Source of the DNA: Halalkalicoccus sp. CGA53
Lineage (GTDB): Archaea > Halobacteriota > Halobacteria > Halobacteriales > Halalkalicoccaceae
DNA: 64,000 nucleotides
Reading direction: 5' to 3'
Assembly: GCF_036429475.1 (NCBI RefSeq)
Contig: NZ_CP144125.1
Location: 372,001 to 436,000, forward strand
Shown: positions 1 to 64,000 of the stretch, piece after piece
Layout of the letters: the number at the start of each line of letters is the position of its first letter
Position numbering within the stretch: position 1 is the stretch's first letter
The notes under the pieces: model-generated
Databases searched by the model: none
What the model saw: only the letters and a program-made list of their open reading frames with translations
Told to the model about the DNA's origin: nothing
Program-made: the position numbers and the translations under genes

Positions 1-65
1 AAAACGTTCGCCTCCCGGCACGCTCTCGCGACGAGTTATAGGGACCTGGAACGAAGCCTCGACCG

Positions 66-1352
66 ATGACCGACACGGACCCGCTGTTCTCGCTCAGACG
101 TCGGCTGCATCGCTACCCCGAGCCCGCCTGGTGCGAGGTCCACACGACCGGGCTTCTGGTCGAGGAACTCTCCCGGACCGGGGTCGACGAGATAGCGGTC
201 GGCCGGGAGACGATGGACCCCGATCACCGGATGGCGGTCCCAGGGAGCGAAGTCCTGGAGGAGTGGCACGACCGGGCCCGCGAGCGTGGTACCCGAGAGG
301 ACGTCCTGGCGGCGACCGAGGGCGGCTACACGGGGGTCGTCGGGGTGCTCGACCGGGGACCAGGACCGACGATCGGCCTGCGGGTGGACATCGACGGGCT
401 CTACGTCGCCGAGTCCGAGGAGGAGAGCCACCGTCCTGCGTCCGAGGGGTTTCGTTCCGAGAACGAGGGCGTGATGCACGCCTGCGGCCACGACGCGCAC
501 ATGGCGATCGGGCTGGGAGTGATAGAACGCGTGGCAGAGAGTGCGTTCGAGGGCCGTCTGGTCGTCTTCTTCCAGCCCGCGGAGGAGGTCGCCGGCGGGG
601 GCAAACCGATGGCGTTCGGGCCGTACGCGGAGGATCTGGAGTACTTCTTCGCCGTCCACGTCGGGCTGGACCACCCCACGGGCGAGGTCGTCGCGGGTAT
701 CGTCGAACCGCTCGCGATGTGTCACCTCCGGACCGTGTTTTGGGGGACGTCGGCCCACGCGGGACAGGCTCCGCAGGAGGGGAGAGACGCCATCGCGGCG
801 ACCGCGACGGCGGTCTCGAACGTCAACGGGATCCCCAGACACTCCGGGGGTGCGACACGCCTGAACGTCGGGCGGATCGACGCCGGGAGCGCGAGCAACG
901 TCGTCGCGGATCGTGCGAAGATGATCGGGGAGGTACGCGGCGAGACGACCGACCTGATGGAGTACATGAAGGGGGAGTACGACCGGATCGTCGCAGCTGC
1001 CGCCGAGATGCACGGCTGTTCGGTCTCACAGGCCGTCGAGGGCGAGTGTCCCCGATCCGACAGCGACCCCGCACTCGCGGAGATCGTCGCCGGAGTCGCT
1101 GCCGAGCACGAGGCGGTCGACTCGGTGGTCGACTCGGCGCCGTTCGGCGCGAGCGAGGACGCGACGTTCTTCATGGACGAGGTACAGAAACGGGGGGGCC
1201 TCGCGACCTACGCGATCGTCGGCACCGACCACCCGGCGGGCCATCACTCGCCAGGCTTCGACGTGGACGAACGGTCGATCCCGATCGGTGTGGACGTGCT
1301 GGCGGAGGCGATCGAACGGACGGCAGAAACGCGGCCGACTCTCGACGCCTAG
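66..1352 (+). CDS. M20 family amidohydrolase (AbgA-like aminoacylase/carboxypeptidase)
   Basis: Predicted cytosolic metal-dependent amidohydrolase of 428 residues that would cleave an N-acyl or p-aminobenzoyl amino acid amide bond. It has the M20D-type metal site: HACGHD (residues 138-143) with the metal-bridging Cys140 and His142, and the Glu pair at 173-174 in the stretch PAEEVAGGG. RVDIDG near residue 106 matches the family's first core strand. The N-terminus (LHRYPEPAWCE) is typical of the aminobenzoyl-glutamate utilisation subgroup. The ATG start is preceded by a short AT-rich stretch. It converges on and overlaps the BCCT gene stop by three bases. The substrate cannot be told from sequence. 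Confidence 0.85.
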   Translation: MTDTDPLFSLRRRLHRYPEPAWCEVHTTGLLVEELSRTGVDEIAVGRETMDPDHRMAVPGSEVLEEWHDRARERGTREDVLAATEGGYTGVVGVLDRGPGPTIGLRVDIDGLYVAESEEESHRPASEGFRSENEGVMHACGHDAHMAIGLGVIERVAESAFEGRLVVFFQPAEEVAGGGKPMAFGPYAEDLEYFFAVHVGLDHPTGEVVAGIVEPLAMCHLRTVFWGTSAHAGQAPQEGRDAIAATATAVSNVNGIPRHSGGATRLNVGRIDAGSASNVVADRAKMIGEVRGETTDLMEYMKGEYDRIVAAAAEMHGCSVSQAVEGECPRSDSDPALAEIVAGVAAEHEAVDSVVDSAPFGASEDATFFMDEVQKRGGLATYAIVGTDHPAGHHSPGFDVDERSIPIGVDVLAEAIERTAETRPTLDA

Positions 1353-2971
1353 TCGTCGTCGCCCGGGAGCGTGTCGGTCGGCGCGCGCTCCCTGCTCTTT
1401 CCGATGAGTACCGTCTCGTCCTGCAGGAGGACCCGTCCGTAGCTCGACCCGAACTCCTTGATCAGCCCGAGCATCGCGAGGAAACAGACGAACGCGAACG
1501 GTCCGCCGGTGATGATCGCCGCCGACTGGAGCGCGTCGACCCCGCCGAGGATCATGAGAATCGCGGCGGTCATCCCGAGCACTACGCCCCAGAAGATCCG
1601 GTTCAAGTTCGAGGGTTTCGCCTTCCCGCCGGTGGTCATCATCGAGACGGCGAGCGTCGAGGAGTCCGCGGAAGTGATGAAGAACGTGGTGACGAGGATC
1701 ATGAACGCGACCATGAAGACCGTCCCGAGCGGGAACGCCTCAAACATGATGAAGCCGGTCGCCTCCGCGCCGACGTCGCCGGCCATCACGGCCGTGAAGT
1801 CGGCGACGTCGTTGTGCTGGGCCCAGACCGCGGTGCCGCCGAGCGAGACGAACCACGGGATCGTCGCCGCCGAGGTCGCGACGATGCCCGTGAACGCGAC
1901 CTCGCGCACCGTCCGTCCGCGGGAGATCCGAGCGATGAACAGCCCCGCGAACGGCGACCACGAGAGCGCCCACGCCCAGTAGAACACGGTCCAGGCGTTC
2001 GCCCACTCGGTGCCGCCCTCGACGCCGGCGCCGGTGAAGAGGCTCATCGCGACGAAATCCGAGATCATCCCGCCCAACGCCTGCGTGCCGAGCAGGACGA
2101 GGAAGATCGTCGGCCCGACGAGCAGCGTGGCGACGAGCAGGATCCCGAAGAGGATCATGTTGAAGTTCGAGAGCCGGCGGATCCCCTTGTCGACGCCGAG
2201 CACCATCGAGATCGTGAACAACAACGTCATCGTCGTCACGACGAGGATGATCCCCGTATCGCCGAGGTCGACCCCCCACTGGAAGCTCAGCCCCTCGACG
2301 AACTGGCTGCCGATGAAGCCGAGCGAGGTCGCCACGCCGCCGATCGTCGCGAAGACGGCGAGGATGTCGATCGCCTTCGCGGCCGGCCCGTCCAGGTTGT
2401 CCTTCCCGAGTATGGGCGTGAGCGCCGAGGAGACTCGCAACGGGACGTTCTCGTAGTTGTACGCGAAGTAGCCGATCGCGATCCCCATGATGGTGAACAC
2501 TGCGAGCTGGGGCAGTGCCCAGTGGAAGAGCGTCTGCTGGACCGCGATCGACATCGCGGCGCCCGACTGGCTTGAGACGTCGAACAGCGGCGAGGGGTTG
2601 TCGTAGTAAAACAGCGCCTCGGTCGGTCCCCAGAACACCACCCCGGCGGCGAAGCCGGCGGAGTAGAGCATCGCGAAAAACGAGAGGAAGCTGTACTCCG
2701 GCGGGTCGTCGCCGAAAGTAATCTTCCCCCAGGGCCCGACGATCAGGAAGAGCAGGAAGAGGACGACCAGGAAGACGATCACCAGGAGCGCCCAGTTCAG
2801 GTACTCGAGGAAGACCGTGTTCAGCACGCCGATGGCGCTCTCGACGGTTCCCGGGCTCGCGAAGAAGGTCCCGATCACCCCGAGGGTCAACAGCGCGCCG
2901 AAGACGAAGACGACCGGGTCGAGCTCTTCGAGAAAGCCCTCGGACGACCTCGGCCCGCCGGCGTCAGCCAT
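1349..2971 (-). CDS. BCCT family betaine/carnitine/choline transporter
   Basis: Integral membrane symporter of 540 residues importing quaternary ammonium compatible solutes (glycine betaine, carnitine or choline), expected in an osmotically stressed haloarchaeon. About 12 hydrophobic helices are visible. The BCCT signature tryptophan region appears as TVFYWAWALSWSPF followed by GLFIARISRGRTVRE, the diagnostic family loop. The upstream helix FAAGVVFWGPTEALFYY matches the glycine/aromatic substrate helix. I chose the Met at 2971 (MADAGG) over one eight codons upstream because the hydrophilic N-terminus begins there. The stop overlaps the convergent M20 gene. Confidence 0.92.
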   Translation of the reverse strand: MADAGGPRSSEGFLEELDPVVFVFGALLTLGVIGTFFASPGTVESAIGVLNTVFLEYLNWALLVIVFLVVLFLLFLIVGPWGKITFGDDPPEYSFLSFFAMLYSAGFAAGVVFWGPTEALFYYDNPSPLFDVSSQSGAAMSIAVQQTLFHWALPQLAVFTIMGIAIGYFAYNYENVPLRVSSALTPILGKDNLDGPAAKAIDILAVFATIGGVATSLGFIGSQFVEGLSFQWGVDLGDTGIILVVTTMTLLFTISMVLGVDKGIRRLSNFNMILFGILLVATLLVGPTIFLVLLGTQALGGMISDFVAMSLFTGAGVEGGTEWANAWTVFYWAWALSWSPFAGLFIARISRGRTVREVAFTGIVATSAATIPWFVSLGGTAVWAQHNDVADFTAVMAGDVGAEATGFIMFEAFPLGTVFMVAFMILVTTFFITSADSSTLAVSMMTTGGKAKPSNLNRIFWGVVLGMTAAILMILGGVDALQSAAIITGGPFAFVCFLAMLGLIKEFGSSYGRVLLQDETVLIGKSRERAPTDTLPGDDD

Positions 2972-3263
2972 CGTCGGCCTCCATCCGTATCGCACCGACC
3001 CCCGGTCCGCCGGTTCCTCCCTCCGCCGCGACAGACCCCCTCCCCCAGGGAGCGCTCACGACGCCGCCGACCCCCGTATACCGATCGTGTAGAGACATGA
3101 TGGCACGACACATAGAAGTCGATATGGGTATTGAGTGTTCCGGTGATTCGACCCTGTCGACCGGACGGTTTGGTCACCCACGCCGCACTCGACCGCACCG
3201 ACGATCACCTCCACTCCCCTTCGGGTCGATACGCTCATACCCCGAGCCACCGTCCCCCCGGCG

Positions 3264-3395
3264 ATGACGGGTTCGGAGGGATCGGTCGGTCGACCCTGTC
3301 CGCTCTGTGCGACCCCGATGGAGCGCCGCCACTGCAAGTACCTCTGTCCGAACCACGGCGTCGTCTACGACTGCAGTGACACCTTCTGGATATAA
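3264..3395 (+). CDS. Very small zinc-finger protein (HVO_2523-type)
   Basis: A 43-residue ORF with two CxxC-like knuckles: CPLC near residues 12-15, CKYLC near 24-28, then His31 and Cys37. It ends in DTFWI. Haloarchaea encode many such 40-60 residue zinc micro-proteins, some affecting swarming and biofilm in Haloferax. This one resembles the HVO_2523 group by its C-terminal YDCSD segment. It sits alone between the BCCT promoter region and the DUF5830-like gene, 41 bp ahead of the latter, and could be co-transcribed with it. Function unknown. Confidence 0.7.
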   Translation: MTGSEGSVGRPCPLCATPMERRHCKYLCPNHGVVYDCSDTFWI

Positions 3396-3436
3396 GTGCA
3401 GAGCGTTCATACCGACCGCGGTACTCGGTACCGTCG

Positions 3437-3796
3437 ATGGACGATCGGGTGGCCCTCGGGGTCGAGCTCCTCCGGCGGATCGAGGCGGAGTCGCTCACGC
3501 TCGCAGAGGCGGTCGATCGGATCGAGACGATCACCACCGATCCGCACCTCACACGCGAGATCCTCGACCGGGCCGCGATGGCGGGCTTGCTCGATCGAGA
3601 GGAGGGGATCGTCAGGCCGGAACGCGGTGCGTTCGTCCGCTTCGAGAGCGAGGTCGTCGCGAAGGAGGGGGAGTTCACCTGTCGACGCTGCGGGATCGGG
3701 ATCTCGACCGGTCACTTCATCCGGCTGGACGCGGGCGAGATCGGCCCGTTCGGCTCCTCGTGTATCCGCGTCGTCACCGGCCGTGAGTCCGGCTGA
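3437..3796 (+). CDS. DUF5830-like haloarchaeal protein
   Basis: A 119-residue protein. The first 70 residues are helical and look like a winged-helix-type fold (LGVELLRRIEAESLTLAEAVDRI). The C-terminal part contains CRRCGIGI near residues 82-89, a CxxC knuckle with a further Cys near 108 (GSSCIRV), suggesting a zinc site. I recognise it as the DUF5830 family, which is restricted to haloarchaea. Its 3' end overlaps the convergent downstream gene by 23 bp. Function unknown; a DNA- or RNA-binding role is only an inference from the fold and zinc knuckle. Confidence 0.7.
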   Translation: MDDRVALGVELLRRIEAESLTLAEAVDRIETITTDPHLTREILDRAAMAGLLDREEGIVRPERGAFVRFESEVVAKEGEFTCRRCGIGISTGHFIRLDAGEIGPFGSSCIRVVTGRESG

Positions 3797-4853
3797 GTTC
3801 GTCGATCAGCCGTTCGAGGAGCGCTTCCTGGCGCTCGATCGCAGCCGTCTGTCGTTCGGCCGTCCGGCGGAGGGCGTCGATCCGTTCCGCGAGCTCCTCG
3901 GTGGCGGTGCCAGCCGGCTCGAAGCCCGCGCTCTCGAGGTCTTTCGACCCTCCCTCCCGCTCGATCCGGTCGAACTCCGCGTGCTCGACCTCGTCAGCCG
4001 TCGGGTCGGCGCCCTCGTCGGTCCGCCGCGCCATCGGGGGTGACTCGATGTCGTCGTCACGCCGTTCGTCGGACCGGGCGTCCCCGTCGTCCCCTCCCGC
4101 AGGGCGTTCGATCGCTCGTTCGTCGTCGAGGCGAGGCGGGTCGACGTTCAACGGTTCGAGTGCCGAGTCGAACGGATCGGCCGGGTCCGTGCTCGTCGTC
4201 CCACCCTCCTCTCTCGCTCCCGCGTCTGCGTCGATCTCCGCGATCGACTCCACGTCGTGGTAGGTGACGAGAGCGTCCGTCAGTCGCTCTTCGAGGACTC
4301 GAGCGGTCTCGTTCGGGGCCTTGAACCGTTCCCTCCGGCCGTCGTGGGTGAGCACGACCTCCGTCGCCACGCTCCCCTCCTCGAACGCCAGGTCGGTGAC
4401 CCGTTCGTAGTCGAACACCGCCGCCTCCTCGTCCCAGACCGCGGCTCCGACGTGGGTGAGGAGTCGACGGGTCGTGACGACCACGGTGAGTTCGCTAAAC
4501 CGGAACGTCTCGACGGTCCGTTCGTCGGGGTCGATGACGCCGGTCGTCGCGAGCACGCCGGAGAGCATCGCGTGGAGCGCATCGTCGACCCGTGAGGCCG
4601 GGACCGAAAGCGGGTGGACGCCGTCGATTCCGCAGTCTACGTCGATCGTCGCCTTCTTGCGTCCCTCTTCGACCGTGACCCGCTCGGCGTCGTGGGGGAC
4701 CACCTCGACCGACTCGTCGCTGAGCAGGCCCTCCGTCCGATGGAGGACCGTCTTCTCGATCTGCACGAACAGTTCGTCGCCGCCACCGAGGTCGATTCGG
4801 GCGACCACCTCACCCGGGTCGATCGCGTCCTCGACGAGTGCTGGGACATCCAT
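3774..4853 (-). CDS. DUF7115-like haloarchaeal protein with C-terminal coiled coil
   Basis: A 359-residue soluble protein. Residues 1-220 form two repeated beta-rich modules (RIDLGGGDELFVQIEKTVL, then VVVTTRRLLTHVGAAVWDEE) that look PH-like, as in the DUF7115 family. Residues 225-310 are a low-complexity acidic linker, and the last 40 residues are a predicted coiled coil (ELAERIDALRRTAERQ). I chose the Met at 4853 (MDVPALVEDAI) rather than one 14 codons upstream, because a TATA-like box at 4876-4883 would fall inside the longer version. Function unknown. Confidence 0.72.
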   Translation of the reverse strand: MDVPALVEDAIDPGEVVARIDLGGGDELFVQIEKTVLHRTEGLLSDESVEVVPHDAERVTVEEGRKKATIDVDCGIDGVHPLSVPASRVDDALHAMLSGVLATTGVIDPDERTVETFRFSELTVVVTTRRLLTHVGAAVWDEEAAVFDYERVTDLAFEEGSVATEVVLTHDGRRERFKAPNETARVLEERLTDALVTYHDVESIAEIDADAGAREEGGTTSTDPADPFDSALEPLNVDPPRLDDERAIERPAGGDDGDARSDERRDDDIESPPMARRTDEGADPTADEVEHAEFDRIEREGGSKDLESAGFEPAGTATEELAERIDALRRTAERQTAAIERQEALLERLIDELSRTHGR

Positions 4854-4875
4854 GATACACTTATTGTTTTTATCC

Positions 4876-4883
4876 AATATAAA
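4876..4883 (-). promoter_or_regulatory. TATA-like box for the DUF7115-like gene
   Basis: The minus strand reads TTTATATT 23-30 bases upstream of the chosen ATG at 4853. This spacing fits an archaeal leaderless or near-leaderless promoter. It is an A/T island in GC-rich DNA. Confidence 0.5.
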
Positions 4884-4935
4884 TCCGCCGCCCAATCGGA
4901 ACGGTAAAGAGAGAGAGCCGACAATCGACGGACGA

Positions 4936-5082
4936 GCCCGGGTGGCTTAGCTGGACATAGCGCCGCACTCATAGGGTTTCACGATTCGGTGTGGCACGCC
5001 TTGGAAGCCTCCCTCTCCCGCGACCTTGCCGGGTCGGACCTGGGACATGCGGAGATCGTGGGTTCGGAGCCCACCCCGGGCA
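4936..5082 (+). tRNA. Elongator tRNA-Met (CAT) with a 73-nt intron
   Basis: Exon 1 is 4936-4973 and exon 2 is 5047-5082. The acceptor stem GCCCGGG pairs with CCCGGGC (discriminator A), the anticodon stem CCGCA pairs with TGCGG, and the T arm is GTGGG-TTCGGAG-CCCAC. The anticodon CAT is at 4970-4972. The intron (4974-5046) lies after position 37, the canonical archaeal site cut by the bulge-helix-bulge endonuclease. An intron in elongator tRNA-Met is known in Haloferax. CCA is not encoded. The gene is followed by a T-run and then by AT-rich island DNA, so its 3' end is a plausible integration site. Confidence 0.95.
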
Positions 5083-5112
5083 TTTTTGCAAGCCGGTAGA
5101 TGGCTCGATAAA

Positions 5113-5259
5113 GTGAGTCGGAGTGATTTAGGGTTACTGTCTGGAAAAGGTGCGAGAGTTTTAACATTTGTCCTCTTTCTAGTTCTGTCCGCGATATCGA
5201 TTTGGGGCGTGTTTGATCCGGGCGATGATCCGATTTCAGTGTTAATGAAAGCGAGATAG
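5113..5259 (+). CDS. Possible small single-TM protein
   Basis: A GTG-initiated 48-residue frame with one hydrophobic segment (VLTFVLFLVLSAISIWGVF) and a short acidic tail. There is no clear ribosome binding site, and it sits at the island's left edge just after the tRNA. It may be a chance ORF or a truncated island gene. I do not recognise a family. Confidence 0.25.
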   Translation: MSRSDLGLLSGKGARVLTFVLFLVLSAISIWGVFDPGDDPISVLMKAR

Positions 5260-5644
5260 CTCATTCTAAGAGTCGCGCGATTGATTCTGAAACAATCCGT
5301 CGTTTTTTACGATAACAATCCAACGAAAAATTCCCCGAGTGAGTCCGAGTTGTGGGAAACGAATCCCCAGGCAACAATTAGAGGATACTCGGCTAATTCT
5401 GCGTATATGTAATTTATCTCTTACTTTGTCATACGCTATATTGTAAAAGATCGATATCCCCTGTATTACAGAGAGATAGGGTATTTCTATATCATTGAAG
5501 TGCAATCCCTGGCAATGTATTGGGTGGGTTGGCCGATAAGAATCCATTTATATCAATTACCGATAATTATATCTTCACCGATCACTATTGTCTATTATGT
5601 CTACAAACAGATATTCGTGAGAAGATGCACCGCACGCCTTCCAC
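5260..5644. other. AT-rich stretch with no recognisable gene
   Basis: Only short, hydrophobic or stop-riddled frames on both strands, and base composition far more AT-rich than the preceding core. It is probably decayed island sequence upstream of the recombinase remnant. Confidence 0.5.
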
Positions 5645-6290
5645 TTGCTGGACCTCTACACAGGCGCTCTAAGGATAAACCGCAAAGACAAGAGACTGCT
5701 TGCTTGCTACCTCATCCTCCTCACCTCCAGATTAGGGATGCGTATAGGTAAAATAATGCATCTCCACGAAGGCTGGATTAATTGGCGATATGGGTATATA
5801 AAGATCCCTCGATATGAGTCATGTGGGTGTAAATATTGCTGGACGCACGCGATAGGAAAAGCGGAGAGAAGTGATGAGTACACGGTTGAGGACGCTTTAT
5901 ACCAGCGACAGTGGGAGCCTAAGACCACAATGGGGGCGCGTATAATCCCCTTCAACTGGAGCCCTCGTATCGCCGCCTGTTTAGTTTGCCTTTTTTGAAC
6001 AGGAGGACTGTGCCGATCACAGGTACCAGTACTTCAGACGTCTCTTACGGAGAGCTGCTAAGAATTCAGATTGCATCGATCCGGATCACATCACCCTTCA
6101 CGCTCTCCGTGCTACAGCTGAAACCTGGTGGGCAGACATTGCGCTAGATAAAAAAGCAAGACGTGACCTCGGAGAGTGGGAAACGGATCGTCAAGCCTGG
6201 AAATACACCGCAGCATCACCGATAGTTCTCTCAAACAAATTCCGTCAAACACTGGATCTACCACCCTTTGAGGCCGCTCATCGTGATCCA
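5645..6290 (+). pseudogene. Tyrosine recombinase (integrase) catalytic-domain remnant
   Basis: The frame from 5645 gives a haloarchaeal integrase core with the catalytic-arginine motif SRLGMRIGKIMHLHEGW near residues 28-44. It breaks at the T6 run 5991-5996. Removing one T restores the reading into FEQEDCADHRYQYFRRLL and the HxLR box (ITLHALRATAETWW, about 6085-6130). The N-terminal SAM-like domain is missing and the 3' end runs into unrelated sequence (an insertion-sequence terminus at 6335-6359), so no convincing nucleophilic tyrosine remains. The gene is therefore truncated and frameshifted. It lies about 560 bp from the tRNA-Met 3' end, consistent with an integrase that once used that site. 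Confidence 0.75.
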
Positions 6291-6334
6291 GTCTCCTTGG
6301 GTGTTCGCTCACCGATCCCGGAGCGTCGGTACCA

Positions 6335-6359
6335 ACCAACAATCTGCTTCCGAAGAGCG
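6335..6359 (-). repeat. Orphan IS1595-type terminal repeat, copy 2
   Basis: 25 bp matching, at about 23 of 25 positions when reversed, the left inverted repeat of the complete insertion sequence at 8260. Homology with the other orphan at 17633-17657 extends about 40 bp further left. No transposase accompanies it. Confidence 0.6.
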
Positions 6360-6370
6360 TTCACGGAAAA

Positions 6371-6876
6371 TCACAGATTCGAGACGGTAGGGTTCATCCC
6401 AACTGGACGTTCTTGATCCCACTGAACAGCTATTACGGCTTCGGAGAGTGTCGCGAGTCGTTGACTCACCACGTCAAGTGGGTGTGAATCGATGAACCGA
6501 GCCGGCTCGCGATTGACAGCGGTTGATCCATAGTTGACCTGGATATGAACCGGTCCAATATCGTCGTGCGTGTCGTCCTGATGCCAGCCGACGAGCATGC
6601 CTCGCTCGGGTTCGATCCAGTTGATCCAGTAGTGCTCGTTCGGGTCATCAGTCTGGAGCTGAAACCGATCTCTACTCGAGCCGCTTCTGTCGGATCCTTC
6701 TGGTCGCCGAGAAACACTCGAGGATCCGTCTCGCCGACGACTCGATAGGGTCCTCGTTCACGAGGGTCGGCGCGCCGTCTTCGTACGTTGCTGAACTCTG
6801 GTCGAATCTGGTTTGCGATTCGGTCGTGGAGTCGTTTGGACTGGAGATTCGCCCTGTTCGCGAGGAAGACGACCAT
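6371..6876 (-). pseudogene. Partner gene of the DUF7342 regulator, frameshifted
   Basis: Starts at 6876 with its ATG overlapping the stop of the DUF7342 gene (ATGA). Reads MVVFLANRANLQSKRLHDR and continues through FLGDQKDPTEAARVEIGF, then loses frame near 6660. Adding one C restores QLQTDDPNEHYWINWIEPER and runs to the stop at 6371. Such a protein commonly follows DUF7342 in haloarchaea as a two-gene cassette, and its function is unknown. The single-base loss may be real decay or a sequencing error. Its 3' end overlaps the integrase/IS debris on the other strand. Confidence 0.65.
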
Positions 6877-7412
6877 CAGGCGAACGACCGGGTATCAGTC
6901 CGTAGTGAGGAGAGCTCGACGACGTCGTCGTAGAGCTGGAGGGCATGCCTAACGAGACCGAGTTCGGTGTTGAGCGCCTCCCACGTCGCGATCACGTTCC
7001 TTCGCTCGCGTAGGTCCTCCGATGAGTAATCCTTCTCGGCCAGCTGTTCCCGGAACTCGGAGAGCGACTCTACGCCGTACCCCTCGGCCAATTCTTCTTC
7101 ATCGGCCTTCAGTTCAGTCAACTTGGCCTCGAGCTCCTCTCGGGAGTACTCTCCGATTAGGTCTGTGATCTCATCGAGGAGCATCCGCACGGGGTTGAGA
7201 TCGTACGCTTGCTTTCCGTCGACGGTCGTCTGGAGCACCCAGTCGTCACTCTCCAGCCGTCGGAGTTCGTCGTGGGCAGTCGTTCGTGAGACGTCTGCCT
7301 CGTTCGCGATCTCTTGGACCGTCGTTGCCTCTTCGAGCAGCTCGACCACGTAACGAACTCGCTCCCGTCCGCTCGTATTTTCCCTCCAAGATCCCGGTTC
7401 TGGCTCGCCCAT
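6876..7412 (-). CDS. DUF7342 family winged-helix regulator
   Basis: A 178-residue protein whose first 65 residues form a winged helix-turn-helix (TVQEIANEADVSRTTAHDEL, recognition helix near residues 44-56). The remainder is largely helical (ELEAKLTELKADEEELAEGYG), suggesting dimerisation. The family is DUF7342, TrmB-like in its DNA-binding part. The ATG at 7412 was chosen over one 23 codons upstream because an A/T box lies at 7440-7449. It overlaps the downstream, frameshifted partner by the ATGA arrangement. Probably a cytosolic regulator; target unknown. Confidence 0.75.
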   Translation of the reverse strand: MGEPEPGSWRENTSGRERVRYVVELLEEATTVQEIANEADVSRTTAHDELRRLESDDWVLQTTVDGKQAYDLNPVRMLLDEITDLIGEYSREELEAKLTELKADEEELAEGYGVESLSEFREQLAEKDYSSEDLRERRNVIATWEALNTELGLVRHALQLYDDVVELSSLRTDTRSFA

Positions 7413-7439
7413 TGGCGTAGTAGTGGGGATAGTGCCATG

Positions 7440-7449
7440 AATAATTTTA
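7440..7449 (-). promoter_or_regulatory. TATA-like box for the DUF7342 gene
   Basis: Minus strand TAAAATTATT lies 28-37 bases upstream of the ATG at 7412, after a GGGGGG tract that could serve as part of a BRE. The placement fits a haloarchaeal promoter. Confidence 0.4.
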
Positions 7450-7770
7450 CCCCCCAGATAATTGATCGAAATCTCCTCCACCTCCCCGTGGCTTGAGGCA
7501 AAAGGGCGTCAAGCGTCTTCTTCGCATAGTATTCTATAACTGTGGAGTTAAGTGATCGTATCGTGATAGGACCAACCGTCATGGAACGTGTTGGAATCGC
7601 GATTCTCAACCCGACGGGATCAGGTCGCCGCTGTCTATCTATTTCTGGCCGAAAAGAGTTGGCGTGACGGGATTGCGTCATCGGCTACGACGAAGTAGAT
7701 TACGTCGGCTTGCCGTCTCTCGGTTTCGGGGGCGCTCTGGCATGAGGTTCACTCACCGCAGGGACAGACC
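7450..7770. other. Intergenic stretch with a possible IS200/IS605-type end
   Basis: No intact gene. 7472-7500 contains CCTCCCCGTGGCTTGAGGC, which resembles the conserved 3' region of haloarchaeal IS1341/TnpB elements. That similarity is from memory and is weak. The rest carries no recognisable signal. Confidence 0.25.
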
Positions 7771-8072
7771 ATGTCACTCGAACCGATCACCCCAGACGAA
7801 GCCGTCGAGTTGTATCTCACTGACAAACAAGCCGAATTCGCCAAATCGACGCTCAATTCGCATAGTTCTCGATGAGGCCACTTCATTCGATGGTGCGCTG
7901 AAGAGGGGATCCAGAACCTAAACGAACTCACTGGCCGTGATCTCCACCGCTACCGGCTCTGGCGTCGCGTCGAAGGCGACCTCGCGCCAGCCAGTGAGAA
8001 AGGTCAGATGGACACGCTGCGGGTGTTCATCCGATGGTGTGAGTCCATCGACGCCGTTCCGGTCGACCTCTC
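7771..8072 (+). pseudogene. Tyrosine recombinase N-terminal (SAM-like) domain remnant
   Basis: ATG at 7771 opens a haloarchaeal XerC/D-like N-terminal core-binding domain (MSLEPITPDEAVELYLTDKQ, then GHFIRWCAEEGIQNLNELTG and LRVFIRWCESIDAVPVDLS). It has an in-frame TGA at 7873-7875, where related proteins have a leucine (…SR-L-GH). After about 8072 the homology ends and there is no catalytic domain, so it is both truncated and nonsense-mutated. It may belong to the same recombinase type as the C-terminal fragment at 31246-31750. Confidence 0.7.
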
Positions 8073-8251
8073 GGTTTCAACATCGTATGATTGTTGTCAA
8101 ACCGGTATATTTCAAGTAAAATTCTCCACTAAGAAGGCTTCTACGGAGCATGTAGCGACGTCTTAAAGATCCCATGGCATCTTTCCAGTAGCTGACTACC
8201 GATCCGAGGGCTGGAGTTGTTCTTGATTTCGACGGTAATTCTAAATCGATA

Positions 8252-8259
8252 TTAAAGAT
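8252..8259. repeat. 8-bp target-site duplication, left copy
   Basis: TTAAAGAT immediately outside the left end of the IS1595-type element. The identical octamer is at 9263-9270 on the right. An 8-bp duplication is characteristic of the IS1595 family. Confidence 0.85.
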
Positions 8260-8284
8260 CGCTCTTCGGAAGCAGGTTGTTGGT
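8260..8284 (+). repeat. Left terminal inverted repeat of the IS1595-type element
   Basis: 25 bp beginning CGCTCTTCGGAAGCA, matching the reverse complement of 9238-9262 at 22 of 25 positions. It begins exactly at the target duplication. Confidence 0.85.
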
Positions 8285-8349
8285 CGAGTAGAGCTGGCGC
8301 TGGAGAAGCGTAGCGGGCAAGGGTGACGCTGCCGCGTCACCCGAATGCA

Positions 8350-9234
8350 ATGTTCCCATTTGAATTGCTTAGCTCAGAGGCGAGCGCCGCGAACCTGCTA
8401 CAGCAGGTTCGCTGGCGTGACGGCCTCTACTGCCCGCGCTGCCAGTCTGAGTCGGTGATCAAACACGGCAGCTTTCGAGAGTATCAGCGGTATCTCTGTA
8501 AGGATTGCGACCGCACGTTCAACCCAAAGACCGGCACGATCTTCGCGCACGCGAAGATCGGCCTCGATAAGCTCTTGTTCGCGTTCTACTTGTTGCTCCG
8601 GTTCAACACGAGTATCCGCCAACTTGACGCTGAACTTGACGTGTCGTATCGGTCGCTTCGGCGGCGCGTCGAGCAGTTCGCCAGAACGCTCGACGCGCCA
8701 GCCATCGATCTCGTGGGGCCCGTCGAAATCGACGAAGTCTACGTGACTGCGGGGTTGAAAGGCCGCGAGCGCGACTCCCGGTCGCGCTCGCGTGGGCTCT
8801 CGAAACGTGGTCGCGGAAGCTATGCTCAGGACAAGCCACCAGTGTTCACACTCGTTGATCGTGGTAGCGACCAGCGATACGTCGTCCCAGCGAAATCCGC
8901 TGATGAATCGACCGTTCGACTCCTCCTCGGCGACTGCGAGGAGGAGTCGCTCACTGTCTACACTGACGGATTTCGAGCATACGATCCACTCGAAGAGGAC
9001 GAGAACTACCAGCGAGAAGCCGTGATTCATAGCGAGGGCGAATATGTCGATGGAGACGCACACGTGAACACCTGCGAGAGCCACGCGTCGCTTCTGCGAC
9101 GGTGGCTCTCGCCCCATCGGGGCGTCTCAAAAGACAAGCTCACACCGTATCTCAGAGCGTTCCAGCTTCGCCGAAGAATCTTACGAAAACCCGGTCAAGA
9201 AGCTCTCGAAGAGGTCGTTCGAACTGTACTCTGA
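8350..9234 (+). CDS. IS1595 family transposase
   Basis: A 294-residue DDE-type transposase. An N-terminal zinc ribbon (CPRCQSES near residues 29-36, CKDCDRTF near 50-57) precedes the RNase H-like domain, whose first catalytic Asp lies in VEIDEVYV. The second is in the TVYTDGFRAYD segment, and the C-terminus has VNTCESHASLLRRWLSPHRG, containing the N/E-H box of IS1595. The ATG at 8350 is preferred to a GTG at 8323, which would lie in a small hairpin (GGTGACGC…GCGTCACC). It moves the element by cut-and-paste. The frame is intact. Confidence 0.9.
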   Translation: MFPFELLSSEASAANLLQQVRWRDGLYCPRCQSESVIKHGSFREYQRYLCKDCDRTFNPKTGTIFAHAKIGLDKLLFAFYLLLRFNTSIRQLDAELDVSYRSLRRRVEQFARTLDAPAIDLVGPVEIDEVYVTAGLKGRERDSRSRSRGLSKRGRGSYAQDKPPVFTLVDRGSDQRYVVPAKSADESTVRLLLGDCEEESLTVYTDGFRAYDPLEEDENYQREAVIHSEGEYVDGDAHVNTCESHASLLRRWLSPHRGVSKDKLTPYLRAFQLRRRILRKPGQEALEEVVRTVL

Positions 9235-9237
9235 TTC

Positions 9238-9262
9238 ACCAACAACGTGCTTCCCATGAGCG
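9238..9262 (-). repeat. Right terminal inverted repeat of the IS1595-type element
   Basis: 25 bp pairing with 8260-8284 (22/25), lying just after the transposase stop and immediately followed by the second TTAAAGAT. Confidence 0.85.
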
Positions 9263-9429
9263 TTAAAGATATCTACGAGGTCCACGCCGGCACACGCGTC
9301 GACGGGTTTCGATCTCCAACCTCTGTGAGAACAGCCAGGACACGCCCTCCGAAAAACACGATTTCGTATCATCTCCGCGAGAGATTTGACCATCAGTCAG
9401 TTGAACGAGTTGGAAACGCGCTTCTATAA
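9263..9429 (+). pseudogene. ISH3-type transposase N-terminal remnant
   Basis: Reads KDIYEVHAGTRVDG in one frame, NLCENSQDTPSE in a second frame, then NTISYHLRERFDHQSVERVG in the first frame again and stops at 9429. The order matches the start of ISH3-family transposases (…DIYEVL…DG…NLC..SQ..P..NT..YHLR..F…ERV…). A further piece (VVLDFDGNSKSI, about 8223-8255) lies left of the IS1595-type insertion. It is frameshifted and truncated, with no catalytic domain. Confidence 0.6.
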
Positions 9430-9749
9430 ACCGATGAGGAGAGAGTCTTCCCTACTAGGTGGAGGTTATCACAGAGAGTTTGCCGATCCTCCCAGTACAA
9501 AACCTAAATGGCCTTTAGTTATATATGGAGAGTTATAAGTAGAATAGGAGATTGAATGACAAGAAGGCCTTTATTTGAGACCAATGAGGAGATAGAATGC
9601 CCGAACTGTGAAACGGAAATTCCACTGCAATCAACAATTTGCCCACATCGTGAGCACGGATTAAAGTGATATTCCTTCTTTCAAAAGCTAGTTATCCCTA
9701 ATTAAAATCAGTAAATGATGATGATTATTAGTCATAAAATGGGTCAAAT
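9430..9749. other. AT-rich intergenic stretch
   Basis: Holds one candidate micro-ORF (9556-9669, listed separately) with its TATA-like sequence around 9520-9527. Otherwise nothing recognised. Confidence 0.4.
9556..9669 (+). CDS. Candidate 37-residue zinc-finger micro-protein
   Basis: The ORF has a CPNC knuckle at residues 15-18 and ICPHREHG near residues 28-35, giving a possible C2-CH(H) zinc site. A TATATA tract lies about 30 bp upstream, and GGAG is positioned 5-8 bases before the ATG. Composition is island-like. It could be a real zinc micro-protein or the leftover N-terminus of a larger gene. Confidence 0.4.
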   Translation: MTRRPLFETNEEIECPNCETEIPLQSTICPHREHGLK

Positions 9750-10913
9750 TTATAACGAGTCATTTTCCTTTTCGTCGCTTTCTGATTCATCTTTACTGGA
9801 CTTGAGGGTCGCTTCAACGATCTCATCACTCCTCTCTCCCATCCAGTGAAAGGTCCGCAGTGCTTGGAATCCGATTTCCTCGAATGTGGACACGGCTGCG
9901 TCACGTTCGTCTTCGGAGAGTTTGACCAAGTGTATTAGTGGCCGACCGGGTAGAACCCGTGGATTGGCCAGAATTCCAATGAGCAGCCCCGGATATGGCG
10001 CCACAATAACGTGTTTTTCTTCTCCGAAGTGATCCGAGATCACACATACTGTCTCCCCTTCGTCAACGATAGGATGTGGTCCCCACTTCATGTCCACAAG
10101 TCCGCCAGTGTCTGCGCGAAGCCACGTTTTCTCACCCTCACTATTAAGCACCTTCTCGAACGTCGGTGACCGGGGTTTCGTCTCGGGCAATAGATCAAAC
10201 GCTGCCATGACGTTCTGAACCCCATTCACCGCTCGCTGAATCAATACAGGCTGGAATCGATCTGCTTCACCCATCTCGATTGTGGCTGTCGGAATTCCGT
10301 TCTCTGTGCATTCCCGCCGTAATGATCCCTCAGTACCGGCACCGGTCAGTATCAGTTCGGAACCGAACCCGCGGACAAGACGACTCACACCCTCATTGTC
10401 CATGTCCGCTCGTGCATGCATCAATGTCAACTTATTTCGGGTTGACGTGTGGAAATCTATGCCCATATCACACTGTTCCAGGAACTGGTTGTAAATCATC
10501 TGTGCCATCCGCGACGCCTCTGACCCGTCTGCTAAGCCCGGGAATGATCGGTTCAAATCTCGGCCGTATATCGGCAGATACCGCTGTTCCGTTCGGTAGC
10601 CGGGCACGTTAACTACGTGAATACAGACAAGAGTCCCGTGAATGTCAGTCGGATCGTACTGATTCGTGACCCGTTGAATAACTTTCACTCCATTTATTTC
10701 GTCACCGTGAACCGCAGCAGTGAGAAAAAGCCGTGGTCCAGACTGCTCGCTATTAATGATCGTGATGGGGATCTTGACCGGTTGGTCCAGATAATTTTCG
10801 CCGACTTCATACTCGAACTGTCGTTTCTCTCCTGCCTCCACTCGTTGTTTCTCCTCTGAATCGCCTGGTGAATCGAAGATGAAGGCTCCCTTACCGGTGT
10901 GATCTGATGACAC
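9750..10913 (-). CDS. Succinylglutamate desuccinylase/aspartoacylase family zinc hydrolase
   Basis: A 387-residue metallocarboxypeptidase-fold protein. The zinc ligands are visible as H69 and E72 in AVHGDEINGV and H155 in GIDFHTSTRN. The substrate-binding RDLNRSFPG is at 118-126, and the catalytic glutamate lies in IEMGEADR (213-216). The family removes acyl groups from N-acyl amino acids. This long version has a C-terminal beta domain and an acidic Lys/Asp/Glu tail. No Tat or TM segment is seen, so it is cytosolic. Flanked by decayed genes on both sides, it appears to be an intact passenger of the island. Substrate not determinable. Confidence 0.82.
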   Translation of the reverse strand: MSSDHTGKGAFIFDSPGDSEEKQRVEAGEKRQFEYEVGENYLDQPVKIPITIINSEQSGPRLFLTAAVHGDEINGVKVIQRVTNQYDPTDIHGTLVCIHVVNVPGYRTEQRYLPIYGRDLNRSFPGLADGSEASRMAQMIYNQFLEQCDMGIDFHTSTRNKLTLMHARADMDNEGVSRLVRGFGSELILTGAGTEGSLRRECTENGIPTATIEMGEADRFQPVLIQRAVNGVQNVMAAFDLLPETKPRSPTFEKVLNSEGEKTWLRADTGGLVDMKWGPHPIVDEGETVCVISDHFGEEKHVIVAPYPGLLIGILANPRVLPGRPLIHLVKLSEDERDAAVSTFEEIGFQALRTFHWMGERSDEIVEATLKSSKDESESDEKENDSL

Positions 10914-11016
10914 TGTCCCGTCTTGTAGGAGACTTATGAACGAAAAGAGGTTGCCTTAGCCTGCCATCTCTCTTTCGGCATCCACGTTCAATCATACCAT
11001 TTACCGTCTTACGGTC

Positions 11017-11431
11017 TTGAGGAATAATCAGTCTGAGCGTGTCATAGAATCCATCTCGGAGCTTGAGCATCTCACGACCCGGATCATCTCCTCGCTCGAA
11101 ATTGGTGATTGCAACGACGATCCAGAGACACAGTGCAAGGATTACTTCTGTTCGTGCGTGGACGCGGCCTCGGGCACGTCCGCGCCCGCCAACGATGAAC
11201 TCAGAGATTTAAACCAACTTCGAGAAGCAATCCTCCAGAGCGAGAACGTGTGGATCAATGCCCTTGATACTGAAGAGAACGTCACTCTCTGGAACAAAAC
11301 AGCCGAAGAAATCAGCGGTTTACACTGCGGACGAAGCCGTTGGAAACGACGATATCTGGACCTGGTTATATCCCGACGGAGCCTACCGAAACGAAACCTT
11401 GACCTATGTTTCCGCGATTGTGCACTACATC
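11017..11431 (+). pseudogene. PAS-domain sensor fragment, frameshifted
   Basis: The upstream frame ends in SENVWINALDTEENVTLWNK (start of a PAS domain). One extra T near 11321-11323 shifts it, and the next frame continues YTADEAVGNDDIWTWLYPDG and TLTYVSAIVHY, typical of haloarchaeal PAS kinases. Homology ends about 11430 with no kinase domain. The start region (TTG at 11017) is uncertain. This is a sensor histidine kinase or regulator reduced to its PAS piece. Confidence 0.6.
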
Positions 11432-11505
11432 AGAGCTAATAGCTTATTTTGTAAATGTTCGATAAGTCCTGAGCGGTCGATTCCGAGGTCGAGTATTGAC
11501 CTGGC

Positions 11506-12293
11506 TTAGAGGCGTGGGTCTCCTGGCGCTACGTTATCCGTCGGAAGGAGGAGGTTCAGTAACGGCTCTGCTTCCTGCTCGAGATATCCAGTTGCGAATA
11601 ATGAGTAGACAGTGCCCTCCTCGAGTTCAATGTTGACAGCGCCGACTGCTTCATCATGATCGCTTGCTGTGTAGACGCATATCCGGAAATCGCCAGCAGC
11701 TACCTCAGTATAGTCCTCCTCCCCGTATGAGACGTCCTCAAACAGTACATCACCTGTCGTAGCGGTAGTCACGTCGACGTTTGGTGTGTCTGGAGATGCA
11801 TGGAACACACGTACACGAGCATTCCCTTCCTCCGGATCGGAGTTGTCGTCTTCAAGTACGACGAATTCAAGCGTTACGTCGTCGGCGGCCGTTCCACTCT
11901 CACCGATCGACACCAACGTAGAGTCTCCCGAGGGGAATTCGACGTCCTCAGCTAGCAGCCACGCCGAAGGATCTCCTGCGAGAGTGATCTCCACCTCGTA
12001 GTTCCCGGGGTAAGATCGAAATACCCAGTCACTCCCTCGAATGACAGATCTTCTGCAACCAGATCTTCATTAATATAGAAATCAAAACCCCCAACACCAG
12101 GTACGAGGTTTACAATGCTCGTAAGGCCCGACTCTTCCGCTTCGTTGCCGTTCTCATCATCGTCACGACTGCTCTCGTTGTCAGTTTCCTCTTCGCTGTC
12201 GTGGCTGTCAGCGAGTGCGTAGCTGCCAGCAGCTCCAAGAAGCACTACTCCACTCCCAACCTGTATGAGTCGTCGCCTTCTTATGTCAGTCAT
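11506..12293 (-). pseudogene. DUF4397 domain protein, frameshifted
   Basis: The ATG at 12293 begins a Tat-like signal (MTDIRRRRLIQVGSG, hydrophobic run to about residue 24) followed by an acidic linker and the first DUF4397 strands (GVGGFDFYINEDLVAEDLSF). Frame is lost at the CCCCGGGAAC stretch near 12004-12010. The adjacent frame resumes with VEITLAGDPSAWLLAEDVEF and carries a second DUF4397-like unit (ARVRVFHASPDTPNVDV) to the stop at 11506. An intact version would be a secreted, cell-surface beta-sandwich protein. One missing base explains the break. Confidence 0.65.
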
Positions 12294-12411
12294 CAAAGTT
12301 CTGCTCTGTCGACCCCACGCCTGAGTAAATAAACTCCCAGATATGGCAGATAGGCATCTATACCTTGAAGCAAGCCTGTTTCGGAACATTCGGAACGAGC
12401 TCGGTACCGTT

Positions 12412-13114
12412 TATTACCTCCGGCTCACAACCCAGATCGACTGGAAGAACCAGGATGTGTACGGACGCTCACTCTCTTCGGAAAAGCGCAATCAGATGCA
12501 CCGGCTACGCACGTGGCAAGAGTGCATCCGAACGAAAGACGCCGGCGAACGAAACCTCCAATTCGCACTCTCCGAGATCAACCAGATGGCGAGCGTGCTT
12601 GGCGTCCCACGATCAGTACGCGAGGTCGCCAGCGTGATCTACCGCCGATCGTTGAAGGAGAATCTCATTCGAGGGCGTTCTATCGAAGGGGTCGCCACCT
12701 CAGCACTGTACGCCGCGTGTCGCATGGAGGGTATTCCGCGCAGTTTAGAGGAGGTCAGCGAGGTCTCACGGGTCGAACGAAAGGAGATCGAGCGGACGTA
12801 TCGCTACATCTCTCACGAACTTGGCCTCGAAATGACGCCTGTTGATCCGAAGAAGTACGTCCCTCGCTTTTTGTTCGGAACTCGACTTGAGCGAAGTGGT
12901 CCAGGTGAAGGCCAATGAGATCATCGATACGACCATCGAACAGGGTCTGCTTTCAGGGAAATCCCCGACGGGCTACGCTGCCGCAGCCAGCTACTCAGCC
13001 TCGTTACTTTGTAGCGAGAAACAGACCCAGCGCGAGGTCGCCGAGGTTGCCCACGTTACTGAAGTCACCATCCAAAACCGGTATCGGGAACAGATCAAGG
13101 CGATGGGCCTTTTG
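12412..13114 (+). pseudogene. Transcription initiation factor TFB remnant lacking its zinc ribbon
   Basis: The first frame gives the B-linker and first cyclin fold of archaeal TFB (LTTQIDWKNQDVYGRSLSS, then SEINQMASVLGVPRSVREVA and GVATSALYAACRMEGIPRS). An extra T in the run near 12867-12871 shifts it. The second frame carries the second cyclin repeat ([19 protein letters not shown], ending EQIKAMG). The N-terminal zinc ribbon that recruits RNA polymerase is absent, and upstream sequence is unrelated. Haloarchaea carry many TFB paralogues, and this one is dead or unusable. Confidence 0.75.
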
Positions 13115-13150
13115 ATGCCCCCTAGGATAGGGTCACGGCAGCTATCGTTC

Positions 13151-14533
13151 TCAAGCGTGTTGTGTGACGTCAGCTAGTTCGAATGATCGCAGGTCTTCCC
13201 GCTCAGACACAGCCTCCTGAACTGACTGTGTTGCGCCGCTTCGTGTGAATACCGCATATTCTGTGTCACTGTCACCGGTATCTGGCGTCCAGCGGATTTC
13301 GCCAGCATGGTCTTCGAGCGAGGCGAGAGCACCATAGTCGAGAGGCGCGTTGGTGAACTTGCATTCTCCTACCACCATGGTTCCGTCTGTGGTGAATCCA
13401 ACCACGTCAACTTCGTGTTCCTTGTACCACCATCGGCCGATGTCGAGGAACGTCTTTTCCGGGTAGAGGTTCGGAAGCGCATCCTGACACAGGGTCTCGA
13501 ACTCCTGACTAACGAAATCGGGAAGCTCTGGTTCGATGACCGCCTCGTACGCATCCTCACCCAGCCGTTCGTATCGAGTTTCCTTGCCGTAGACGAAACG
13601 GAACCAGAAGCGGAACAGGGGATCGAGGATTCGGTAGCGCCCGCGGCGTGACTTGGCTTTCTCTTCGGTGATCGGGACCTCACGCTCGATGAGTCGCAAC
13701 CGTTCTAACTTCTGGGTGTACGTCGAAATCTGCTTCCCGTCGATCCCCACTGCTTGGGCGATCTCGTTCGACGTCGTCTTTCCCGCGGCAATCGCGGTGA
13801 GGATCGCAAAATACCGATTCGGGTCCCTGAGTTCGGTTCGGAGCACGTACTCCGGTTCGTTATGGAGATACCCCTTCTGCGAAAGCAGTTCGTCGGTTAG
13901 GACTGTTCCGAGGTTTTTGTTGAGATCGATGCCATCGAGGTAGTACGGGACGCCACCGAAGATCCCCCACGTGAAGATCCGCTCCTCAGGTGAGTAGTCG
14001 TCTGGCATGAACTTCTGTGCAGCGGAGAAGGCCAGGGGGCGGAGGTCGAGTCTTTCTGTGAACCGCCCGTATAGAGGACTGTTCCCGAGAAGCGTTGCTT
14101 CTTCCATCATACTGATCGACGACCCGACCAGAATGAGCGTTCCCGAGGTGTTCTGGAACCGCTGGTCCCACAACCGCTGAGTTACCGACGGGAGGCTCTC
14201 ATCAGCGTCAATGAGGTAGGGGAATTCGTCGAGGATCACAATGCCGTTGTGGTCGCCGAGGTACCCGAGCAGCGATTCCCAGTTTTGTTTGATCTGCGTG
14301 ATGCTGGGGAAATTCTCGGACGCGGTATCGACGAACTCGTCGAGTTGTATCTGAGAGGTGGTTTCTGTTGCCTGATAGACGACTGCATCGTCGCGGTCGG
14401 ACAACGAGTGCTGTACGAGCTGTGTCTTCCCAAGGCGTCGTCGACCGAAAAGGACGACCATTTCGGCATCGTCGGATTCGTAGCACCCGCGTAGCCGTGA
14501 GAGTTCGTCTTCCCGGTTCACGAAGCGCTTCAT
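13151..14533 (-). CDS. Archaeal AAA ATPase with DUF234 domain
   Basis: A 460-residue STAND-like archaeal ATPase. The Walker A is [13 protein letters not shown] (residues 29-41) and the Walker B is [12 protein letters not shown] (about 96-107). A winged helix ([20 protein letters not shown], about 254-273) follows, then the C-terminal DUF234 nuclease-like region, where EVDVVGF and ECKF (around 372-393) form a PD-(D/E)xK-like pattern. The family is often mobile and linked to islands, sometimes suspected of defence or toxin roles. The frame is intact although it is surrounded by pseudogenes. The promoter region is strongly A/T-rich (about 14575-14615). Confidence 0.8.
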
Positions 14534-15069
14534 ATGCCTCCTCTATTCCAGTGGAGAATAACACTTCCGGATAGACTATTCTAAAATAGGCTAATTAAAA
14601 ATTGGCTATTTAGAGATTCCCTCTTCGACTACGTACACTCTCAATCGGGCACAGAGTGCTCACTCGGACTGCCAACCAGCAATTATCGTAGCTTCGAGAG
14701 CGAATCACCTTAGAGTTATACGCACGACGAAGTCGTACAAGATATAGAACACAAACCTCGTCTGGAATTTCCTTCAGAAACAGTTAGCCCGGATCGGTCG
14801 ATACAGGCTATGCAGTGAGCATCGACTGGAAGCTAAATTTCATGGTATCATATTCAGAACCATCCGAGCAAAATCCCGCGAAAAGAACAAAGCTGGCCCC
14901 ACCATTCGTCATTCTCGTAGGGATGATCGTAGTTGTTCATAGTTCCTCGATCCCGGATCGGACGACATCGATGAGGTGTGAGCCCACGAGATTCGCGTGA
15001 CTACGATGATCCCTGTCAGTCCGTCTGGTGAGGGTGGCTGACGTGGTTTTAGCGATTATCTCTCTTGAG
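14534..15069. other. Intergenic stretch, no gene recognised
   Basis: AT-rich promoter DNA for the divergent ATPase at the left. It carries two of three copies of the sequence CTACGATSATCCCT (14919-14932 on minus, 15001-15014 on plus). No coding frame is convincing. Confidence 0.4.
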
Positions 15070-15825
15070 ATGGCCGTGTTGCTGTTCGTCATTGCGCTGG
15101 TCGCTGGCGTCGGGATCAGTGCGATCGGACCGGGCGGGATCTTTGTGACGATCGCTCTCTTCTTGTTGGTACCAATCTCCTCTGCAGAGGTTGCCGGCAC
15201 AGCGAGTTTGACCTTTATCTTCACGGGTTTACTCGCCGCAGGCCTCTTCCAGCGGTCGGGAGATTTCGCCGAGGGATTTGCCCGCGAGATGGCGATCATC
15301 TTGAGTGGAATGAGCATTATTGGTGCGTACACCGGCTCGCAGGCGAACCTCGTTATTTCGGACGAAGTCTTCGGCTACTTGTTAGCGGTATTCGTCGCCG
15401 TGGTTGGGGGCATCATTCTCTATCGAGAGGTCCACGGATTTGAACCGTCGAACCACGTTCAGTTGATCTCCACCGGGCAACGACGAGGTACGCTTGGAAC
15501 GATCGGATTCGGCGTCGGTTTCATCGGCGGGTTGCTCGGTGTCGGTGGTCCCGTAATCGGCGTTCCCATTCTGGTACTCCTCGGAGTGCCGATGCTTACG
15601 GCACTAGCGGTCGCACAGGTTCAGTCAATATTCATCTCCGGCTTCGCGACGGCTGGCTACTTCCTCGGAGACGCGGTCTCGATCCCGATCGCGATCCTTG
15701 TTGGAGTTCCACAATTGATCGGTGTCGTCGTCGGGTGGCGGGTTGCCCACTTGGTTGCAGAGGGACGACTTCGGATCGCCCTCGGCGTGGTCCTTCTGTT
15801 GATATCCCCAGTGATTGCGCTGTAA
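15070..15825 (+). CDS. TauE/SafE (TSUP) family permease
   Basis: A 251-residue inner-membrane protein with about eight hydrophobic helices in two internal halves, each starting with the family's glycine-rich motif (VGISAIGPGGIFVTIALFL and GFIGGLLGVGGPVIGVPIL). The family exports or imports small sulfur-containing or organic anions such as sulfite or sulfoacetate. The ATG at 15070 puts the first helix at the N-terminus. A GTG 42 bp upstream is possible. It sits next to a cupin gene on the opposite strand. Substrate unknown. Confidence 0.8.
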   Translation: MAVLLFVIALVAGVGISAIGPGGIFVTIALFLLVPISSAEVAGTASLTFIFTGLLAAGLFQRSGDFAEGFAREMAIILSGMSIIGAYTGSQANLVISDEVFGYLLAVFVAVVGGIILYREVHGFEPSNHVQLISTGQRRGTLGTIGFGVGFIGGLLGVGGPVIGVPILVLLGVPMLTALAVAQVQSIFISGFATAGYFLGDAVSIPIAILVGVPQLIGVVVGWRVAHLVAEGRLRIALGVVLLLISPVIAL

Positions 15826-15981
15826 CGATCTACCTTCGGTTAAAGCTGCGAGTGACGAATTGCCGAGACTCAAGTCCTGACCGAGACGGTTTCAACCGGC
15901 CGAATTCAGAGGGATAATCGTAGCCACCCGGATCCCTCAGGCACAGATCTCACTGGTGTCGTTCGATCCGTGATCGAGGAA

Positions 15982-16488
15982 CTACGAACTCCTACGATGA
16001 TCCCTATCAGTTGGAGCACCGCCGAAAGAAAAGGATGCCTCGAAGGTTCGTTCTTCGGATGGCTTCCCGGGCGCTGCGCCAGCGTTTACGTATAATTTCT
16101 TCTCGTCCGGACGCACGATCACATCGGGTTCGTGCATCGTAGAGAAAAAGAGACACCTGAGTACCCCATCCGACGTGTTCTCAACCGCGTGTGCTCCCGC
16201 CTCACCGACCGGAAACGCGACGTAATCCCCCGGCCCGATTACGTTGTTCCCTTCAGGGGTTCTGAGGGTTCCTCTTCCTTCAATAACGTACAACGCTTCC
16301 TCATTGGCAAGGTGATAGTGATAATTTGCTGGACAACCACCGGGTTGAATCTTTTCGAGCGTACAGCCGAGATGGGTTCCACCCGTCTCCCGCGCGAGGC
16401 GTTTCCATCGTCCACCGTCCTCGTCTTCTCCCGTCCAATTTGAGTCGTTTATGTTGACGATCCGTGAATTGTTCTCGCTGTCACTCAT
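15982..16488 (-). CDS. Cupin-domain protein
   Basis: A 168-residue single-cupin protein. Motif 1 is HYHLANEEALYVIEGRGTL (about residues 57-75), providing His, His and Glu metal ligands. Motif 2 is GPGDYVAFPVGEAGAHAVEN (about 84-103) with the last His ligand. Such cupins act as small isomerases, dioxygenases or sugar-binding proteins, mostly cytosolic. A TATA-like AAATATAG lies about 30 bp upstream of the ATG. No neighbour gives its substrate. The gene is intact. Confidence 0.78.
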   Translation of the reverse strand: MSDSENNSRIVNINDSNWTGEDEDGGRWKRLARETGGTHLGCTLEKIQPGGCPANYHYHLANEEALYVIEGRGTLRTPEGNNVIGPGDYVAFPVGEAGAHAVENTSDGVLRCLFFSTMHEPDVIVRPDEKKLYVNAGAAPGKPSEERTFEASFSFGGAPTDRDHRRSS

Positions 16489-16658
16489 ACATTGAATACG
16501 TCGTATTGCTATATTTCGGTATCTATATTCACACTAGTGACCAATTCTGACAGTATTGTTCCGCCGTTCTGGGTATTGAAACAGACGTTCACTTTGCACG
16601 TTCACTGAACGGCTGGTTCAACGAGTTCAGCGTGAACAAAAGACAGCCTCGCTGCTGA

Positions 16659-16886
16659 CTACAGCCTCTGATCTTGCACGTCATTTCTGTCACGCTCTGA
16701 GGGTTCCAACAAAGTCAGATCGTCTTTAATTCGCGTGTTGTACGCGTGATCATACGGTGCGAAGACGCGATGCTTGATCAGCGGTCTCACGCCTTCAGAC
16801 CGGAGTTCATCGCGGAAGCTCATATCGTCGTAGCCTTTATCAGCGGCGAGGCTGAGCAGGTCGCAGGCGGTGAGTGCTCTGCACAC
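16659..16886 (-). pseudogene. IS5-type transposase remnant
   Basis: About 60 residues (LLSLAADKGYDDMSFRDELR, then SEGVRPLIKHRVF and DHAYNTRI) align with the internal part of the IS5-type transposase at 31753-32684 (LHSLAADKGYDWMQLHEKLR, EEGVRPLIKHREF). Both ends are missing. A short repeat shared with the other copy abuts it at 16887-16978. Confidence 0.7.
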
Positions 16887-16978
16887 CGTTTGAATACACT
16901 GTCACCGAGACTGGGATCGACGGTATGAGGGGACTTAGCTTACAGGTTTGGGACGTTCAAAGGTTACGCTAATTACTC
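16887..16978. repeat. Short repeat beside IS5-type debris, copy 1
   Basis: 92 bp starting CGTTTGAATAC and ending ATTACTC, about 78% identical by hand alignment to 31857-31947. Each copy abuts an IS5-type transposase fragment. Confidence 0.6.
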
Positions 16979-17187
16979 TTGATTCTGTACGGCAGCGCGG
17001 GTAATAGACACCGTTACGCCAGTGAAACTGTGCCAGCAGATTTGTCGCACGACACTCCGAGACGAACGTCTTGATTGAATTATCGTTTGTCGGGTGGCGC
17101 GAACGTGCCACCCTTGACCGCTACGACTTCAAACAACTGCAGCGAGCTGACCAACAATCCAGGTCAGGCTCTCATTGTTTATACAGT
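16979..17187. other. Intergenic debris
   Basis: No intact frame. It probably continues the IS5-type remnant region, but I see no specific homology. Confidence 0.3.
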
Positions 17188-17346
17188 ATGATCCCAAAGT
17201 ACCGGAGTATGCGTGGAAATCATTCGGGGAACCCCCGAGGACAGGGGGGGAATCACGACCTTCGTATCGATAACTGTCCGTTCTGCGGTGAGCAAATCCG
17301 GCTTAACCTACCAGTCCATTTGTCGGAGTGCCAATTCGTTCGATAG
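17188..17346 (+). CDS. Small C2HC-type zinc-finger protein
   Basis: A 52-residue ORF ending in a compact zinc finger: CPFC at residues 30-33, then H43 and C47 in NLPVHLSECQ. The N-terminus is basic and glycine-rich. A short A/T tract (GTTTATAC) lies just upstream. It is one of three cysteine-rich micro-proteins in the window. Likely a nucleic-acid or protein interaction module; function unknown. Confidence 0.5.
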   Translation: MIPKYRSMRGNHSGNPRGQGGNHDLRIDNCPFCGEQIRLNLPVHLSECQFVR

Positions 17347-17767
17347 GGCACCTATGACCGATACGCCTAGTTATACCACTCAATTATCTCGGTGAAGATT
17401 ATAGTAGTAATTGATCGATAGACGAGCTCATCAAGCGTTGTAGTAGCTGGTCCACTGCATCTTATCGTATAGCCAAGAGAGTATTTTTTCCTCCCTCTTG
17501 TGAAGTACATGGTTGGTGGAGAGCCCTCTATCGGTTTCACGAGCAGGGAACAGGGAGACCTCGCGACCTACATGGGGTTCTCACCAGCTTAGACCGGGTG
17601 TTCGCTCCCCGATCCAGAAGCCTCGGATACCGACCAACAATCTGCTTCCGAATAGCGACTATCTAATTATATTGTTCGGGTTCATCGCGGGGCAGACAGC
17701 GACTGCTATCTTCGAAGGTTTCGGAATAAAAAATAATGCGCTGGTTTGATTTCGGCTTGATCCCGTC
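17347..17767. other. Intergenic debris with an IS terminus
   Basis: No convincing gene. It contains the orphan IS1595-type end 17633-17657 and about 40 bp of flank shared with 6298-6334. Confidence 0.4.
17633..17657 (-). repeat. Orphan IS1595-type terminal repeat, copy 3
   Basis: 25 bp differing from the orphan at 6335-6359 by a single base (A/T at 17653-17654). The preceding stretch (GGGTGTTCGCTCCCCGATCC) is also shared. No transposase is nearby. Confidence 0.6.
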
Positions 17768-19048
17768 TTAGAACCGCTCGACCGTGTTCAGTGCGTTGAC
17801 GCGCCCCGCGCCGAGTTCGGAGTCGCCGCGGTTGTCCGCGACCTCCGCTCCCTGTCGGATGGCTTCGAGTACTTGCTCCGGGTTCGCGCCCTCATCGAGT
17901 TCGCGCACGAGTGCGGCAAGACCAGTGACCTGCGGAGCCGCCATCGATGTCCCCGCCAACCACGCGTACCCATCGGGGTACGTCGAGAACACGAGATTGA
18001 GTGGGTATGGCCACTCCACCTCGTCGGGGTCTTCAATGAGCGTCTTCTCCAGCGTCTCGTAGCCGCCACCGGGCGCGCCGATGTCGACGTCGTTCCGCCC
18101 CCAGTTCGAGTAGAACGTGAGTTTGTCGTTCGGCCCAGTGGCGCTAACGCCGATGACCCCCGATAGCCCGTTCCAGAGACGGAGCCAGCCACCCTGTAGG
18201 TTGGTCTCGTCGTTGCCAGCCGACCCGACGTACAGTGTTCCCTTGCGTCGCCCGTAGTTGGCGACCGGTTCGAACATCTGGCGGTACATCCCGACGTTGT
18301 CGTCGAATTCGGCGAACTCCTGCGGAGCCATCATGAAGCCGAGGCTGATGTTGGCGGCATCCGTGCCGACGTCGGCGGCGTACTCCATCCCGACCATGAT
18401 GTCGCCGAACGTACCGGTGCCGTACCCCAGTACGTCCACGGAGACAATTGTCGCGTCGGGGGCCGTCCCGGTCATGACCTCTTCGCCAGTCGCGGCCGCC
18501 GTTCCCGCAACGTGGGTACCATGTCCGTTCGGGTCGCCTATGTGGTCCTCGACTTCGCCGTCGATGATAGCGGCGCTGTCGTCGACGTTGAGGTTCGAGA
18601 GGTCGGGATGGGTCTCGTCGACGCCCGTGTCGATAATCGCTACCGTCGTCCCTTCGCCCGTGGCGTGCTCCCGTGCTTCGCGTACCTCCTGTACTTGCTT
18701 GTCCCACAGAAGCGAATCGTAGACGTCGTCGGGTTCGTCCGGAATCTCGTCGTGCTCGTCCTCGATGACCGGTTCAAGTTCGACTTCGAGGTCCCGCACC
18801 GCGGCGGTGACGCCTCGGGCGCGTTCGAGGTCGTCGACCGCGTCGTCCGGACCAGCGACCAACAAAACCCTTCCGTCCGGGAGTTCGTTCAGTATGTCGA
18901 ACCCAGCGGATTCCACGTCGGCCCCCCCTCCGTTCGTCCGCGCGATGTAACGCGCCTGTCCGTCGCTCGCCGATGCAAGGCCGCTGAACAGCAGTGTTGC
19001 TCCGGTTGCGCCTGCGCCTTTGACTATTGATCGCCTGGTGTACTTCAT
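17768..19048 (-). CDS. Tat-exported subtilisin-like serine protease (S8, halolysin type)
   Basis: A 426-residue secreted protease. The N-terminus TRRSIVKGAGATGATLLFSG is a twin-arginine signal with an Ala-rich cleavage region near residue 28. Residues 30-95 look like an I9-type propeptide. The triad is complete: D140 in VAIIDTGVDETHPDL, H176 in NGHGTHVAGT and S368 in AGTSMAAPQVTG, with oxyanion N279 in VGSAGND. It lacks the C-terminal extension of classical halolysins. A good promoter lies at 19071-19082. The gene is intact, in contrast to its surroundings. It would act outside the cell on proteins. Confidence 0.9.
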   Translation of the reverse strand: MKYTRRSIVKGAGATGATLLFSGLASASDGQARYIARTNGGGADVESAGFDILNELPDGRVLLVAGPDDAVDDLERARGVTAAVRDLEVELEPVIEDEHDEIPDEPDDVYDSLLWDKQVQEVREAREHATGEGTTVAIIDTGVDETHPDLSNLNVDDSAAIIDGEVEDHIGDPNGHGTHVAGTAAATGEEVMTGTAPDATIVSVDVLGYGTGTFGDIMVGMEYAADVGTDAANISLGFMMAPQEFAEFDDNVGMYRQMFEPVANYGRRKGTLYVGSAGNDETNLQGGWLRLWNGLSGVIGVSATGPNDKLTFYSNWGRNDVDIGAPGGGYETLEKTLIEDPDEVEWPYPLNLVFSTYPDGYAWLAGTSMAAPQVTGLAALVRELDEGANPEQVLEAIRQGAEVADNRGDSELGAGRVNALNTVERF

Positions 19049-19070
19049 AGTACGAATGTCAGTCCATTCA

Positions 19071-19082
19071 TATTATACTTAA
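19071..19082 (-). promoter_or_regulatory. TATA box for the subtilisin-like gene
   Basis: Minus strand AAGTATAATATG sits 23-34 bases upstream of the ATG at 19048, in a markedly A/T-rich stretch. Confidence 0.5.
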
Positions 19083-19360
19083 GTGTGTCGAATGTATATA
19101 ATGGTTTAATACCGAGATGGTCACGAACGCAGTCCCTCGCTTGCTCGGGGTTAGAACCATCGTGCTGCACTCATCCTCTAAGTCTTGCAGGTGAATGCTA
19201 TTTGGGATCGGATAGATAGGATGAACCGTGTAAGGTACGTGCGTAAATGTCGCCTGAGATTGTGTTCGATTTACGAACCTTGTGATCGCTCACTACCGCT
19301 CAGAAATTATTCAGAGCGAGTCATCCTATACTCATGGCTGTCCGCTCGCAGACGGCGTCG
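19083..19360. other. Intergenic stretch, nothing recognised
   Basis: No coding frame is convincing. CTAAGTCTTGCA at about 19172-19183 also occurs at about 20705-20716, on the other side of the next gene. Confidence 0.35.
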
Positions 19361-20500
19361 TTACCGGACCTTTCCTCTCGCCTGTACCGCCCAGAACTCT
19401 TCGACCCGGTCATCGCGAACGCCGATGATGAGGTCGTGGAGGTTAATCGTCGTACAGACATGGGGGACAATGAATTCCAGTCGGTCGCCGACCGCAAACG
19501 ACTCGTCTGAGGCGCTGGTGTCAATCCAACCGTGTTCCTCACTGGCGTTGACGTACTCGATGTCGTCACGATTCTTGGGGACTGGCATTTGAGGTTTATC
19601 CAGCGAGAACGTCTTGCTTCCCCCGTCGACTATGAGTCTATCGTCGTCCGGTACGGAGATGACCGTCGTGAGGACCGTCGCCGCACAGTCGTCCTTCGAC
19701 ACCTCCCACGGCCGGAGTTCAAGTTCCCCGACGTCGTTGAAGGGGTACATTCCCGGATTGATCTCTGTGACCACCGGATGCTTGCCACTGTACCCTGACG
19801 TCGCTGTCCCGCCGACCTTCACCTCTTCTACGGAGATTCCAGCAGCCTCGATGTCCTCGACCACGTTCTGGGCTAATTCCATCGCCTCCCAGCACAGCTC
19901 GTCGAACTCCGATTCGGTCTCGGCTTCGGCTTTCACGTGCGACTCGTACGCGAGGACGCCGTCGAACTCAAGATTGGCCGCCTCGTCGACCCGTTCCGCG
20001 AGAGCCACGGCCTCGGGGCCAGGACCGACGCCAGTTCTATGCAATCCCACGTCGATCTCAAGGATGACGTCGACCGTCGTTTCGTGGTCGCGAGCGGCGT
20101 CCTGGAGGATGTCTATCGTCGCGGCCGAGTCAACTGTCGTCGCCAGCTTCTCGACCTTCTGCGAGAGCCAACAGAACCGGTCGAGTTTCCGTTCGCCGAC
20201 GACCTGATACGAGAGATAGATGTCGTCGATTCCGTTTCGCGCCATCGTTTCCACCTCTCCCAGTGTTTGACAGCAGATACCGCCACCACCCGTCATCCCG
20301 TCTTCGAGTGCCGCGAGTTCGGCGTTCTTGTGTGTCTTGACGTGTGAACGGAGCACGACGTCGTTCTTGTCGGCGAAAGCGACGTATTGTTCGATGTTTC
20401 GCTCCATCGTATCGATATCGCCGAGCAACGCCGGGGTTTCGAGATCATCGACCGGTTGATAGATCGTCGGTCCCATCTCGTCTGTCGTCCTAATAGACAT
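19361..20500 (-). CDS. DSD1-family PLP enzyme (D-threonine aldolase / D-serine dehydratase-like)
   Basis: A fold-type III PLP enzyme of about 379 residues with an alanine-racemase-like barrel. The Schiff-base lysine lies in SHVKTHKN (around residue 55), and EIDVGLHRTG and GGTATSG are phosphate/PLP-binding elements. The C-terminal domain has the metal-binding His-x-Cys pair in VPHVCTTINLHD, typical of metal-dependent D-threonine aldolases and D-serine dehydratases. It acts on D-hydroxy amino acids in the cytosol. I chose MSIRTTDEM as the start. Genes on either side do not specify the substrate. Confidence 0.82.
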   Translation of the reverse strand: MSIRTTDEMGPTIYQPVDDLETPALLGDIDTMERNIEQYVAFADKNDVVLRSHVKTHKNAELAALEDGMTGGGGICCQTLGEVETMARNGIDDIYLSYQVVGERKLDRFCWLSQKVEKLATTVDSAATIDILQDAARDHETTVDVILEIDVGLHRTGVGPGPEAVALAERVDEAANLEFDGVLAYESHVKAEAETESEFDELCWEAMELAQNVVEDIEAAGISVEEVKVGGTATSGYSGKHPVVTEINPGMYPFNDVGELELRPWEVSKDDCAATVLTTVISVPDDDRLIVDGGSKTFSLDKPQMPVPKNRDDIEYVNASEEHGWIDTSASDESFAVGDRLEFIVPHVCTTINLHDLIIGVRDDRVEEFWAVQARGKVR

Positions 20501-20783
20501 ATCTCGATGAAGGCCCCTTGGATACAATAACATGGGGTTTTAACAAAAGATGATAGCAGATCCTGTTCAGTACCGGCGCGATTATTCATAGAGATCCTGC
20601 GACCGTCGTAAAGAGCTGGATTGACGGAACACGTCAGCAAGATCCGCAATTCTAAAACGGCTGATTCAACCAATTCGGCTTGAATATAATATGGGTCCCA
20701 TGTTCTAAGTCTTGCACGCCGATTCAACATATCTTTATTCTGTCATACTGGAAAGTATGAGGATCTACGCTAATCCCTATGAA

Positions 20784-21005
20784 TTAATCCGGATCAGTAT
20801 CGTCATCCTCCTCTTCCGGCACTTCCTCGGTATCGTCTTCTTCTTCGTCTAATTCAGGTTCGTCCTCTCCAGGCTGTTCTGCGGCATCGTCCTCCTCTTC
20901 AGCATCGTCCCCTGCTGCTTCGGATTCCTCACCCTCATTATCTGTACAACCTGCAAGGAGTAGTGTTCCTGTTCCAATCGCCAGTATAAACGATCTTCGT
21001 ATCAT
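20784..21005 (-). CDS. Short acidic lipoprotein
   Basis: A 73-residue protein with the lipobox LLLAGC (Cys near residue 20) after MIRRSFILAIGTG, and a tail almost entirely of Asp/Glu. A membrane-anchored acidic stalk with no folded domain. It follows the CuA lipoprotein gene on the same strand after a 230-bp gap, so co-transcription is uncertain. Function unknown. Confidence 0.6.
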   Translation of the reverse strand: MIRRSFILAIGTGTLLLAGCTDNEGEESEAAGDDAEEEDDAAEQPGEDEPELDEEEDDTEEVPEEEDDDTDPD

Positions 21006-21235
21006 GCCCTTTGATCTCACCTCGGAGTGATAGTATTATGGGTATAGGGATTTCTCGACAGCTGAGGCAAATACGGATAAAACTGCACTATTGAATAGTG
21101 GTGGTTCAGCACTACCGTCAATCCTATGTGCCCTGTCAGGAGTTCTCAACGACGATCCTCAGCGTCGGTTCGAATAGTTCGCGCTCAGAGACCGTATTCA
21201 ACACGGCAGATAAAACTGGAGGTAGCTTCGCGTAG

Positions 21236-21685
21236 CTATTCCTCAACAAGGAAGGTACCAGTCATCCCGGTATGACCGTCACTGCACGGAACCGTGCATC
21301 TAATTTCGAACTCTCCTGGCTCGTCAGCAAGAAAGACCGTTGAATCGACTGCACCTCGTGTTGCTTCGACTTCTACCCCATAGGTTTCGATTCCAAATCC
21401 GTGACCCATGTGGTATCCATCATCGAGCGAGGTCATTGCCAGACCGACCTGATCGTCCAGCGAGACCGTCACTGGTTCGTCGGATCCGGGACTAAACTCA
21501 TACGAGCGAGCTTCTACGTATATTTCTTGGTCGACATCTCCTTCAAAATCCACCCTACTGTGCCACGAATCCTCCGAAACCTCACTCTCATCGTCTTCCT
21601 CTTCCGGTTCGTCGTCACCTTGGATGCAACCGGTCGCACTCACTATCGGCAAACTCGCGATAGTTAGCAATTTACGCCGTTTCAA
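21236..21685 (-). CDS. CuA-type cupredoxin lipoprotein
   Basis: About 149 residues, starting at a TTG eight bases after the preceding stop (MKRRKLLTIASLP) with a lipobox ending SATGC (Cys20). An acidic linker precedes a single cupredoxin domain. The binuclear CuA ligands are present: H95 in GYHMGHGFG, and C130, C134, H138 and M141 in CTVPCSDGHTGM. The C-x3-C-x3-H-x2-M spacing and the 35-residue gap from the first His are those of cytochrome oxidase subunit II. It lacks the two N-terminal TM helices of CoxB. Probably an outer-face one-electron carrier. It is the last gene of the Mo-hydroxylase operon. Confidence 0.75.
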   Translation of the reverse strand: MKRRKLLTIASLPIVSATGCIQGDDEPEEEDDESEVSEDSWHSRVDFEGDVDQEIYVEARSYEFSPGSDEPVTVSLDDQVGLAMTSLDDGYHMGHGFGIETYGVEVEATRGAVDSTVFLADEPGEFEIRCTVPCSDGHTGMTGTFLVEE

Positions 21686-21692
21686 GATTATC

Positions 21693-22682
21693 TCATTTAG
21701 CGCTTGCGAGCCCTCGCTCCAGAACGTTTCGAGCCAAGGGGATCTTGTACTCGTTCGTCGGATACGGGTCAGCATTCGGTAGAATCGATTCTGCTGCCTG
21801 CTCGATTCTCGACTCGCTTAATTCGTTCCCATTGATCACTTCTTCTGCTTCTGTCAACCGTTTCGGAACCGGTGCGAGCCCGTTACTAACCAATCTCGAA
21901 TCAGAAACCGATCCCCCGGAATTCGAGATCGTGACAGCCAAGTTCAAGAGTGCGAAGTCCCATGCCTCACGATCACGAACCTTCTCGTAGTAATACGTCG
22001 CTCCCTGCCACGTAGCGGGGACGATTATCTCTTTGAGGACCTCTCGCTGTGAGAGGGTGTTCATCACAGTTATATTGGTTTCCGGGCCGACGAAGAAATC
22101 TTCGACAGACTGCCTTCGCTCTCCAGAGGGGCCCTCTATGAGGACCTCTGCGTCCAGTGCGATCAGTGCGGGCGCAACGTCTGAAGGGTTCGCAGTAATA
22201 CAGCGAGAATAATCGGTAAGAGCATGCTCACGTGCGTCCCCGGTCGTCGCATAGCACGTGTTTCCACCTGCTCGATAGCAGTCGAAATCTTCTCGATAGT
22301 ACCAGCATCGAGAGTCCTGCGCTAGGTTCCCACCAATCGTTCCTTGGTTTCGAATCTGCGGTGTGGCGACTGCGTCAGCTGATTCTGCGATAATAGGGTA
22401 GTCGTCCTGAACCATACCATCCCGGCTGACATCGCTCAGTGATGTTAGTGCACCTATACGTAGGCCCCCATCGTCCGATTCCTCTACTCCATGGAGGTCA
22501 TCGATGTTTTTCAGATCTACAACAACATCCGGAGCACGAGAGCGGTTTTTCAACCACTCCATTTCGTCTGTGTTCCCCGCAATAAGGGTAGCGTCTCCGC
22601 CGTACTCCTCAAGGACGCTAATCGCGTCACTCACGGAGCTGGCATCGACGTGCCTGTGCGGGGGAATCATGTCGTCTTGCAT
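21693..22682 (-). CDS. Mo-hydroxylase FAD subunit (CoxM/HcrB/PaoB-like)
   Basis: A 329-residue FAD-binding subunit of the xanthine-oxidase family. The FAD motifs are LIAGNTDEMEWL (about 33-44) and ATPQIRNQGTIGGNLAQDS (106-124). An insertion with four cysteines (C126, C135, C143, C161) follows directly, as in HcrB and PaoB where a [4Fe-4S] cluster sits, although the spacing differs. It transfers electrons from the [2Fe-2S] subunit to FAD. It starts five bases after the catalytic gene, on the same transcript. No signal peptide, so any export would be as a complex with the Tat-bearing small subunit. Confidence 0.88.
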   Translation of the reverse strand: MQDDMIPPHRHVDASSVSDAISVLEEYGGDATLIAGNTDEMEWLKNRSRAPDVVVDLKNIDDLHGVEESDDGGLRIGALTSLSDVSRDGMVQDDYPIIAESADAVATPQIRNQGTIGGNLAQDSRCWYYREDFDCYRAGGNTCYATTGDAREHALTDYSRCITANPSDVAPALIALDAEVLIEGPSGERRQSVEDFFVGPETNITVMNTLSQREVLKEIIVPATWQGATYYYEKVRDREAWDFALLNLAVTISNSGGSVSDSRLVSNGLAPVPKRLTEAEEVINGNELSESRIEQAAESILPNADPYPTNEYKIPLARNVLERGLASAK

Positions 22683-22687
22683 GCAAT

Positions 22688-25093
22688 TTACACCTCCGCC
22701 TCACCGTTTTCGAGTGCATCGAGTACCTTGTTCGGAAGCATGGGTGGCTCAAGATCTGTGCCGAGGGCGTTGTAGACCGCATTGGCGACCGCAACGGCAC
22801 CGGCACCGTAGGGTGGCTCACCGATACCCTTCGCTCCGTGAGCACCGAAGGGATCAGGCTCGTCAACAGCGCTTCCATCAGTAGATCCATAATCCAGAAT
22901 GGACGGAGTCTTGTTGGTGTACCAGTCAGTATTGTAGGGGATGCCCGTTTCTTCGTCGAAATTATAGTGCTCGTACAACGCGTAACCCAGCCCCTGTAAT
23001 AGTCCACCTTCGACCTGGCCTTTAACGCTGATCGGATGTATCACAGTACCACAGTCGGAGACACCACGCAGATCCTCAACGACTATATTCCCGGTTGCGA
23101 TATCGATGGAGACCTCAGCCATCCCAGCACAGTACGAACGGACCATTGCTTCGCCCCCAGTATCCTCGGGAGAAGTAAACCCGAAAGCAACGAGTCCCTC
23201 GCCGATAGCATCCTGAGCACCCGCGATAGTCACAGGATTGAGGTCGTCTTCTTCTGGAATCTCCTCGCCAGAGTACCTACCCCCGAGTTCAACTGCGAGT
23301 TCCGCCGCTTCAGCGAATGTTAGTCCGGAGCCTTCGTCTTCTTCGTGATATACTTCGCCTCCTTCCACTACGTATTCATCAGCTTCTCCACCTAGTTCCT
23401 CCGCTGCAATCTCCTGTAGATACTCGATAGCTGTTTCCGCCGCTCTATGTTGGGTCAAGCTTTCAGTGAATATGGTGTTTGAGCCAGCCTGAATTACAGA
23501 CCACGATTGGTTGTCATTTCGTCCCCATTTGACAACGACATCTTCCCACGGTACTCTGAGTGTTTCAGCGGCAGCACGCGAAACCCCTGCGTAAGAATAC
23601 GTGCCTAGATTTCCAATTCCCGTTCGGACCTCTACCTCGCCTTCGGGTGTGATGACGATTAGACCGTCGAAACCAACGGAACCAGCACCGTGCTCAGCCA
23701 CACCCATACCGACACCGATCAGACGGCCATCTTCGATAGATCCGTTCCGTTCTACACGTTCATCGTACTCGAAATCTTCAGCGATCACGTCGAGCGCCTC
23801 CACCATGTACGCTGAAGTATTCGGTGCTTGGCTCTCCCCGATGGGATCTCCGTGGTCAGCTGCATTCATTCTCCACAGGTCAAACACGTCGATTCCCAGT
23901 TCATCGGCGGCTTTGCCCATCGTAGGTGCAAGCGCCAACGCTAACTGATTCTCTCCTGGACCTCGCATGGCCCAGCGTTTCGGAGTGTTAGTGTACACTC
24001 CACATCCTTCAACGCTCATGTTCGGTGGGTTGAATAGTGCTGAGGCGGAGGTCGCTGCAGAATTGATACCGTTCAAACAACCTGTTTCATACCCACCGGC
24101 ATCCCCGATCATCTGAATATCTATCGCCGTCATCTCGCCGTCACTAGTGAAGCCGATCCGGAATTTGAAGATTACCTGGGTTCGACCGTTACCCCAGAAG
24201 AACTCCTCTTTCCGCGTTCCACGAAGTTTCACGGGTCGGTTCGCTTCGCGAGAGAGAATCGCCGGAGCAGCCATGGCTGGGTAAGCACTCGCTTTCGAAC
24301 CGAACCCACCACCACAGTAGTTCGCGATGAACGTGAGATCGTCGAGTTCCATCTCGAGATAGCCAGCTAAACCAGCCGCAGCCGTTTGGACACTCTGGCA
24401 AGAGGCGTAAACGGTGAGATCTCCGCTGCTGTCCCAGTCTGCGACGGTCGAGCGCGGCTCCATTGGGTTCTGAGGAACCGAATGCGCCCGTTGGACGTCT
24501 TCGATGATTACATCTGCCTCGCTGAATCCCTCGTCTACATCACCGAAAGACCAGCCGTAGTTCATCTCGCCCGGATTCTCCGGGAAATCGCCACTGAAAT
24601 CGGCCTCGTCCCACTTTATTGTCTGTACCTCACCGTCGTCTCCAGGAGCGTTGCCGTCTAATCGGGCGTTCGGTCCACCTGGCTTCAGGGTCTCGATTGG
24701 ATCGATTACATGCTCGAGAACCCGATACTCCACGTCTATTGCTTCGACGGCAGCAGCAGCAGTGTACTCGTCGACTGCCGCCACGGCTGCGACTGGTGTT
24801 CCATAACAGCGAGGTTCCTGATCGAACGCAGGCTGCATCGATTCGATTCCATCCGATTGCTCACCTCCCGGCGCGTCTTCGAACGTAACGACCGCCTCTA
24901 CCCCCGACATTTGTTCCGCTTCAGATGTATCAATATGCTCAACAAGCGCGTGAGCGTACGGCGACTTCACTGTCTTCGCGTGAAGCATATTGTCAAGCAT
25001 GTAATCCTCGGCGTATCTCGCTCGCCCAGTTACCTTCGCAACGGAGTCTGGTGGAGTGAAATCCTGACCGATGTACATATAATCTTCAGACAT
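22688..25093 (-). CDS. Mo-hydroxylase catalytic molybdopterin subunit (xanthine dehydrogenase family)
   Basis: An 801-residue large subunit. The N-terminal aldehyde-oxidase domain begins DSVAKVTGRARYAEDY. Cofactor motifs CGGGFGSKASAYPAMA (about 278-293) and MRGPGENQ (about 374-381) are present, and the catalytic glutamate is in AKGIGEPPYGAGA near the C-terminus. It lacks the AYRCSF active-site loop of form-I CO dehydrogenase, so it is not a CO dehydrogenase. No signal peptide. The ATG at 25093 (MSEDYMYIG) is two bases past the upstream stop, indicating translational coupling. The reaction is probably hydroxylation of an aldehyde or aromatic heterocycle; substrate unknown. Confidence 0.9.
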   Translation of the reverse strand: MSEDYMYIGQDFTPPDSVAKVTGRARYAEDYMLDNMLHAKTVKSPYAHALVEHIDTSEAEQMSGVEAVVTFEDAPGGEQSDGIESMQPAFDQEPRCYGTPVAAVAAVDEYTAAAAVEAIDVEYRVLEHVIDPIETLKPGGPNARLDGNAPGDDGEVQTIKWDEADFSGDFPENPGEMNYGWSFGDVDEGFSEADVIIEDVQRAHSVPQNPMEPRSTVADWDSSGDLTVYASCQSVQTAAAGLAGYLEMELDDLTFIANYCGGGFGSKASAYPAMAAPAILSREANRPVKLRGTRKEEFFWGNGRTQVIFKFRIGFTSDGEMTAIDIQMIGDAGGYETGCLNGINSAATSASALFNPPNMSVEGCGVYTNTPKRWAMRGPGENQLALALAPTMGKAADELGIDVFDLWRMNAADHGDPIGESQAPNTSAYMVEALDVIAEDFEYDERVERNGSIEDGRLIGVGMGVAEHGAGSVGFDGLIVITPEGEVEVRTGIGNLGTYSYAGVSRAAAETLRVPWEDVVVKWGRNDNQSWSVIQAGSNTIFTESLTQHRAAETAIEYLQEIAAEELGGEADEYVVEGGEVYHEEDEGSGLTFAEAAELAVELGGRYSGEEIPEEDDLNPVTIAGAQDAIGEGLVAFGFTSPEDTGGEAMVRSYCAGMAEVSIDIATGNIVVEDLRGVSDCGTVIHPISVKGQVEGGLLQGLGYALYEHYNFDEETGIPYNTDWYTNKTPSILDYGSTDGSAVDEPDPFGAHGAKGIGEPPYGAGAVAVANAVYNALGTDLEPPMLPNKVLDALENGEAEV

Positions 25094-25095
25094 GA

Positions 25096-25782
25096 TTACA
25101 TCCTCTCCGCTGCTTCTAGTACACCCTGAATCTCCTGTTCGTAATTTCCGCACCGACAAAGAACACCTGATAACGCTTGACGGACCTCTTCGCGCGACGG
25201 ATCACCATTCTCATCCAACAAGGCCTTTCCAGACATGATCATTCCAGGAGTACAGTAAGCACACTGTCCACCCATGGTTTCGATGAACGCTTCTTGCAGG
25301 GGGTGGAGCTGGCCGTTTTCCTCTAACCCTTCAATGGTGACGATCTCTTTTCCAACTGCGTCACGAGTGAAGTACGTACAGCCATAGATGGGCTCACCAT
25401 CTACCTCGATGGTACAGGCACCACACATCGCTCGATCACAGCCAAACTTCCCGCCAGTAAGACCCATCTTGTACCGAAGAGTCTCCAGTAGGCGCTCTTG
25501 ATCGTCAACGTTCACGTGGCGGGTTTCACCGTTGACGTTCAATTGGATCTGATTCGAGAAACGCTCTCGGAGGGTCGGCTCCGCGGCGACTCTACTTTGG
25601 CGGATGTTGTTGAACAGGTATACGTTGGCGGCAACAACACCACCCCCGATCACACCCTTGATCGTATCGCGACGAGAAAGGCTGAAACGAGTTTCTTCAC
25701 CATCAGACCTTCCACCATCCGTTGCAATTGATGGACAATCGCTACATGTCTCTTCATCGGTGCACTTGTCACCCTTTACCAT
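25096..25782 (-). CDS. Mo-hydroxylase [2Fe-2S] subunit with Tat motif
   Basis: A 228-residue subunit. The plant-type cluster is C115, C120, C123, C135 (FGCDRAMCGAC) and the helical cluster is C174, C177, C209, C211 (GQCAYCTPG, VLCRCGN). The N-terminus is unusual: CTDEETCSDC (C7, C13, C16) precedes a twin-arginine motif SRRDTIKG (36-43) and the hydrophobic stretch VIGGGVVAANVYLF. E. coli PaoA and related small subunits also carry the Tat signal that exports the whole complex. No obvious cleavage site follows, so it may stay as a membrane anchor. First gene of the four-gene operon; start taken at MVKGDKC. Confidence 0.88.
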   Translation of the reverse strand: MVKGDKCTDEETCSDCPSIATDGGRSDGEETRFSLSRRDTIKGVIGGGVVAANVYLFNNIRQSRVAAEPTLRERFSNQIQLNVNGETRHVNVDDQERLLETLRYKMGLTGGKFGCDRAMCGACTIEVDGEPIYGCTYFTRDAVGKEIVTIEGLEENGQLHPLQEAFIETMGGQCAYCTPGMIMSGKALLDENGDPSREEVRQALSGVLCRCGNYEQEIQGVLEAAERM

Positions 25783-26068
25783 ACCCCAATGTCTGTGTTC
25801 GCACAATAATAATAGGTCCGGTTGCGGATCGATTCTCTGTAAGTACAAACTCAGCTCTAGCCGTTTTTATGATATTCTCCGAGGATGTTATTAGATGGAT
25901 TGCGCTCCATATAAGAAGAAGATGGTAATCAGTCGGACCCCATCATCTCAAAGAAGAGTCATTTGAAAGAAAGATATCTTATTTTGAATCCTCTGATAGA
26001 ATATTTTACGATAATTGGAGAGAAAATGGGATCAGTAACTTTAATGCAGACTACTGATACCAGTTCTC
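25783..26068. promoter_or_regulatory. Divergent promoter region between Mo-hydroxylase operon and cytochrome b gene
   Basis: About 285 bp, strongly A/T-rich from 25895 to 26050, separating two divergently transcribed units. Both promoters must lie here. I do not see a clear operator palindrome. Confidence 0.4.
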
Positions 26069-27082
26069 ATGGTTGAACTCCTCGGATTCGAAATATTCCG
26101 ATACGAAAGGGCCGGAGGGCAAGAGATAGTGACCGGTCTCAGTTGGGACGTACTCTTGATACTCACCTTTATCGCGTTCTTCGTGTTTTTAATACACTTT
26201 ATCGTGAGGGACATCCTGAATCCAGCGGACCATTCCACTGCAAAAGACGGACCGTCTCCTCAAGAAGTAGAGAGAAATCTGGAACGACAGGGCATAGATG
26301 AAGTCCACAGGTTCACGGCTACTCAGCGAGCATCACACTGGATAATGGCGATCTCCGTGTTCCTCCTGATGCTCTCAGGATTCGTCCTTATGAATCCGAA
26401 TCTCACTCTTCAACCTCCTCTCGAGTTCTCCTGGTTAGACATTCATATAATCTTCAGCATAGTCTTCATCGGATACATAATATTCCATATCGGCCATGTT
26501 GCGTTTAAGGGAACATGGATGGCGATGTGGATCGGGCGTAGAGAGATCGAAGACCTCTGGATTCGATTCAACCATCTTATCGGTCGACGGGATGAATATC
26601 CCAGACAATTCAAGTACCCCAGCGCTCAGAAATTCCTTCACCTCGGAGTAACGGGGGCTTCTATCGGTGTAGTCATCACTGGTATCATACTGTTGCGCCG
26701 AGTCCCTATCCCAGGTCTCTGGGGTGAGACCCGAGAATTCACATTCCTCGGTATACAGTTCGGTATCGGTTTGGGGCAGCCAGGATGGGGACTCGTCACA
26801 TGGTCGTTCGTCCTACATGACCTCTTCGCGATTTTGCTCGTTGGGTTAGTTCTGGGTCACATATATTTCGCGCTGAGACCAGAGGAATGGGGGATCACGA
26901 AAAGCATGATCACTGGGTACGTTTCCCGAAACACGTATGCGGAGAAATACTCGCCTACTAGCTGGGATATCGGTGTTGGTGGTGGAACAGAGACACCAGC
27001 CACAGATGGTGGGTCAAGCGAAACAAGCCCCTCCAAGAAAGCTGATCAGAGGTCAGGCGAAAAAAAGAACCAGTCAGACTAA
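26069..27082 (+). CDS. Membrane b-type cytochrome (formate dehydrogenase gamma / Ni-Fe hydrogenase cyt b-like)
   Basis: 337 residues with about five TM helices. Candidate haem ligands are the histidines in QRASHWIMAISVF (about 90), FHIGHVAFKG (about 143-146) and VLHDLFAILLVGLVLGHIYF (about 251 and 264). The cytoplasmic-to-membrane QRASHW motif is typical of the FdhC/HyaC cytochrome b family, which passes electrons from a periplasm-side dehydrogenase to quinone. The C-terminus is Ser/Thr/Lys-rich. It is divergent from the Mo-hydroxylase operon and is a good candidate for its membrane electron acceptor. Confidence 0.82.
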   Translation: MVELLGFEIFRYERAGGQEIVTGLSWDVLLILTFIAFFVFLIHFIVRDILNPADHSTAKDGPSPQEVERNLERQGIDEVHRFTATQRASHWIMAISVFLLMLSGFVLMNPNLTLQPPLEFSWLDIHIIFSIVFIGYIIFHIGHVAFKGTWMAMWIGRREIEDLWIRFNHLIGRRDEYPRQFKYPSAQKFLHLGVTGASIGVVITGIILLRRVPIPGLWGETREFTFLGIQFGIGLGQPGWGLVTWSFVLHDLFAILLVGLVLGHIYFALRPEEWGITKSMITGYVSRNTYAEKYSPTSWDIGVGGGTETPATDGGSSETSPSKKADQRSGEKKNQSD

Positions 27083-27246
27083 TTGGAAAATCGGTCCACA
27101 CTCCTGCATTATCGGTGCTCATCCACGCTACCATCGCAGTAATCAATAGCAAAAGCTGGCGATTCTTTGAACAGAGAATGTCTTCTCGAAGACTCCAATC
27201 ATGATTACTAGCACTTTTAAGTGGTGTTGCCACAACACGGGTTTAC

Positions 27247-27651
27247 ATGTCGAGTGTTTCCGAGTTCGTCGAAGCAGTTAGTCGTGCAGAAGAGGCGTAT
27301 GAATTCATGATTTCGTATGCGGGGCAGGGTATCGGGAGAGAGATCCCTACCAAGGATGTAAGAGAGATCCGAATTTATCTCAACCAGCTCCGCGAAGCTC
27401 TCCAAGATTCAGTAACGACCGGGAAAGAGATCCCTGAGGAATTCGATATCGATGGAGAGGAGCACTTCTACGACGTCGTAGATCAAATGGAAGTTGAAAG
27501 TGAGGATGCCGTGGAGATACTGGACTTGTTGATCGCGCAGGATCGAATCACCTCCCAGCAGGTCGATAACCTAAACGGGATGTCGGTATTTCAATCGATA
27601 GTCATGAAGATGTTTTTCTTAGAAGAGATAGTCGGCCATCTCGACGAGTGA
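27247..27651 (+). CDS. Unrecognised 134-residue helical protein in the Mo-hydroxylase block
   Basis: An acidic, all-helical soluble protein starting MSSVSEFVEAVSRAEEAYEF. It has no cysteine cluster, TM segment or motif I can assign. Its stop overlaps the first possible start of the mocA gene (GTG 27648), so the two are probably translated together. This pairing hints at a role in molybdenum cofactor maturation or enzyme assembly, for example as a redox-enzyme chaperone. That is inference from position only. Confidence 0.7.
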   Translation: MSSVSEFVEAVSRAEEAYEFMISYAGQGIGREIPTKDVREIRIYLNQLREALQDSVTTGKEIPEEFDIDGEEHFYDVVDQMEVESEDAVEILDLLIAQDRITSQQVDNLNGMSVFQSIVMKMFFLEEIVGHLDE

Positions 27652-27653
27652 AT

Positions 27654-28292
27654 ATGGACGCGTTAGGATTAGTAACCGCTGCGGGGAAATCGACCCGAAT
27701 GGGTGGGTTTCCCAAACCACTTCTCTGGTTCGGTGAAGACAGATTTGTCGAGCGGATCGTGGGAACTTACCAGGAGTCTGGGGTCGATAATCAACTAGTA
27801 GTACTTGGATATGAAGCGGAGACGGTAAACGAGCGTGCGGAGCTTGCGTCAGCCGATAGTGTCTACAACGAGAATTTCGAATCGGGTATGCTCTCCAGTG
27901 TACAGATCGGGGTTCACCACGCAAAAACGCTTGGCGTAGAAGGAATGTTTCTCTGGCCAGTCGATTTTCCATGTGTCACCAGTGATATTGCCAAACAACT
28001 TTGGCAGCGGTTCCAAGATACCGATGCAGATATCGCTGTACCAGCATACCAAGGTGACCGAGGGCATCCAGCTCTGTTTGGTAGGTCCACCTTCACGAAG
28101 CTTCTCGAGGCTCCTGAAACAGAGGGAGCTCGTGCTGTCGTATACTCTGACGAGATCGAAGTGGTAGAAGTAGAGGTCAGTACGAATCGGATCCTAGTGG
28201 ATATCGATACGCCGACGGAGTACTGGGATGCTGTAAAGAATTACGAACCAGACTATAGTTCTGATCGACAGACAGTAAAGCGGGAGAGATAG
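27654..28292 (+). CDS. mocA: Molybdenum cofactor cytidylyltransferase (MocA family)
   Basis: A 212-residue nucleotidyltransferase. The NTP-binding signature LVTAAGKSTRMGGFPK occupies residues 4-19, WPVDFPC has the metal-binding aspartate, and GHPALFG is the family's downstream motif. MocA links CMP (or MobA-like GMP) to molybdopterin for xanthine-oxidase-type enzymes, matching the adjacent XdhC gene and the Mo-hydroxylase. ATG 27654 is preferred; a GTG six bases earlier overlaps the upstream stop. It acts in the cytosol before Tat export. Confidence 0.82.
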   Translation: MDALGLVTAAGKSTRMGGFPKPLLWFGEDRFVERIVGTYQESGVDNQLVVLGYEAETVNERAELASADSVYNENFESGMLSSVQIGVHHAKTLGVEGMFLWPVDFPCVTSDIAKQLWQRFQDTDADIAVPAYQGDRGHPALFGRSTFTKLLEAPETEGARAVVYSDEIEVVEVEVSTNRILVDIDTPTEYWDAVKNYEPDYSSDRQTVKRER

Positions 28293-28490
28293 ATGGTCGC
28301 TGGATTCGATACGTTCGCGCTTTCGATCATGCTCGGCTTGATTATAGGGTCCATCAATGCCTATTTTAGATACGGAGAAGAAGGACGGCGTGCGGCTTTT
28401 CGGACGTTTGTTGGTTGGTTACTGGCGTTCACCATCACAGGACTGATTGCAACACCAGTCGCCGACTGGCTTCTACAGTATATTTACTGA
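28293..28490 (+). CDS. Small two-TM membrane protein
   Basis: 65 residues with two hydrophobic helices (FALSIMLGLIIGSINAYF and FVGWLLAFTITGLIATPVA) flanking an RYGEEGRRA loop. It starts at the base after the mocA stop, so it is part of that operon. No family recognised. A membrane adaptor for the Mo-hydroxylase/cytochrome complex is possible but unproven. Confidence 0.6.
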   Translation: MVAGFDTFALSIMLGLIIGSINAYFRYGEEGRRAAFRTFVGWLLAFTITGLIATPVADWLLQYIY

Positions 28491-28544
28491 CCCATGGTAT
28501 AGCTTACCGGAACGGTTATTTGAGAGGTACTCAATGTGCCAATA

Positions 28545-29030
28545 ATGAATAGTACAAGTACCGTATCTAATAGCACAAACTCGCCAGTGAAAATAACAGG
28601 TGACATTGTTGGGGGTGCATTGTTGACCATCCTGTCACTCATACATATATATGTAATCGGGGCTGGCGGCACTCTTGGATGGATTCTGTTATTAGTGCTA
28701 TGGCCGATACTATCGGGACTGGTGGGTGCTTCTGTAGAGCATTCTGTCGATCCGACAAGGGTAGCAGAACTCCCACTAATTGGTGCAATTGCTGGTGTAT
28801 TTGGTGCTGTTGCGACTACATTGATACTGCTACTACTAGGCTGGTTAGGGATTTGGTCTAGTTTCATCTACAACGAACTCGGCGTCGACCTCGTCACAGT
28901 ATCACTCGGTATAGCGATTCTCTTCACAATCACTTGGACGGTTGCTGGATTCGTAGGCGGATACGTTGTTCAGAGAGGCGTTAAACGCTCTGATGGTAGA
29001 GTGAATCCGAAAGCAGAAAAATCACAGTAG
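28545..29030 (+). CDS. Four-TM membrane protein (DUF5518-like)
   Basis: 161 residues with four hydrophobic helices, glycine-rich (GLVGASVEHSV, GAIAGVFGAVATTL) and a basic C-terminus. It resembles the DUF5518-type small membrane proteins common in haloarchaea. The A/T-rich upstream gap of 54 bp may hold its own promoter. It converges on the FxLYD gene. Role unknown. Confidence 0.55.
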   Translation: MNSTSTVSNSTNSPVKITGDIVGGALLTILSLIHIYVIGAGGTLGWILLLVLWPILSGLVGASVEHSVDPTRVAELPLIGAIAGVFGAVATTLILLLLGWLGIWSSFIYNELGVDLVTVSLGIAILFTITWTVAGFVGGYVVQRGVKRSDGRVNPKAEKSQ

Positions 29031-29080
29031 CTTCGGTATCTAAAGGTCGAATCTAAATTTGGAAGCACGATCAGACCGGT

Positions 29081-29803
29081 TCAGCTAGTTTGTTGGTTTA
29101 CGATCACGATTCTATAATCTGTATAATCTCGAGCGAGGCTAGGCACATCACCTAATGTCGAATACCGAATAGTGAACTCCCCTGTCTCGCCAGGTTCAAG
29201 CGAATCAGGCGAAATTCGATCTGATCGAGCTCCAATTACCTCGCCCTCCTGATTATAGAACGTAGCTAATGCAACAGGCCGTTCTACTGTTCCATCCCCC
29301 GTATTCTCGGCGGTTCCAGAGACTGTGACGCTATCTTGTGCAGTGTGGGACTCTTCGTGCTCAATATCAAACTCAGGAGCAGGCTCCGAAGTACCTGTAA
29401 AGTCAACAGATACCGAGAAACTATCCGGTTGACCTTCTTCGGAATATTTAGCCTCGAAAGGTACTGTCTGACCATCTCCAACTTTCGCTCCGAGCGGTTC
29501 GGTCTCTACCGAACCCACTTCTTCACCGTTTTCATAGAATGAAACGATGACGGTGATATCCGTTATGGCCTCCCCGTAATCGTTCTCTATCTCACCTACT
29601 GCTGTCGTTTCGCCTGCTCGATCCAGATAGATTGATCCTTCTGTAGAGATTACTTCACCAGAAGAATGGAAATCTGCGGGCGAAACATCAATTGAACCGA
29701 TTACTCCAACTCCAACCAATAGAATTGTTGCAGTTACTACTACGATTGTCAATATGACGACTTTGTTGACAATCTTAGGGAAGAGGTCATCCACACCTCT
29801 CAT
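29081..29803 (-). CDS. Membrane-anchored FxLYD-domain protein
   Basis: 240 residues: one N-terminal TM helix (VVILTIVVVTATILLVGVGV), then two beta-sandwich repeats of FxLYD type (AVGEIENDYGEAITDITVIV and VSGTAENTGDGTVERPVALA). The start overlaps the xdhC stop (ATGA), so it is co-transcribed with xdhC. Extracellular orientation is expected. Such domains are structural. A link to the exported Mo-enzyme is inferred from the operon only. Confidence 0.7.
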   Translation of the reverse strand: MRGVDDLFPKIVNKVVILTIVVVTATILLVGVGVIGSIDVSPADFHSSGEVISTEGSIYLDRAGETTAVGEIENDYGEAITDITVIVSFYENGEEVGSVETEPLGAKVGDGQTVPFEAKYSEEGQPDSFSVSVDFTGTSEPAPEFDIEHEESHTAQDSVTVSGTAENTGDGTVERPVALATFYNQEGEVIGARSDRISPDSLEPGETGEFTIRYSTLGDVPSLARDYTDYRIVIVNQQTS

Positions 29804-30645
29804 TCGGATTTTAGTTTTGAGGACTTCAAGTGGTCGGAGGAGCTAGATTCATCAATATTAGTATCTTTCGAGTGGGAACGGTGGGTTGCTCCAGTCCTTA
29901 CAGCTTCAACCTCTGAGAGTATTGAGAGTGCGATCTGCGAGGGTGTTTCGGCACCTAAATCCAATCCAATAGGAGCATACAATTCATTGATATCCATTAA
30001 TTCTTCGTCTCCATCACGCAATCCGTCCCGGATATGGCCCGCTTTGGTTTCAGACGCGACGCATCCAACGTAGAACGCATCACTCTGCAACCCTTCCTTT
30101 GCCGCTCTCTGATCAAGCGTACTATTTCGAGTTGCGATTACGATTGCCGTGTTTGATGTGACAGTCACTTCATCAAATCCTTCCTCCACGTTTGCGTTAA
30201 TTATGCGAGCCGTGGGGAAACGATCAGAAGTTGCAAACTCATCGCGGTCTTCAATTACGACCGGTGAGTATCCTAGCTCTGCCCCAATTCGCACAACTGG
30301 CACTGCGATATGTCCACCACCAACAACAATCAATTGACGTTGTCCTTCGAGTACGTTGATAAATACTTCCATGGAACCGTCACAAACCATCCCTGTGTTT
30401 CCACCAGGTCGAAGTTCCCACGTTTCACGGCGTGGCGTCCGTTCTTCGATTGCTTCTATCGCTGCAGTCTTCGAAAGGTGTTCAACGGTACCTCCTCCAA
30501 TTGTCCCCTCGATCCGACCATCACTGTGGACGATCATTGACGTCCCTACGTCGCGTGGGGCACTGCCCTCAACTGCTGTGACAGTAACTAAGGCAATAGT
30601 TTCGCCTTGTCCGGTCAGCTCATCTACCCTGCTATACTGTCCCAT
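29800..30645 (-). CDS. xdhC: XdhC/CoxI family Mo-cofactor sulfuration/insertion chaperone
   Basis: 281 residues. The N-terminal XdhC domain has ALVTVTAVEGSAPRDVGTSM and EGTIGGGTVEH. The C-terminal Rossmann domain has LIVVGGGHIAVPVVRI and VGCVASETKAGHI. The family binds the molybdopterin-cytosine/guanine cofactor, mediates its sulfuration and inserts it into the large subunit. Start at MGQYSRVDE (30645). The Ser/Lys-rich C-terminal tail is extra. It sits between a small membrane protein and the FxLYD gene on the minus strand, 4-5 kb from its expected client. Confidence 0.88.
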   Translation of the reverse strand: MGQYSRVDELTGQGETIALVTVTAVEGSAPRDVGTSMIVHSDGRIEGTIGGGTVEHLSKTAAIEAIEERTPRRETWELRPGGNTGMVCDGSMEVFINVLEGQRQLIVVGGGHIAVPVVRIGAELGYSPVVIEDRDEFATSDRFPTARIINANVEEGFDEVTVTSNTAIVIATRNSTLDQRAAKEGLQSDAFYVGCVASETKAGHIRDGLRDGDEELMDINELYAPIGLDLGAETPSQIALSILSEVEAVRTGATHRSHSKDTNIDESSSSDHLKSSKLKSE

Positions 30646-30709
30646 TAGTACTGTAAATAGAGGTTTCCCCCAATAAGGCTTTGCCGAGAAATAGTAGAGG
30701 CTGACGACA

Positions 30710-30928
30710 TTAGAATCCAACTTGCCAAGTAAGCCACCCGATTCCGGTTATAGCTATACCCACAAAAATGAGACCACCGACCAACTCAGGAGAGATAGGA
30801 TGGTCATACCCATGGCGGTCGGTGAATACAAGTAGCATCCCAGTAGCAACTCCCCCGAAAAAGATGACTAACCCTATTAATTGGAGTGTATCACTCCTCG
30901 AAAGTATAGACGGAAGTACGGCTGACAT
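30710..30928 (-). CDS. Small two-TM membrane protein upstream of xdhC
   Basis: 72 residues from MSAVLPSILSR, with helices LQLIGLVIFFGGVATGMLLVF (as two blocks) and LVGGLIFVGIAITGIGWLTW around an HGYDHPISPE loop. 64 bp ahead of xdhC on the same strand. No family recognised. Confidence 0.55.
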   Translation of the reverse strand: MSAVLPSILSRSDTLQLIGLVIFFGGVATGMLLVFTDRHGYDHPISPELVGGLIFVGIAITGIGWLTWQVGF

Positions 30929-31019
30929 TGATGCAACCCTTCGTTCCCACATTCAATTAAACTCGGTCATTAGAAGACACCATTTTTACCGTAGTATTCG
31001 TAGAGGGAATATTTGACCC

Positions 31020-31245
31020 ACCAATAGTAGTGCATACGTTGTATATATATATATTTGTCAGATAAATATTTGGTTAGGTAATGGAAGTGATAGTGGCCTG
31101 TAACGGTCTCAAAGTTGATCATCCTTGCTGATTCGGACGGGAATAATAGCGAAGCGACCTACTGACGCCTCTAGGGTATACTGGCAGCAATTAGCTTTAC
31201 CGATAGTTAGAACAGCCCGCTCAACTCTGCTGACCATCAAACTCC
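31020..31245. other. AT-rich intergenic stretch
   Basis: Contains a run of alternating TA around 31045-31053. No gene recognised. Confidence 0.35.
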
Positions 31246-31750
31246 CTAGTATCCGGGAACCAGATCCGACATTATCTTATTACGTGCCAGCCGTTTCCGC
31301 TCTTTACTCCTAAGGTCGTAGTGCTTTTTAAGTACCGGCACAGACACATGTGCTCGATCACTTAGTATCTCAACCGGAATTCCCAGGTCAAGTTGGTGCA
31401 TTATTGACCATGTTCGAAGTGGACGAGCAGAAAAGATGACATCTCGAGAACATTCGCAGTTACTTCCATCATAGGGGCCATTACAGGACGCAGTTGGAAG
31501 AAAGTCCGGCGGTTCAGCCAATGCACAGGGTCGCGTTATATTATACATATCTCGACGCAGGGTAGTGTCCGACGCTCGACCTTCAGGTGTCGAAAAAAGT
31601 GGCTTACGACCGTAGTCATCAGTGACATCTATCCATCCATGGTCGATACGATCCTGAAGTCCATTATTGAGTTCGTGAGGAATTGTGACATTCCGATCAC
31701 CTCCTTTTCCATTCTTCGGCCGTGGTGAATCGCCATACGTCGGTTGGTTT
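31246..31750 (-). pseudogene. Tyrosine recombinase C-terminal fragment
   Basis: One open frame reads from TYGDSPRPKNGKGGDRNVTI (next to the IS5-type element) through KPLFSTPEGRASDTTLRRD to VEILSDRAHVSVPVLKKHYD and ends at 31246. The nucleophile region KKHYDLRS is kept, but the HxxR box reads SARPLRTWS, with Arg where His is expected. The N-terminal half is cut off at the IS5-type insertion. Likely a former island integrase near the tRNA-Val end. Confidence 0.7.
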
Positions 31751-31826
31751 CACTGTGTGACGACACGCTTGATGTTGTAGACGACACACATCAGGACGAT
31801 TTCACGGAACTCTCGATACCAGCTTC

Positions 31827-31962
31827 GCGCACGCTCGGCGAGAGTGGTCTGCGCAACGTTTGAACAGGTTGTCGCTGAGACTGTGGTCGGCGGTATGAGA
31901 GGACACAGCTAGCAGATCTGGACGTTCAAAGGTTACGTCAATCACTCACGCCGAGCGTGCGC
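31827..31962. repeat. 14-bp perfect inverted repeat around a 108-bp insert in the transposase
   Basis: GCGCACGCTCGGCG at 31827-31840 and its exact reverse complement at 31949-31962, extending to 20 of 22 matches inward. The enclosed segment includes 31857-31947. Confidence 0.75.
31857..31947. repeat. Short repeat beside IS5-type debris, copy 2
   Basis: About 91 bp, roughly 78% identical to 16887-16978. Here it lies inside the transposase reading frame. Confidence 0.6.
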
Positions 31963-32719
31963 TTGATCGACGAGAAGACGGTCTCAGACAGTGCTCTCTG
32001 TCCGTAGAGAGTTCCATCGATCCGCGCGTTGTGTGCGTGATCGATGGAACGGAACTCACGGTGTTTGATCAGCGGTCTTACGCCCTCCTCCCTCAGTTTC
32101 TCGTGTAATTGCATCCAATCGTAGCCTTTGTCGGCGGCGAGGCTGTGCAACTCGCCCGCGTTGCGGCGGGCGAGTTGCCAGCCGAACTGGGTATCGTGGC
32201 GTTTCTCGGTCGTACAGTGAACGTCGAGAACAGCCTGTGACTCAGTATCGAAGAGAGCGTTTGTTTTGAGCGTCTGAACCCGATAATCCGTGCGACGGCA
32301 GTAGTGCTTGCTCGCATTTTCGCGGTCGAAAAACGCCGAATCCATCGCTGCATGACCCGAGGGCTCGTGCTGTTGCGCCTGTCCGCGCAGCAGCACGAGC
32401 CATACTGCCATCTTGATTCTATCAAATATCTTGACTAGCGTCGAGTGGTGCGGGAGATCGGCCGCGTCGAGGCCGATCTCCGCTAGTATTTGTGGCATCT
32501 CACTCAAGAGGTCGAACGCTTCGCGGTAGGATTTCTCCAGGTAAATCCGCAGACAGTGGAGTGAAAGGACGGCGTAGTCGGCGAAGCCGCCGCCACCCTG
32601 CGAGGCGGCGACTTCGCCTCGGCCACCAACAGCATTTTTAGCCAACGTCACGACCTTCCCAGTGGAGCGGGAAATCTTCGACATGAACATCGGAAGCTTC
32701 CCGCTTCAACTCCCTAGTT

Positions 32720-32980
32720 CTAACGGACTAAACCGACGCAGACTAGTAATTCACCAGAGCCATCGTACCGTAAGAATCCAACCTGCTGGAGATAGCTGAC
32801 CCGCCGCATAATCGAATCACCGCTGGATACATTCGTGAACGTCCCACGATGCCAACCAACGAGTTCGTCAGTCGTTGGGTTATGGGTATCGACGAATTCG
32901 ATAATCGCGTCCAGGGTATCGACGTAGCGCGTCCCGCCGCCCAACATTGGAACGATACTACGGAGCCGGTCCGGAGGCAT
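32720..32980 (-). pseudogene. Winged-helix protein truncated by the IS5-type element
   Basis: Starts MPPDRLRSIVPMLGGGTRYV and includes a winged-helix-like core (NPTTDELVGWHRGTF, then SIMRRVSYLQQVGFLRYDG). The native sequence stops at DGSG, where insertion-sequence DNA begins and supplies a chance stop. It has its own TATA box at 33002-33011. Probably an island regulator or the DNA-recognition part of a larger protein, now cut short. Confidence 0.6.
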
Positions 32981-33001
32981 ACTGACGTAGTTTGGGGTGA
33001 G

Positions 33002-33011
33002 TATTTATATA
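33002..33011 (-). promoter_or_regulatory. TATA box for the truncated winged-helix gene
   Basis: TATTTATATA 22-31 bases upstream of the ATG at 32980. Confidence 0.45.
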
Positions 33012-33066
33012 AGATTGGTCCGTGCCCTAACGCGGAATCGCACTAGGCGCGAAGGCGCGTTCGAAG

Positions 33067-33091
33067 AATGATTGGGTCCGTCCCAATCATT
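33067..33091. other. Perfect 10-bp hairpin at the island's right edge
   Basis: AATGATTGGG, loop TCCGT, CCCAATCATT. It lies about 90 bp beyond the 3' end of tRNA-Val. It could be a transcription end signal or an integration-related structure. Confidence 0.5.
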
Positions 33092-33182
33092 TCCTCAGTG
33101 GAAAGTGCTGAAAAAGCCGATTCGGTGGGCAAGGGTACTCAGATGTCTGAATCCAAGTGATAGAAACCGTGCGTATTGCGTA

Positions 33183-33256
33183 TGGGTCCGGGCGGATTCG
33201 AACCGCCGGCCTCGGCCTTGTAAGGGCCGCGTCATGACCAACTAGACCACGAACCC
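33183..33256 (-). tRNA. tRNA-Val (TAC)
   Basis: The acceptor GGGTTCG pairs with CGGACCC, discriminator A. The anticodon loop CTTACAA lies in a GGCCC/GGCCG-type stem and the T arm contains GGTTCGAATCC. No intron and no encoded CCA. Its 3' end faces the island, mirroring tRNA-Met at the left edge. Confidence 0.95.
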
Positions 33257-33337
33257 GTACCCCTGAGAAATCGACCCGCCGGGATAACGGTTTCTGCTCA
33301 CGGCAAGTGCTATTTCGGGCGAGGCCCTTCACCGTGT

Positions 33338-33805
33338 ATGGTGCGTCGTCGCGGCCCGGTTGCCCTCGCGCTCCTCTTCGCGCTGATCGCGCTCTCGCTC
33401 GTCGTGGTCCAGCTCGGCCTCCCAGTCTGGACCGGTTCGGACCGGGCGACCGTGACGGTCAGCGACGGCGAGAGGACGCTCGCGACGGTCGACGCGGCGG
33501 TCGCGGACTCGCCGGGCGAGCGATATACGGGTCTGAGCGACCACGAGAACCTCGCTGAGGACGAGGGGATGCTCTTCGTCTTCGCCGAGGAGGGCGAGCG
33601 CGCGTTCGTGATGCGGGAGATGGCCTTCGGCATCGACATCCTCTTCGTCAGCGACGAGGGCGAGATCACTGCGATCTACGAGGCGCCCGCCGACAGCGAC
33701 GAGCGCTACGTCGGCGACGCCCGGTGGGTGCTCGAGGTGCGGAAGGGCTACGCCGCCGAGAACGGGATCGACGTCGGCGACGAGGTCGAGATCGAGTACC
33801 ACTGA
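33338..33805 (+). CDS. DUF192 family protein, N-terminally anchored
   Basis: 155 residues: one N-terminal TM helix or signal anchor (VALALLFALIALSLVVVQLGL), then the DUF192 beta-barrel (RYTGLSDHENLAEDEGMLFV and MREMAFGIDILFVSDEGEI). The family is small and extracytoplasmic with no proven function. Intact and in a GC-rich context, it marks the return to core chromosome. 57 bp ahead of the ABC transporter gene. Confidence 0.88.
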   Translation: MVRRRGPVALALLFALIALSLVVVQLGLPVWTGSDRATVTVSDGERTLATVDAAVADSPGERYTGLSDHENLAEDEGMLFVFAEEGERAFVMREMAFGIDILFVSDEGEITAIYEAPADSDERYVGDARWVLEVRKGYAAENGIDVGDEVEIEYH

Positions 33806-33862
33806 CCGACTATTTCGGTTCGTAGCAAACCCTTTTGTTCGTCTATCCCATCCGAAGCGGTA

Positions 33863-35773
33863 ATGGGCATTACGGAGGGCGAGGAGGACCCGTTCGAGGA
33901 GCAACGGGCGCGGGTCGACGACTCGATGACGCGGCTCTTTCGCCAGTACGGCGCCGACCAGAAGTACGAGTACGCGGTGGGGCTCCTCGCGAGCGTCGTT
34001 GCGCGGCTGCTCGACCTGATCCCGACGCTGATGCTCGGGGTGGCGATCGACGCGATCTTCCTCGACGACCCGTACACGCTCTTTCTCGTCCCGGACGCGT
34101 GGATCCCGGCGGGTCAGGAAGAGCAGTTCGCGCTCACGATCGGGATCCTCGCCGGGGCGTTCGCACTCGGCGCTCTCTTTCACTGGATCCGGAACTGGGG
34201 CTGGAACGCCTCCGCACAGAACATCACCCACGACATCCGGGTCGACACCTACGAGAAGATGCAGCGGCTCAACATGGAGTTCTTCTCGGACAAGCAAACG
34301 GGTGAACTGATGAGTATCCTCTCGAACGACGTCAATCAGCTCGAGCGGTTTCTCAACGACGGGCTGAACTCCGCCTCGCGGCTGATCGTGATGGTCCTCG
34401 GCATCGGCGGGGTGCTCTTCTACCTGAACTGGCAGCTCGCGCTGATCGCGCTGTTGCCCGCCCCGCTGATAGCGGGGTTCACCTACGTCTTCATCCGGAT
34501 CATCCGCCCGAAGTACAAGAAGATGCGCGCGACCGTCGGCGCGCTCAACTCCAGACTGGAGAACAACCTGGGTGGGATCCAGGTGATCAAGTCCTCGAAC
34601 ACCGAACGGTACGAGGACGATCGCGTCGATGACGCCTCCTACGAGTACTACGACGCCAACTGGGACGCCATCTGGACGCGGATCAAGTTCTTCCCCACGC
34701 TCCAGCTCATATCGGGCATCGGCTTCACGCTCACCTTCCTCGTCGGCGGCTACTGGGTGTTCGCCGGCCCGCCGGGGCCGTTCACGCTCGAGCTCTCGAT
34801 CGGCGTGTTCACCATCTTCGTGCTCTACACCCAGCAGATGATCTGGCCGATGGCGCAGTTCGGTCAGATAATCAATATGTATCAACGCGCGGAGGCCTCA
34901 AGCGCGCGCATCTTCGGGCTGATGGACGAGGCGGGTGTCCTGGAGGAGGATGCCGACGCCCCCGACCTCGAAGTCACGGAGGGGCGCGTCGAGTACGGCG
35001 AGGTCTCGTTCGGCTACGACGAGGAGACGATCATCGATGGCGTGAGCTTCACCGTCGAACCGGGCGAGACCTGTGCGCTCGTGGGTCCCACCGGCGCGGG
35101 CAAGTCGACGATCCTCAAACTGCTGTTGCGGATGTACGACGTCGACGAGGGGAACGTCCTGATCGACGGCACCGATCTGCGAGACGTCTCGCTCTCGTCG
35201 GTCCGCCAGTCGATCGGCTACGTCAGCCAGGACACGTTCATGTTCTACGGAACCGTGCGCGAGAACATCGCCTACGGGACGTTCACCGCGACCGACGAGG
35301 AGATCGTCGAGGCGGCGAAGGCTGCGGAGGCCCACGAGTTCATCGTCGACCTGCCCGAGGGCTACGACACGATGGTCGGCGAGCGCGGCGTCAAACTCTC
35401 GGGCGGCCAGCGCCAGCGTCTCTCGATCGCACGCGGGATTCTGAAGAGTCCGGAGATACTCATCCTCGACGAGGCGACGAGCGACGTCGACACCGAGACG
35501 GAGATGCTGATCCAGCGCAGCCTCGACGCGCTCACGGAGGACCGGACGACGTTCGCGATCGCGCACCGCCTCTCGACGATCAAGGACGCGGAGCAGATCC
35601 TCGTCCTCGACGAGGGGCGGATCGTCGAGCGCGGCACCCACGAGGAGCTGCTCGCGAACGACGGCCTCTACGCCCATCTCTGGGGGGTCCAGGCGGGCGA
35701 GATCGACGACCTCCCCGACGAGTTCATCGAGCGCGCGTCACGGCGGGCCGCGAGAACCGAACTGAACGACTAG
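33863..35773 (+). CDS. ABC transporter, fused permease and ATPase (MsbA/multidrug type)
   Basis: A 636-residue half-transporter exporter that dimerises. The first 330 residues hold six TM helices. The nucleotide-binding domain has Walker [10 protein letters not shown] (about 410-418), signature [14 protein letters not shown] (about 512-525), Walker [11 protein letters not shown] (about 531-540) and H-loop AIAHRLST. It exports lipid-like or drug-like substrates. The frame is intact with an ATG following CGGTA. Confidence 0.92.
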
Positions 35774-35853
35774 TGCTTCGCCAGGCCCGAACGCATGAGT
35801 GGAACCGACAGCTGTCGTTCGGTTCCACTCGTCGATCGACGTTTGGTGGAGTA

Positions 35854-36174
35854 CTAGAACGACTCCTGGTCGTCCTGGATCCCCTCTGACTCGGCGGAGC
35901 CACCCCTGTCGCTGTAGCCCTCCCGGCCGACCGCCTCCTCGCCGACCATGTTGAACACCATCTCCCTGAGCTCCTCCTCGGTCTCGTAGGTTTGACCCTC
36001 TGCCTCGTCAAGGACGTCGGAGAGCGTCTCGGTCCCGTTGGGGTGGGAGATCTCGGCGTCGCCGTGTTCGTCGAGGAGGCCGTCGTTGTCGACCGGGTAG
36101 TCGAGCTCCGAGAGTCGCTCGTCCAGTTCGCCGAAGTCGATACCCTGCTCTCTCGAATCCTGCTCGTCGCTCAT
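35854..36174 (-). CDS. DUF5789 family protein
   Basis: A 106-residue acidic protein starting MSDEQDSREQGIDFGELDER. It matches the haloarchaeal DUF5789 pattern (LDYPVDNDGLLDEHGD, then ISHPNGTETLSDVLD and FNMVGEEAVGREGYSDRGG). Soluble, no cofactor motif. Divergent from the creatininase-family gene. Function unknown. Confidence 0.8.
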   Translation of the reverse strand: MSDEQDSREQGIDFGELDERLSELDYPVDNDGLLDEHGDAEISHPNGTETLSDVLDEAEGQTYETEEELREMVFNMVGEEAVGREGYSDRGGSAESEGIQDDQESF

Positions 36175-36261
36175 AGCGCCGGAGACGACGCCCTCCGGGC
36201 ACAAAGCCGTTGGTGTGGCACGTGCCGTGGGGGTGAAGTCCCCTCCGGCCGATCCCCCCGT

Positions 36262-37008
36262 ATGAGACTCGCCGAAGCGACGACGACCGAAGCGGCGGCG
36301 ACGGAGACGTCGCTCGCGCTGCTCCCCGTCGGGAGCACCGAACAGCACGGCCCGCACCTCCCCCTCGGAACCGACTGCATGACCGCGAGCGCCGTCGCGG
36401 AGGCCGCCGCGGACGCCTACGGGGACGAGGTGGTCCTCGCGCCGACCGTACCTATCGGAGTCGCCGAGGAGCATCGGGCGTTCTCGGGCACGCTCTGGGT
36501 GAGCCCCGACACGTTTCGATCCTACGTTCGGGAGACGGTGGCGAGCCTCGCCTACCACGGCTGGGACCGGGTGGTGGTCGTGAACGGGCACGGCGGGAAC
36601 GTCAGGGCGCTCGGCGAGGTCTGCGAGCTGATCAGCCGCCACGACGCAGCCTACGCCGTGGCGTTCACCTGGTTCGAGGCGGTCGACGACCACACGAGTG
36701 AGATGGGCCACGGCGGACCCCTCGAGACGGCGCTGGTCCGGCACAGCGATCCGGAACTCGTTCGGGAGGGTCGGGTCGAGGAGGCGCGTGCGGGTGCCGC
36801 GGACCGGTGGGGCGAGTGGGTGAGCACCGTGAACCTCGCCGTGGACTCGGCGGAGTTCACCGAGAACGGGGTGGTGGGCGATCCGACCGAGGGAAGCGCG
36901 GAGCGTGGCGAGGAACTCGAAGCGCTCGCCGCGAGCGCGCTCGTACGGCTGCTCGAGGCGATCGAAGGACGGGATCCGAGCGACCTCGACGGTGGGCGGT
37001 CGGTCTAG
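36262..37008 (+). CDS. Creatininase family metal-dependent amidohydrolase
   Basis: 248 residues. Metal-ligand motifs are PVGSTEQHGPHLPLGTD (Glu and His, about 22-38), VVNGHGGN (about 108-115) and E in HGGPLETALV. Archaeal members include the ArfB deformylase of riboflavin/F420 biosynthesis, and others process mycofactocin-like peptides. An ArfB role is plausible but not provable here. Converges on and overlaps the DUF5790 gene end. Confidence 0.85.
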   Translation: MRLAEATTTEAAATETSLALLPVGSTEQHGPHLPLGTDCMTASAVAEAAADAYGDEVVLAPTVPIGVAEEHRAFSGTLWVSPDTFRSYVRETVASLAYHGWDRVVVVNGHGGNVRALGEVCELISRHDAAYAVAFTWFEAVDDHTSEMGHGGPLETALVRHSDPELVREGRVEEARAGAADRWGEWVSTVNLAVDSAEFTENGVVGDPTEGSAERGEELEALAASALVRLLEAIEGRDPSDLDGGRSV

Positions 37009-37463
37009 TCGTCGGCCTCGGCGGCTTGGCCCTCGTCGTCCGTCTCCTCCGCATCGTCTTCGGTCCCCCCTCCGGCTTCCGCCTCCTCGAGACTGCCCTT
37101 CAGCCCCGGAACCGTGCTGGTGAGTTCGCTCACCGACTCGCGTGCGCTCTCGATCTCGCCGATCAGTGCCTCGACCTCCTCGATCTCCTCTTCCAGATCG
37201 CTCGCGTCCTCGAAAGCGTCGGCGCGCTGGCCGATGACGAACCACTTCTTCGCCTCCCGGAGCCGATCCGCGGCCTCGCCCACGTCGAGGGCGGACTTCA
37301 GTCCGTTGAGCACGCCGAGGACGTTCTCGGCCTCGGTCTTCCAGATCGAATCCGCGTCGGGAAGCTCCTCGCGTGCGGCCGAGAGGCTCTCCTCGACGTC
37401 CGCGCGCATCTCGCTCGCCGCCTCGCCGAAGAGGTCGTCGTCGTCGAGTGTGGACTGGCTCAT
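37005..37463 (-). CDS. DUF5790 family protein
   Basis: 152 residues, almost all helical and acidic (MSQSTLDDDDLFGEAASEM, WKTEAENVLGVLNGLKSAL), with a Glu/Asp-rich C-terminus. Recognised as haloarchaeal DUF5790. Soluble; function unknown. The ATG is followed upstream by a GC-rich leader and the sequence GGTTAAATAGTG. Confidence 0.8.
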   Translation of the reverse strand: MSQSTLDDDDLFGEAASEMRADVEESLSAAREELPDADSIWKTEAENVLGVLNGLKSALDVGEAADRLREAKKWFVIGQRADAFEDASDLEEEIEEVEALIGEIESARESVSELTSTVPGLKGSLEEAEAGGGTEDDAEETDDEGQAAEADD

Positions 37464-37779
37464 ACCCCACGGGACGACCCCGACGGGGTTAAATAGTGAC
37501 CTGAAAGCGGAAGTGAACGTCGGCCAGAGCGGGTCAGAGGCTACCGCCGGACGGTGGTGGATGTCGCCGGGTGCCCGGCGGAGGTCCGAGGCGGTGTGGT
37601 GGACAGTAGTGCGGTGGTGGCTCGCGGGTCCGGCGTTCGGTTTCGCTACCGAACGCCTCGCCGCGGCAGTTCGGCCTACACGCCGGGTGAGAATAAAACG
37701 CCGACGTGGCTTTCACGGTCGGAAACACTGCCGGGTACTTTTATACGCCGACCTACCCCGGCACCCGACCCGGGGGCGG
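37464..37779. other. Intergenic stretch with a strong hairpin
   Basis: No gene. Holds a perfect 10-bp stem with a 6-nt loop at 37632-37657 (GGCGTTCGGT / ACCGAACGCC). A TTTTATA tract at 37737-37745 lies beyond the MptD-like gene's stop. Confidence 0.5.
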
Positions 37780-38130
37780 TCAGTCACGCCGTTCGACGCT
37801 CACGAGCCGCATCAGTGGGTACTCCCCGTCCATCTCCATATGGGCGTCGACGGTGACGCCCTCGTACTCGACGGTGAGCGAGACCTCGGCGAACCGGCCG
37901 GTGAACTCGGTGTACTCGGCGTCGCCGGCCTCGATCGCCGCTTTCAGTGCTTCCATCCGCGGCTCGACGCTCACCTCGGCGCAGTGTGGCTGGTTCTCGA
38001 TCGATTCCTCGATGGCGCGGGCGAGGCTGTCGGCGCTCTCGGGACTCACCGGCGTCCCCGCGAACTGGTGGTAGAGCGAGCCGAACTTGATCCCCGCCTC
38101 GAAGCAGGCCTCCTGAACCTCGGTTGGCAT
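37780..38130 (-). CDS. mptD: Archaeal dihydroneopterin aldolase family protein (MptD-like)
   Basis: 116 residues from MPTEVQEACFEAGIKFG. The pattern ALYHQF..TPVSPE (here SLYHQFAGTPVSPESA) and the central helix match the MptD family. MptD cleaves dihydroneopterin to 6-hydroxymethyl-dihydropterin for tetrahydromethanopterin/folate-type cofactors. I chose the Met at 38130 over one 17 codons upstream because the upstream part is not conserved-looking. Divergent from aIF2-beta with an 87-bp gap. Confidence 0.75.
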   Translation of the reverse strand: MPTEVQEACFEAGIKFGSLYHQFAGTPVSPESADSLARAIEESIENQPHCAEVSVEPRMEALKAAIEAGDAEYTEFTGRFAEVSLTVEYEGVTVDAHMEMDGEYPLMRLVSVERRD

Positions 38131-38217
38131 AGCCGAGAGAGGGACGAGGGCGGGAAGGCATTTCTGATGGGCACGCGGCATCGCGGAACCTATACGTCAC
38201 GACGTTCTCTCACCTCC

Positions 38218-38835
38218 ATGGACTACGACTCGAGCCTCGACCGGGCGATGGAGCAGGTCCCGGACATCGCCGCGAACACCGAGCGGCTGAGCGTCCCCGA
38301 CGCGCAGGCCCAGAAAGACGGCGCGTTCACGCGCTTTACCAACCTCGGCGAGATCGCGGACACGCTGAGCCGGGAGACCGAACACGTCCACCGGTTCGTA
38401 CAGCGCGAACTCGGTACCAGTGGGAAGTTCGACGCGGAGGGCGGGCGTGCGCGGTACAACGGGAACTTCGGCCCCGGCGACTTCGACGCGGCGATCGAGA
38501 GCTACGTCGAGGAGTACGTCCGGTGTTCGGAGTGTGGCCTCCCCGACACCCGACTCGTCCGCGAGGACCGCACCCCGATGCTTCGCTGTGACGCCTGTGG
38601 CGCGTTCCGGCCGGTCACAAAACGTCGGAGCCAGACCAGCCAGCGGACCCCCGACGCGATCGAGGAGGGCAACACGTACGAGCTGCAGATCACGGACACG
38701 GGGCGAAAGGGCGACGGCGTCGCCAAGCGCGGGAAGTACACGATCTTCGTGCCGGGCGCGAGCGAGGGCGACACCGTGACGGTCTACATCAACAACGTCA
38801 GCGGCAACCTCGCGTTCGCGCGCCGGACGGAGTGA
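38218..38835 (+). CDS. eif2b: Translation initiation factor IF-2 subunit beta with TRAM domain
   Basis: 205 residues. The core domain is at about 20-100 (TRFTNLGEIADTLSRETEHV), the zinc ribbon uses C103, C106, C124 and C127 (CSECGLPDT, CDACG), and the C-terminal TRAM domain is at about 148-203 (ITDTGRKGDGVAKRGKYTIF). It joins the alpha and gamma subunits to deliver initiator tRNA to the ribosome. The TRAM fusion is the normal haloarchaeal form. Ends 41 bp before the Azf-like gene. Confidence 0.93.
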   Translation: MDYDSSLDRAMEQVPDIAANTERLSVPDAQAQKDGAFTRFTNLGEIADTLSRETEHVHRFVQRELGTSGKFDAEGGRARYNGNFGPGDFDAAIESYVEEYVRCSECGLPDTRLVREDRTPMLRCDACGAFRPVTKRRSQTSQRTPDAIEEGNTYELQITDTGRKGDGVAKRGKYTIFVPGASEGDTVTVYINNVSGNLAFARRTE

Positions 38836-38876
38836 ACCGGACGCTACTTACTCCCGCCCGTCCTCGCATCGGGTGA

Positions 38877-39623
38877 ATGGACGGCCCTGTCCTGCTCACC
38901 GGCTCCGAGGGACGCGTCGGTCGGGCGATCCTCGCCGGGCTGGGCGAGCGCTACGACTGGCGTCTGCTCGACCGCGAACCCCCCAGAGAGGATCACCCCG
39001 GCGAGTTCGTGGTCGCGGACGTGACCGACGAGTCGGAGATGCGCTCGGCGGTCGAGGACGCCAGTGCGGTGATCCACCTCGCGGGCGATCCGAGACGGGA
39101 GGCACCCTGGAACAGCGTTCTACGGAACAACATCGACGGGACGTACGTCACGATGCTGGCGGCCGCGGAGGCCGGGGTCGAGCGGTTCGTCTTCGCCTCC
39201 TCGAACCACGCCGTCGGCGCCTACGAGACCGACGAACGCACGCCCGACATCTACCGGCCCGACGACGAGTTTCGGCTGACCGGCGACGAACCCTACCGGC
39301 CGGGCAACGTCTACGGCGTCTCGAAGGCCACCGGCGAGATCCTCGGCCGGTACTTCCACGACGAGTACGGCCTCTCGGTGGTCTGCGTCCGCATCGGCAA
39401 CCTGACGAAGGGCCACCCGCCGGAGGACTACGAGCGCGGACAGGCGATGTGGCTGAGCCACCGCGACTGCGCTCACCTCTTCGACCGGTGTCTACGAGCG
39501 GAGTACGGCTACGAGATCGTCTACGGCATCAGCGACAACGACCGGAAGTACTACTCGATCGACCGCGCCCGCGAGGTGCTCGGCTACCGGCCCAGGGACA
39601 ACTCCGCCGAACACGTCGACTAG
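38877..39623 (+). CDS. azf: NAD-dependent epimerase/dehydratase, Azf-like glucose-6-phosphate dehydrogenase
   Basis: A 248-residue extended SDR. The cofactor motif is LLTGSEGRVGRAI (about 6-18), the catalytic Ser/Tyr/Lys are in FASSNHAVGAY and NVYGVSKATGE, and RIGNLTKG follows. It resembles haloarchaeal Azf, the NAD+-linked G6P dehydrogenase of the oxidative pentose route in Haloferax, and also uronate dehydrogenases. The first is my preferred call. Convergent with and overlapping the DUF309 gene. Confidence 0.75.
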   Translation: MDGPVLLTGSEGRVGRAILAGLGERYDWRLLDREPPREDHPGEFVVADVTDESEMRSAVEDASAVIHLAGDPRREAPWNSVLRNNIDGTYVTMLAAAEAGVERFVFASSNHAVGAYETDERTPDIYRPDDEFRLTGDEPYRPGNVYGVSKATGEILGRYFHDEYGLSVVCVRIGNLTKGHPPEDYERGQAMWLSHRDCAHLFDRCLRAEYGYEIVYGISDNDRKYYSIDRAREVLGYRPRDNSAEHVD

Positions 39624-40237
39624 AACAGCCCGGAGACGTCCTCTTCCTCCGCGAGTCGCCGCGAGACGTGTTCCTCTAGCCGCCGGTACGCGATCTCTCT
39701 CCGGTCGGGTTCGCGGGCGAAATCCAGAACGAGCGTGACGAACGGGCTCGTCTCGTACCCCGATTCGAGGTCTCGATCGGCGTACTCGATCGCCGTCTCG
39801 ACGATCGCCTCGTCGTAGCCGTCTCCCTCCTCCGCGAACACCGCCGCTGCTATCGTACTCTCCTCGAAGTCCAGCTCGGAGAGCGAGAGCGCCTCGTTCT
39901 CGTGAGTGAGCGGAGGCGGTTCCGAGCGTTCGATCCACTCCGGATCGCTCGCGAGAAGGGAGAGCGTCCCGCGAACGGGCCGCAGGTCCACGCCGTTCGG
40001 GCGGTCGCCGAGACCCTCCAGATAGGCGAGCGCACTCCCGGCGAGGCCGGTTGCCCCAGTCCAGTTTCTCCCCCTCGCGTGATAGATCGTGGCGGTGAAC
40101 TGTATCAGCCCCTGGAGGAGACGTGCTTCGTCGCTCTCCCGGTCCAGTCCGAGCCAGACCCCCTCCCAGGCGTCGTGGGCGGCGTGGTGTTCGCCGGCGT
40201 TGTAGATGGCGATACCGGCACGGAGCGGTCCGCGCAT
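39620..40237 (-). CDS. DUF309 domain protein
   Basis: 205 residues starting MRGPLRAGIAIYNAGEHHAA. The DUF309 signature is the helix HHAAHDAWEGVWLGL and LLQGLIQFTATIYHARGRNW, a helical protein fold of unknown function. Start chosen at 40237 because the N-terminal helix begins there. Soluble. Confidence 0.82.
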   Translation of the reverse strand: MRGPLRAGIAIYNAGEHHAAHDAWEGVWLGLDRESDEARLLQGLIQFTATIYHARGRNWTGATGLAGSALAYLEGLGDRPNGVDLRPVRGTLSLLASDPEWIERSEPPPLTHENEALSLSELDFEESTIAAAVFAEEGDGYDEAIVETAIEYADRDLESGYETSPFVTLVLDFAREPDRREIAYRRLEEHVSRRLAEEEDVSGLF

Positions 40238-40411
40238 GCGCCGGGTTCGGGTACGGAACGGATATGTGCTTCGACCGGAGAGCTTGCGCTTGCCGGCCCC
40301 CACGCTTTATTCCTGGTTCACCTCCGATAGATCGCATGGAAAGAGATCACGTCCGGAGTACGGTAGCGTCGCGTGAAGCGGAACCAACGGCAGACCGACG
40401 GGGTGACCGCC

Positions 40412-40558
40412 ATGATTGAGCTCGCGATCCTCTTCGCGATCCTCGCGATCGTCGCTGGCGCCCTCGGCGCCGGTGGCGTCGCCGGCATGTCGATGTCGAT
40501 CGCGAAGTGGCTGATCATCGCGTTCGTGATCCTGGCGATCATCACCGCGCTGCTCTGA
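40412..40558 (+). CDS. DUF1328-like small membrane protein
   Basis: 48 residues, two hydrophobic helices with the pattern [20 protein letters not shown], matching the DUF1328 small membrane family. Function unknown. Upstream in-frame sequence is hydrophilic and not part of the family. Confidence 0.75.
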
Positions 40559-40861
40559 CCGCGCCACGGCCGCACCGGCGAGCCGGCCGACTCGGGAACG
40601 GATCCGATCGGACTGCATCCGCCGACGTACCGGGACGAGAACTCCGTGCCGTGCATTCGATTTCTTCGCGCCCGACCGGGGAGCGACGTGGCCGCTTGCG
40701 TGCTCGATCGTTCAAACATCCGTGTCGCCCGTTATCGGAACGCGACGGCTCGCTTCGCTCGCCGTGTTGCGTTCCGAAAACGTCCTGACGGAGTCTCACG
40801 CGAACGTAGTGAGCGTGAGGCACGTCAGGACGCGAATGAGTGAACGAAGTGAACGAATGAG
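40559..40861. other. Intergenic stretch with stacked hairpins and partial tRNA-Arg 3' copies
   Basis: No gene. A hairpin at 40737-40775 (GGAACGC…GCGTTCC) and another at 40781-40832, whose outer arms CGTCCTGACG / CGTCAGGACG equal the last bases of the adjacent tRNA-Arg. Confidence 0.6.
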
Positions 40862-40934
40862 CGTCCTGACGGAGATTTGAACTCCGGTCACAGGCTCCGC
40901 AAGCCCGTAGGATGGTCCACTACCCTACCAGGAC
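40862..40934 (-). tRNA. tRNA-Arg (GCG)
   Basis: The acceptor GTCCTGG pairs with TCAGGAC, discriminator G. The anticodon stem CGGGC/GCCTG encloses loop TTGCGGA with anticodon GCG, and the T arm is CGGAG-TTCAAAT-CTCCG. No intron. Confidence 0.93.
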
Positions 40935-41045
40935 ACAGAGAGTGCTTCGCCGCATCGACGTAAATGGGTTACGATCCGGGGGGAAGACGAAAAGCCCGGT
41001 TTTAGTTTACACCAAAGATTTATTCTCAACGGTCTTTGATCGGGT

Positions 41046-41660
41046 ATGAAGCGACGGGCCCTCCTCGGAATCGGTGGCTCGACGGTCGCGTTCGCGGTAA
41101 CGGGCTGTCTCGACGACACCGACCCGATCAGCGAACCCGACGAGGCCGACGACGTGACCGACGATGGTGCCGAGACGGAGGAGCCACACGGGGACGACCC
41201 CGGCGAGAGCGACGACGAAGCCGACGACCGCGGAGACGACGGCGAAGAAGGTGACGAGAACGGGACCGGAGATCGGGACGACTCGGAGGGGGGTGACGAC
41301 GAGCCGGGCACCGACCACGGGGACGACCCAACCGTCGTCAGTACCGAGTTCGAGGTCGTCTCCAAGGGTGGGGGCGGCGAGGGCGACGGAGAGGCTCGGA
41401 TCGAACGAGAGGGCGAGAGCGTCCGTGTCCAGGGCTCGATCGTAGGATGGAACGGCTGCTACACCGCCCGTCTCGAGGAGGCCGTCGTCGAGAATGGAAC
41501 GTTAGTCGTCCGCGTCGAGGCGTACGAGGACGCCGAGGAGGGCGAGATGTGCACGCAGGCGCTCGTGGTCATCGAGTACGAAGTCAGGATCGAACTCGCC
41601 GGCGAGGTGACAGGGGTCCGCGTCGAACACGACGGAGAAGCGGTCGCGAGCGAGGGCTAA
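41046..41660 (+). CDS. Tat lipoprotein with acidic linker
   Basis: 204 residues. MKRRALLGIGGSTVAFAVTGC is a twin-arginine signal ending in a lipobox (AVTGC, Cys near 21). About 70 residues of Asp/Glu/Gly linker follow, then a small beta-domain (ESVRVQGSIVGWNGCYTARL) with two cysteines that could form a disulfide. A surface-anchored protein of unknown function. Precedes the methyltransferase by 51 bp. Confidence 0.75.
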   Translation: MKRRALLGIGGSTVAFAVTGCLDDTDPISEPDEADDVTDDGAETEEPHGDDPGESDDEADDRGDDGEEGDENGTGDRDDSEGGDDEPGTDHGDDPTVVSTEFEVVSKGGGGEGDGEARIEREGESVRVQGSIVGWNGCYTARLEEAVVENGTLVVRVEAYEDAEEGEMCTQALVVIEYEVRIELAGEVTGVRVEHDGEAVASEG

Positions 41661-41711
41661 GTGCGTCCGGGAGAGAGGTGGGTTCTTTTACACGGTGGAC
41701 GTGGACCGGGT

Positions 41712-42464
41712 ATGACCGACCGGTGGGATCCCGACCACTACGACGACGCGCTCGGGTTCGTCTCCGCGTACGGCGCCGACCTCGTGACGCTGCTCGATCC
41801 GAGCCCCGACGAACGGATCCTCGACCTGGGGTGTGGGACCGGGCACCTCACCGATAAAATCGCCGAGAGCGGGGCGGCGGTCGTCGGACTGGACAGGTCA
41901 CTGGAGATGGCGGGTGAGGCGCAGGAGAGCTACGACCACCCGTTTCTCACCGGCGACGCCCGGGCACTCCCGTTCCGGAACCTCGACGCCGTCTTCTCGA
42001 ACGCCGCGCTCCACTGGATCCCACGGGAGGACCAGCCTGCCGTCTGCGAGTCCATCCACGACGCGCTCGCCCCGGGAGGACGGCTCGTCTGCGAGTTCGG
42101 GGGAGCGGGCAACGTCGAGGCGATCACCGAGGCGCTCCTCGCCGAACTCGAGGAGAGAGACTACGACGCCGACCACCCGTGGTACTTTCCGACGGTCGGC
42201 GAGCACGCGACGCTGCTGGAGGAGGCGGGACTGGAGGTCACCTACGCCCGCCTGTTCGATCGTCCGACGACGCTTTCGGGCGAGTCGGGATTGCGTGACT
42301 GGATCGAAGGGTTCGGTGATCGGTTTTTCACCGGGGTTCCGGAGGGCGTTCGAGCCGACGTGATACGGGACGCGGAGGAGCGGCTTCGAAGCGAGCTGTT
42401 CGACGGCGCGGACTGGACCGCCGACTACCGGCGGCTGCGGATCGTCGCGGTTCGGCGGGAGTGA
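41712..42464 (+). CDS. SAM-dependent methyltransferase (trans-aconitate methyltransferase-like)
   Basis: 250 residues. SAM motif I is ILDLGCGTGHLTDKI (about 37-51), motif II GLDRSLEMAGEAQ, and VFSNAALHWIPRED is typical of the Tam/COQ5-like class. Soluble. Substrate unknown. The Met at 41712 (MTDRWDPDHYDD) is preferred over one 17 codons upstream because the fold starts there. Confidence 0.85.
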   Translation: MTDRWDPDHYDDALGFVSAYGADLVTLLDPSPDERILDLGCGTGHLTDKIAESGAAVVGLDRSLEMAGEAQESYDHPFLTGDARALPFRNLDAVFSNAALHWIPREDQPAVCESIHDALAPGGRLVCEFGGAGNVEAITEALLAELEERDYDADHPWYFPTVGEHATLLEEAGLEVTYARLFDRPTTLSGESGLRDWIEGFGDRFFTGVPEGVRADVIRDAEERLRSELFDGADWTADYRRLRIVAVRRE

Positions 42465-42470
42465 AACGGC

Positions 42471-43583
42471 TTACCAGCCGTCGAACTCGATCTCGACGCC
42501 GCAGAAGTCGGAGAACCGCCGGAGGTAGCGCTGTTTGCTCTCCTTATTCAGACTCGTGTATACAAAGTGTCCCTGGTCTAGGTCCCTAAACGAGCGCATC
42601 TCCGAACCGTCCGTGCTCACCGGTTCGTCGTTGAGTATCGCGGTCTTCCGTCCGGGGACGTAGGGGAACTGCGGCAGGTTCCTGACGAGGCCGTGGTTCG
42701 CGACGAGGTAGCCCGTCACGTCCCGCATCAGATCGCTCTGGTCGTCGCTATAGAAGGCGACCCGTTCGCCGTCCACGATCACGGTAGCGTGATACTGGTC
42801 CGATCCACGGCCGGTCGACTCTACAGACGTGCTAGCGCTCGGTTTCCCCGACGCTGGATCCGTCTGCTCTTCCGGTTCGATGTCCTCCATTTCGGCTATC
42901 TCGGAGCCCTGCTGCCCGTTCTCCAGATCGGCGATCAGTTCGTCGATGAACCCCTTCGCGTGCGATTCGGCAGGCTGGGAGGCGACCTCTCCGGCGGTCT
43001 CGACCACTAATTTCCGAATACGGTTCGCCAGTTCCTCCTTACCCTCGGAGAGCGAGGCGACCGCCCGCTGCCTGCGTTCGACGTTCCGGTAGATCGTATC
43101 CGCCGCCCCCGACTCGATCGACTCCTTCGTGAGCGCGTTCACCATCCACTCGTTCGCGCCGAGATCCGCGAGCGAACTCCGCCCGATCCGGCGGACAGAC
43201 GGGTCGTCGGCGCTCTTTCGCAGCCGGTAGAGTTCGAACCGTTTCCCGTTGGTGAGCAGTCCCCAGTCGACCCACTCCTGTTTCATGTAGCTGCGGAGCT
43301 GTTCGGCGTGCGTCGAGCCGGTGATGGAGGTGTCACAGCCCTTCGCCTCGACGAACACCGAGGGGACGCCCTCGATCAACAGCGCGTAGTCGGCCTTCTT
43401 CTTCGTCGAGCCCATCTGAACGGAGTACTCGAGGGCGACGTCCTCGGAGTAGAGGTCCCAGCCGAGGACGTCCCGGACGAACGGATCGACGAGTTTCGTC
43501 CGCGTGTTCTGCTCGTCCATCTGGGGAGAGCTCTCGACGAGTGCGGTAGAACGGTCGACGAACTCCCCGAGAGCGCCCTGCAT
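42471..43583 (-). CDS. HSDR_N (type I restriction R-subunit N-terminal) domain protein, orphan
   Basis: 370 residues. The N-terminal 200 residues hold a PD-(D/E)xK nuclease core: D65 (KKADYALLI) and E79-x-K81 (VFVEAKG), with QLRSYM and WGLLTNGKRFELYR typical of HSDR_N. There is no helicase motor. The C-terminal 100 residues are a separate beta domain (YHATVIVDGERVAFYSDD). No methylase or specificity gene is adjacent, so it is a stand-alone nuclease-like protein, perhaps for defence or DNA repair. Confidence 0.78.
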   Translation of the reverse strand: MQGALGEFVDRSTALVESSPQMDEQNTRTKLVDPFVRDVLGWDLYSEDVALEYSVQMGSTKKKADYALLIEGVPSVFVEAKGCDTSITGSTHAEQLRSYMKQEWVDWGLLTNGKRFELYRLRKSADDPSVRRIGRSSLADLGANEWMVNALTKESIESGAADTIYRNVERRQRAVASLSEGKEELANRIRKLVVETAGEVASQPAESHAKGFIDELIADLENGQQGSEIAEMEDIEPEEQTDPASGKPSASTSVESTGRGSDQYHATVIVDGERVAFYSDDQSDLMRDVTGYLVANHGLVRNLPQFPYVPGRKTAILNDEPVSTDGSEMRSFRDLDQGHFVYTSLNKESKQRYLRRFSDFCGVEIEFDGW

Positions 43584-43661
43584 GACCGATAGCCGAGCGC
43601 CGATCTGTATAAAACTACGTCATCGGTCGGGGAGGAGTTGGTGGACTGGTCCGGGTCCCCC

Positions 43662-44021
43662 TCATTCCTCGTCGTCCGGCGCGTATCCCTCGTGGATCCG
43701 GTCCATCCGCGCGGCCATCACGAAGTCCGACTTGTGGAGGCCGTCGATCTTGTGCGTCCACATCTCGACGACGACCTCGCCCCACGAGAGGTGGAGGTCC
43801 GGGTGGTGCCACTCCTCCTCTGCGAGTTCGCCGACCTCCTTCGTGAACTCCAGTGCGTCCCGGAAGTCCTCGAACTCGTACGTCCCTTCGAGGTGGTGTT
43901 CGTCCACGACCTCCCAGACGTCGGTGTCGATCTGGTCGTAGTACTCCTCTAGCTCCTCGCCCGTGAGCGGGTCGTCGTCGCTGGTACACGCGACACACTC
44001 CTGATCTGCGAGCGCTGACAT
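43662..44021 (-). CDS. Pterin-4a-carbinolamine dehydratase
   Basis: 119 residues. The active-site signature [20 protein letters not shown] (two histidines, then His and Trp) is complete, followed by [12 protein letters not shown]. The enzyme dehydrates 4a-hydroxy-tetrahydropterins; in prokaryotes it may also serve in molybdopterin or other pterin steps. Met at 44021 (MSALADQEC) chosen. Its N-terminal 25 residues carry CVAC, not typical of the family. Confidence 0.85.
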
Positions 44022-44152
44022 GGGGGAGAGGAGGCTACGCTCGGACAAAAAGGATCGGTGGGAACCTGCCGGGTGAGGGCGACTCGGAACCCCTTTCCCG
44101 CCGGTGGAGACGGGATCGGGGGGTTCAATCGGCGTCGTCGACTCGCTCCGGT

Positions 44153-44887
44153 ATGACCGATACGGATTCCGATCCGTCCATCTCGGACGAGGAGGAAGTG
44201 AGGGAAGCGGAGGAGGGTGAACACGACCGGGGAGACGAGGAGTGCACGGGTCGGATCGGCGCGGAGATGGCGAGCGACAGATCCGACCTCGTCACCGTGA
44301 TGACGCACTTCTACCGTGCGGAGGTCGAACGCGTCGTCACCTGGCGGACGCGGTTCGACGAGCCGTCGTACTGGGCGGTAACGGTGATGGCCGGGCTGCT
44401 CGCGTGGGCGTTCTCGGGGTTCGAGACGCCGCACTACGTCCTCCTCATCGGGATGGTGACGCTGACGATGTTCGCGTTCATCGAGGCACACCGCTACCGG
44501 ACCTACGAGATCTGGCGTTCTCGCGTGCGGCTCCTCCAGGAGAACTTCTTCGCGGACGCGTTCGACCCCTCGACGGGACTCGAACGCGAGGGCTGGCGGG
44601 AGGCCCTCGCCCGGGACCTCCGGAGCCCGGCGCTCAAGATATCGTTCTCGGAGGCGTTCGCCCGGCGTCTCAAGCGGATCTACCTCCCCCTGCTCCTCGT
44701 GCTCCTCGCAGGCTGGCTCGTCCGGATCACCGTCTTCGAGCCGGAGACGACCTGGATCCTCGCCGCTCGGATCGCGACGATTCCGGGAGGAGTGGTCGTC
44801 GCCGCGGTCGCCCTCTTCTACGGGGTGCTGCTAGCGGTCGTGATCAGGTCCCGCCCCGGGAAGGTACAGGGGGAGTTCCACGGATAG
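44153..44887 (+). CDS. DUF2270 membrane protein
   Basis: 244 residues. An acidic N-terminus, then TMs at about 77-110 ([32 protein letters not shown]) and two near the C-terminus. [20 protein letters not shown] is the diagnostic DUF2270 loop. Function unknown. Confidence 0.85.
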
Positions 44888-44930
44888 GCGACCGGCTGGG
44901 AGGGAGAGTGAGTAGGAGAGGTAACGAACC

Positions 44931-46163
44931 TCACACTCGGACCGTCTCGTCGAGGTCGGGCGCGCGAGCGTCGAGGCCCTCCCCCCGGAGCTCTTCGGCG
45001 AACGCGACACACCGGTCGCTGTGGTTCACGAGCACTGTCGCCGCCTCGTAGCTCGCGAGAAACGCCCGCAGCCCCTCCCGATCGGCGTGTGCGGAGAAGT
45101 CGTACGCTTCGATCCGGGCGCTCACCGGCATTACCCTTCCGTTTATCTCCGCCCGACCGGTCTCCAACAGGTCGCGACCGGGCGTCCCCTCGACCTGGTA
45201 GCCCGTCAGCGCGATCTTGTTGATCGGGTTATCGCGGATCGCCGGCACGTAGACCATCGCCGGCCCGCCCGAGAGCATCCCGCTGGTCGTGATTATCACG
45301 GTCCCGCTCTCGGCGATCCGCCGTCGCTGACCGTCGCGTCCCGAAACGTACCGGGCGTTCGACTTCGCCCGGGCCATCGCCTCGGGGTCCCGGAGGAACT
45401 CGGGGTACCGCCGGACGATCCCCGTCACCCGTTTGCCCATCCCGTCGACGTAACACTCGAGGTCGTGGGCGTCACAGACGAGCATCGCCTCCTGGGTCCG
45501 GCCGATCGCGAACGCGGGTACGACCACGGTACCGCCCTCCCAGAGCGTCGTCCGGAGGCTCTCGACGAACGCCCGCTCCACCTCCGCGCGGGGCTCGTGG
45601 GTCACGTCCGAGTAGGTACTTTCGCAGATCACGACGTCGGCCTCGAGACGGTCGGTCGTCCCGGAGACGAGGCGCTGGTCCTCGGTGTGGAAGTCGCCGG
45701 TGTAGAGCAGTCGCGTCTCGCCGTCGTCGACCAGCACGTGCGCGCTCCCGGGGATGTGCCCGGCGTTGAACAGCGTGACCTCGTAGCCGGCCGCCTCGAA
45801 CGGTTTTCCGTACCGGTGCGTCTCCGAGACCTGCGTCAGCCGCCGGAGTTCGGTCTCCGCGAACGGACACCGATACGTTCCGCCGTGGAGTTTCAGTGTG
45901 TCGCGCGCGAGGACCATCGCCAGTTCGGCGGTCGGCGGCGTCCAGTGGACCGGCGGGCGGGTGTCGCCGGAGAGGAGCGCCGGAATCGCCCCGACGTGAT
46001 CGAGGTGGCCGTGGCTCACCACCACGGCCTGGGGATCGACCGACCCGACCGGCAGTCGTGGCGGGTTGTCGGTGCTCATCCCGAAGTCCAGCAAGAGAGA
46101 ACCGTCGATCAGGATCGCGCTCCGACCGATCTCGCGCGCGCCGCCGAGAAACCGGATCTCCAT
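44931..46163 (-). CDS. Beta-CASP metallo-beta-lactamase nuclease
   Basis: 410 residues from MEIRFLGGAREIGRS. The zinc motif HGHLDHVGA spans 51-59, and further ligands lie in NAGHIPGSAHV, YTGDFH and SAHADREGL. The beta-CASP insert (about 180-300) has ICESTYSD and VPAFAIGRTQE. RNA-specificity region ILVNHSDR (here VLVNHSDRC). Archaeal homologues are exoribonucleases or CPSF-like endonucleases. Cytosolic RNA processing is expected. Start chosen at the family N-terminus. Confidence 0.9.
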   Translation of the reverse strand: MEIRFLGGAREIGRSAILIDGSLLLDFGMSTDNPPRLPVGSVDPQAVVVSHGHLDHVGAIPALLSGDTRPPVHWTPPTAELAMVLARDTLKLHGGTYRCPFAETELRRLTQVSETHRYGKPFEAAGYEVTLFNAGHIPGSAHVLVDDGETRLLYTGDFHTEDQRLVSGTTDRLEADVVICESTYSDVTHEPRAEVERAFVESLRTTLWEGGTVVVPAFAIGRTQEAMLVCDAHDLECYVDGMGKRVTGIVRRYPEFLRDPEAMARAKSNARYVSGRDGQRRRIAESGTVIITTSGMLSGGPAMVYVPAIRDNPINKIALTGYQVEGTPGRDLLETGRAEINGRVMPVSARIEAYDFSAHADREGLRAFLASYEAATVLVNHSDRCVAFAEELRGEGLDARAPDLDETVRV

Positions 46164-46305
46164 CGGTCGGAGGGAAGATGGGAGGGGATTTTCCGGTGTC
46201 GGTTCCTCTCGACGGAGAAGGGTTTTATCGGGAACAGATCGTATCTCGAATATGATCGGATCGGCCTGACGTCTCCGCCTGCGTCTCCTCACCACGCTCC
46301 TCGCG

Positions 46306-47345
46306 GTGTTCGCGGTCAACCTCGTGATACTCGCGTCGGTGGCGTGGGCCGTCCACGCCCTGTTCACGGTCTCGGGAACGGACCTCTCGGCGCCCCTCCC
46401 GCTTGCCGTCGGGCTCGTGTTGCTCGGCTCGCTAGCGCTCGTCGCCGTCGAGGCGCGCTACGGTTATCGCCACACCCTCCGCGCCGTCGGCTCCGAACCG
46501 GTCGAGGGCGACGGGCCCCGGAACGTGGCGGGGCGAGTTAGACGACTGGTGGCCGCCGCCGACGTTCCCGTCCCGGAGGTGGCGATCGCCGAGAGATCGG
46601 AACCGACCTGTTTCTCCGTCGGCGACGGGACCGGGGCGACCGTCGTCCTCACGCGTGGCCTGCTCTCGGAGCTCGACGACGTCGGACTCGACGCGGTCCT
46701 CGCCCACGAGATCGCCCACCTCGCGAACCGCGATACCGCGATCGCGACGGTCGTGGCGACGCTCTCGTCGCTCTCGGGCTCGCTGTTCGCCCGCGAACGC
46801 CGTCTGGGCGACTGGCTCGTCTTCCTCGTGGCGATCGGGACCTACGGCGGACTCGCAGTGGTGCTCGTCGCCGGCCCGCTCTTGCTGGTGCTCCTCGCGT
46901 TCGCCGTCGTGAGCGTCTTCGCTCGCCTGGCCCTCGCCGCGAACGCGCTCTGGGCGGGTCTCCACGCCCAGAGCGCGTTCGCGGCCGACCGAGCCGCGGC
47001 ACGCCTCGTCGGGGATCCGACCGCGCTGGCCGCCGCCCTGGAGACGCTCGCGCCGAGGGTCCCCGACGAGGACCTCCGCGCCCACGCCAGCGCCACCCTC
47101 GGCATCGTCCTGGTCCCGATCGAAGAGCGCTCGGCAGAATCCGCCCAGAGGAGTCGACGATCGCCGAGTTCCTCCCCCGGTCCGAGGACTACGAGGGCAT
47201 CCGCGGGATCGCGACGCGCGACTTCGTGCTCTACCGGGCGCTCGGACGCCTCGGACGGGCGCTCGAGTGGCAACCTGCGACCCACCCGCCGGTCGATGAG
47301 CGGATCGATCGGCTGCTCGGGATGACGAACGAGCGGGTGGCCTGA
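46306..47345 (+). pseudogene. M48 family zinc metalloprotease (HtpX-like), frameshifted
   Basis: The first frame (GTG 46306) has two N-terminal TMs, the zinc motif LAHEIAHLANRD (about 140-151) and a further TM pair. Near 47143-47150 the frame is lost after VPIEERSAES. The +2 frame gives EESTIAEFLPRSEDYEGIRG and a plausible C-terminus (ALEWQPATHPPVDERIDRLL) to the stop at 47345. The 5' end is also odd: the natural start seems blocked by a TGA at 46267-46269. It may be a pseudogene or a sequencing error in GC-rich DNA. Confidence 0.75.
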
Positions 47346-47365
47346 TCGGCGGTTTCGAGTTTCGA

Positions 47366-49897
47366 TCAGTTCTCGGACTCAGCGGTTCCAACAGAGATCC
47401 CCCGTGACCCGAACCTGCGGCCCCAGAGCACGAGCAGGCTCGGCAGCACCAGCACGCTCGCGACCCAGGCGAAGGCGATGGTGAGCCCGGTGACGATCCC
47501 GAAGCGCTGGAGCGACGGGACGAGCGTGAGCGCGAGGATGCCGAAGCCGGCGACGGTCGTCGCCGCAGAGGCCAAGAGCGCCCCGCCGGTGCCGGTGACG
47601 GTCGCCGAGAGCGCGGGGATCGCCTCCGCGGTCGCTCGCTCCTGGAGGAAGCGCTCGCTCACGTGGATGGCGAAGTCGACGCCGATACCGATCGCGATCC
47701 CGGTGATGATCGCCGTTTCGCTGTTGTACGGGATCTCTAGCAGGTACATCGTCCCGAGGATCCACGAGAGCGCGGCGAGCACCGGAGCCATCGTCACGGA
47801 GCCGAGCGAGTAGCTCCCGTGACGAATCCGGAAGACCGCGGTGAGAAACGCCCAGACGAGCGCGAGCGTGATCGCGAACGTCGTCACGAGCGACTCGAGC
47901 ACCTCCTCCTGGACGAGTTCGAGCAGGATCGGCGGCCCCGTCGCGATCGCGGAGATGTCCTCGGGATCGTCCGCCACCGCCGCGACCGCGCGCATCTCGG
48001 AGAGGACCGTCGCGGTCGGCACGTCGCCTCTCACCGTGACCTCCATCCGAAGCGCCTCGTAGCTCCCGTCCCCGCGGGCGACGACCGCAGCCATCGCCTC
48101 CTCGTCGGCGTCGAACGCCGCGTCGAACAGCGCTTCGATCTCGGTATCCGGAACGCCATCGCCGGTCGTGTCAGCCGCGTCGAGCGCCGCCGCGACGCTC
48201 TCGTTCTCGGTCGCCAGCTCCTCGATGGCGTCGAGCGGCGTGCGGACGGCGAGTTCGTCACCGAACCGAAAGGTCGCCTCCGAGGCGTTCGCCCGATCGG
48301 CGGCCTCTTCCAGCGCGGCGAGGGTGGCCGGATCGGTCACCTCCCCCCTGACGAGCACGTCGACGTTCGATCCCTCGTTCGCGCTCCCGAACGTCGCGTC
48401 GAGGTAGCGGGCGTTCGCCTGGAGGGTGTACTGACCCGGCCTGAACGGCTCGGGGACCGACTCCATCCACGCCGGGCGTTCTTCGGGGAGGAAATCGTTC
48501 TCGTCGATGCTCGTCTCGACGTTCGCCGCGCCGTAGGCGCCACCGAGGCTGACGAGCAGGACGAGGACGACCACGACGACCGGCGCGCGTTTCGCCGCGA
48601 CGGTACCGATCCCGAGGACGCTCGCGAGCACCCGACCGGTCCCGAACGCGCGTTTCTCGCGCTCACCCCACCGACCCTCGAGGGCGTCTTCGAGTTCGAA
48701 CTTCACCGCCGGGAGCAGCGCGCCGAAGATCACGAACGCGGCGAGGATGCCGAGGCCGCTCAACAGCCCGAAGTCCCGGATCGACGCCAGCGCGCTCGTG
48801 AGGTTCGAGAAGAAGCCGATCGCCGTGGTCACCGTGGTCGCGCCGATGGCGACGACGACGCCCGCGAGCCCGAGCCGCATCGCTCGCCCGACGTCCGCCC
48901 CGGGAACGGACCGCTCTTCCCGATACCGCATCACGACGTGGAAGGCGTAGTCGATCGAGAGCCCGATCAGGAGAAAGGGCACGGCGATCAGAATCTGGGT
49001 GAACTCGATGCCGAGCCAGCCGACGAAGCCCGCCATCCACGCGAGGACGAGCGCGATCCCGACGAGTCCGAGGACGACGTCGAACGGGTCACGATACGCG
49101 ACCGCGAGCAGCGCGAGCACGAGGACGAGCGCGATCGGGCCGATCAGCGCGAAGCTCTCGCCGGTCGCCTGCCCCGCCTTCTCGTCGACGATCCCCGGCC
49201 CGAACGCGAAGGTCGTGAACTCCCCCTCCGAACCCTCGGCGATCTCACCGATCGCCACCTGTGCGTCGACCAGCGCTGGTGGGAGCTCTTCGGCGTCCGG
49301 ATCGCCACGGTCGTGGACCACGACGAACAGTTGTGCCTCGGCGCTCGGCCCCTCCGCGTCGACCGTCGCGGGGAGGAACTCCGCGAGATCGGAGTCGGGG
49401 TCGTCGAGCAGGTCGACGACGATCTCGTCGATCTCGTCGTCCGATCGGTTCTCGATCGCCTCCCGTTGCTCGTCGAGGGTCGGGTCCTCCGGCGGCGGCC
49501 CCTCGGCCTCCTCGGCGAGCGCGACGAAGCCGACGATATTCGCGAACCCGATCGTCGCCTCGTCGTCGAGCGTCGGCGCCACCGTCTCGTTCGCCTCGAT
49601 CGTCGTCTGGAGCGAGAGCGTCTCGAGCAGTGCCTCGCGCGAGAGCCCGCGGTCCTCGCCGGTCTCGTCTCGAAGGACGACCAGCGTCGTCACGGAGTCC
49701 CCACCGGTCTCGAAGTTATCGTCGACGTAGTCGGCGGCGTCGGCCTCCTCGGAGTCCGTCTCGAAGCCCGCGATCACGAAGCCGCCGTCGACCGCCGTTG
49801 CCCCGTAGCCGACGCCAGCGGTGAGAAGCAACACGACGACGATCACCGCGTGGCTGTGCCGACAGATCAGCTCCGCGTACCGGCTGACCGGGTCCAT
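47366..49897 (-). CDS. MMPL/RND superfamily exporter
   Basis: 843 residues with 12 TMs in two halves of one TM, a large extracytoplasmic loop, and five TMs. Typical motifs are SIDYAFHVVMRYREER and GVDFAIHVSERFLQER after TM4 and TM10. The loops are acidic. Predicted proton- or cation-driven export of lipid or hydrophobic compounds, or SSD-like sterol transport. ATG 49897 used. Convergent with the M48 gene. Confidence 0.87.
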   Translation of the reverse strand: MDPVSRYAELICRHSHAVIVVVLLLTAGVGYGATAVDGGFVIAGFETDSEEADAADYVDDNFETGGDSVTTLVVLRDETGEDRGLSREALLETLSLQTTIEANETVAPTLDDEATIGFANIVGFVALAEEAEGPPPEDPTLDEQREAIENRSDDEIDEIVVDLLDDPDSDLAEFLPATVDAEGPSAEAQLFVVVHDRGDPDAEELPPALVDAQVAIGEIAEGSEGEFTTFAFGPGIVDEKAGQATGESFALIGPIALVLVLALLAVAYRDPFDVVLGLVGIALVLAWMAGFVGWLGIEFTQILIAVPFLLIGLSIDYAFHVVMRYREERSVPGADVGRAMRLGLAGVVVAIGATTVTTAIGFFSNLTSALASIRDFGLLSGLGILAAFVIFGALLPAVKFELEDALEGRWGEREKRAFGTGRVLASVLGIGTVAAKRAPVVVVVLVLLVSLGGAYGAANVETSIDENDFLPEERPAWMESVPEPFRPGQYTLQANARYLDATFGSANEGSNVDVLVRGEVTDPATLAALEEAADRANASEATFRFGDELAVRTPLDAIEELATENESVAAALDAADTTGDGVPDTEIEALFDAAFDADEEAMAAVVARGDGSYEALRMEVTVRGDVPTATVLSEMRAVAAVADDPEDISAIATGPPILLELVQEEVLESLVTTFAITLALVWAFLTAVFRIRHGSYSLGSVTMAPVLAALSWILGTMYLLEIPYNSETAIITGIAIGIGVDFAIHVSERFLQERATAEAIPALSATVTGTGGALLASAATTVAGFGILALTLVPSLQRFGIVTGLTIAFAWVASVLVLPSLLVLWGRRFGSRGISVGTAESEN

Positions 49898-50073
49898 CAC
49901 CGACTCTCCCCGACTCTCGACACCACACCCTTCGTTGGGAGGTCCAGTATATGACCGTTCGCTTGTTGTCAGTCAGATCGTACTGACGGTTTTTCCGGGG
50001 TGGGCTGAGAACCACCTCCGGGTCGGGTTGACCGCCGGTAGTCATATGTCGAGACTCCGAGTATCGGCCGCGA

Positions 50074-50733
50074 GTGAACCCGATATGGAAAGCGGGGGCG
50101 CCATTCGCCACGGTCACCGCGGAGGACGGGCGGCGAAGCGTGCTGTTCACCCGACTGCTCGCGCTGAGTGACGGCGTCTTCGCCATCTCGCTCACGTTGC
50201 TCGTCCTGAACATCGAGGTTCCGGCCGATGCCGAAGTCGACGGTCTCGGCCCCGTACTCGCCGCGTTACAGCCCGACCTGATCGCGTTCGTCGTCACCGT
50301 CTTCGTCGTCGGGATCTACTGGCGCAACCACCACCAGCTCTTCGAGACGTTTCGGGGCCTCGACGGCACCCTCGTCGGACTGTCGATCGGCTACCTCGCG
50401 CTGATCGCGCTCGTTCCACTCCCGAACGACCTCATCAGCTCGTACCAGTTCGACCCGTGGGCGTACGTCGCGTTCGCGACCCTGCTCACCCTGCTCTCGG
50501 CGCTCGACACCGGGATGTTCGTCTACGCGTGGCGAGCGGGGCTCGTGCGGCGGTCGATCTCGACCGCGGCCGCCGGGGTCGAGGTAACGCGGGGGTTGGT
50601 GAGCACGCTCGTCTTCGCCGCGAGCGTGCCGCTCGCGTTCGTTCTCGTGAGCGCCACGCCGCTGCTCTGGATCGCGCTCCTCGTCCTCGATCGACTCGTG
50701 GTATCGGCCGGCGAGCGGACGGATCGGGGCTGA
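50074..50733 (+). CDS. TMEM175 family potassium channel-like protein
   Basis: 219 residues, six TMs. Helix 1 has LSDGVFAISLTLLVLNI, the FSDGVFAI signature that lines the TMEM175 pore. RNHHQLFETF is the family loop. Archaeal TMEM175 form tetrameric K+ leak channels. The GTG start is followed by MNPIWKAGAPF. Divergent from the MMPL gene. Confidence 0.87.
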   Translation: MNPIWKAGAPFATVTAEDGRRSVLFTRLLALSDGVFAISLTLLVLNIEVPADAEVDGLGPVLAALQPDLIAFVVTVFVVGIYWRNHHQLFETFRGLDGTLVGLSIGYLALIALVPLPNDLISSYQFDPWAYVAFATLLTLLSALDTGMFVYAWRAGLVRRSISTAAAGVEVTRGLVSTLVFAASVPLAFVLVSATPLLWIALLVLDRLVVSAGERTDRG

Positions 50734-50999
50734 CGGTCTCGATCCCCGTCAGTTCGCTCGGCCAGGTCACCTCCCCGAGCCCGGTGAGGGTATCGGCCTC
50801 CGTACACTCGACCTCCGCGAGGGCGTCGTCGGAGCGCGCGCCGACGTTTTCCACCGAGTACCCTGCGTCGCCCTCCGAATCGTCAGGATCCGCTGCGACG
50901 TCCGGGTCGACGGTTGCCTCGATCGGGTCGGGACCGGTCCATGAGATTCGACGTCCGCGTCGAGATCGGCGGTCGTTCGTCGGTGAGACCCGCTCGCGG
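50734..50999 (-). other. Coding-like remnant between TMEM175 and the large subtilase
   Basis: Minus strand reads TADLDADVESHGPVP in one frame and then DPIEATVDPDVAADPDDSEG and SVENVGARSDDALAEVECTE in another, with acidic haloarchaeal composition but no start or stop. It may be a decayed small gene. Confidence 0.25.
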
Positions 51000-53768
51000 C
51001 TACGTCTCCCGACCGGCCGCGATCACGAACCGCTCGGTTCCCGAGATCGAGGTCCACTCGCGGTCGGTGAGCGTTCCTTCACCCGTCTCGGCCGAGACCG
51101 CGATCGGTCCGAACTCGTACGGGCCCGTCTCCTCCTCCTCGTCGGGCGCCTGTGCGAAGTGTGTCAGGCCCTCGTAAGCGCTCTGCGGGTCGTCGAGTCC
51201 GAAGTAGACGTGTGTGCCCCCGCCGAGCGCCGGCGTCGTCGCCTCGACGTCGCCGTGTTCCTCGTCGACCTCCCAGTCCGGCGGCACCGTGTCCCGCACG
51301 ACGACCTCCTGTCCGTCGGGGTAGCGCACCTCGACGTCGAGTTCGGTGCGCGTCGTCTGGCCGCCGGTGTACACGGAACCGTCGTCCTCGCGTGTACCCT
51401 CGACGACCAGCCCCTCCGGGTCGAACGTCGTCGAGAGATCGACGCGTGCTCTGGCGTCGAAGCCGTTGACGAGGCCGGGTACCGAAACGAGCTTCGCGAC
51501 GACGAGGAAGACGCGTTCGCCGCCCTCTCCCTCGAGGTCGTCGACGCTCACGGACCAGGAGATAGCGGCGTCGCCCTCGATCCCGGCGTCCCGGGCGACG
51601 ACGTTCGGGTCACCCGTCAGCTCGTCCGGGTTCTGGACGTCGTAGGCGAACAGGTCGACGTGCGGATCGGCCAGCGCGGCGTCCGAGTTACCACCCGAGA
51701 GGTGGCCGAACTCGACTGCGGCCTCGAGTTCGCCCGGTTCGTCCACGCGGACGTAGCCGGCGAGCGCGCGCTCGTCGCGCGGGACGTCTAGCCCGATCTC
51801 GCCGGAGACCGTCTCTCCCGTGATGTCGCGCGTAACGGCGTCGAGCGCCGTACCGACGTTCGCCCGGCCGTAGCCCTCGTACGGGTCGCGCCGGCCGTGG
51901 GTGTAGACCGGCGCTTTCGCCGCGTGGTACGGCGCGGCGACGAGCGCCGACTCGCTCGCGGTCGCGAGGATCACCGACTTCAGCCGGAGGACGTCCTCGT
52001 AGCCCGTCTCGGCGGGTTCGGGAATCGAGATCGCACTGGGCGCGTCGTTCTCGAGCGCGTCGGCGACGAGCCCCACCATCCCGGCGACCGAGGGCGCGGC
52101 CATCGAGGTGCCCGCCTTCCCGGTGTACTCCCGCAGCTCGCCGAACTCGTCGTCCGCACGGCGTCGGCCGCGCGCACCGCGGTGGCGGTTGTGCTCTGTG
52201 CCGATCTCGAGCGTCTCGTCGCCGCTCAGGTCGAGGGCGTCGGTGACGACGTCCGCGAGTTCGACCTCGTAGTCGAGTTCGCCCGTCACCGCGGGGTCGA
52301 TGTCGAGGGAGGGTTCGACGTCCTCTGCGTCGAGTTCGTCGAGATCGACCACGGGTTCGAGTTCTGCCTCAGCGGCCGCCGATTCGGGCTCCTCGGTCGT
52401 CACCCCCTCCCCGGGCTCGCCCGTATCTGCGGCGATGTCGAGGCGGGTGAGTTCGCCGCCCGGCGCGGTGACGTCGGGCTTCATGTACGGCTCGCCGCTC
52501 TCGTCGATCCCGGCGAGGCCACCCGAGGAGAACGAGGAGATGCCGTCGCGCTCGTCGGTCGCCACCACCGAGATCGCCTCGTTCGCGACCGCGGGCGCGC
52601 CGTTTCCGCTCGCGGGCGTCGCGTCGTTGCCGGCCGCGGCGACCGAGAGCATCCCCGCCTCCGCGATCCGCCGGATCGCGGAGGGGATATCGTCGAGGGT
52701 CTCCGCCGCGGCACCCAGAGGTAAGCCGCCGACGTAGCCCCAGGACATGTTCACCGCGCGGACGTTGAACGTCTCGGCGAACGCTTGGGCATGGTCGCCG
52801 AGCGACTCGGTCGCGGTCCCGAGGTCGGTGAGGCTCACGAGGCTGAAGCCGGGGGCGACACCCGCGTGAACCGAGAGGTCGCCGTCGCCGGTCGCGCCGC
52901 CGGCGGTTTCGTCGGGTGCGAGCCACGCGCCGACCGCGACGGTCTCGACCTCGCCGGTCGAGAGGATCTGTCCCTCGATCGCCTGGATTCGAACCGTATA
53001 GGTCGCCTCACCCTCGTCGTGGACGGTTCCCGTCTCGGCCATCGTGTTCTCGAAGGTGGTCTCGGAGAGCCCGTTTCCGCCGGCCGACCGCGCGAGTTCC
53101 TCGCCGTCGGGACCCTCGATCACGACGTCGATGGCGGTGCCGTAGGCGCTCGCGAAGACGCCCGTACCGGCTTCGGCCTCCACCTCGTACGTGAGCGTGT
53201 CGCCGAGGACGAGCGTCGTTCGCGGAGCGTCCTCCGCGTACCGATCGAGATCGATCGCGCTCGCGCGACCTGACCCCGTCATGATCGACGCGCAGTGAGT
53301 ACCGTGGCCGTTCTCGTCGCGCGGGCGGTCGTAGCCGCCGAAGCGGGTGTGGTCGTTGTGCCAGGCGACGAGTTCGGGCAGGCCCGTCCGTCGGACACCC
53401 GCGAACGGGTCCTCGGAGCCCTGCACGTCGATCTCGAAACCGTCGTCGGTGCTCACCGTCAGTCCGTTCCAGGGACCCAGGTCGCCGTGACGGCTGTCGG
53501 TTCCGGAGTCGGTGAGCGCGAGCGAGCGCATCGGGTTTCCTCTGTACCCGCGCTCCCAGGCCTGCAACGCCTCCTGGACCCGGACGTTCGTGAAGATCGA
53601 CGGGTCGCCGTCCGGGTCGGGGTCGTTCCCGAGCAGCGCAGCCGCCGGGTTCGACGCGCCGGTCCCCAGCAGACCGGCTCCCGCGAGCAGGCCAGTCGAC
53701 TGTACGAATCGTCGTCGTGAGAGAGCAGCACGGTCGTCCGAAGACCGTACGTTGCCACGCCGTGGCAT
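51000..53768 (-). CDS. Large Tat-exported subtilisin-like protease (S8) with insertions
   Basis: 922 residues. Tat signal SRRRFVQSTGLLAGAG (17-32). The triad is D87 (ALTDSGTDSRHGDLG), H155 (NGHGTHCASI) and S555 (GTSMAAPSVAGM), with oxyanion N381 (AAAGND). A beta-sandwich-like block is inserted at about 165-290 and an acidic low-complexity block at about 443-545, just before the Ser motif. The C-terminal 300 residues are a PPC/beta domain region (SVSVDDLEGEGGERVFLVVA). No clear I9 propeptide is seen. Extracellular; substrates unknown. Confidence 0.88.
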   Translation of the reverse strand: MPRRGNVRSSDDRAALSRRRFVQSTGLLAGAGLLGTGASNPAAALLGNDPDPDGDPSIFTNVRVQEALQAWERGYRGNPMRSLALTDSGTDSRHGDLGPWNGLTVSTDDGFEIDVQGSEDPFAGVRRTGLPELVAWHNDHTRFGGYDRPRDENGHGTHCASIMTGSGRASAIDLDRYAEDAPRTTLVLGDTLTYEVEAEAGTGVFASAYGTAIDVVIEGPDGEELARSAGGNGLSETTFENTMAETGTVHDEGEATYTVRIQAIEGQILSTGEVETVAVGAWLAPDETAGGATGDGDLSVHAGVAPGFSLVSLTDLGTATESLGDHAQAFAETFNVRAVNMSWGYVGGLPLGAAAETLDDIPSAIRRIAEAGMLSVAAAGNDATPASGNGAPAVANEAISVVATDERDGISSFSSGGLAGIDESGEPYMKPDVTAPGGELTRLDIAADTGEPGEGVTTEEPESAAAEAELEPVVDLDELDAEDVEPSLDIDPAVTGELDYEVELADVVTDALDLSGDETLEIGTEHNRHRGARGRRRADDEFGELREYTGKAGTSMAAPSVAGMVGLVADALENDAPSAISIPEPAETGYEDVLRLKSVILATASESALVAAPYHAAKAPVYTHGRRDPYEGYGRANVGTALDAVTRDITGETVSGEIGLDVPRDERALAGYVRVDEPGELEAAVEFGHLSGGNSDAALADPHVDLFAYDVQNPDELTGDPNVVARDAGIEGDAAISWSVSVDDLEGEGGERVFLVVAKLVSVPGLVNGFDARARVDLSTTFDPEGLVVEGTREDDGSVYTGGQTTRTELDVEVRYPDGQEVVVRDTVPPDWEVDEEHGDVEATTPALGGGTHVYFGLDDPQSAYEGLTHFAQAPDEEEETGPYEFGPIAVSAETGEGTLTDREWTSISGTERFVIAAGRET

Positions 53769-53815
53769 TGAACGAACGGAGGGACGGTGTAACGAAAAGG
53801 GGTGAACCTAATCGG

Positions 53816-55837
53816 TTAGGTCGGCAGCCCCGTGACGTCCACCGGCGGCTCCTCCTCGAAGAACGCATCGGCGAGCTTTCGCTTGGCCCCCCGTATGTGC
53901 TCGTGGAACGTCGGCTGGGAGATCCCGAGGAGGTCGGCCATCTCCTCGCCGGAGTTCCGTCTGGGCCACTCGAAGTAGCCCGAGAGGTGGGCGACCCTGA
54001 GCACCTCCCGCTGCCGGTCGGTGAGCGCATCGGTCATCCGCTGACGGATCGCGACGTCCGGGGTCGCCGACCGGTCGCGCTCTCGCTGCGACCGGAGCGT
54101 CGTCGCCTCGTAGCTGTCCTCGATGCCGCGGACGACGGCTCTGACGTCCGCCCCCTGCGGGAGTTCGACGACGAACCGGCCGTCACCCTCGGTCGCCCTC
54201 GCCTCCCGGACGACACAGCCGTAGTCGGCCAGCGTCCCGGCGACCGACGGCTCCGGGCCCGTGAGCCGGAGCAGCCAACCCGAATCGTGCTCGGCGACGA
54301 CCGTCGCCTCCGCCTCGGGGTCCCCGGCGACGAGGTCGACGATCGTCTCCGGGTCCGCCCCCTCGACGCCGACGAAGGCGACGATCCCCTCGGCCGTCGG
54401 GGTGACGCCCTCGACCGTCACGGTGCAGGAGGCCGCCGCCGAGAGGTCGACGAACCCGACCGAGCGGTCCCCGATGGCGAACTCGAGTTCCGTGACGGTG
54501 TCGGAGATGAGCGCCCGTCGACTCTCGGCCGCGCTGATCGCGTACGCGATCGTTTCGCCCAGCTCTCCGAGGACGCCCCGCTCCTCGTCGTCGAACGCCT
54601 CCGGCCGCGGGGCGTAGAGACAGAGCACCCCGTAGGAAGTGTTCCGGTGGACGAGCGGGACGGCGATCGCCGACCGGTAGCCCCGCGAGAGCGCCGCCTC
54701 GCGCCACGGCGCGAACGCGGGGTCCTCCGCGATCCGCTGGGCGACCTGAATCTCGCCGGTCCGACAGGCCGTCTCGGCGGTGACGTGCGTCTCGCCGGGT
54801 CCCGAGGGCCGCTCGTCGAGGTAGCCCGACTCGGCGCCGGCCCACGTCCGAGGGGTGACGCGCTCGCTCGTCGCCGTGTACTCGCCGATCCACGCGAGCC
54901 GGTACGGTTCGGTCTCCGAGAGGTTCCGACAGACCCTCTCCTCGATCTCCTCGCGGGTTCTGGCGTGGACGAGCGAGCGGGTGACCTCCCGGGTCACCCG
55001 ATTGACGTGCGAGGTCGTCCGGAGCCGGTCTGCGGTCTCTGAGAGCGCGCGCTGTTTCCGGCGTCTGTCCGTGATGTCACGGCCGATGCCCGCGATCAGG
55101 TCCTCGCTGTCGCTCCGCTCGAGTCGCGCGCCGGTGAACTCGTACGGGACCCGCTCGCCCGACCGGGTGAGGAGGTCCGCCTCCTCCTTCGCGCTGCCCG
55201 CCTCGATCACCCGGTCGATCGCCTCCGCGATCCGCTCTCTGTGCTCCCCCGCGATGAACTCGATCGGCTCCATCCCCGCGATCGTCGCGTCGTCGTAGCC
55301 GGTCGTCGCGGCGAACCGGTCGTTCCACCGGACGAACCGGCCGTTCAGGTCGAAGACGAAGAAGAGGTCCGGGATGGCGTCCATCGCCTCACGAACGAAC
55401 TCGCTCTCTCGGCGCAGCGCGCGCTCGGTCCGGCGGTTTCGCGCCTCCGCCGTGACCGCCCGTGCGACGTGTGCCGAGAGGGTCGCATCGGTCCCTCCCC
55501 GGTGGATACACCGGTCCGCACCCGCCTCACACGCCCCCGGAACCGCCGCGTGGTCGTCGTACAACGCGACGATCGGGATCTCGGCATCGCGTTCCCGGAC
55601 GGCCGCGACGACCCCCTCCTCGGCGTCGCAGACGACGCAGTCCGTCGCCGCGTCGATCTTCTCAACCGATTCCGGGTCGAGCGGAGTCGATCCGATCCCG
55701 TGGTCGCGCTCGAGGGTCGCGAGCATCGGGTCGAGCGTCTCCGGCGCGCGCGTGAACAGGACCAAGCGAACCGTCCCCTCCTCCGTCACCACCGTCGGTT
55801 CTCCCTCTCGCCGTCCGTCTGGTACTCCGGTCGTCAT
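53816..55837 (-). CDS. Bat-type HTH regulator with PAS and GAF domains
   Basis: 673 residues starting MTTGVPDGRREGEP. A receiver-like domain (15-140), PAS (about 155-275: LFFVFDLNGRFVRWNDRFAA), GAF (about 300-450: YRSAIAVPLVHRNTSYGVLC), the bacterio-opsin-activator-associated domain (about 455-600) and a C-terminal HTH_10 (LTDRQREVLRVAHLSGYFEW, about 605-665). It senses an unknown signal and activates transcription. Divergent from the beta-helix gene. Confidence 0.88.
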   Translation of the reverse strand: MTTGVPDGRREGEPTVVTEEGTVRLVLFTRAPETLDPMLATLERDHGIGSTPLDPESVEKIDAATDCVVCDAEEGVVAAVRERDAEIPIVALYDDHAAVPGACEAGADRCIHRGGTDATLSAHVARAVTAEARNRRTERALRRESEFVREAMDAIPDLFFVFDLNGRFVRWNDRFAATTGYDDATIAGMEPIEFIAGEHRERIAEAIDRVIEAGSAKEEADLLTRSGERVPYEFTGARLERSDSEDLIAGIGRDITDRRRKQRALSETADRLRTTSHVNRVTREVTRSLVHARTREEIEERVCRNLSETEPYRLAWIGEYTATSERVTPRTWAGAESGYLDERPSGPGETHVTAETACRTGEIQVAQRIAEDPAFAPWREAALSRGYRSAIAVPLVHRNTSYGVLCLYAPRPEAFDDEERGVLGELGETIAYAISAAESRRALISDTVTELEFAIGDRSVGFVDLSAAASCTVTVEGVTPTAEGIVAFVGVEGADPETIVDLVAGDPEAEATVVAEHDSGWLLRLTGPEPSVAGTLADYGCVVREARATEGDGRFVVELPQGADVRAVVRGIEDSYEATTLRSQRERDRSATPDVAIRQRMTDALTDRQREVLRVAHLSGYFEWPRRNSGEEMADLLGISQPTFHEHIRGAKRKLADAFFEEEPPVDVTGLPT

Positions 55838-56275
55838 GGGTAGTCGTCGGTCCTCAGGTGGGGCTCCGTCGTGGTAGCTGTAATGCCAACGGCCCGGGTA
55901 GCGTCCTGCGGAGTCTCCGACCGCGCTGATCGACCCGTGCGATGGCACCGAACCGGCCGCTCGCTAACCGATCACTCGCTACGACGACGATTCAGGCGTG
56001 CACCCACGCTCTTCGCCAGCCTATAGACGGCTCAGTACGTAGGGAGGGCGACGCTTCGGTCGGTACACTACCTGCCGTTCGTCTCGACCCGTCGAGACGG
56101 TAAACCGATACAGCCGTGCGTACGATCGCGAGTTACCGTCCCGTAACCCGACCCCACACCGCAAACTCTCTTTTCGGTTCATACGACGACCCGAGAACCC
56201 CTCCTTACCGATGAACGGACGGATTCACTCGCGGGAGATCGAGCGTGAAACGAAGCTCCGACACACGATAGAGAG
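55838..56275. promoter_or_regulatory. Divergent intergenic region
   Basis: 438 bp without a convincing ORF. It must contain promoters for the Bat-type regulator (-) and the beta-helix protein (+). No clear palindrome is seen. Confidence 0.35.
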
Positions 56276-57613
56276 ATGACCGAGAGGACCGAAAACAGGG
56301 GATACCACCTCCCTCGAAAGGGGAAGGCGGACTGGCACACCCCGCTGAACGAGAACTTCGAGGGGATCGACGCGGACGTCCAGGCCGCGCTGGACGAAGC
56401 GGACGGGCTCTCCCCGGGCGATCTCGACGGAGAGGATATCAGTCCGGAGTCGGTCGAGACCGACGTATCCCGGGGTCAGGAGGGGTCGATAACGTGGAAC
56501 GTACCGAGCGACTACCCGACGGTTTCGGACGCCTTCGACGCCGTTGATCGGATGCGGCTCCCCGTCGGCATCTCGCTCGACATCGTCATCGAGTCGGGAC
56601 ACGACCTCCGGACGTTCGTCTCGAGATCACAATCCGACTACAGGAACGTGCGGATCAGGTCCGAAGGCGACGTCGTCGGCCTCTCGCCCGACTTCGGCGG
56701 GCGAAACGTGTTCCAGTTCTCCGATCACTGTGCGGCGCCGCGTATCTCGATCCTCCTCGACGGGGAAGTCGACGGCGAGAAACACCCGTCGCTCGGCTTC
56801 CGGCTCTCGGAGGCGTCCACGATGACGATCGACGAGGGGTGTGGAGCGATCAACTGCGACGGCGGGATCTACGCGATGTTCGGATCGGTCGTCAACGGGT
56901 TCCGGAGCGTCTTCTCGAGCCACAGACGGCGGGGCGTCAACGTCACGAACGGCTCGTCGGGCTACTTTCAGGAGGCCCGTGTCGACGACTGTGGCGACTT
57001 CGGTGCACGTATCGGTGAAGCGCGCTGTCAGGTTCACTTCGCGGACGCCAGAGGCTGCGGAACGGGTGTCTGGGCCAATCAGGGGGCGCTCGTCGGCGCG
57101 GCGGGGGTAGACGTCTCCGGTAGCGGAACGGGAATCAACGTCCACAGAGGGGTCGTGATCAACGCGAGGGCCGCCAGGATCGACGACTGTTCGACCGGCG
57201 TGATCGCCCGCGAGTCCCTCGTCAACCTCGACGGGGCGCGTTCGGGGGGCTGTGGCAAGTTCCTCGACTCGCAGCGCGCCTCGACCGTCTCGTGTCACGG
57301 CGTAACCGTGAACGGCACCGCCGACGAGGCCATCCGGGCCACGCGCGGCTCGGCCGTACACTTCGAGGGAGCGATCGAGAACGCCGGCGGGTCGGGGATC
57401 CTCGCCCGGGGCGGGTCGCGGGTGAACGCCGAGGGACGGATCCTCGACTCCGACGGCTGGGACGTCGAGGTCCAGGACGGCTCGATCGTCCACGCGAGGG
57501 GTGGCCCCGGCGGGCTCCGAACCACGTCGTCGGGTCAGTATCCCGCGTTCGAGGACCTCAACGTCGAGCCCAACGAGGTCACCGGACGGGGGATCGTGTT
57601 CACCGACGTGTGA
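56276..57613 (+). CDS. Right-handed beta-helix protein with phage-tail-like N-terminus
   Basis: 445 residues. The N-terminus RKGKADWHTPLNENFEGID resembles the attachment region of phage tail-spike/fibre proteins. Residues 75-440 are short beta-strand repeats with recurring VNxxxARxxxxG patterns (GINVHRGVVINARAARIDDC), a pectate-lyase-like beta-helix. No signal peptide or catalytic motif. Could be a remnant of a viral or appendage protein, or a polysaccharide-binding protein. Confidence 0.7.
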   Translation: MTERTENRGYHLPRKGKADWHTPLNENFEGIDADVQAALDEADGLSPGDLDGEDISPESVETDVSRGQEGSITWNVPSDYPTVSDAFDAVDRMRLPVGISLDIVIESGHDLRTFVSRSQSDYRNVRIRSEGDVVGLSPDFGGRNVFQFSDHCAAPRISILLDGEVDGEKHPSLGFRLSEASTMTIDEGCGAINCDGGIYAMFGSVVNGFRSVFSSHRRRGVNVTNGSSGYFQEARVDDCGDFGARIGEARCQVHFADARGCGTGVWANQGALVGAAGVDVSGSGTGINVHRGVVINARAARIDDCSTGVIARESLVNLDGARSGGCGKFLDSQRASTVSCHGVTVNGTADEAIRATRGSAVHFEGAIENAGGSGILARGGSRVNAEGRILDSDGWDVEVQDGSIVHARGGPGGLRTTSSGQYPAFEDLNVEPNEVTGRGIVFTDV

Positions 57614-57639
57614 AACGTTGGGACGATCGGAGCCGAGCG

Positions 57640-57878
57640 AGGCGGGTCGTCGACGAGCGAGCCCGTCCGGTCGGGCACGGCCGTTTCGCCATCGGGGACC
57701 GGCGGTATCGGCATCGGATCGATACACAGCTACCGGTCGCGCGGAACACTGGTGCAGAAACGATGGGAAACGGGGTCGAGGGTTCTCCGGCGACCGAATC
57801 CCGGAGGTCGATACAGGATGACACAGCGACACGCCCGAAGAAACTCGACGGTGGTCCTCCGTGGCCGCCGGACTGGCC
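57640..57878. repeat. Dispersed intergenic repeat, copy 1
   Basis: Core 57716-57878 is about 84% identical by hand alignment to 59700-59861. Looser similarity extends left to about 57640. Confidence 0.75.
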
Positions 57879-57990
57879 GACGCTCGCCGGTCGAGCCCCG
57901 GTATCCGCTACAGACCGTTTTTCGACATTTCCACATGCGCCTCGGAAACGAAGTGTTTAAACCGGTCGTACGAGACGTTCGCCCCGGCTT

Positions 57991-58176
57991 ATGACAGTGA
58001 TTGGCATGCCACTAGAGATGTTCCTGGTGTTCGTCGCCACGATCGCCGCCGGGAGCCTCGCGGCGGTGCACTACCTGATCGTCCACGTGCTCATGGGCAG
58101 ACCACCCGAGGAGAACGTCCCCGGGTCGAGACGGGAGCTGACCGAGTCGAGCACGGAGCGCCCCGTCGATGACTGA
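57991..58176 (+). CDS. Small one-TM subunit of the SSS symporter
   Basis: 61 residues with one TM (MFLVFVATIAAGSLAAVHYL) and a charged tail (ELTESSTERPVDD). The stop overlaps the start of the SSS gene (8 bp), so the two are translationally coupled. Similar small partners occur with other SSS transporters. Confidence 0.65.
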   Translation: MTVIGMPLEMFLVFVATIAAGSLAAVHYLIVHVLMGRPPEENVPGSRRELTESSTERPVDD

Positions 58177-59635
58177 GCCAGTGGTCGCAGTCGGACTCCA
58201 CCCACTACAGTTCGGTCTCGGAGAAGACGTCAACCCGGTCTACCTCGGGCTGTTCGTCGTCTACCTGCTCGCGATCCTCGCGATCGGTCTCTGGGGCTAC
58301 CTCCGGACCGAGGATATCGACGACTTCTGGGTGTTCGGGAAGGAGCTCGGACCCGTCCTCGCGACGTGGTCGCTCGTCGCGACGTTCGTGAGTTCGGTGA
58401 GCGTGATCGGGTTCATCGGCGCGGTGTACGCCGACGGCTACGCGATCATGACGGGCATCATCTTCGGACTGATGCTCGGCGTGAGCGCCTTCTACTTCGC
58501 GACGCCGTACGTCCGTGAACTCGACCTCGTCACCTTTCCCGACATCATGGCCGAGGTGACGGGGATCCAGGCGACCCGCCCGGTCGCGGGCGGGATCCTC
58601 CTGCTCGAGGCCTGGCTCTACATCATCATGCAGCTGCTCGGCGCGGCGCTTCTGGTCACGGCGATCACGGGCGTCCCCTTCGAGTACATGGTGTGGGTGA
58701 TCGGGGCCGTCTTCATCGCCTACACCGCCCTCGGCGGGCTGGTGAGCGTCGCCTGGACCGACCTCGCACAGGGGGTGTTGATGGTGGCGACTGTGTTCGT
58801 CGCCTTCTTCTACATGATCTACGACCTCGGGAGCCTGACGGCGATCAACGAGCAGTTCGCCGCGATCGATCCCGCGTTCGTCGATCCGACGGGAGACGGG
58901 GCGTTCACGCTCACGTTCCTCTTGGCGACCCAGCTCGCCTTCTTCGGGACGATCTTCACCGTCCAGTCGATCATCATCCGGGTGAACGCGACCACCGACG
59001 TCAGGACCGCGAAGCTCCACGTCGCCTGGGGCGGGGTGATACTCTCGGTCTTCTACGCCGCGTTGATCATGCTCGGCGGGGCGACGACGGTCGCGCTCGA
59101 GGATGCAGGCCTCGCCGCCGACCCAGTGGACATGGCGTTCCCCCTCCTGATCACCGAGTACCTCCCGACGGCGGTCGGCTCGGTCATCATCGTCGCAGTG
59201 ATGAGCGCCATCCTCTCGACGACGGATCAGAGCCTACACGCGGCCGGGATCACGACCGCCAACGACATCTACGACTACTTCGCCGACGACGCGAGCCAGG
59301 AGAGGCTGTTCGGCGTCTCCCGTATCGCGACGGTCGTCGCGGGCATCACGGCGATCCTGGCGACCGTCGACCCGCCGGGGACGATCATCTACATCTACGA
59401 GTTCAGGGCCGTCTTGTTGACGGCCGCGCTGTTCATCCCGGTCTACGCCGGCCTCTGGAAGCGCGAGCTGTTCACTGGACGGGCGCTCGCCACCTCGATG
59501 CTGCTCGGCGGTATCGGTAGCGTCGCCTGGCAGCTCCTGGACGACCCCCTGGGGATTCCCGCCGTGTTCGCCGGCGGGGGGCTCGCGGTGGCCGCGCTGA
59601 TCGTAGTGACGATCATCGAGCGGAACACCGACTGA
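58169..59635 (+). CDS. Sodium:solute symporter family (SSS) transporter
   Basis: 488 residues, about 13 TMs. SSS motifs: YLRTEDIDDFWVFGKELGP, GGLVSVAWTDLAQGVLM and AVMSAILSTTDQSLHAAG. Na+-coupled uptake of an organic substrate such as a carboxylate, amino acid or pantothenate. Coupled to the small upstream gene. The downstream MFS and hydrolases hint at a catabolic cluster. Confidence 0.9.
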   Translation: MTEPVVAVGLHPLQFGLGEDVNPVYLGLFVVYLLAILAIGLWGYLRTEDIDDFWVFGKELGPVLATWSLVATFVSSVSVIGFIGAVYADGYAIMTGIIFGLMLGVSAFYFATPYVRELDLVTFPDIMAEVTGIQATRPVAGGILLLEAWLYIIMQLLGAALLVTAITGVPFEYMVWVIGAVFIAYTALGGLVSVAWTDLAQGVLMVATVFVAFFYMIYDLGSLTAINEQFAAIDPAFVDPTGDGAFTLTFLLATQLAFFGTIFTVQSIIIRVNATTDVRTAKLHVAWGGVILSVFYAALIMLGGATTVALEDAGLAADPVDMAFPLLITEYLPTAVGSVIIVAVMSAILSTTDQSLHAAGITTANDIYDYFADDASQERLFGVSRIATVVAGITAILATVDPPGTIIYIYEFRAVLLTAALFIPVYAGLWKRELFTGRALATSMLLGGIGSVAWQLLDDPLGIPAVFAGGGLAVAALIVVTIIERNTD

Positions 59636-59861
59636 GGCGGGTCGAAACGGACGCCGTCCGGTCGGATCGAGTCCGTTCCACGCGGTCGGTGACGGCTACG
59701 GATCGAAACACATCTACCGATCGCGCGGAACACTGGCGCATGCACGACGGGAGACGGGGGCGAGGGCTCTCCGGCGACCGAACCCCGGAGGTCGACATAG
59801 GATGACACGGCGACTCGCGCGAGGAAACCGATGACGGTTCCCCGTGACCGCCGGACTGGCC
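59634..59861. repeat. Dispersed intergenic repeat, copy 2
   Basis: Pairs with 57640-57878. It lies between the SSS and MFS genes. Confidence 0.75.
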
Positions 59862-59877
59862 GGACGATCGGGGGCGG

Positions 59878-61218
59878 GTGGTACGAGCCGTGAGCCGCCC
59901 CAGGCGGATCGCCGACCCGGGCGCGGAGGCGAAACGGATACTCGGGCGCTCGCGGTGGTGGCAGATCGCCGCCGCCGCGGTCATGATGGCGCTCGTGAGC
60001 CCGTACCAGTACGTCTGGGCGTCGATCGAGGGGCCGCTGGCGGTCGAGCTGAACGCGTCGCTGGCGGCGCTCGGCTTCGTCTTCACAGCCTACGTCGTCG
60101 TCATGGCGCTCGTCCAGTTCCCCGCGGGCTGGTGGCGCGACCGGTACGGTCCGCGCGCCGTGACGCTCGTCGCCGGCATCCTCGCCGGGGGCGGCTACTT
60201 CGCGCTCGCGTTCGCGACCGAGGTCTGGCAGGTCTACGTCGTCTACTCGGTCGGCGCCGTCGGCGTCGGCATGGTCTACACCGTGGCCGTCAACACGGCG
60301 ATCAAGTGGTTCCCGGACCGCCGGGGACTCACGACGGGGATCGGGACGATGGCGTTCGCGGCGGGGAGCGCGGCGTTCGTCCCCTACGTCAGGGCGGCGG
60401 TCGCCGACGGCGCGCTGGCGAGTGCGCTCTCGAACATGGGGCTGCTCATCGGGGTAGGCATCCTCGTCGGGACGGTGGTCCTCAGGGACCCTCCGGTCGG
60501 GTGGGACCGCGTCGAGCCGACGGAGCCGCGGACGACGGACGCGGACAGCTCCGAGGAGGCGTCCGAATCCCTGGAGCGGACGGATCGAACGGAGAGCGAA
60601 CGCGAGGGGGCCGACCGCGCGCCCGACGGCGGGACGTGGTCGTTCACGTGGCGGGAGATGGTCCGGACGTGGCAGTTCTGGGTGATGTACTTCATGTTCT
60701 TCGCCGTCAGCGCGGCGGGGCTGATGATCACCGCCAGGGTCGTCCTCTACGCCGAGCAGGCGAACCTGACGGCGGCGGCGGTTACGGCGGCCGCGACACT
60801 CCTCCCCCTGGCGTCGGGCGGCGGCCGGCTGATCGTCGGCGGCCTCTCGGACCGGTTCGATCGCGAACGCGTCACCGCCGTCTCCTTCACGCTCTGTGGG
60901 CTCGCGACGCTCGCGATCGTGGCCTTCGCCGGCTTCGAGTCCGGGATCGGCTACATCCTCGCGGTGGGCGTCGCGGTGTTCTTCTGGAGCTCGCAGTTCT
61001 CGCTGTTCCCGAGCCTCGTCGGCGACTACTACGGCGCCGAACACTCCTCCACGAACTACTCGATCGTCTACTCCGGAAAGATGTGGGGCGGGGTCTTCGG
61101 CGGCGGCGTCGTCGGCTGGCTCGTCGGCGCGATCGGCTGGGACCCGACGTTCGTCCTCGGTGGGGTGCTCGCGCTGGCGGCCGGGATCGTCGGGTTCGTC
61201 CTCCGAGCGCCCCGGTAG
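59878..61218 (+). CDS. MFS transporter (OFA/NNP-like)
   Basis: 446 residues, 12 TMs. RDRYGPRAVTLVAGILAGG is the loop-2/3 MFS motif, and FPDRRGLTTGIGTMAFAAGS resembles oxalate/formate antiporters. A central acidic loop (about 215-260) separates the halves. The start GTG/ATG near 59878 lies just after the repeat. Substrate unknown. Confidence 0.85.
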   Translation: MVRAVSRPRRIADPGAEAKRILGRSRWWQIAAAAVMMALVSPYQYVWASIEGPLAVELNASLAALGFVFTAYVVVMALVQFPAGWWRDRYGPRAVTLVAGILAGGGYFALAFATEVWQVYVVYSVGAVGVGMVYTVAVNTAIKWFPDRRGLTTGIGTMAFAAGSAAFVPYVRAAVADGALASALSNMGLLIGVGILVGTVVLRDPPVGWDRVEPTEPRTTDADSSEEASESLERTDRTESEREGADRAPDGGTWSFTWREMVRTWQFWVMYFMFFAVSAAGLMITARVVLYAEQANLTAAAVTAAATLLPLASGGGRLIVGGLSDRFDRERVTAVSFTLCGLATLAIVAFAGFESGIGYILAVGVAVFFWSSQFSLFPSLVGDYYGAEHSSTNYSIVYSGKMWGGVFGGGVVGWLVGAIGWDPTFVLGGVLALAAGIVGFVLRAPR

Positions 61219-61307
61219 GACACGGGATCGGGGCGGCCGAACCGCGAGGACCCGGGAGATCGGACCGACCGCGGCGTCTCCCGACGACGATCACGAGCGC
61301 ACTGTGT

Positions 61308-62951
61308 TCACCCGGTGTACTCGATCGAGCCGCCGACGATCGTGTACTCGACGTCGAGATCCGCGATCGTGACGGGATCGACCGCCCGGGGGTCGTCGGA
61401 GAGGACGGTGACGTCGGCCAGGGTGTCCGGTTCGAGTCGTCCCTTCTCTCCCTCGGAGAACTCCAGGTACGCGGCATCGGGGCCGTAGAGCCGGAGGGCG
61501 TCCTCGACGGGGACCCGCTGGTCCGGGCCGACGACCTCGCCCGTGACGGTCTCGCGGGTGACCGCCGTCCGGATCCCCACGAGCGGGTCCCCGGTCGTCA
61601 CGGGCCAGTCGCCGTTGCCGGCCGTCGGAACGCCCGCCTCCTGTAGCGAACGGACCGCGTACGTGTGATCCATCCGCTCTTCGCCCCAGTAGACCCAGTT
61701 CCGCGAGACGTCCCCGCCGAGGAAGGAGATCGACGAGGAAACGCAGGCGCCGACCGCGGCGATCCGCTCGACCTGCTCGGGGTAGGTGAGCCCGCCGTGT
61801 TCGATCCGGCAGCGGTGGTCCTCGTCGGGGTCGAGCGCCGCCTCGAACGCGTCCAGGACGTGATCGATCCCGCGGTCGCCCTGGCCGTGAACGCAGACCC
61901 GAAGCCCCGCCTCGGCCGCCCGTTCGACCCGATCGGCGAGGTACTCGGGATCGATGTGGAGCACGCCCTCGTACTGCGGGGAGCCCTCGGGGACAGCCTC
62001 GCCCTCGTACGGTTCGGACATCGCGGCGGTCCGACCGGTGAACGCGCCGTCCATGAAGTACTTGATCCCGACGAGGAAGAGCCGGTCGCTCCCGAAGCCG
62101 GTCTCGAGGCCGACGTCCCGTACCCGTGAGAGCAGGTCCATCCCCTCCGCGCCGAGGTCCTCGCCCACGTCGCCCTGGAGCATCAGTCCCAACCGTACCG
62201 GCAGTCGTCCCTCGCGAGCGAGCTCCTGATAGATCCGGAGGTCCTCGGGTCGGGTGAGCGCGTCGTGGGCCGTCGTGACCCCCCACGCGAGTAGCTGCTC
62301 GAACGCCCGTTCGATCCGATCGCGTCGCTCCTCGCGGGTCTCCTCGGGAATCACATCGTGCAACGGTATCTCCGCCGCCTCACTGACGAGTCCCGATGGC
62401 CGCCCGTCGTCGTCCCGCTCGATCACCGCGGGCGGCTCGGGATCGGGCGTCGTCCGGTCGATCCCCGCGAGTGCTAGAGCGACCGAGTTGTAGACGCTCC
62501 CGGTGTGCCCGCCGACGCTGGTGACCTGGACCGGGTTCTCGGGGGCGGCCTCGTCGAGGTCCCAGCGGTCGATATGCCGATCCTCGGCCTCCCAGACGAG
62601 TCCCAGGTTGTAGCCGGAGCAGACGATCCACTCGCCGTCGGGCGTCGCCTCCGCACGCTCGTGGATCCGCGCCGTCACGTCCTCGATCGATCGGTTCGGT
62701 GGCGATCGACAGTTCACGTGCTCCATCCTGGCGCCCGCGAGCGGGACGTGGACGTGCGTGTCGACGAACCCCGGGAGCGCGGCACGTCCGTCGAGGTCGA
62801 CCACCTCGGTGTCGGGTCCGATCACCTCGCTCACCTCGTCGGTCGAGCCGACCGTCCGGACGCGATCGCCGACGATCGCCAGCGCCTCGGCGTCGGGTCG
62901 CTCCGAGAGGGTCACGACGGTACCGTCGAGCAAAACCAGGTCGGCGTGCAT
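61308..62951 (-). CDS. YtcJ-type amidohydrolase (amidohydrolase_3)
   Basis: 547 residues. Metal site HVH at 66-68 (FVDTHVHVPLAG), further ligands in VCVHGQGDRGIDHVLDAF and CRIEHGGLTYPEQ, and C-terminal Asp region GNGDWPVTTGDPL. The family hydrolyses N-substituted formamides or related compounds. No signal. Convergent with the MFS gene, divergent from M20. Confidence 0.88.
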   Translation of the reverse strand: MHADLVLLDGTVVTLSERPDAEALAIVGDRVRTVGSTDEVSEVIGPDTEVVDLDGRAALPGFVDTHVHVPLAGARMEHVNCRSPPNRSIEDVTARIHERAEATPDGEWIVCSGYNLGLVWEAEDRHIDRWDLDEAAPENPVQVTSVGGHTGSVYNSVALALAGIDRTTPDPEPPAVIERDDDGRPSGLVSEAAEIPLHDVIPEETREERRDRIERAFEQLLAWGVTTAHDALTRPEDLRIYQELAREGRLPVRLGLMLQGDVGEDLGAEGMDLLSRVRDVGLETGFGSDRLFLVGIKYFMDGAFTGRTAAMSEPYEGEAVPEGSPQYEGVLHIDPEYLADRVERAAEAGLRVCVHGQGDRGIDHVLDAFEAALDPDEDHRCRIEHGGLTYPEQVERIAAVGACVSSSISFLGGDVSRNWVYWGEERMDHTYAVRSLQEAGVPTAGNGDWPVTTGDPLVGIRTAVTRETVTGEVVGPDQRVPVEDALRLYGPDAAYLEFSEGEKGRLEPDTLADVTVLSDDPRAVDPVTIADLDVEYTIVGGSIEYTG

Positions 62952-63091
62952 GGTGGTAGCACGCGAGCGCCCGAGTAAAGCGGTTCGGGAGCGGGCAAGC
63001 CGCGAGCCGGTCCATCGGGACAGGAGCAGCGGAGGATCACTCGGCTGCCGCGTCGGACACCTTTATGCTCCGCTACCGGATCGGTCGGTCC

Positions 63092-64000
63092 ATGCCGATC
63101 GAGAGTACGATCCGAGAGCTACTCTCCGACCTCGTCCGTGTCGAGACGGAGAACCCGCCCGGCAACGAGGCCGCCTGCTCGGAGCGGATCGTCGAGTGGT
63201 TCGGGGAACGCGAGATCGACGCGAAGCTCGTTCCCGACCCGTACGAGGAGCGTCCACAGGCCGTCGCGACCGTCGGCGAGGGAGAACCGACGCTCGTCCT
63301 GAACGGCCACGTCGACGTCGTCCCCGCCGGCGATCGATCGCAGTGGAGCCACGACCCCTACGGGGCGGAGATCGACGGCGACAGGCTCTACGGTCGCGGC
63401 GCGGTGGACATGAAGGCGGGCGTCGCCGCCGGCATGGTCGCGACCGCCCGGCTCGCAGAGGAGATCCGGTCCGGAGCACTGGGGGGATCGATCGTCTTCC
63501 AAGCGGCGATCGGCGAGGAGACCGCCGAGCCGGGGACAAAGCGGCTGCTCGAACTGGGTTACGGAGGTGAGTACGGCGTCGTCCTCGAACCGACGGGGCT
63601 ACGGACGGCGACGAGCGAGAAGGGGCTGGCGTGGTACGAGATCACCGTCGAGGGCGACCCCTCCCACGCTAGCCGTCCGGATCGGGGATCGAACGCGATC
63701 CGGAACGCACAGCCCGTGCTCGACGCGCTCGATCGCTACGACCGCCGGGTTCGCGAGCGCGAGGACGACCTCGTCGGTCGGGCGTACGCGACCGTCACCG
63801 AGTTCGATGCGGGGACGAAGGAGAACGTGGTGCCCGAGCGCGCGAGTATCACCCTCGACCGACGCTTTCTCCCCACCGAGTCGGCGGAGACGGTCGACCG
63901 CGAGATCGACGACCTGCTCTCGGGGCTCGAACGCGCCTACGGGATCGAGACGGACTGGCGGCGCACCCGGACCTACGAGTCGGCGGAGATCCCCGTCGAC
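63092..64000 (+). CDS. M20 family metallopeptidase (ArgE/DapE-like), partial
   Basis: 303 residues visible, running off the window end. Metal motifs LNGHVDVVPAG (about 71-81), GRGAVDMKAG (about 105-114) and GEETAEPGTK (about 146-155) are intact. The ATG follows a CTTTATGCTCC promoter-like tract about 28 bp upstream. Deacylase/peptidase of small acylated amino acids. Divergent from the YtcJ-type gene. Confidence 0.88.
   Translation, partial: MPIESTIRELLSDLVRVETENPPGNEAACSERIVEWFGEREIDAKLVPDPYEERPQAVATVGEGEPTLVLNGHVDVVPAGDRSQWSHDPYGAEIDGDRLYGRGAVDMKAGVAAGMVATARLAEEIRSGALGGSIVFQAAIGEETAEPGTKRLLELGYGGEYGVVLEPTGLRTATSEKGLAWYEITVEGDPSHASRPDRGSNAIRNAQPVLDALDRYDRRVREREDDLVGRAYATVTEFDAGTKENVVPERASITLDRRFLPTESAETVDREIDDLLSGLERAYGIETDWRRTRTYESAEIPVD

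What the first reader, a model, noticed from the sequence alone, without database searches (positions are those of the whole stretch)
20784..30928. Exported molybdenum hydroxylase with its own CuA lipoprotein and cytochrome b in a haloarchaeal island
A four-gene operon (Tat-bearing [2Fe-2S] subunit, catalytic Mo subunit, FAD subunit with four extra Cys, CuA lipoprotein) has gaps of only 2-8 bp. A b-type cytochrome diverges from it, and mocA, xdhC and small membrane genes are nearby. E. coli PaoABC shows this subunit plan can be Tat-exported whole and matured by an XdhC-type chaperone and MocA. Adding a CuA protein and a formate-dehydrogenase-type cytochrome b suggests a new surface respiratory chain of unknown substrate.
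Basis: partly seen in the sequence, partly recalled or inferred. Interest (0 to 1): 0.82.

Follow-up and report, generated by a model that had tools for sequence, protein, structure and literature searches.

The report
Exported molybdenum enzyme with cytochrome b
A salt-loving archaeon carries, on a foreign-looking DNA island, a molybdenum enzyme apparently sent to the cell surface and always found with its own membrane cytochrome, which probably passes its electrons to quinone; this would offer a testable answer to the open question of where such exported enzymes send their electrons.

Summary
20784-30952 encodes an exported-type molybdenum hydroxylase (CoxS with Tat-like signal, CoxL, CoxM), a downstream CuA lipoprotein (gaps 2, 5 and 7 bp), a divergent cytochrome b, MocA and XdhC, in a low-GC island. 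Orthologues of CoxL (53-56% identity; next best 33%) occur in 6 of 393 other sampled haloarchaeal genomes (Halobellus and one other genus; one further Halobellus was found later). All 7 relatives keep CoxSLM, XdhC, MocA, the cytochrome and three unnamed genes, although gene order differs. In the 394-genome sample the cytochrome occurs in exactly the same 7 genomes as this CoxL. All four haem-ligand histidines of E. coli formate dehydrogenase-N gamma are conserved, and the FAD subunit has PaoB's four-cysteine loop. The host genome holds only one enzyme of this superfamily and one cytochrome of this family. Best reading: substrate oxidised at the surface, electrons through Fe-S/FAD to the dihaem cytochrome, then menaquinone. 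The CuA half fails: no CuA motif near any relative, so CuA is at most a local add-on. The substrate is unknown. The parts are of known kinds, but this pairing seems undescribed: a new variant of a known kind.

The parts
25096..25782 (-). CoxS: [2Fe-2S] small subunit, 228 aa, N-terminal Tat-like signal SLSRRDTIKGVIGGGVVAANVYLF; S, R, R, I, K, G of the motif invariant in 7/7 orthologues
22688..25093 (-). CoxL: molybdopterin catalytic subunit, 801 aa; conserved GAKGxGEPPYG (catalytic Glu) and clade loop W-x-x-R-G-P-G-[EQ]-N-Q
21693..22682 (-). CoxM: FAD subunit with four invariant Cys (126/135/143/161), aligned one for one with the Cys of PaoB and of a bacterial aldehyde oxidase: probable [4Fe-4S] cluster
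21236..21685 (-). CuA-domain lipoprotein, 149 aa, complete CuA ligand motif; only the window has it in this cluster
20784..21005 (-). small acidic lipoprotein, 73 aa; not found in relatives
26069..27082 (+). b-type cytochrome, 337 aa, 5 predicted TM helices; H90, H126, H250, H264 align with haem ligands H18, H57, H155, H169 of FDH-N gamma
27247..27651 (+). g134: conserved 134-aa protein of unknown function, predicted helical bundle (pLDDT 84), no confident structural match
27654..28292 (+). MocA-type molybdenum cofactor cytidylyltransferase
28293..28490 (+). small membrane protein, 65 aa; not found in relatives
28536..29030 (+). 4-TM membrane protein, 164 aa, conserved in all relatives
29081..29803 (-). 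FxLYD-domain protein with one N-terminal TM helix, conserved in all relatives
29800..30645 (-). XdhC-family maturation chaperone
30710..30952 (-). small membrane protein, 80 aa; not found in relatives

Best explanation
CoxSLM is a PaoABC-like molybdenum hydroxylase. MocA makes its cytosine-dinucleotide cofactor and XdhC inserts the sulfurated cofactor in the cytoplasm. The folded trimer is then carried across the membrane by the Tat signal on CoxS. At the surface CoxL oxidises a still unknown small substrate (aldehyde or heteroaromatic likely). Electrons pass through the two [2Fe-2S] clusters, FAD and a [4Fe-4S] cluster in CoxM to a dedicated dihaem cytochrome b of the formate dehydrogenase-N gamma / hydrogenase type, which anchors the enzyme and reduces menaquinone. 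In the window only, a CuA lipoprotein has been added at the operon end and may give an alternative exit to copper carriers or an oxidase. Shown by sequence: subunits, cofactor motifs, conserved RR, haem-ligand histidines, conserved clustering and co-occurrence. Inferred: export, cofactor loading, the physical complex, electron direction and menaquinone as acceptor.
For: In 394 haloarchaeal genomes the close CoxL orthologue and the cytochrome occur in the same 7 and in no others; if genomes were independent, the chance of identical sets would be 3.6e-15, though only 3 genera in 2 families are involved. All six sampled relatives, plus Halobellus rufus, hold both in one cluster with XdhC, MocA, g134, mem164 and FxLYD, although block order and orientation differ from the window. 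In all of them the cytochrome heads a run with g134 and MocA. The window's genome has one PF02738 enzyme and one PF01292 cytochrome, so neither has another partner of its kind there. All four FdnI haem-ligand positions align with invariant His. CoxM Cys match PaoB's. CoxS SLSRRDTIK resembles PaoA SLTRRDLIK and TatC genes are present. PaoB and PaoC are escorted out by PaoA's signal (PMC4273604), and PaoABC's terminal acceptor was unidentified (PMC3958847).
Against: No protein of this clade is characterised. No signal-peptide predictor was available; the h-region is only moderately hydrophobic and the window's RR lies at residues 37-38, behind a long N-region. The cytochrome model was of low confidence (pLDDT 56) and its fold search gave nothing usable, so the FDH link rests on sequence. 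Three DMSO-reductase-family enzymes elsewhere in the genome could in principle use the cytochrome. No complex could be modelled.
Confidence: 0.72

Rival explanations
1. One reading: CuA and cytochrome b are both essential parts, forming one surface chain from the Mo enzyme to copper carriers or a terminal oxidase.
For: CuA is 7 bp behind CoxM, in the same strand and base composition as the operon, has all CuA ligands and a lipoprotein-type signal.
Against: No CuA motif in 20 kb around any of six relatives, in the three named Halobellus loci or in four extended flanks; the best CuA hits in the class are about 41% identical, and the one full-length match examined is not next to a Mo-hydroxylase.
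Confidence: 0.12
2. The enzyme stays in the cytoplasm and donates to quinone, ferredoxin or NAD; the RR is a conserved anchor or chance, and the cytochrome serves another enzyme.
For: The h-region is modest; CoxL and CoxM have no signal of their own; three DMSO-reductase-family enzymes exist elsewhere in the genome.
Against: S-R-R-x-x-I-K-G is invariant in 7/7, followed by an uncharged stretch and a variable A-x-A-like region; the FDH-N-type cytochrome takes electrons from the outer side (general knowledge); perfect co-occurrence in the sample.
Confidence: 0.1
3. The chain runs in reverse: quinol or another donor feeds the Mo site for a reductive reaction, as in 4-hydroxybenzoyl-CoA reductase.
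For: 4-HBCR alpha is the best single HMM and PDB match of CoxL; 4-HBCR also has an additional [4Fe-4S] cluster and inverted electron flow (title of the reference cited in PMC3958847).
Against: XdhA scores the same (335 v 336 bits); the Cys spacing fits PaoB, and one HcrB Cys has no counterpart; menaquinol is too weak a reductant for such reductions and CoA thioesters are not expected at the cell surface (general knowledge).
Confidence: 0.06

Closest known systems
E. coli PaoABC(D) periplasmic aldehyde oxidoreductase
   Same: Three subunits; Tat signal on the [2Fe-2S] subunit (SLTRRDLIK v SLSRRDTIK); four-Cys loop in FAD subunit; XdhC-family chaperone gene
   Different: Gene order S-L-M, not S-M-L; CoxL is not in PaoC's clade; dedicated cytochrome b, absent next to paoABC in MG1655
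4-hydroxybenzoyl-CoA reductase (HcrCAB)
   Same: Best HMM/PDB match for CoxL; extra Fe-S cluster in FAD subunit
   Different: Cys spacing differs; equivalog cut-offs not reached; HcrABC is a cytoplasmic reductase without a cytochrome partner (general knowledge)
Formate dehydrogenase-N cytochrome b556 gamma (FdnI, 1kqf)
   Same: Four haem-ligand His and the C-terminal M-I-x-G-K-V motif align
   Different: Extra N-terminal TM helix and conserved N-terminal segment; partner is an XO-family, not a DMSO-reductase-family, enzyme
Membrane-bound molybdenum aldehyde dehydrogenase of acetic acid bacteria (PDB 8gy3)
   Same: Exported XO-family enzyme tied to quinone respiration (general knowledge; its chains match here only weakly)
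   Different: That enzyme uses c-type haem subunits rather than a dihaem cytochrome b (general knowledge, not tested here)
Aerobic CO dehydrogenase (CoxSML)
   Same: Same superfamily and domains
   Different: Lacks the form I or form II active-site loop; CO-DH equivalog cut-offs not reached

Membership tests
Xanthine oxidase superfamily, three-subunit molybdenum hydroxylase | Fer2+Fer2_2; FAD_binding_5+CO_deh_flav_C; Ald_Xan_dh_C+MoCoBD_1+MoCoBD_2; catalytic Glu | tested here: met
PaoABC-type exported aldehyde oxidoreductase | Tat signal on the [2Fe-2S] subunit | tested here: inconclusive
   SRRxxIKG invariant in 7/7, PaoA-like; no signal-peptide predictor and no experiment
PaoABC-type exported aldehyde oxidoreductase | Four-Cys [4Fe-4S] loop in the FAD subunit | tested here: met
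   C126/135/143/161 align with PaoB C119/129/138/157
PaoABC-type exported aldehyde oxidoreductase | Large subunit groups with PaoC and passes its equivalog cut-off | tested here: not met
   NF041671 248.7 v cut-off 1180 bits; separate 100/100 clade
PaoABC-type exported aldehyde oxidoreductase | Oxidises aldehydes | not testable with these tools
   needs an enzyme assay
4-hydroxybenzoyl-CoA reductase | Equivalog cut-offs TIGR03193/03194/03195 | tested here: not met
   157.8 v 257.8, 336.4 v 994.6, 180.7 v 404.6 bits
Aerobic Mo-Cu CO dehydrogenase form I | AYxCSFR loop with the Cu-ligating Cys | tested here: not met
   loop reads WAMRGPGENQ / WPQRGPGQNQ
FDH/hydrogenase-type dihaem cytochrome b (PF01292) | Pfam cut-off and four haem-ligand histidines | tested here: met
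   101.9 bits v 30.1; H90/126/250/264 = H18/57/155/169 of FdnI
FDH/hydrogenase-type dihaem cytochrome b (PF01292) | Partner is a formate dehydrogenase or hydrogenase | tested here: not met
   clustered with CoxSLM in the window and all relatives
CuA domain protein | His + C-x3-C-x3-H-x2-M on a cupredoxin fold | tested here: met
   (sequence only)

The most novel reading that the evidence does not exclude
A haloarchaeal surface respiratory complex of a new kind: an XO-family molybdenum hydroxylase permanently docked on a formate-dehydrogenase-type cytochrome b, with (in this lineage) a CuA lipoprotein as a second electron exit, so that one substrate oxidation can feed either menaquinone or a copper/oxidase branch.
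Probability: 0.25. Interest if true: 0.75.

Novelty: new variant of a known kind. Interest (0 to 1): 0.6.

Why it matters
For exported molybdenum hydroxylases such as PaoABC the physiological electron acceptor was unidentified in the paper read here (PMC3958847). This cluster names a concrete, genetically linked candidate, conserved in 8 genomes of three genera, among them culturable, named Halobellus species. It would also show that the formate dehydrogenase/hydrogenase cytochrome b module has been recruited by a different molybdenum enzyme superfamily, another example of modular assembly of respiratory enzymes.

Tried and rejected
Single-sequence scan of genome contigs found no relative; the alignment scan found three Halobellus and one distant bacterial MAG that lacks the cytochrome. 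CuA linkage: rejected for relatives; the one full-length CuA lipoprotein relative examined (G373) lies in an unrelated neighbourhood. g134 fold: helical bundle, no PDB match with E below 0.001. Cytochrome AlphaFold model: too poor to use. Cytochrome search in 295 genomes of the phylum and in 72,556 plasmid records: none besides the window. The first tree contained two rows in a wrong reading frame (L013, L029); the second left them and one short row out and gave the same clade. Literature searches found no description of an XO-family enzyme with this cytochrome type, but the library lacks most subscription papers. CO dehydrogenase identity was rejected by the active-site loop. The ~355-aa thioredoxin/DsbA-like gene of the relatives is not in the window.

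Full report
Observation. The window is G000:C2:372001-436000 of a 4.04-Mb haloarchaeal genome. Reading frames, spacing and families were re-derived. On the minus strand CoxS (25096-25782), CoxL (22688-25093), CoxM (21693-22682) and a CuA lipoprotein (21236-21685) follow each other with gaps of 2, 5 and 7 bp. On the plus strand, diverging from CoxS, lie the cytochrome (26069-27082), a 134-aa protein, MocA, a 65-aa and a 164-aa membrane protein. On the minus strand beyond these are an FxLYD protein and XdhC. The cluster has GC3 of 0.38-0.58, against 0.92 for one flanking gene at 33863-35773, in a low-GC stretch with transposase genes at 8323-9234 and 31938-32690.

Relatives. A search of 394 Halobacteria genomes found CoxL orthologues of 53-56% identity in six genomes besides the window; the next hit is 33%. 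One of the six belongs to a different genus, and all are of a different family from the window's host. In every relative the same neighbourhood holds XdhC, CoxS, CoxL, CoxM, FxLYD, mem164, MocA, g134 and the cytochrome, at 33-73% identity. The order differs: in relatives XdhC precedes CoxS, and the cytochrome-to-mem164 run converges on CoxM, with a ~355-aa DsbA-like gene behind the cytochrome that the window lacks. A partnership kept through rearrangement in two families argues for function.

Co-occurrence. The cytochrome searched over the same 394 genomes is found in the same 7 and in no other. Identical sets by chance would be 3.6e-15 if genomes were independent, which they are not, since five are one genus. 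Eleven of 17 Halobellus genomes and six of seven genomes of the second genus lack the cytochrome, and the nine other genomes of the host's family (three of them incomplete) lack the CoxL, so the cluster comes and goes as a unit. A profile search of 295 genomes of the phylum found only the window, and plasmids none. The host has a single XO-family enzyme and a single PF01292 cytochrome.

Cofactors and path. CoxM's C126, C135, C143 and C161 are invariant in 7/7 and align one for one with Cys of PaoB and of the aldehyde oxidase 5y6q, while HcrB differs at one position. CoxL keeps the catalytic Glu (GAKGxGEPPYG). Its loop WxxRGPG[EQ]NQ differs from CO dehydrogenase loops, and a tree of 33 sequences puts the seven in a 100/100 clade on a long stem apart from PaoC and XdhA. 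The cytochrome profile aligns with FDH-N gamma, with invariant H90, H126, H250 and H264 at the positions of H18, H57, H155 and H169, which from general knowledge are its haem ligands. It has an extra first TM helix with a conserved N-terminal segment, a possible docking element.

Export. RR and the S-R-R-x-x-I-K-G context are invariant in 7/7 CoxS, the PaoA motif is nearly the same, CoxL and CoxM have no hydrophobic segment, and TatC is present. For PaoABC, piggyback export by the PaoA signal has been shown experimentally (PMC4273604), a dedicated XdhC-like chaperone is needed (PMC10609526), and the terminal acceptor was unidentified (PMC3958847). Export here remains an inference; no signal-peptide predictor was available.

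CuA. The lipoprotein has a complete CuA motif and matches Cox2 and NosZ CuA domains. But no C-x3-C-x3-H-x2-M motif occurs in any relative's locus or the flanks read, and the class holds no close orthologue. The core system therefore does not need it. In the window it may be an added electron carrier or an accidental neighbour; its base composition is like the rest of the operon, so it probably arrived with the island.

Judgement. The parts are known kinds; the pairing of an exported-type XO-family enzyme with an FDH-type cytochrome b was not found described in the held literature, so I rate it a new variant of a known kind.

Noticed in passing
window 27247-27651: g134, a 134-aa protein with no Pfam family, conserved in all relatives next to MocA; predicted helical bundle (pLDDT 84). 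Possibly a dedicated assembly factor.
   Followed up: partly
L038 15917-16978, L036 1567-2793: Relatives carry a ~355-aa DsbA-like thioredoxin-fold gene between cytochrome and g134, absent from the window.
   Followed up: partly
window 29081-29803: FxLYD-domain membrane protein conserved in all relatives of the cluster, role unknown.
   Followed up: no
window 19361-20533: D-serine dehydratase / D-threonine aldolase-like PLP enzyme downstream on the same strand, with intermediate GC3 (0.72); not found in the relatives' loci.
   Followed up: no
window 8323-9234 and 31938-32690: IS1595-type and DDE_Tnp_1 transposase genes within or at the edge of the low-GC island.
   Followed up: no
L090 9717-10214: A CuA-like lipoprotein in another haloarchaeon (41% identical) lies beside other lipoprotein and membrane-protein genes, not a Mo-hydroxylase, and lacks the exact C-x3-C-x3-H-x2-M motif.
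   Followed up: partly
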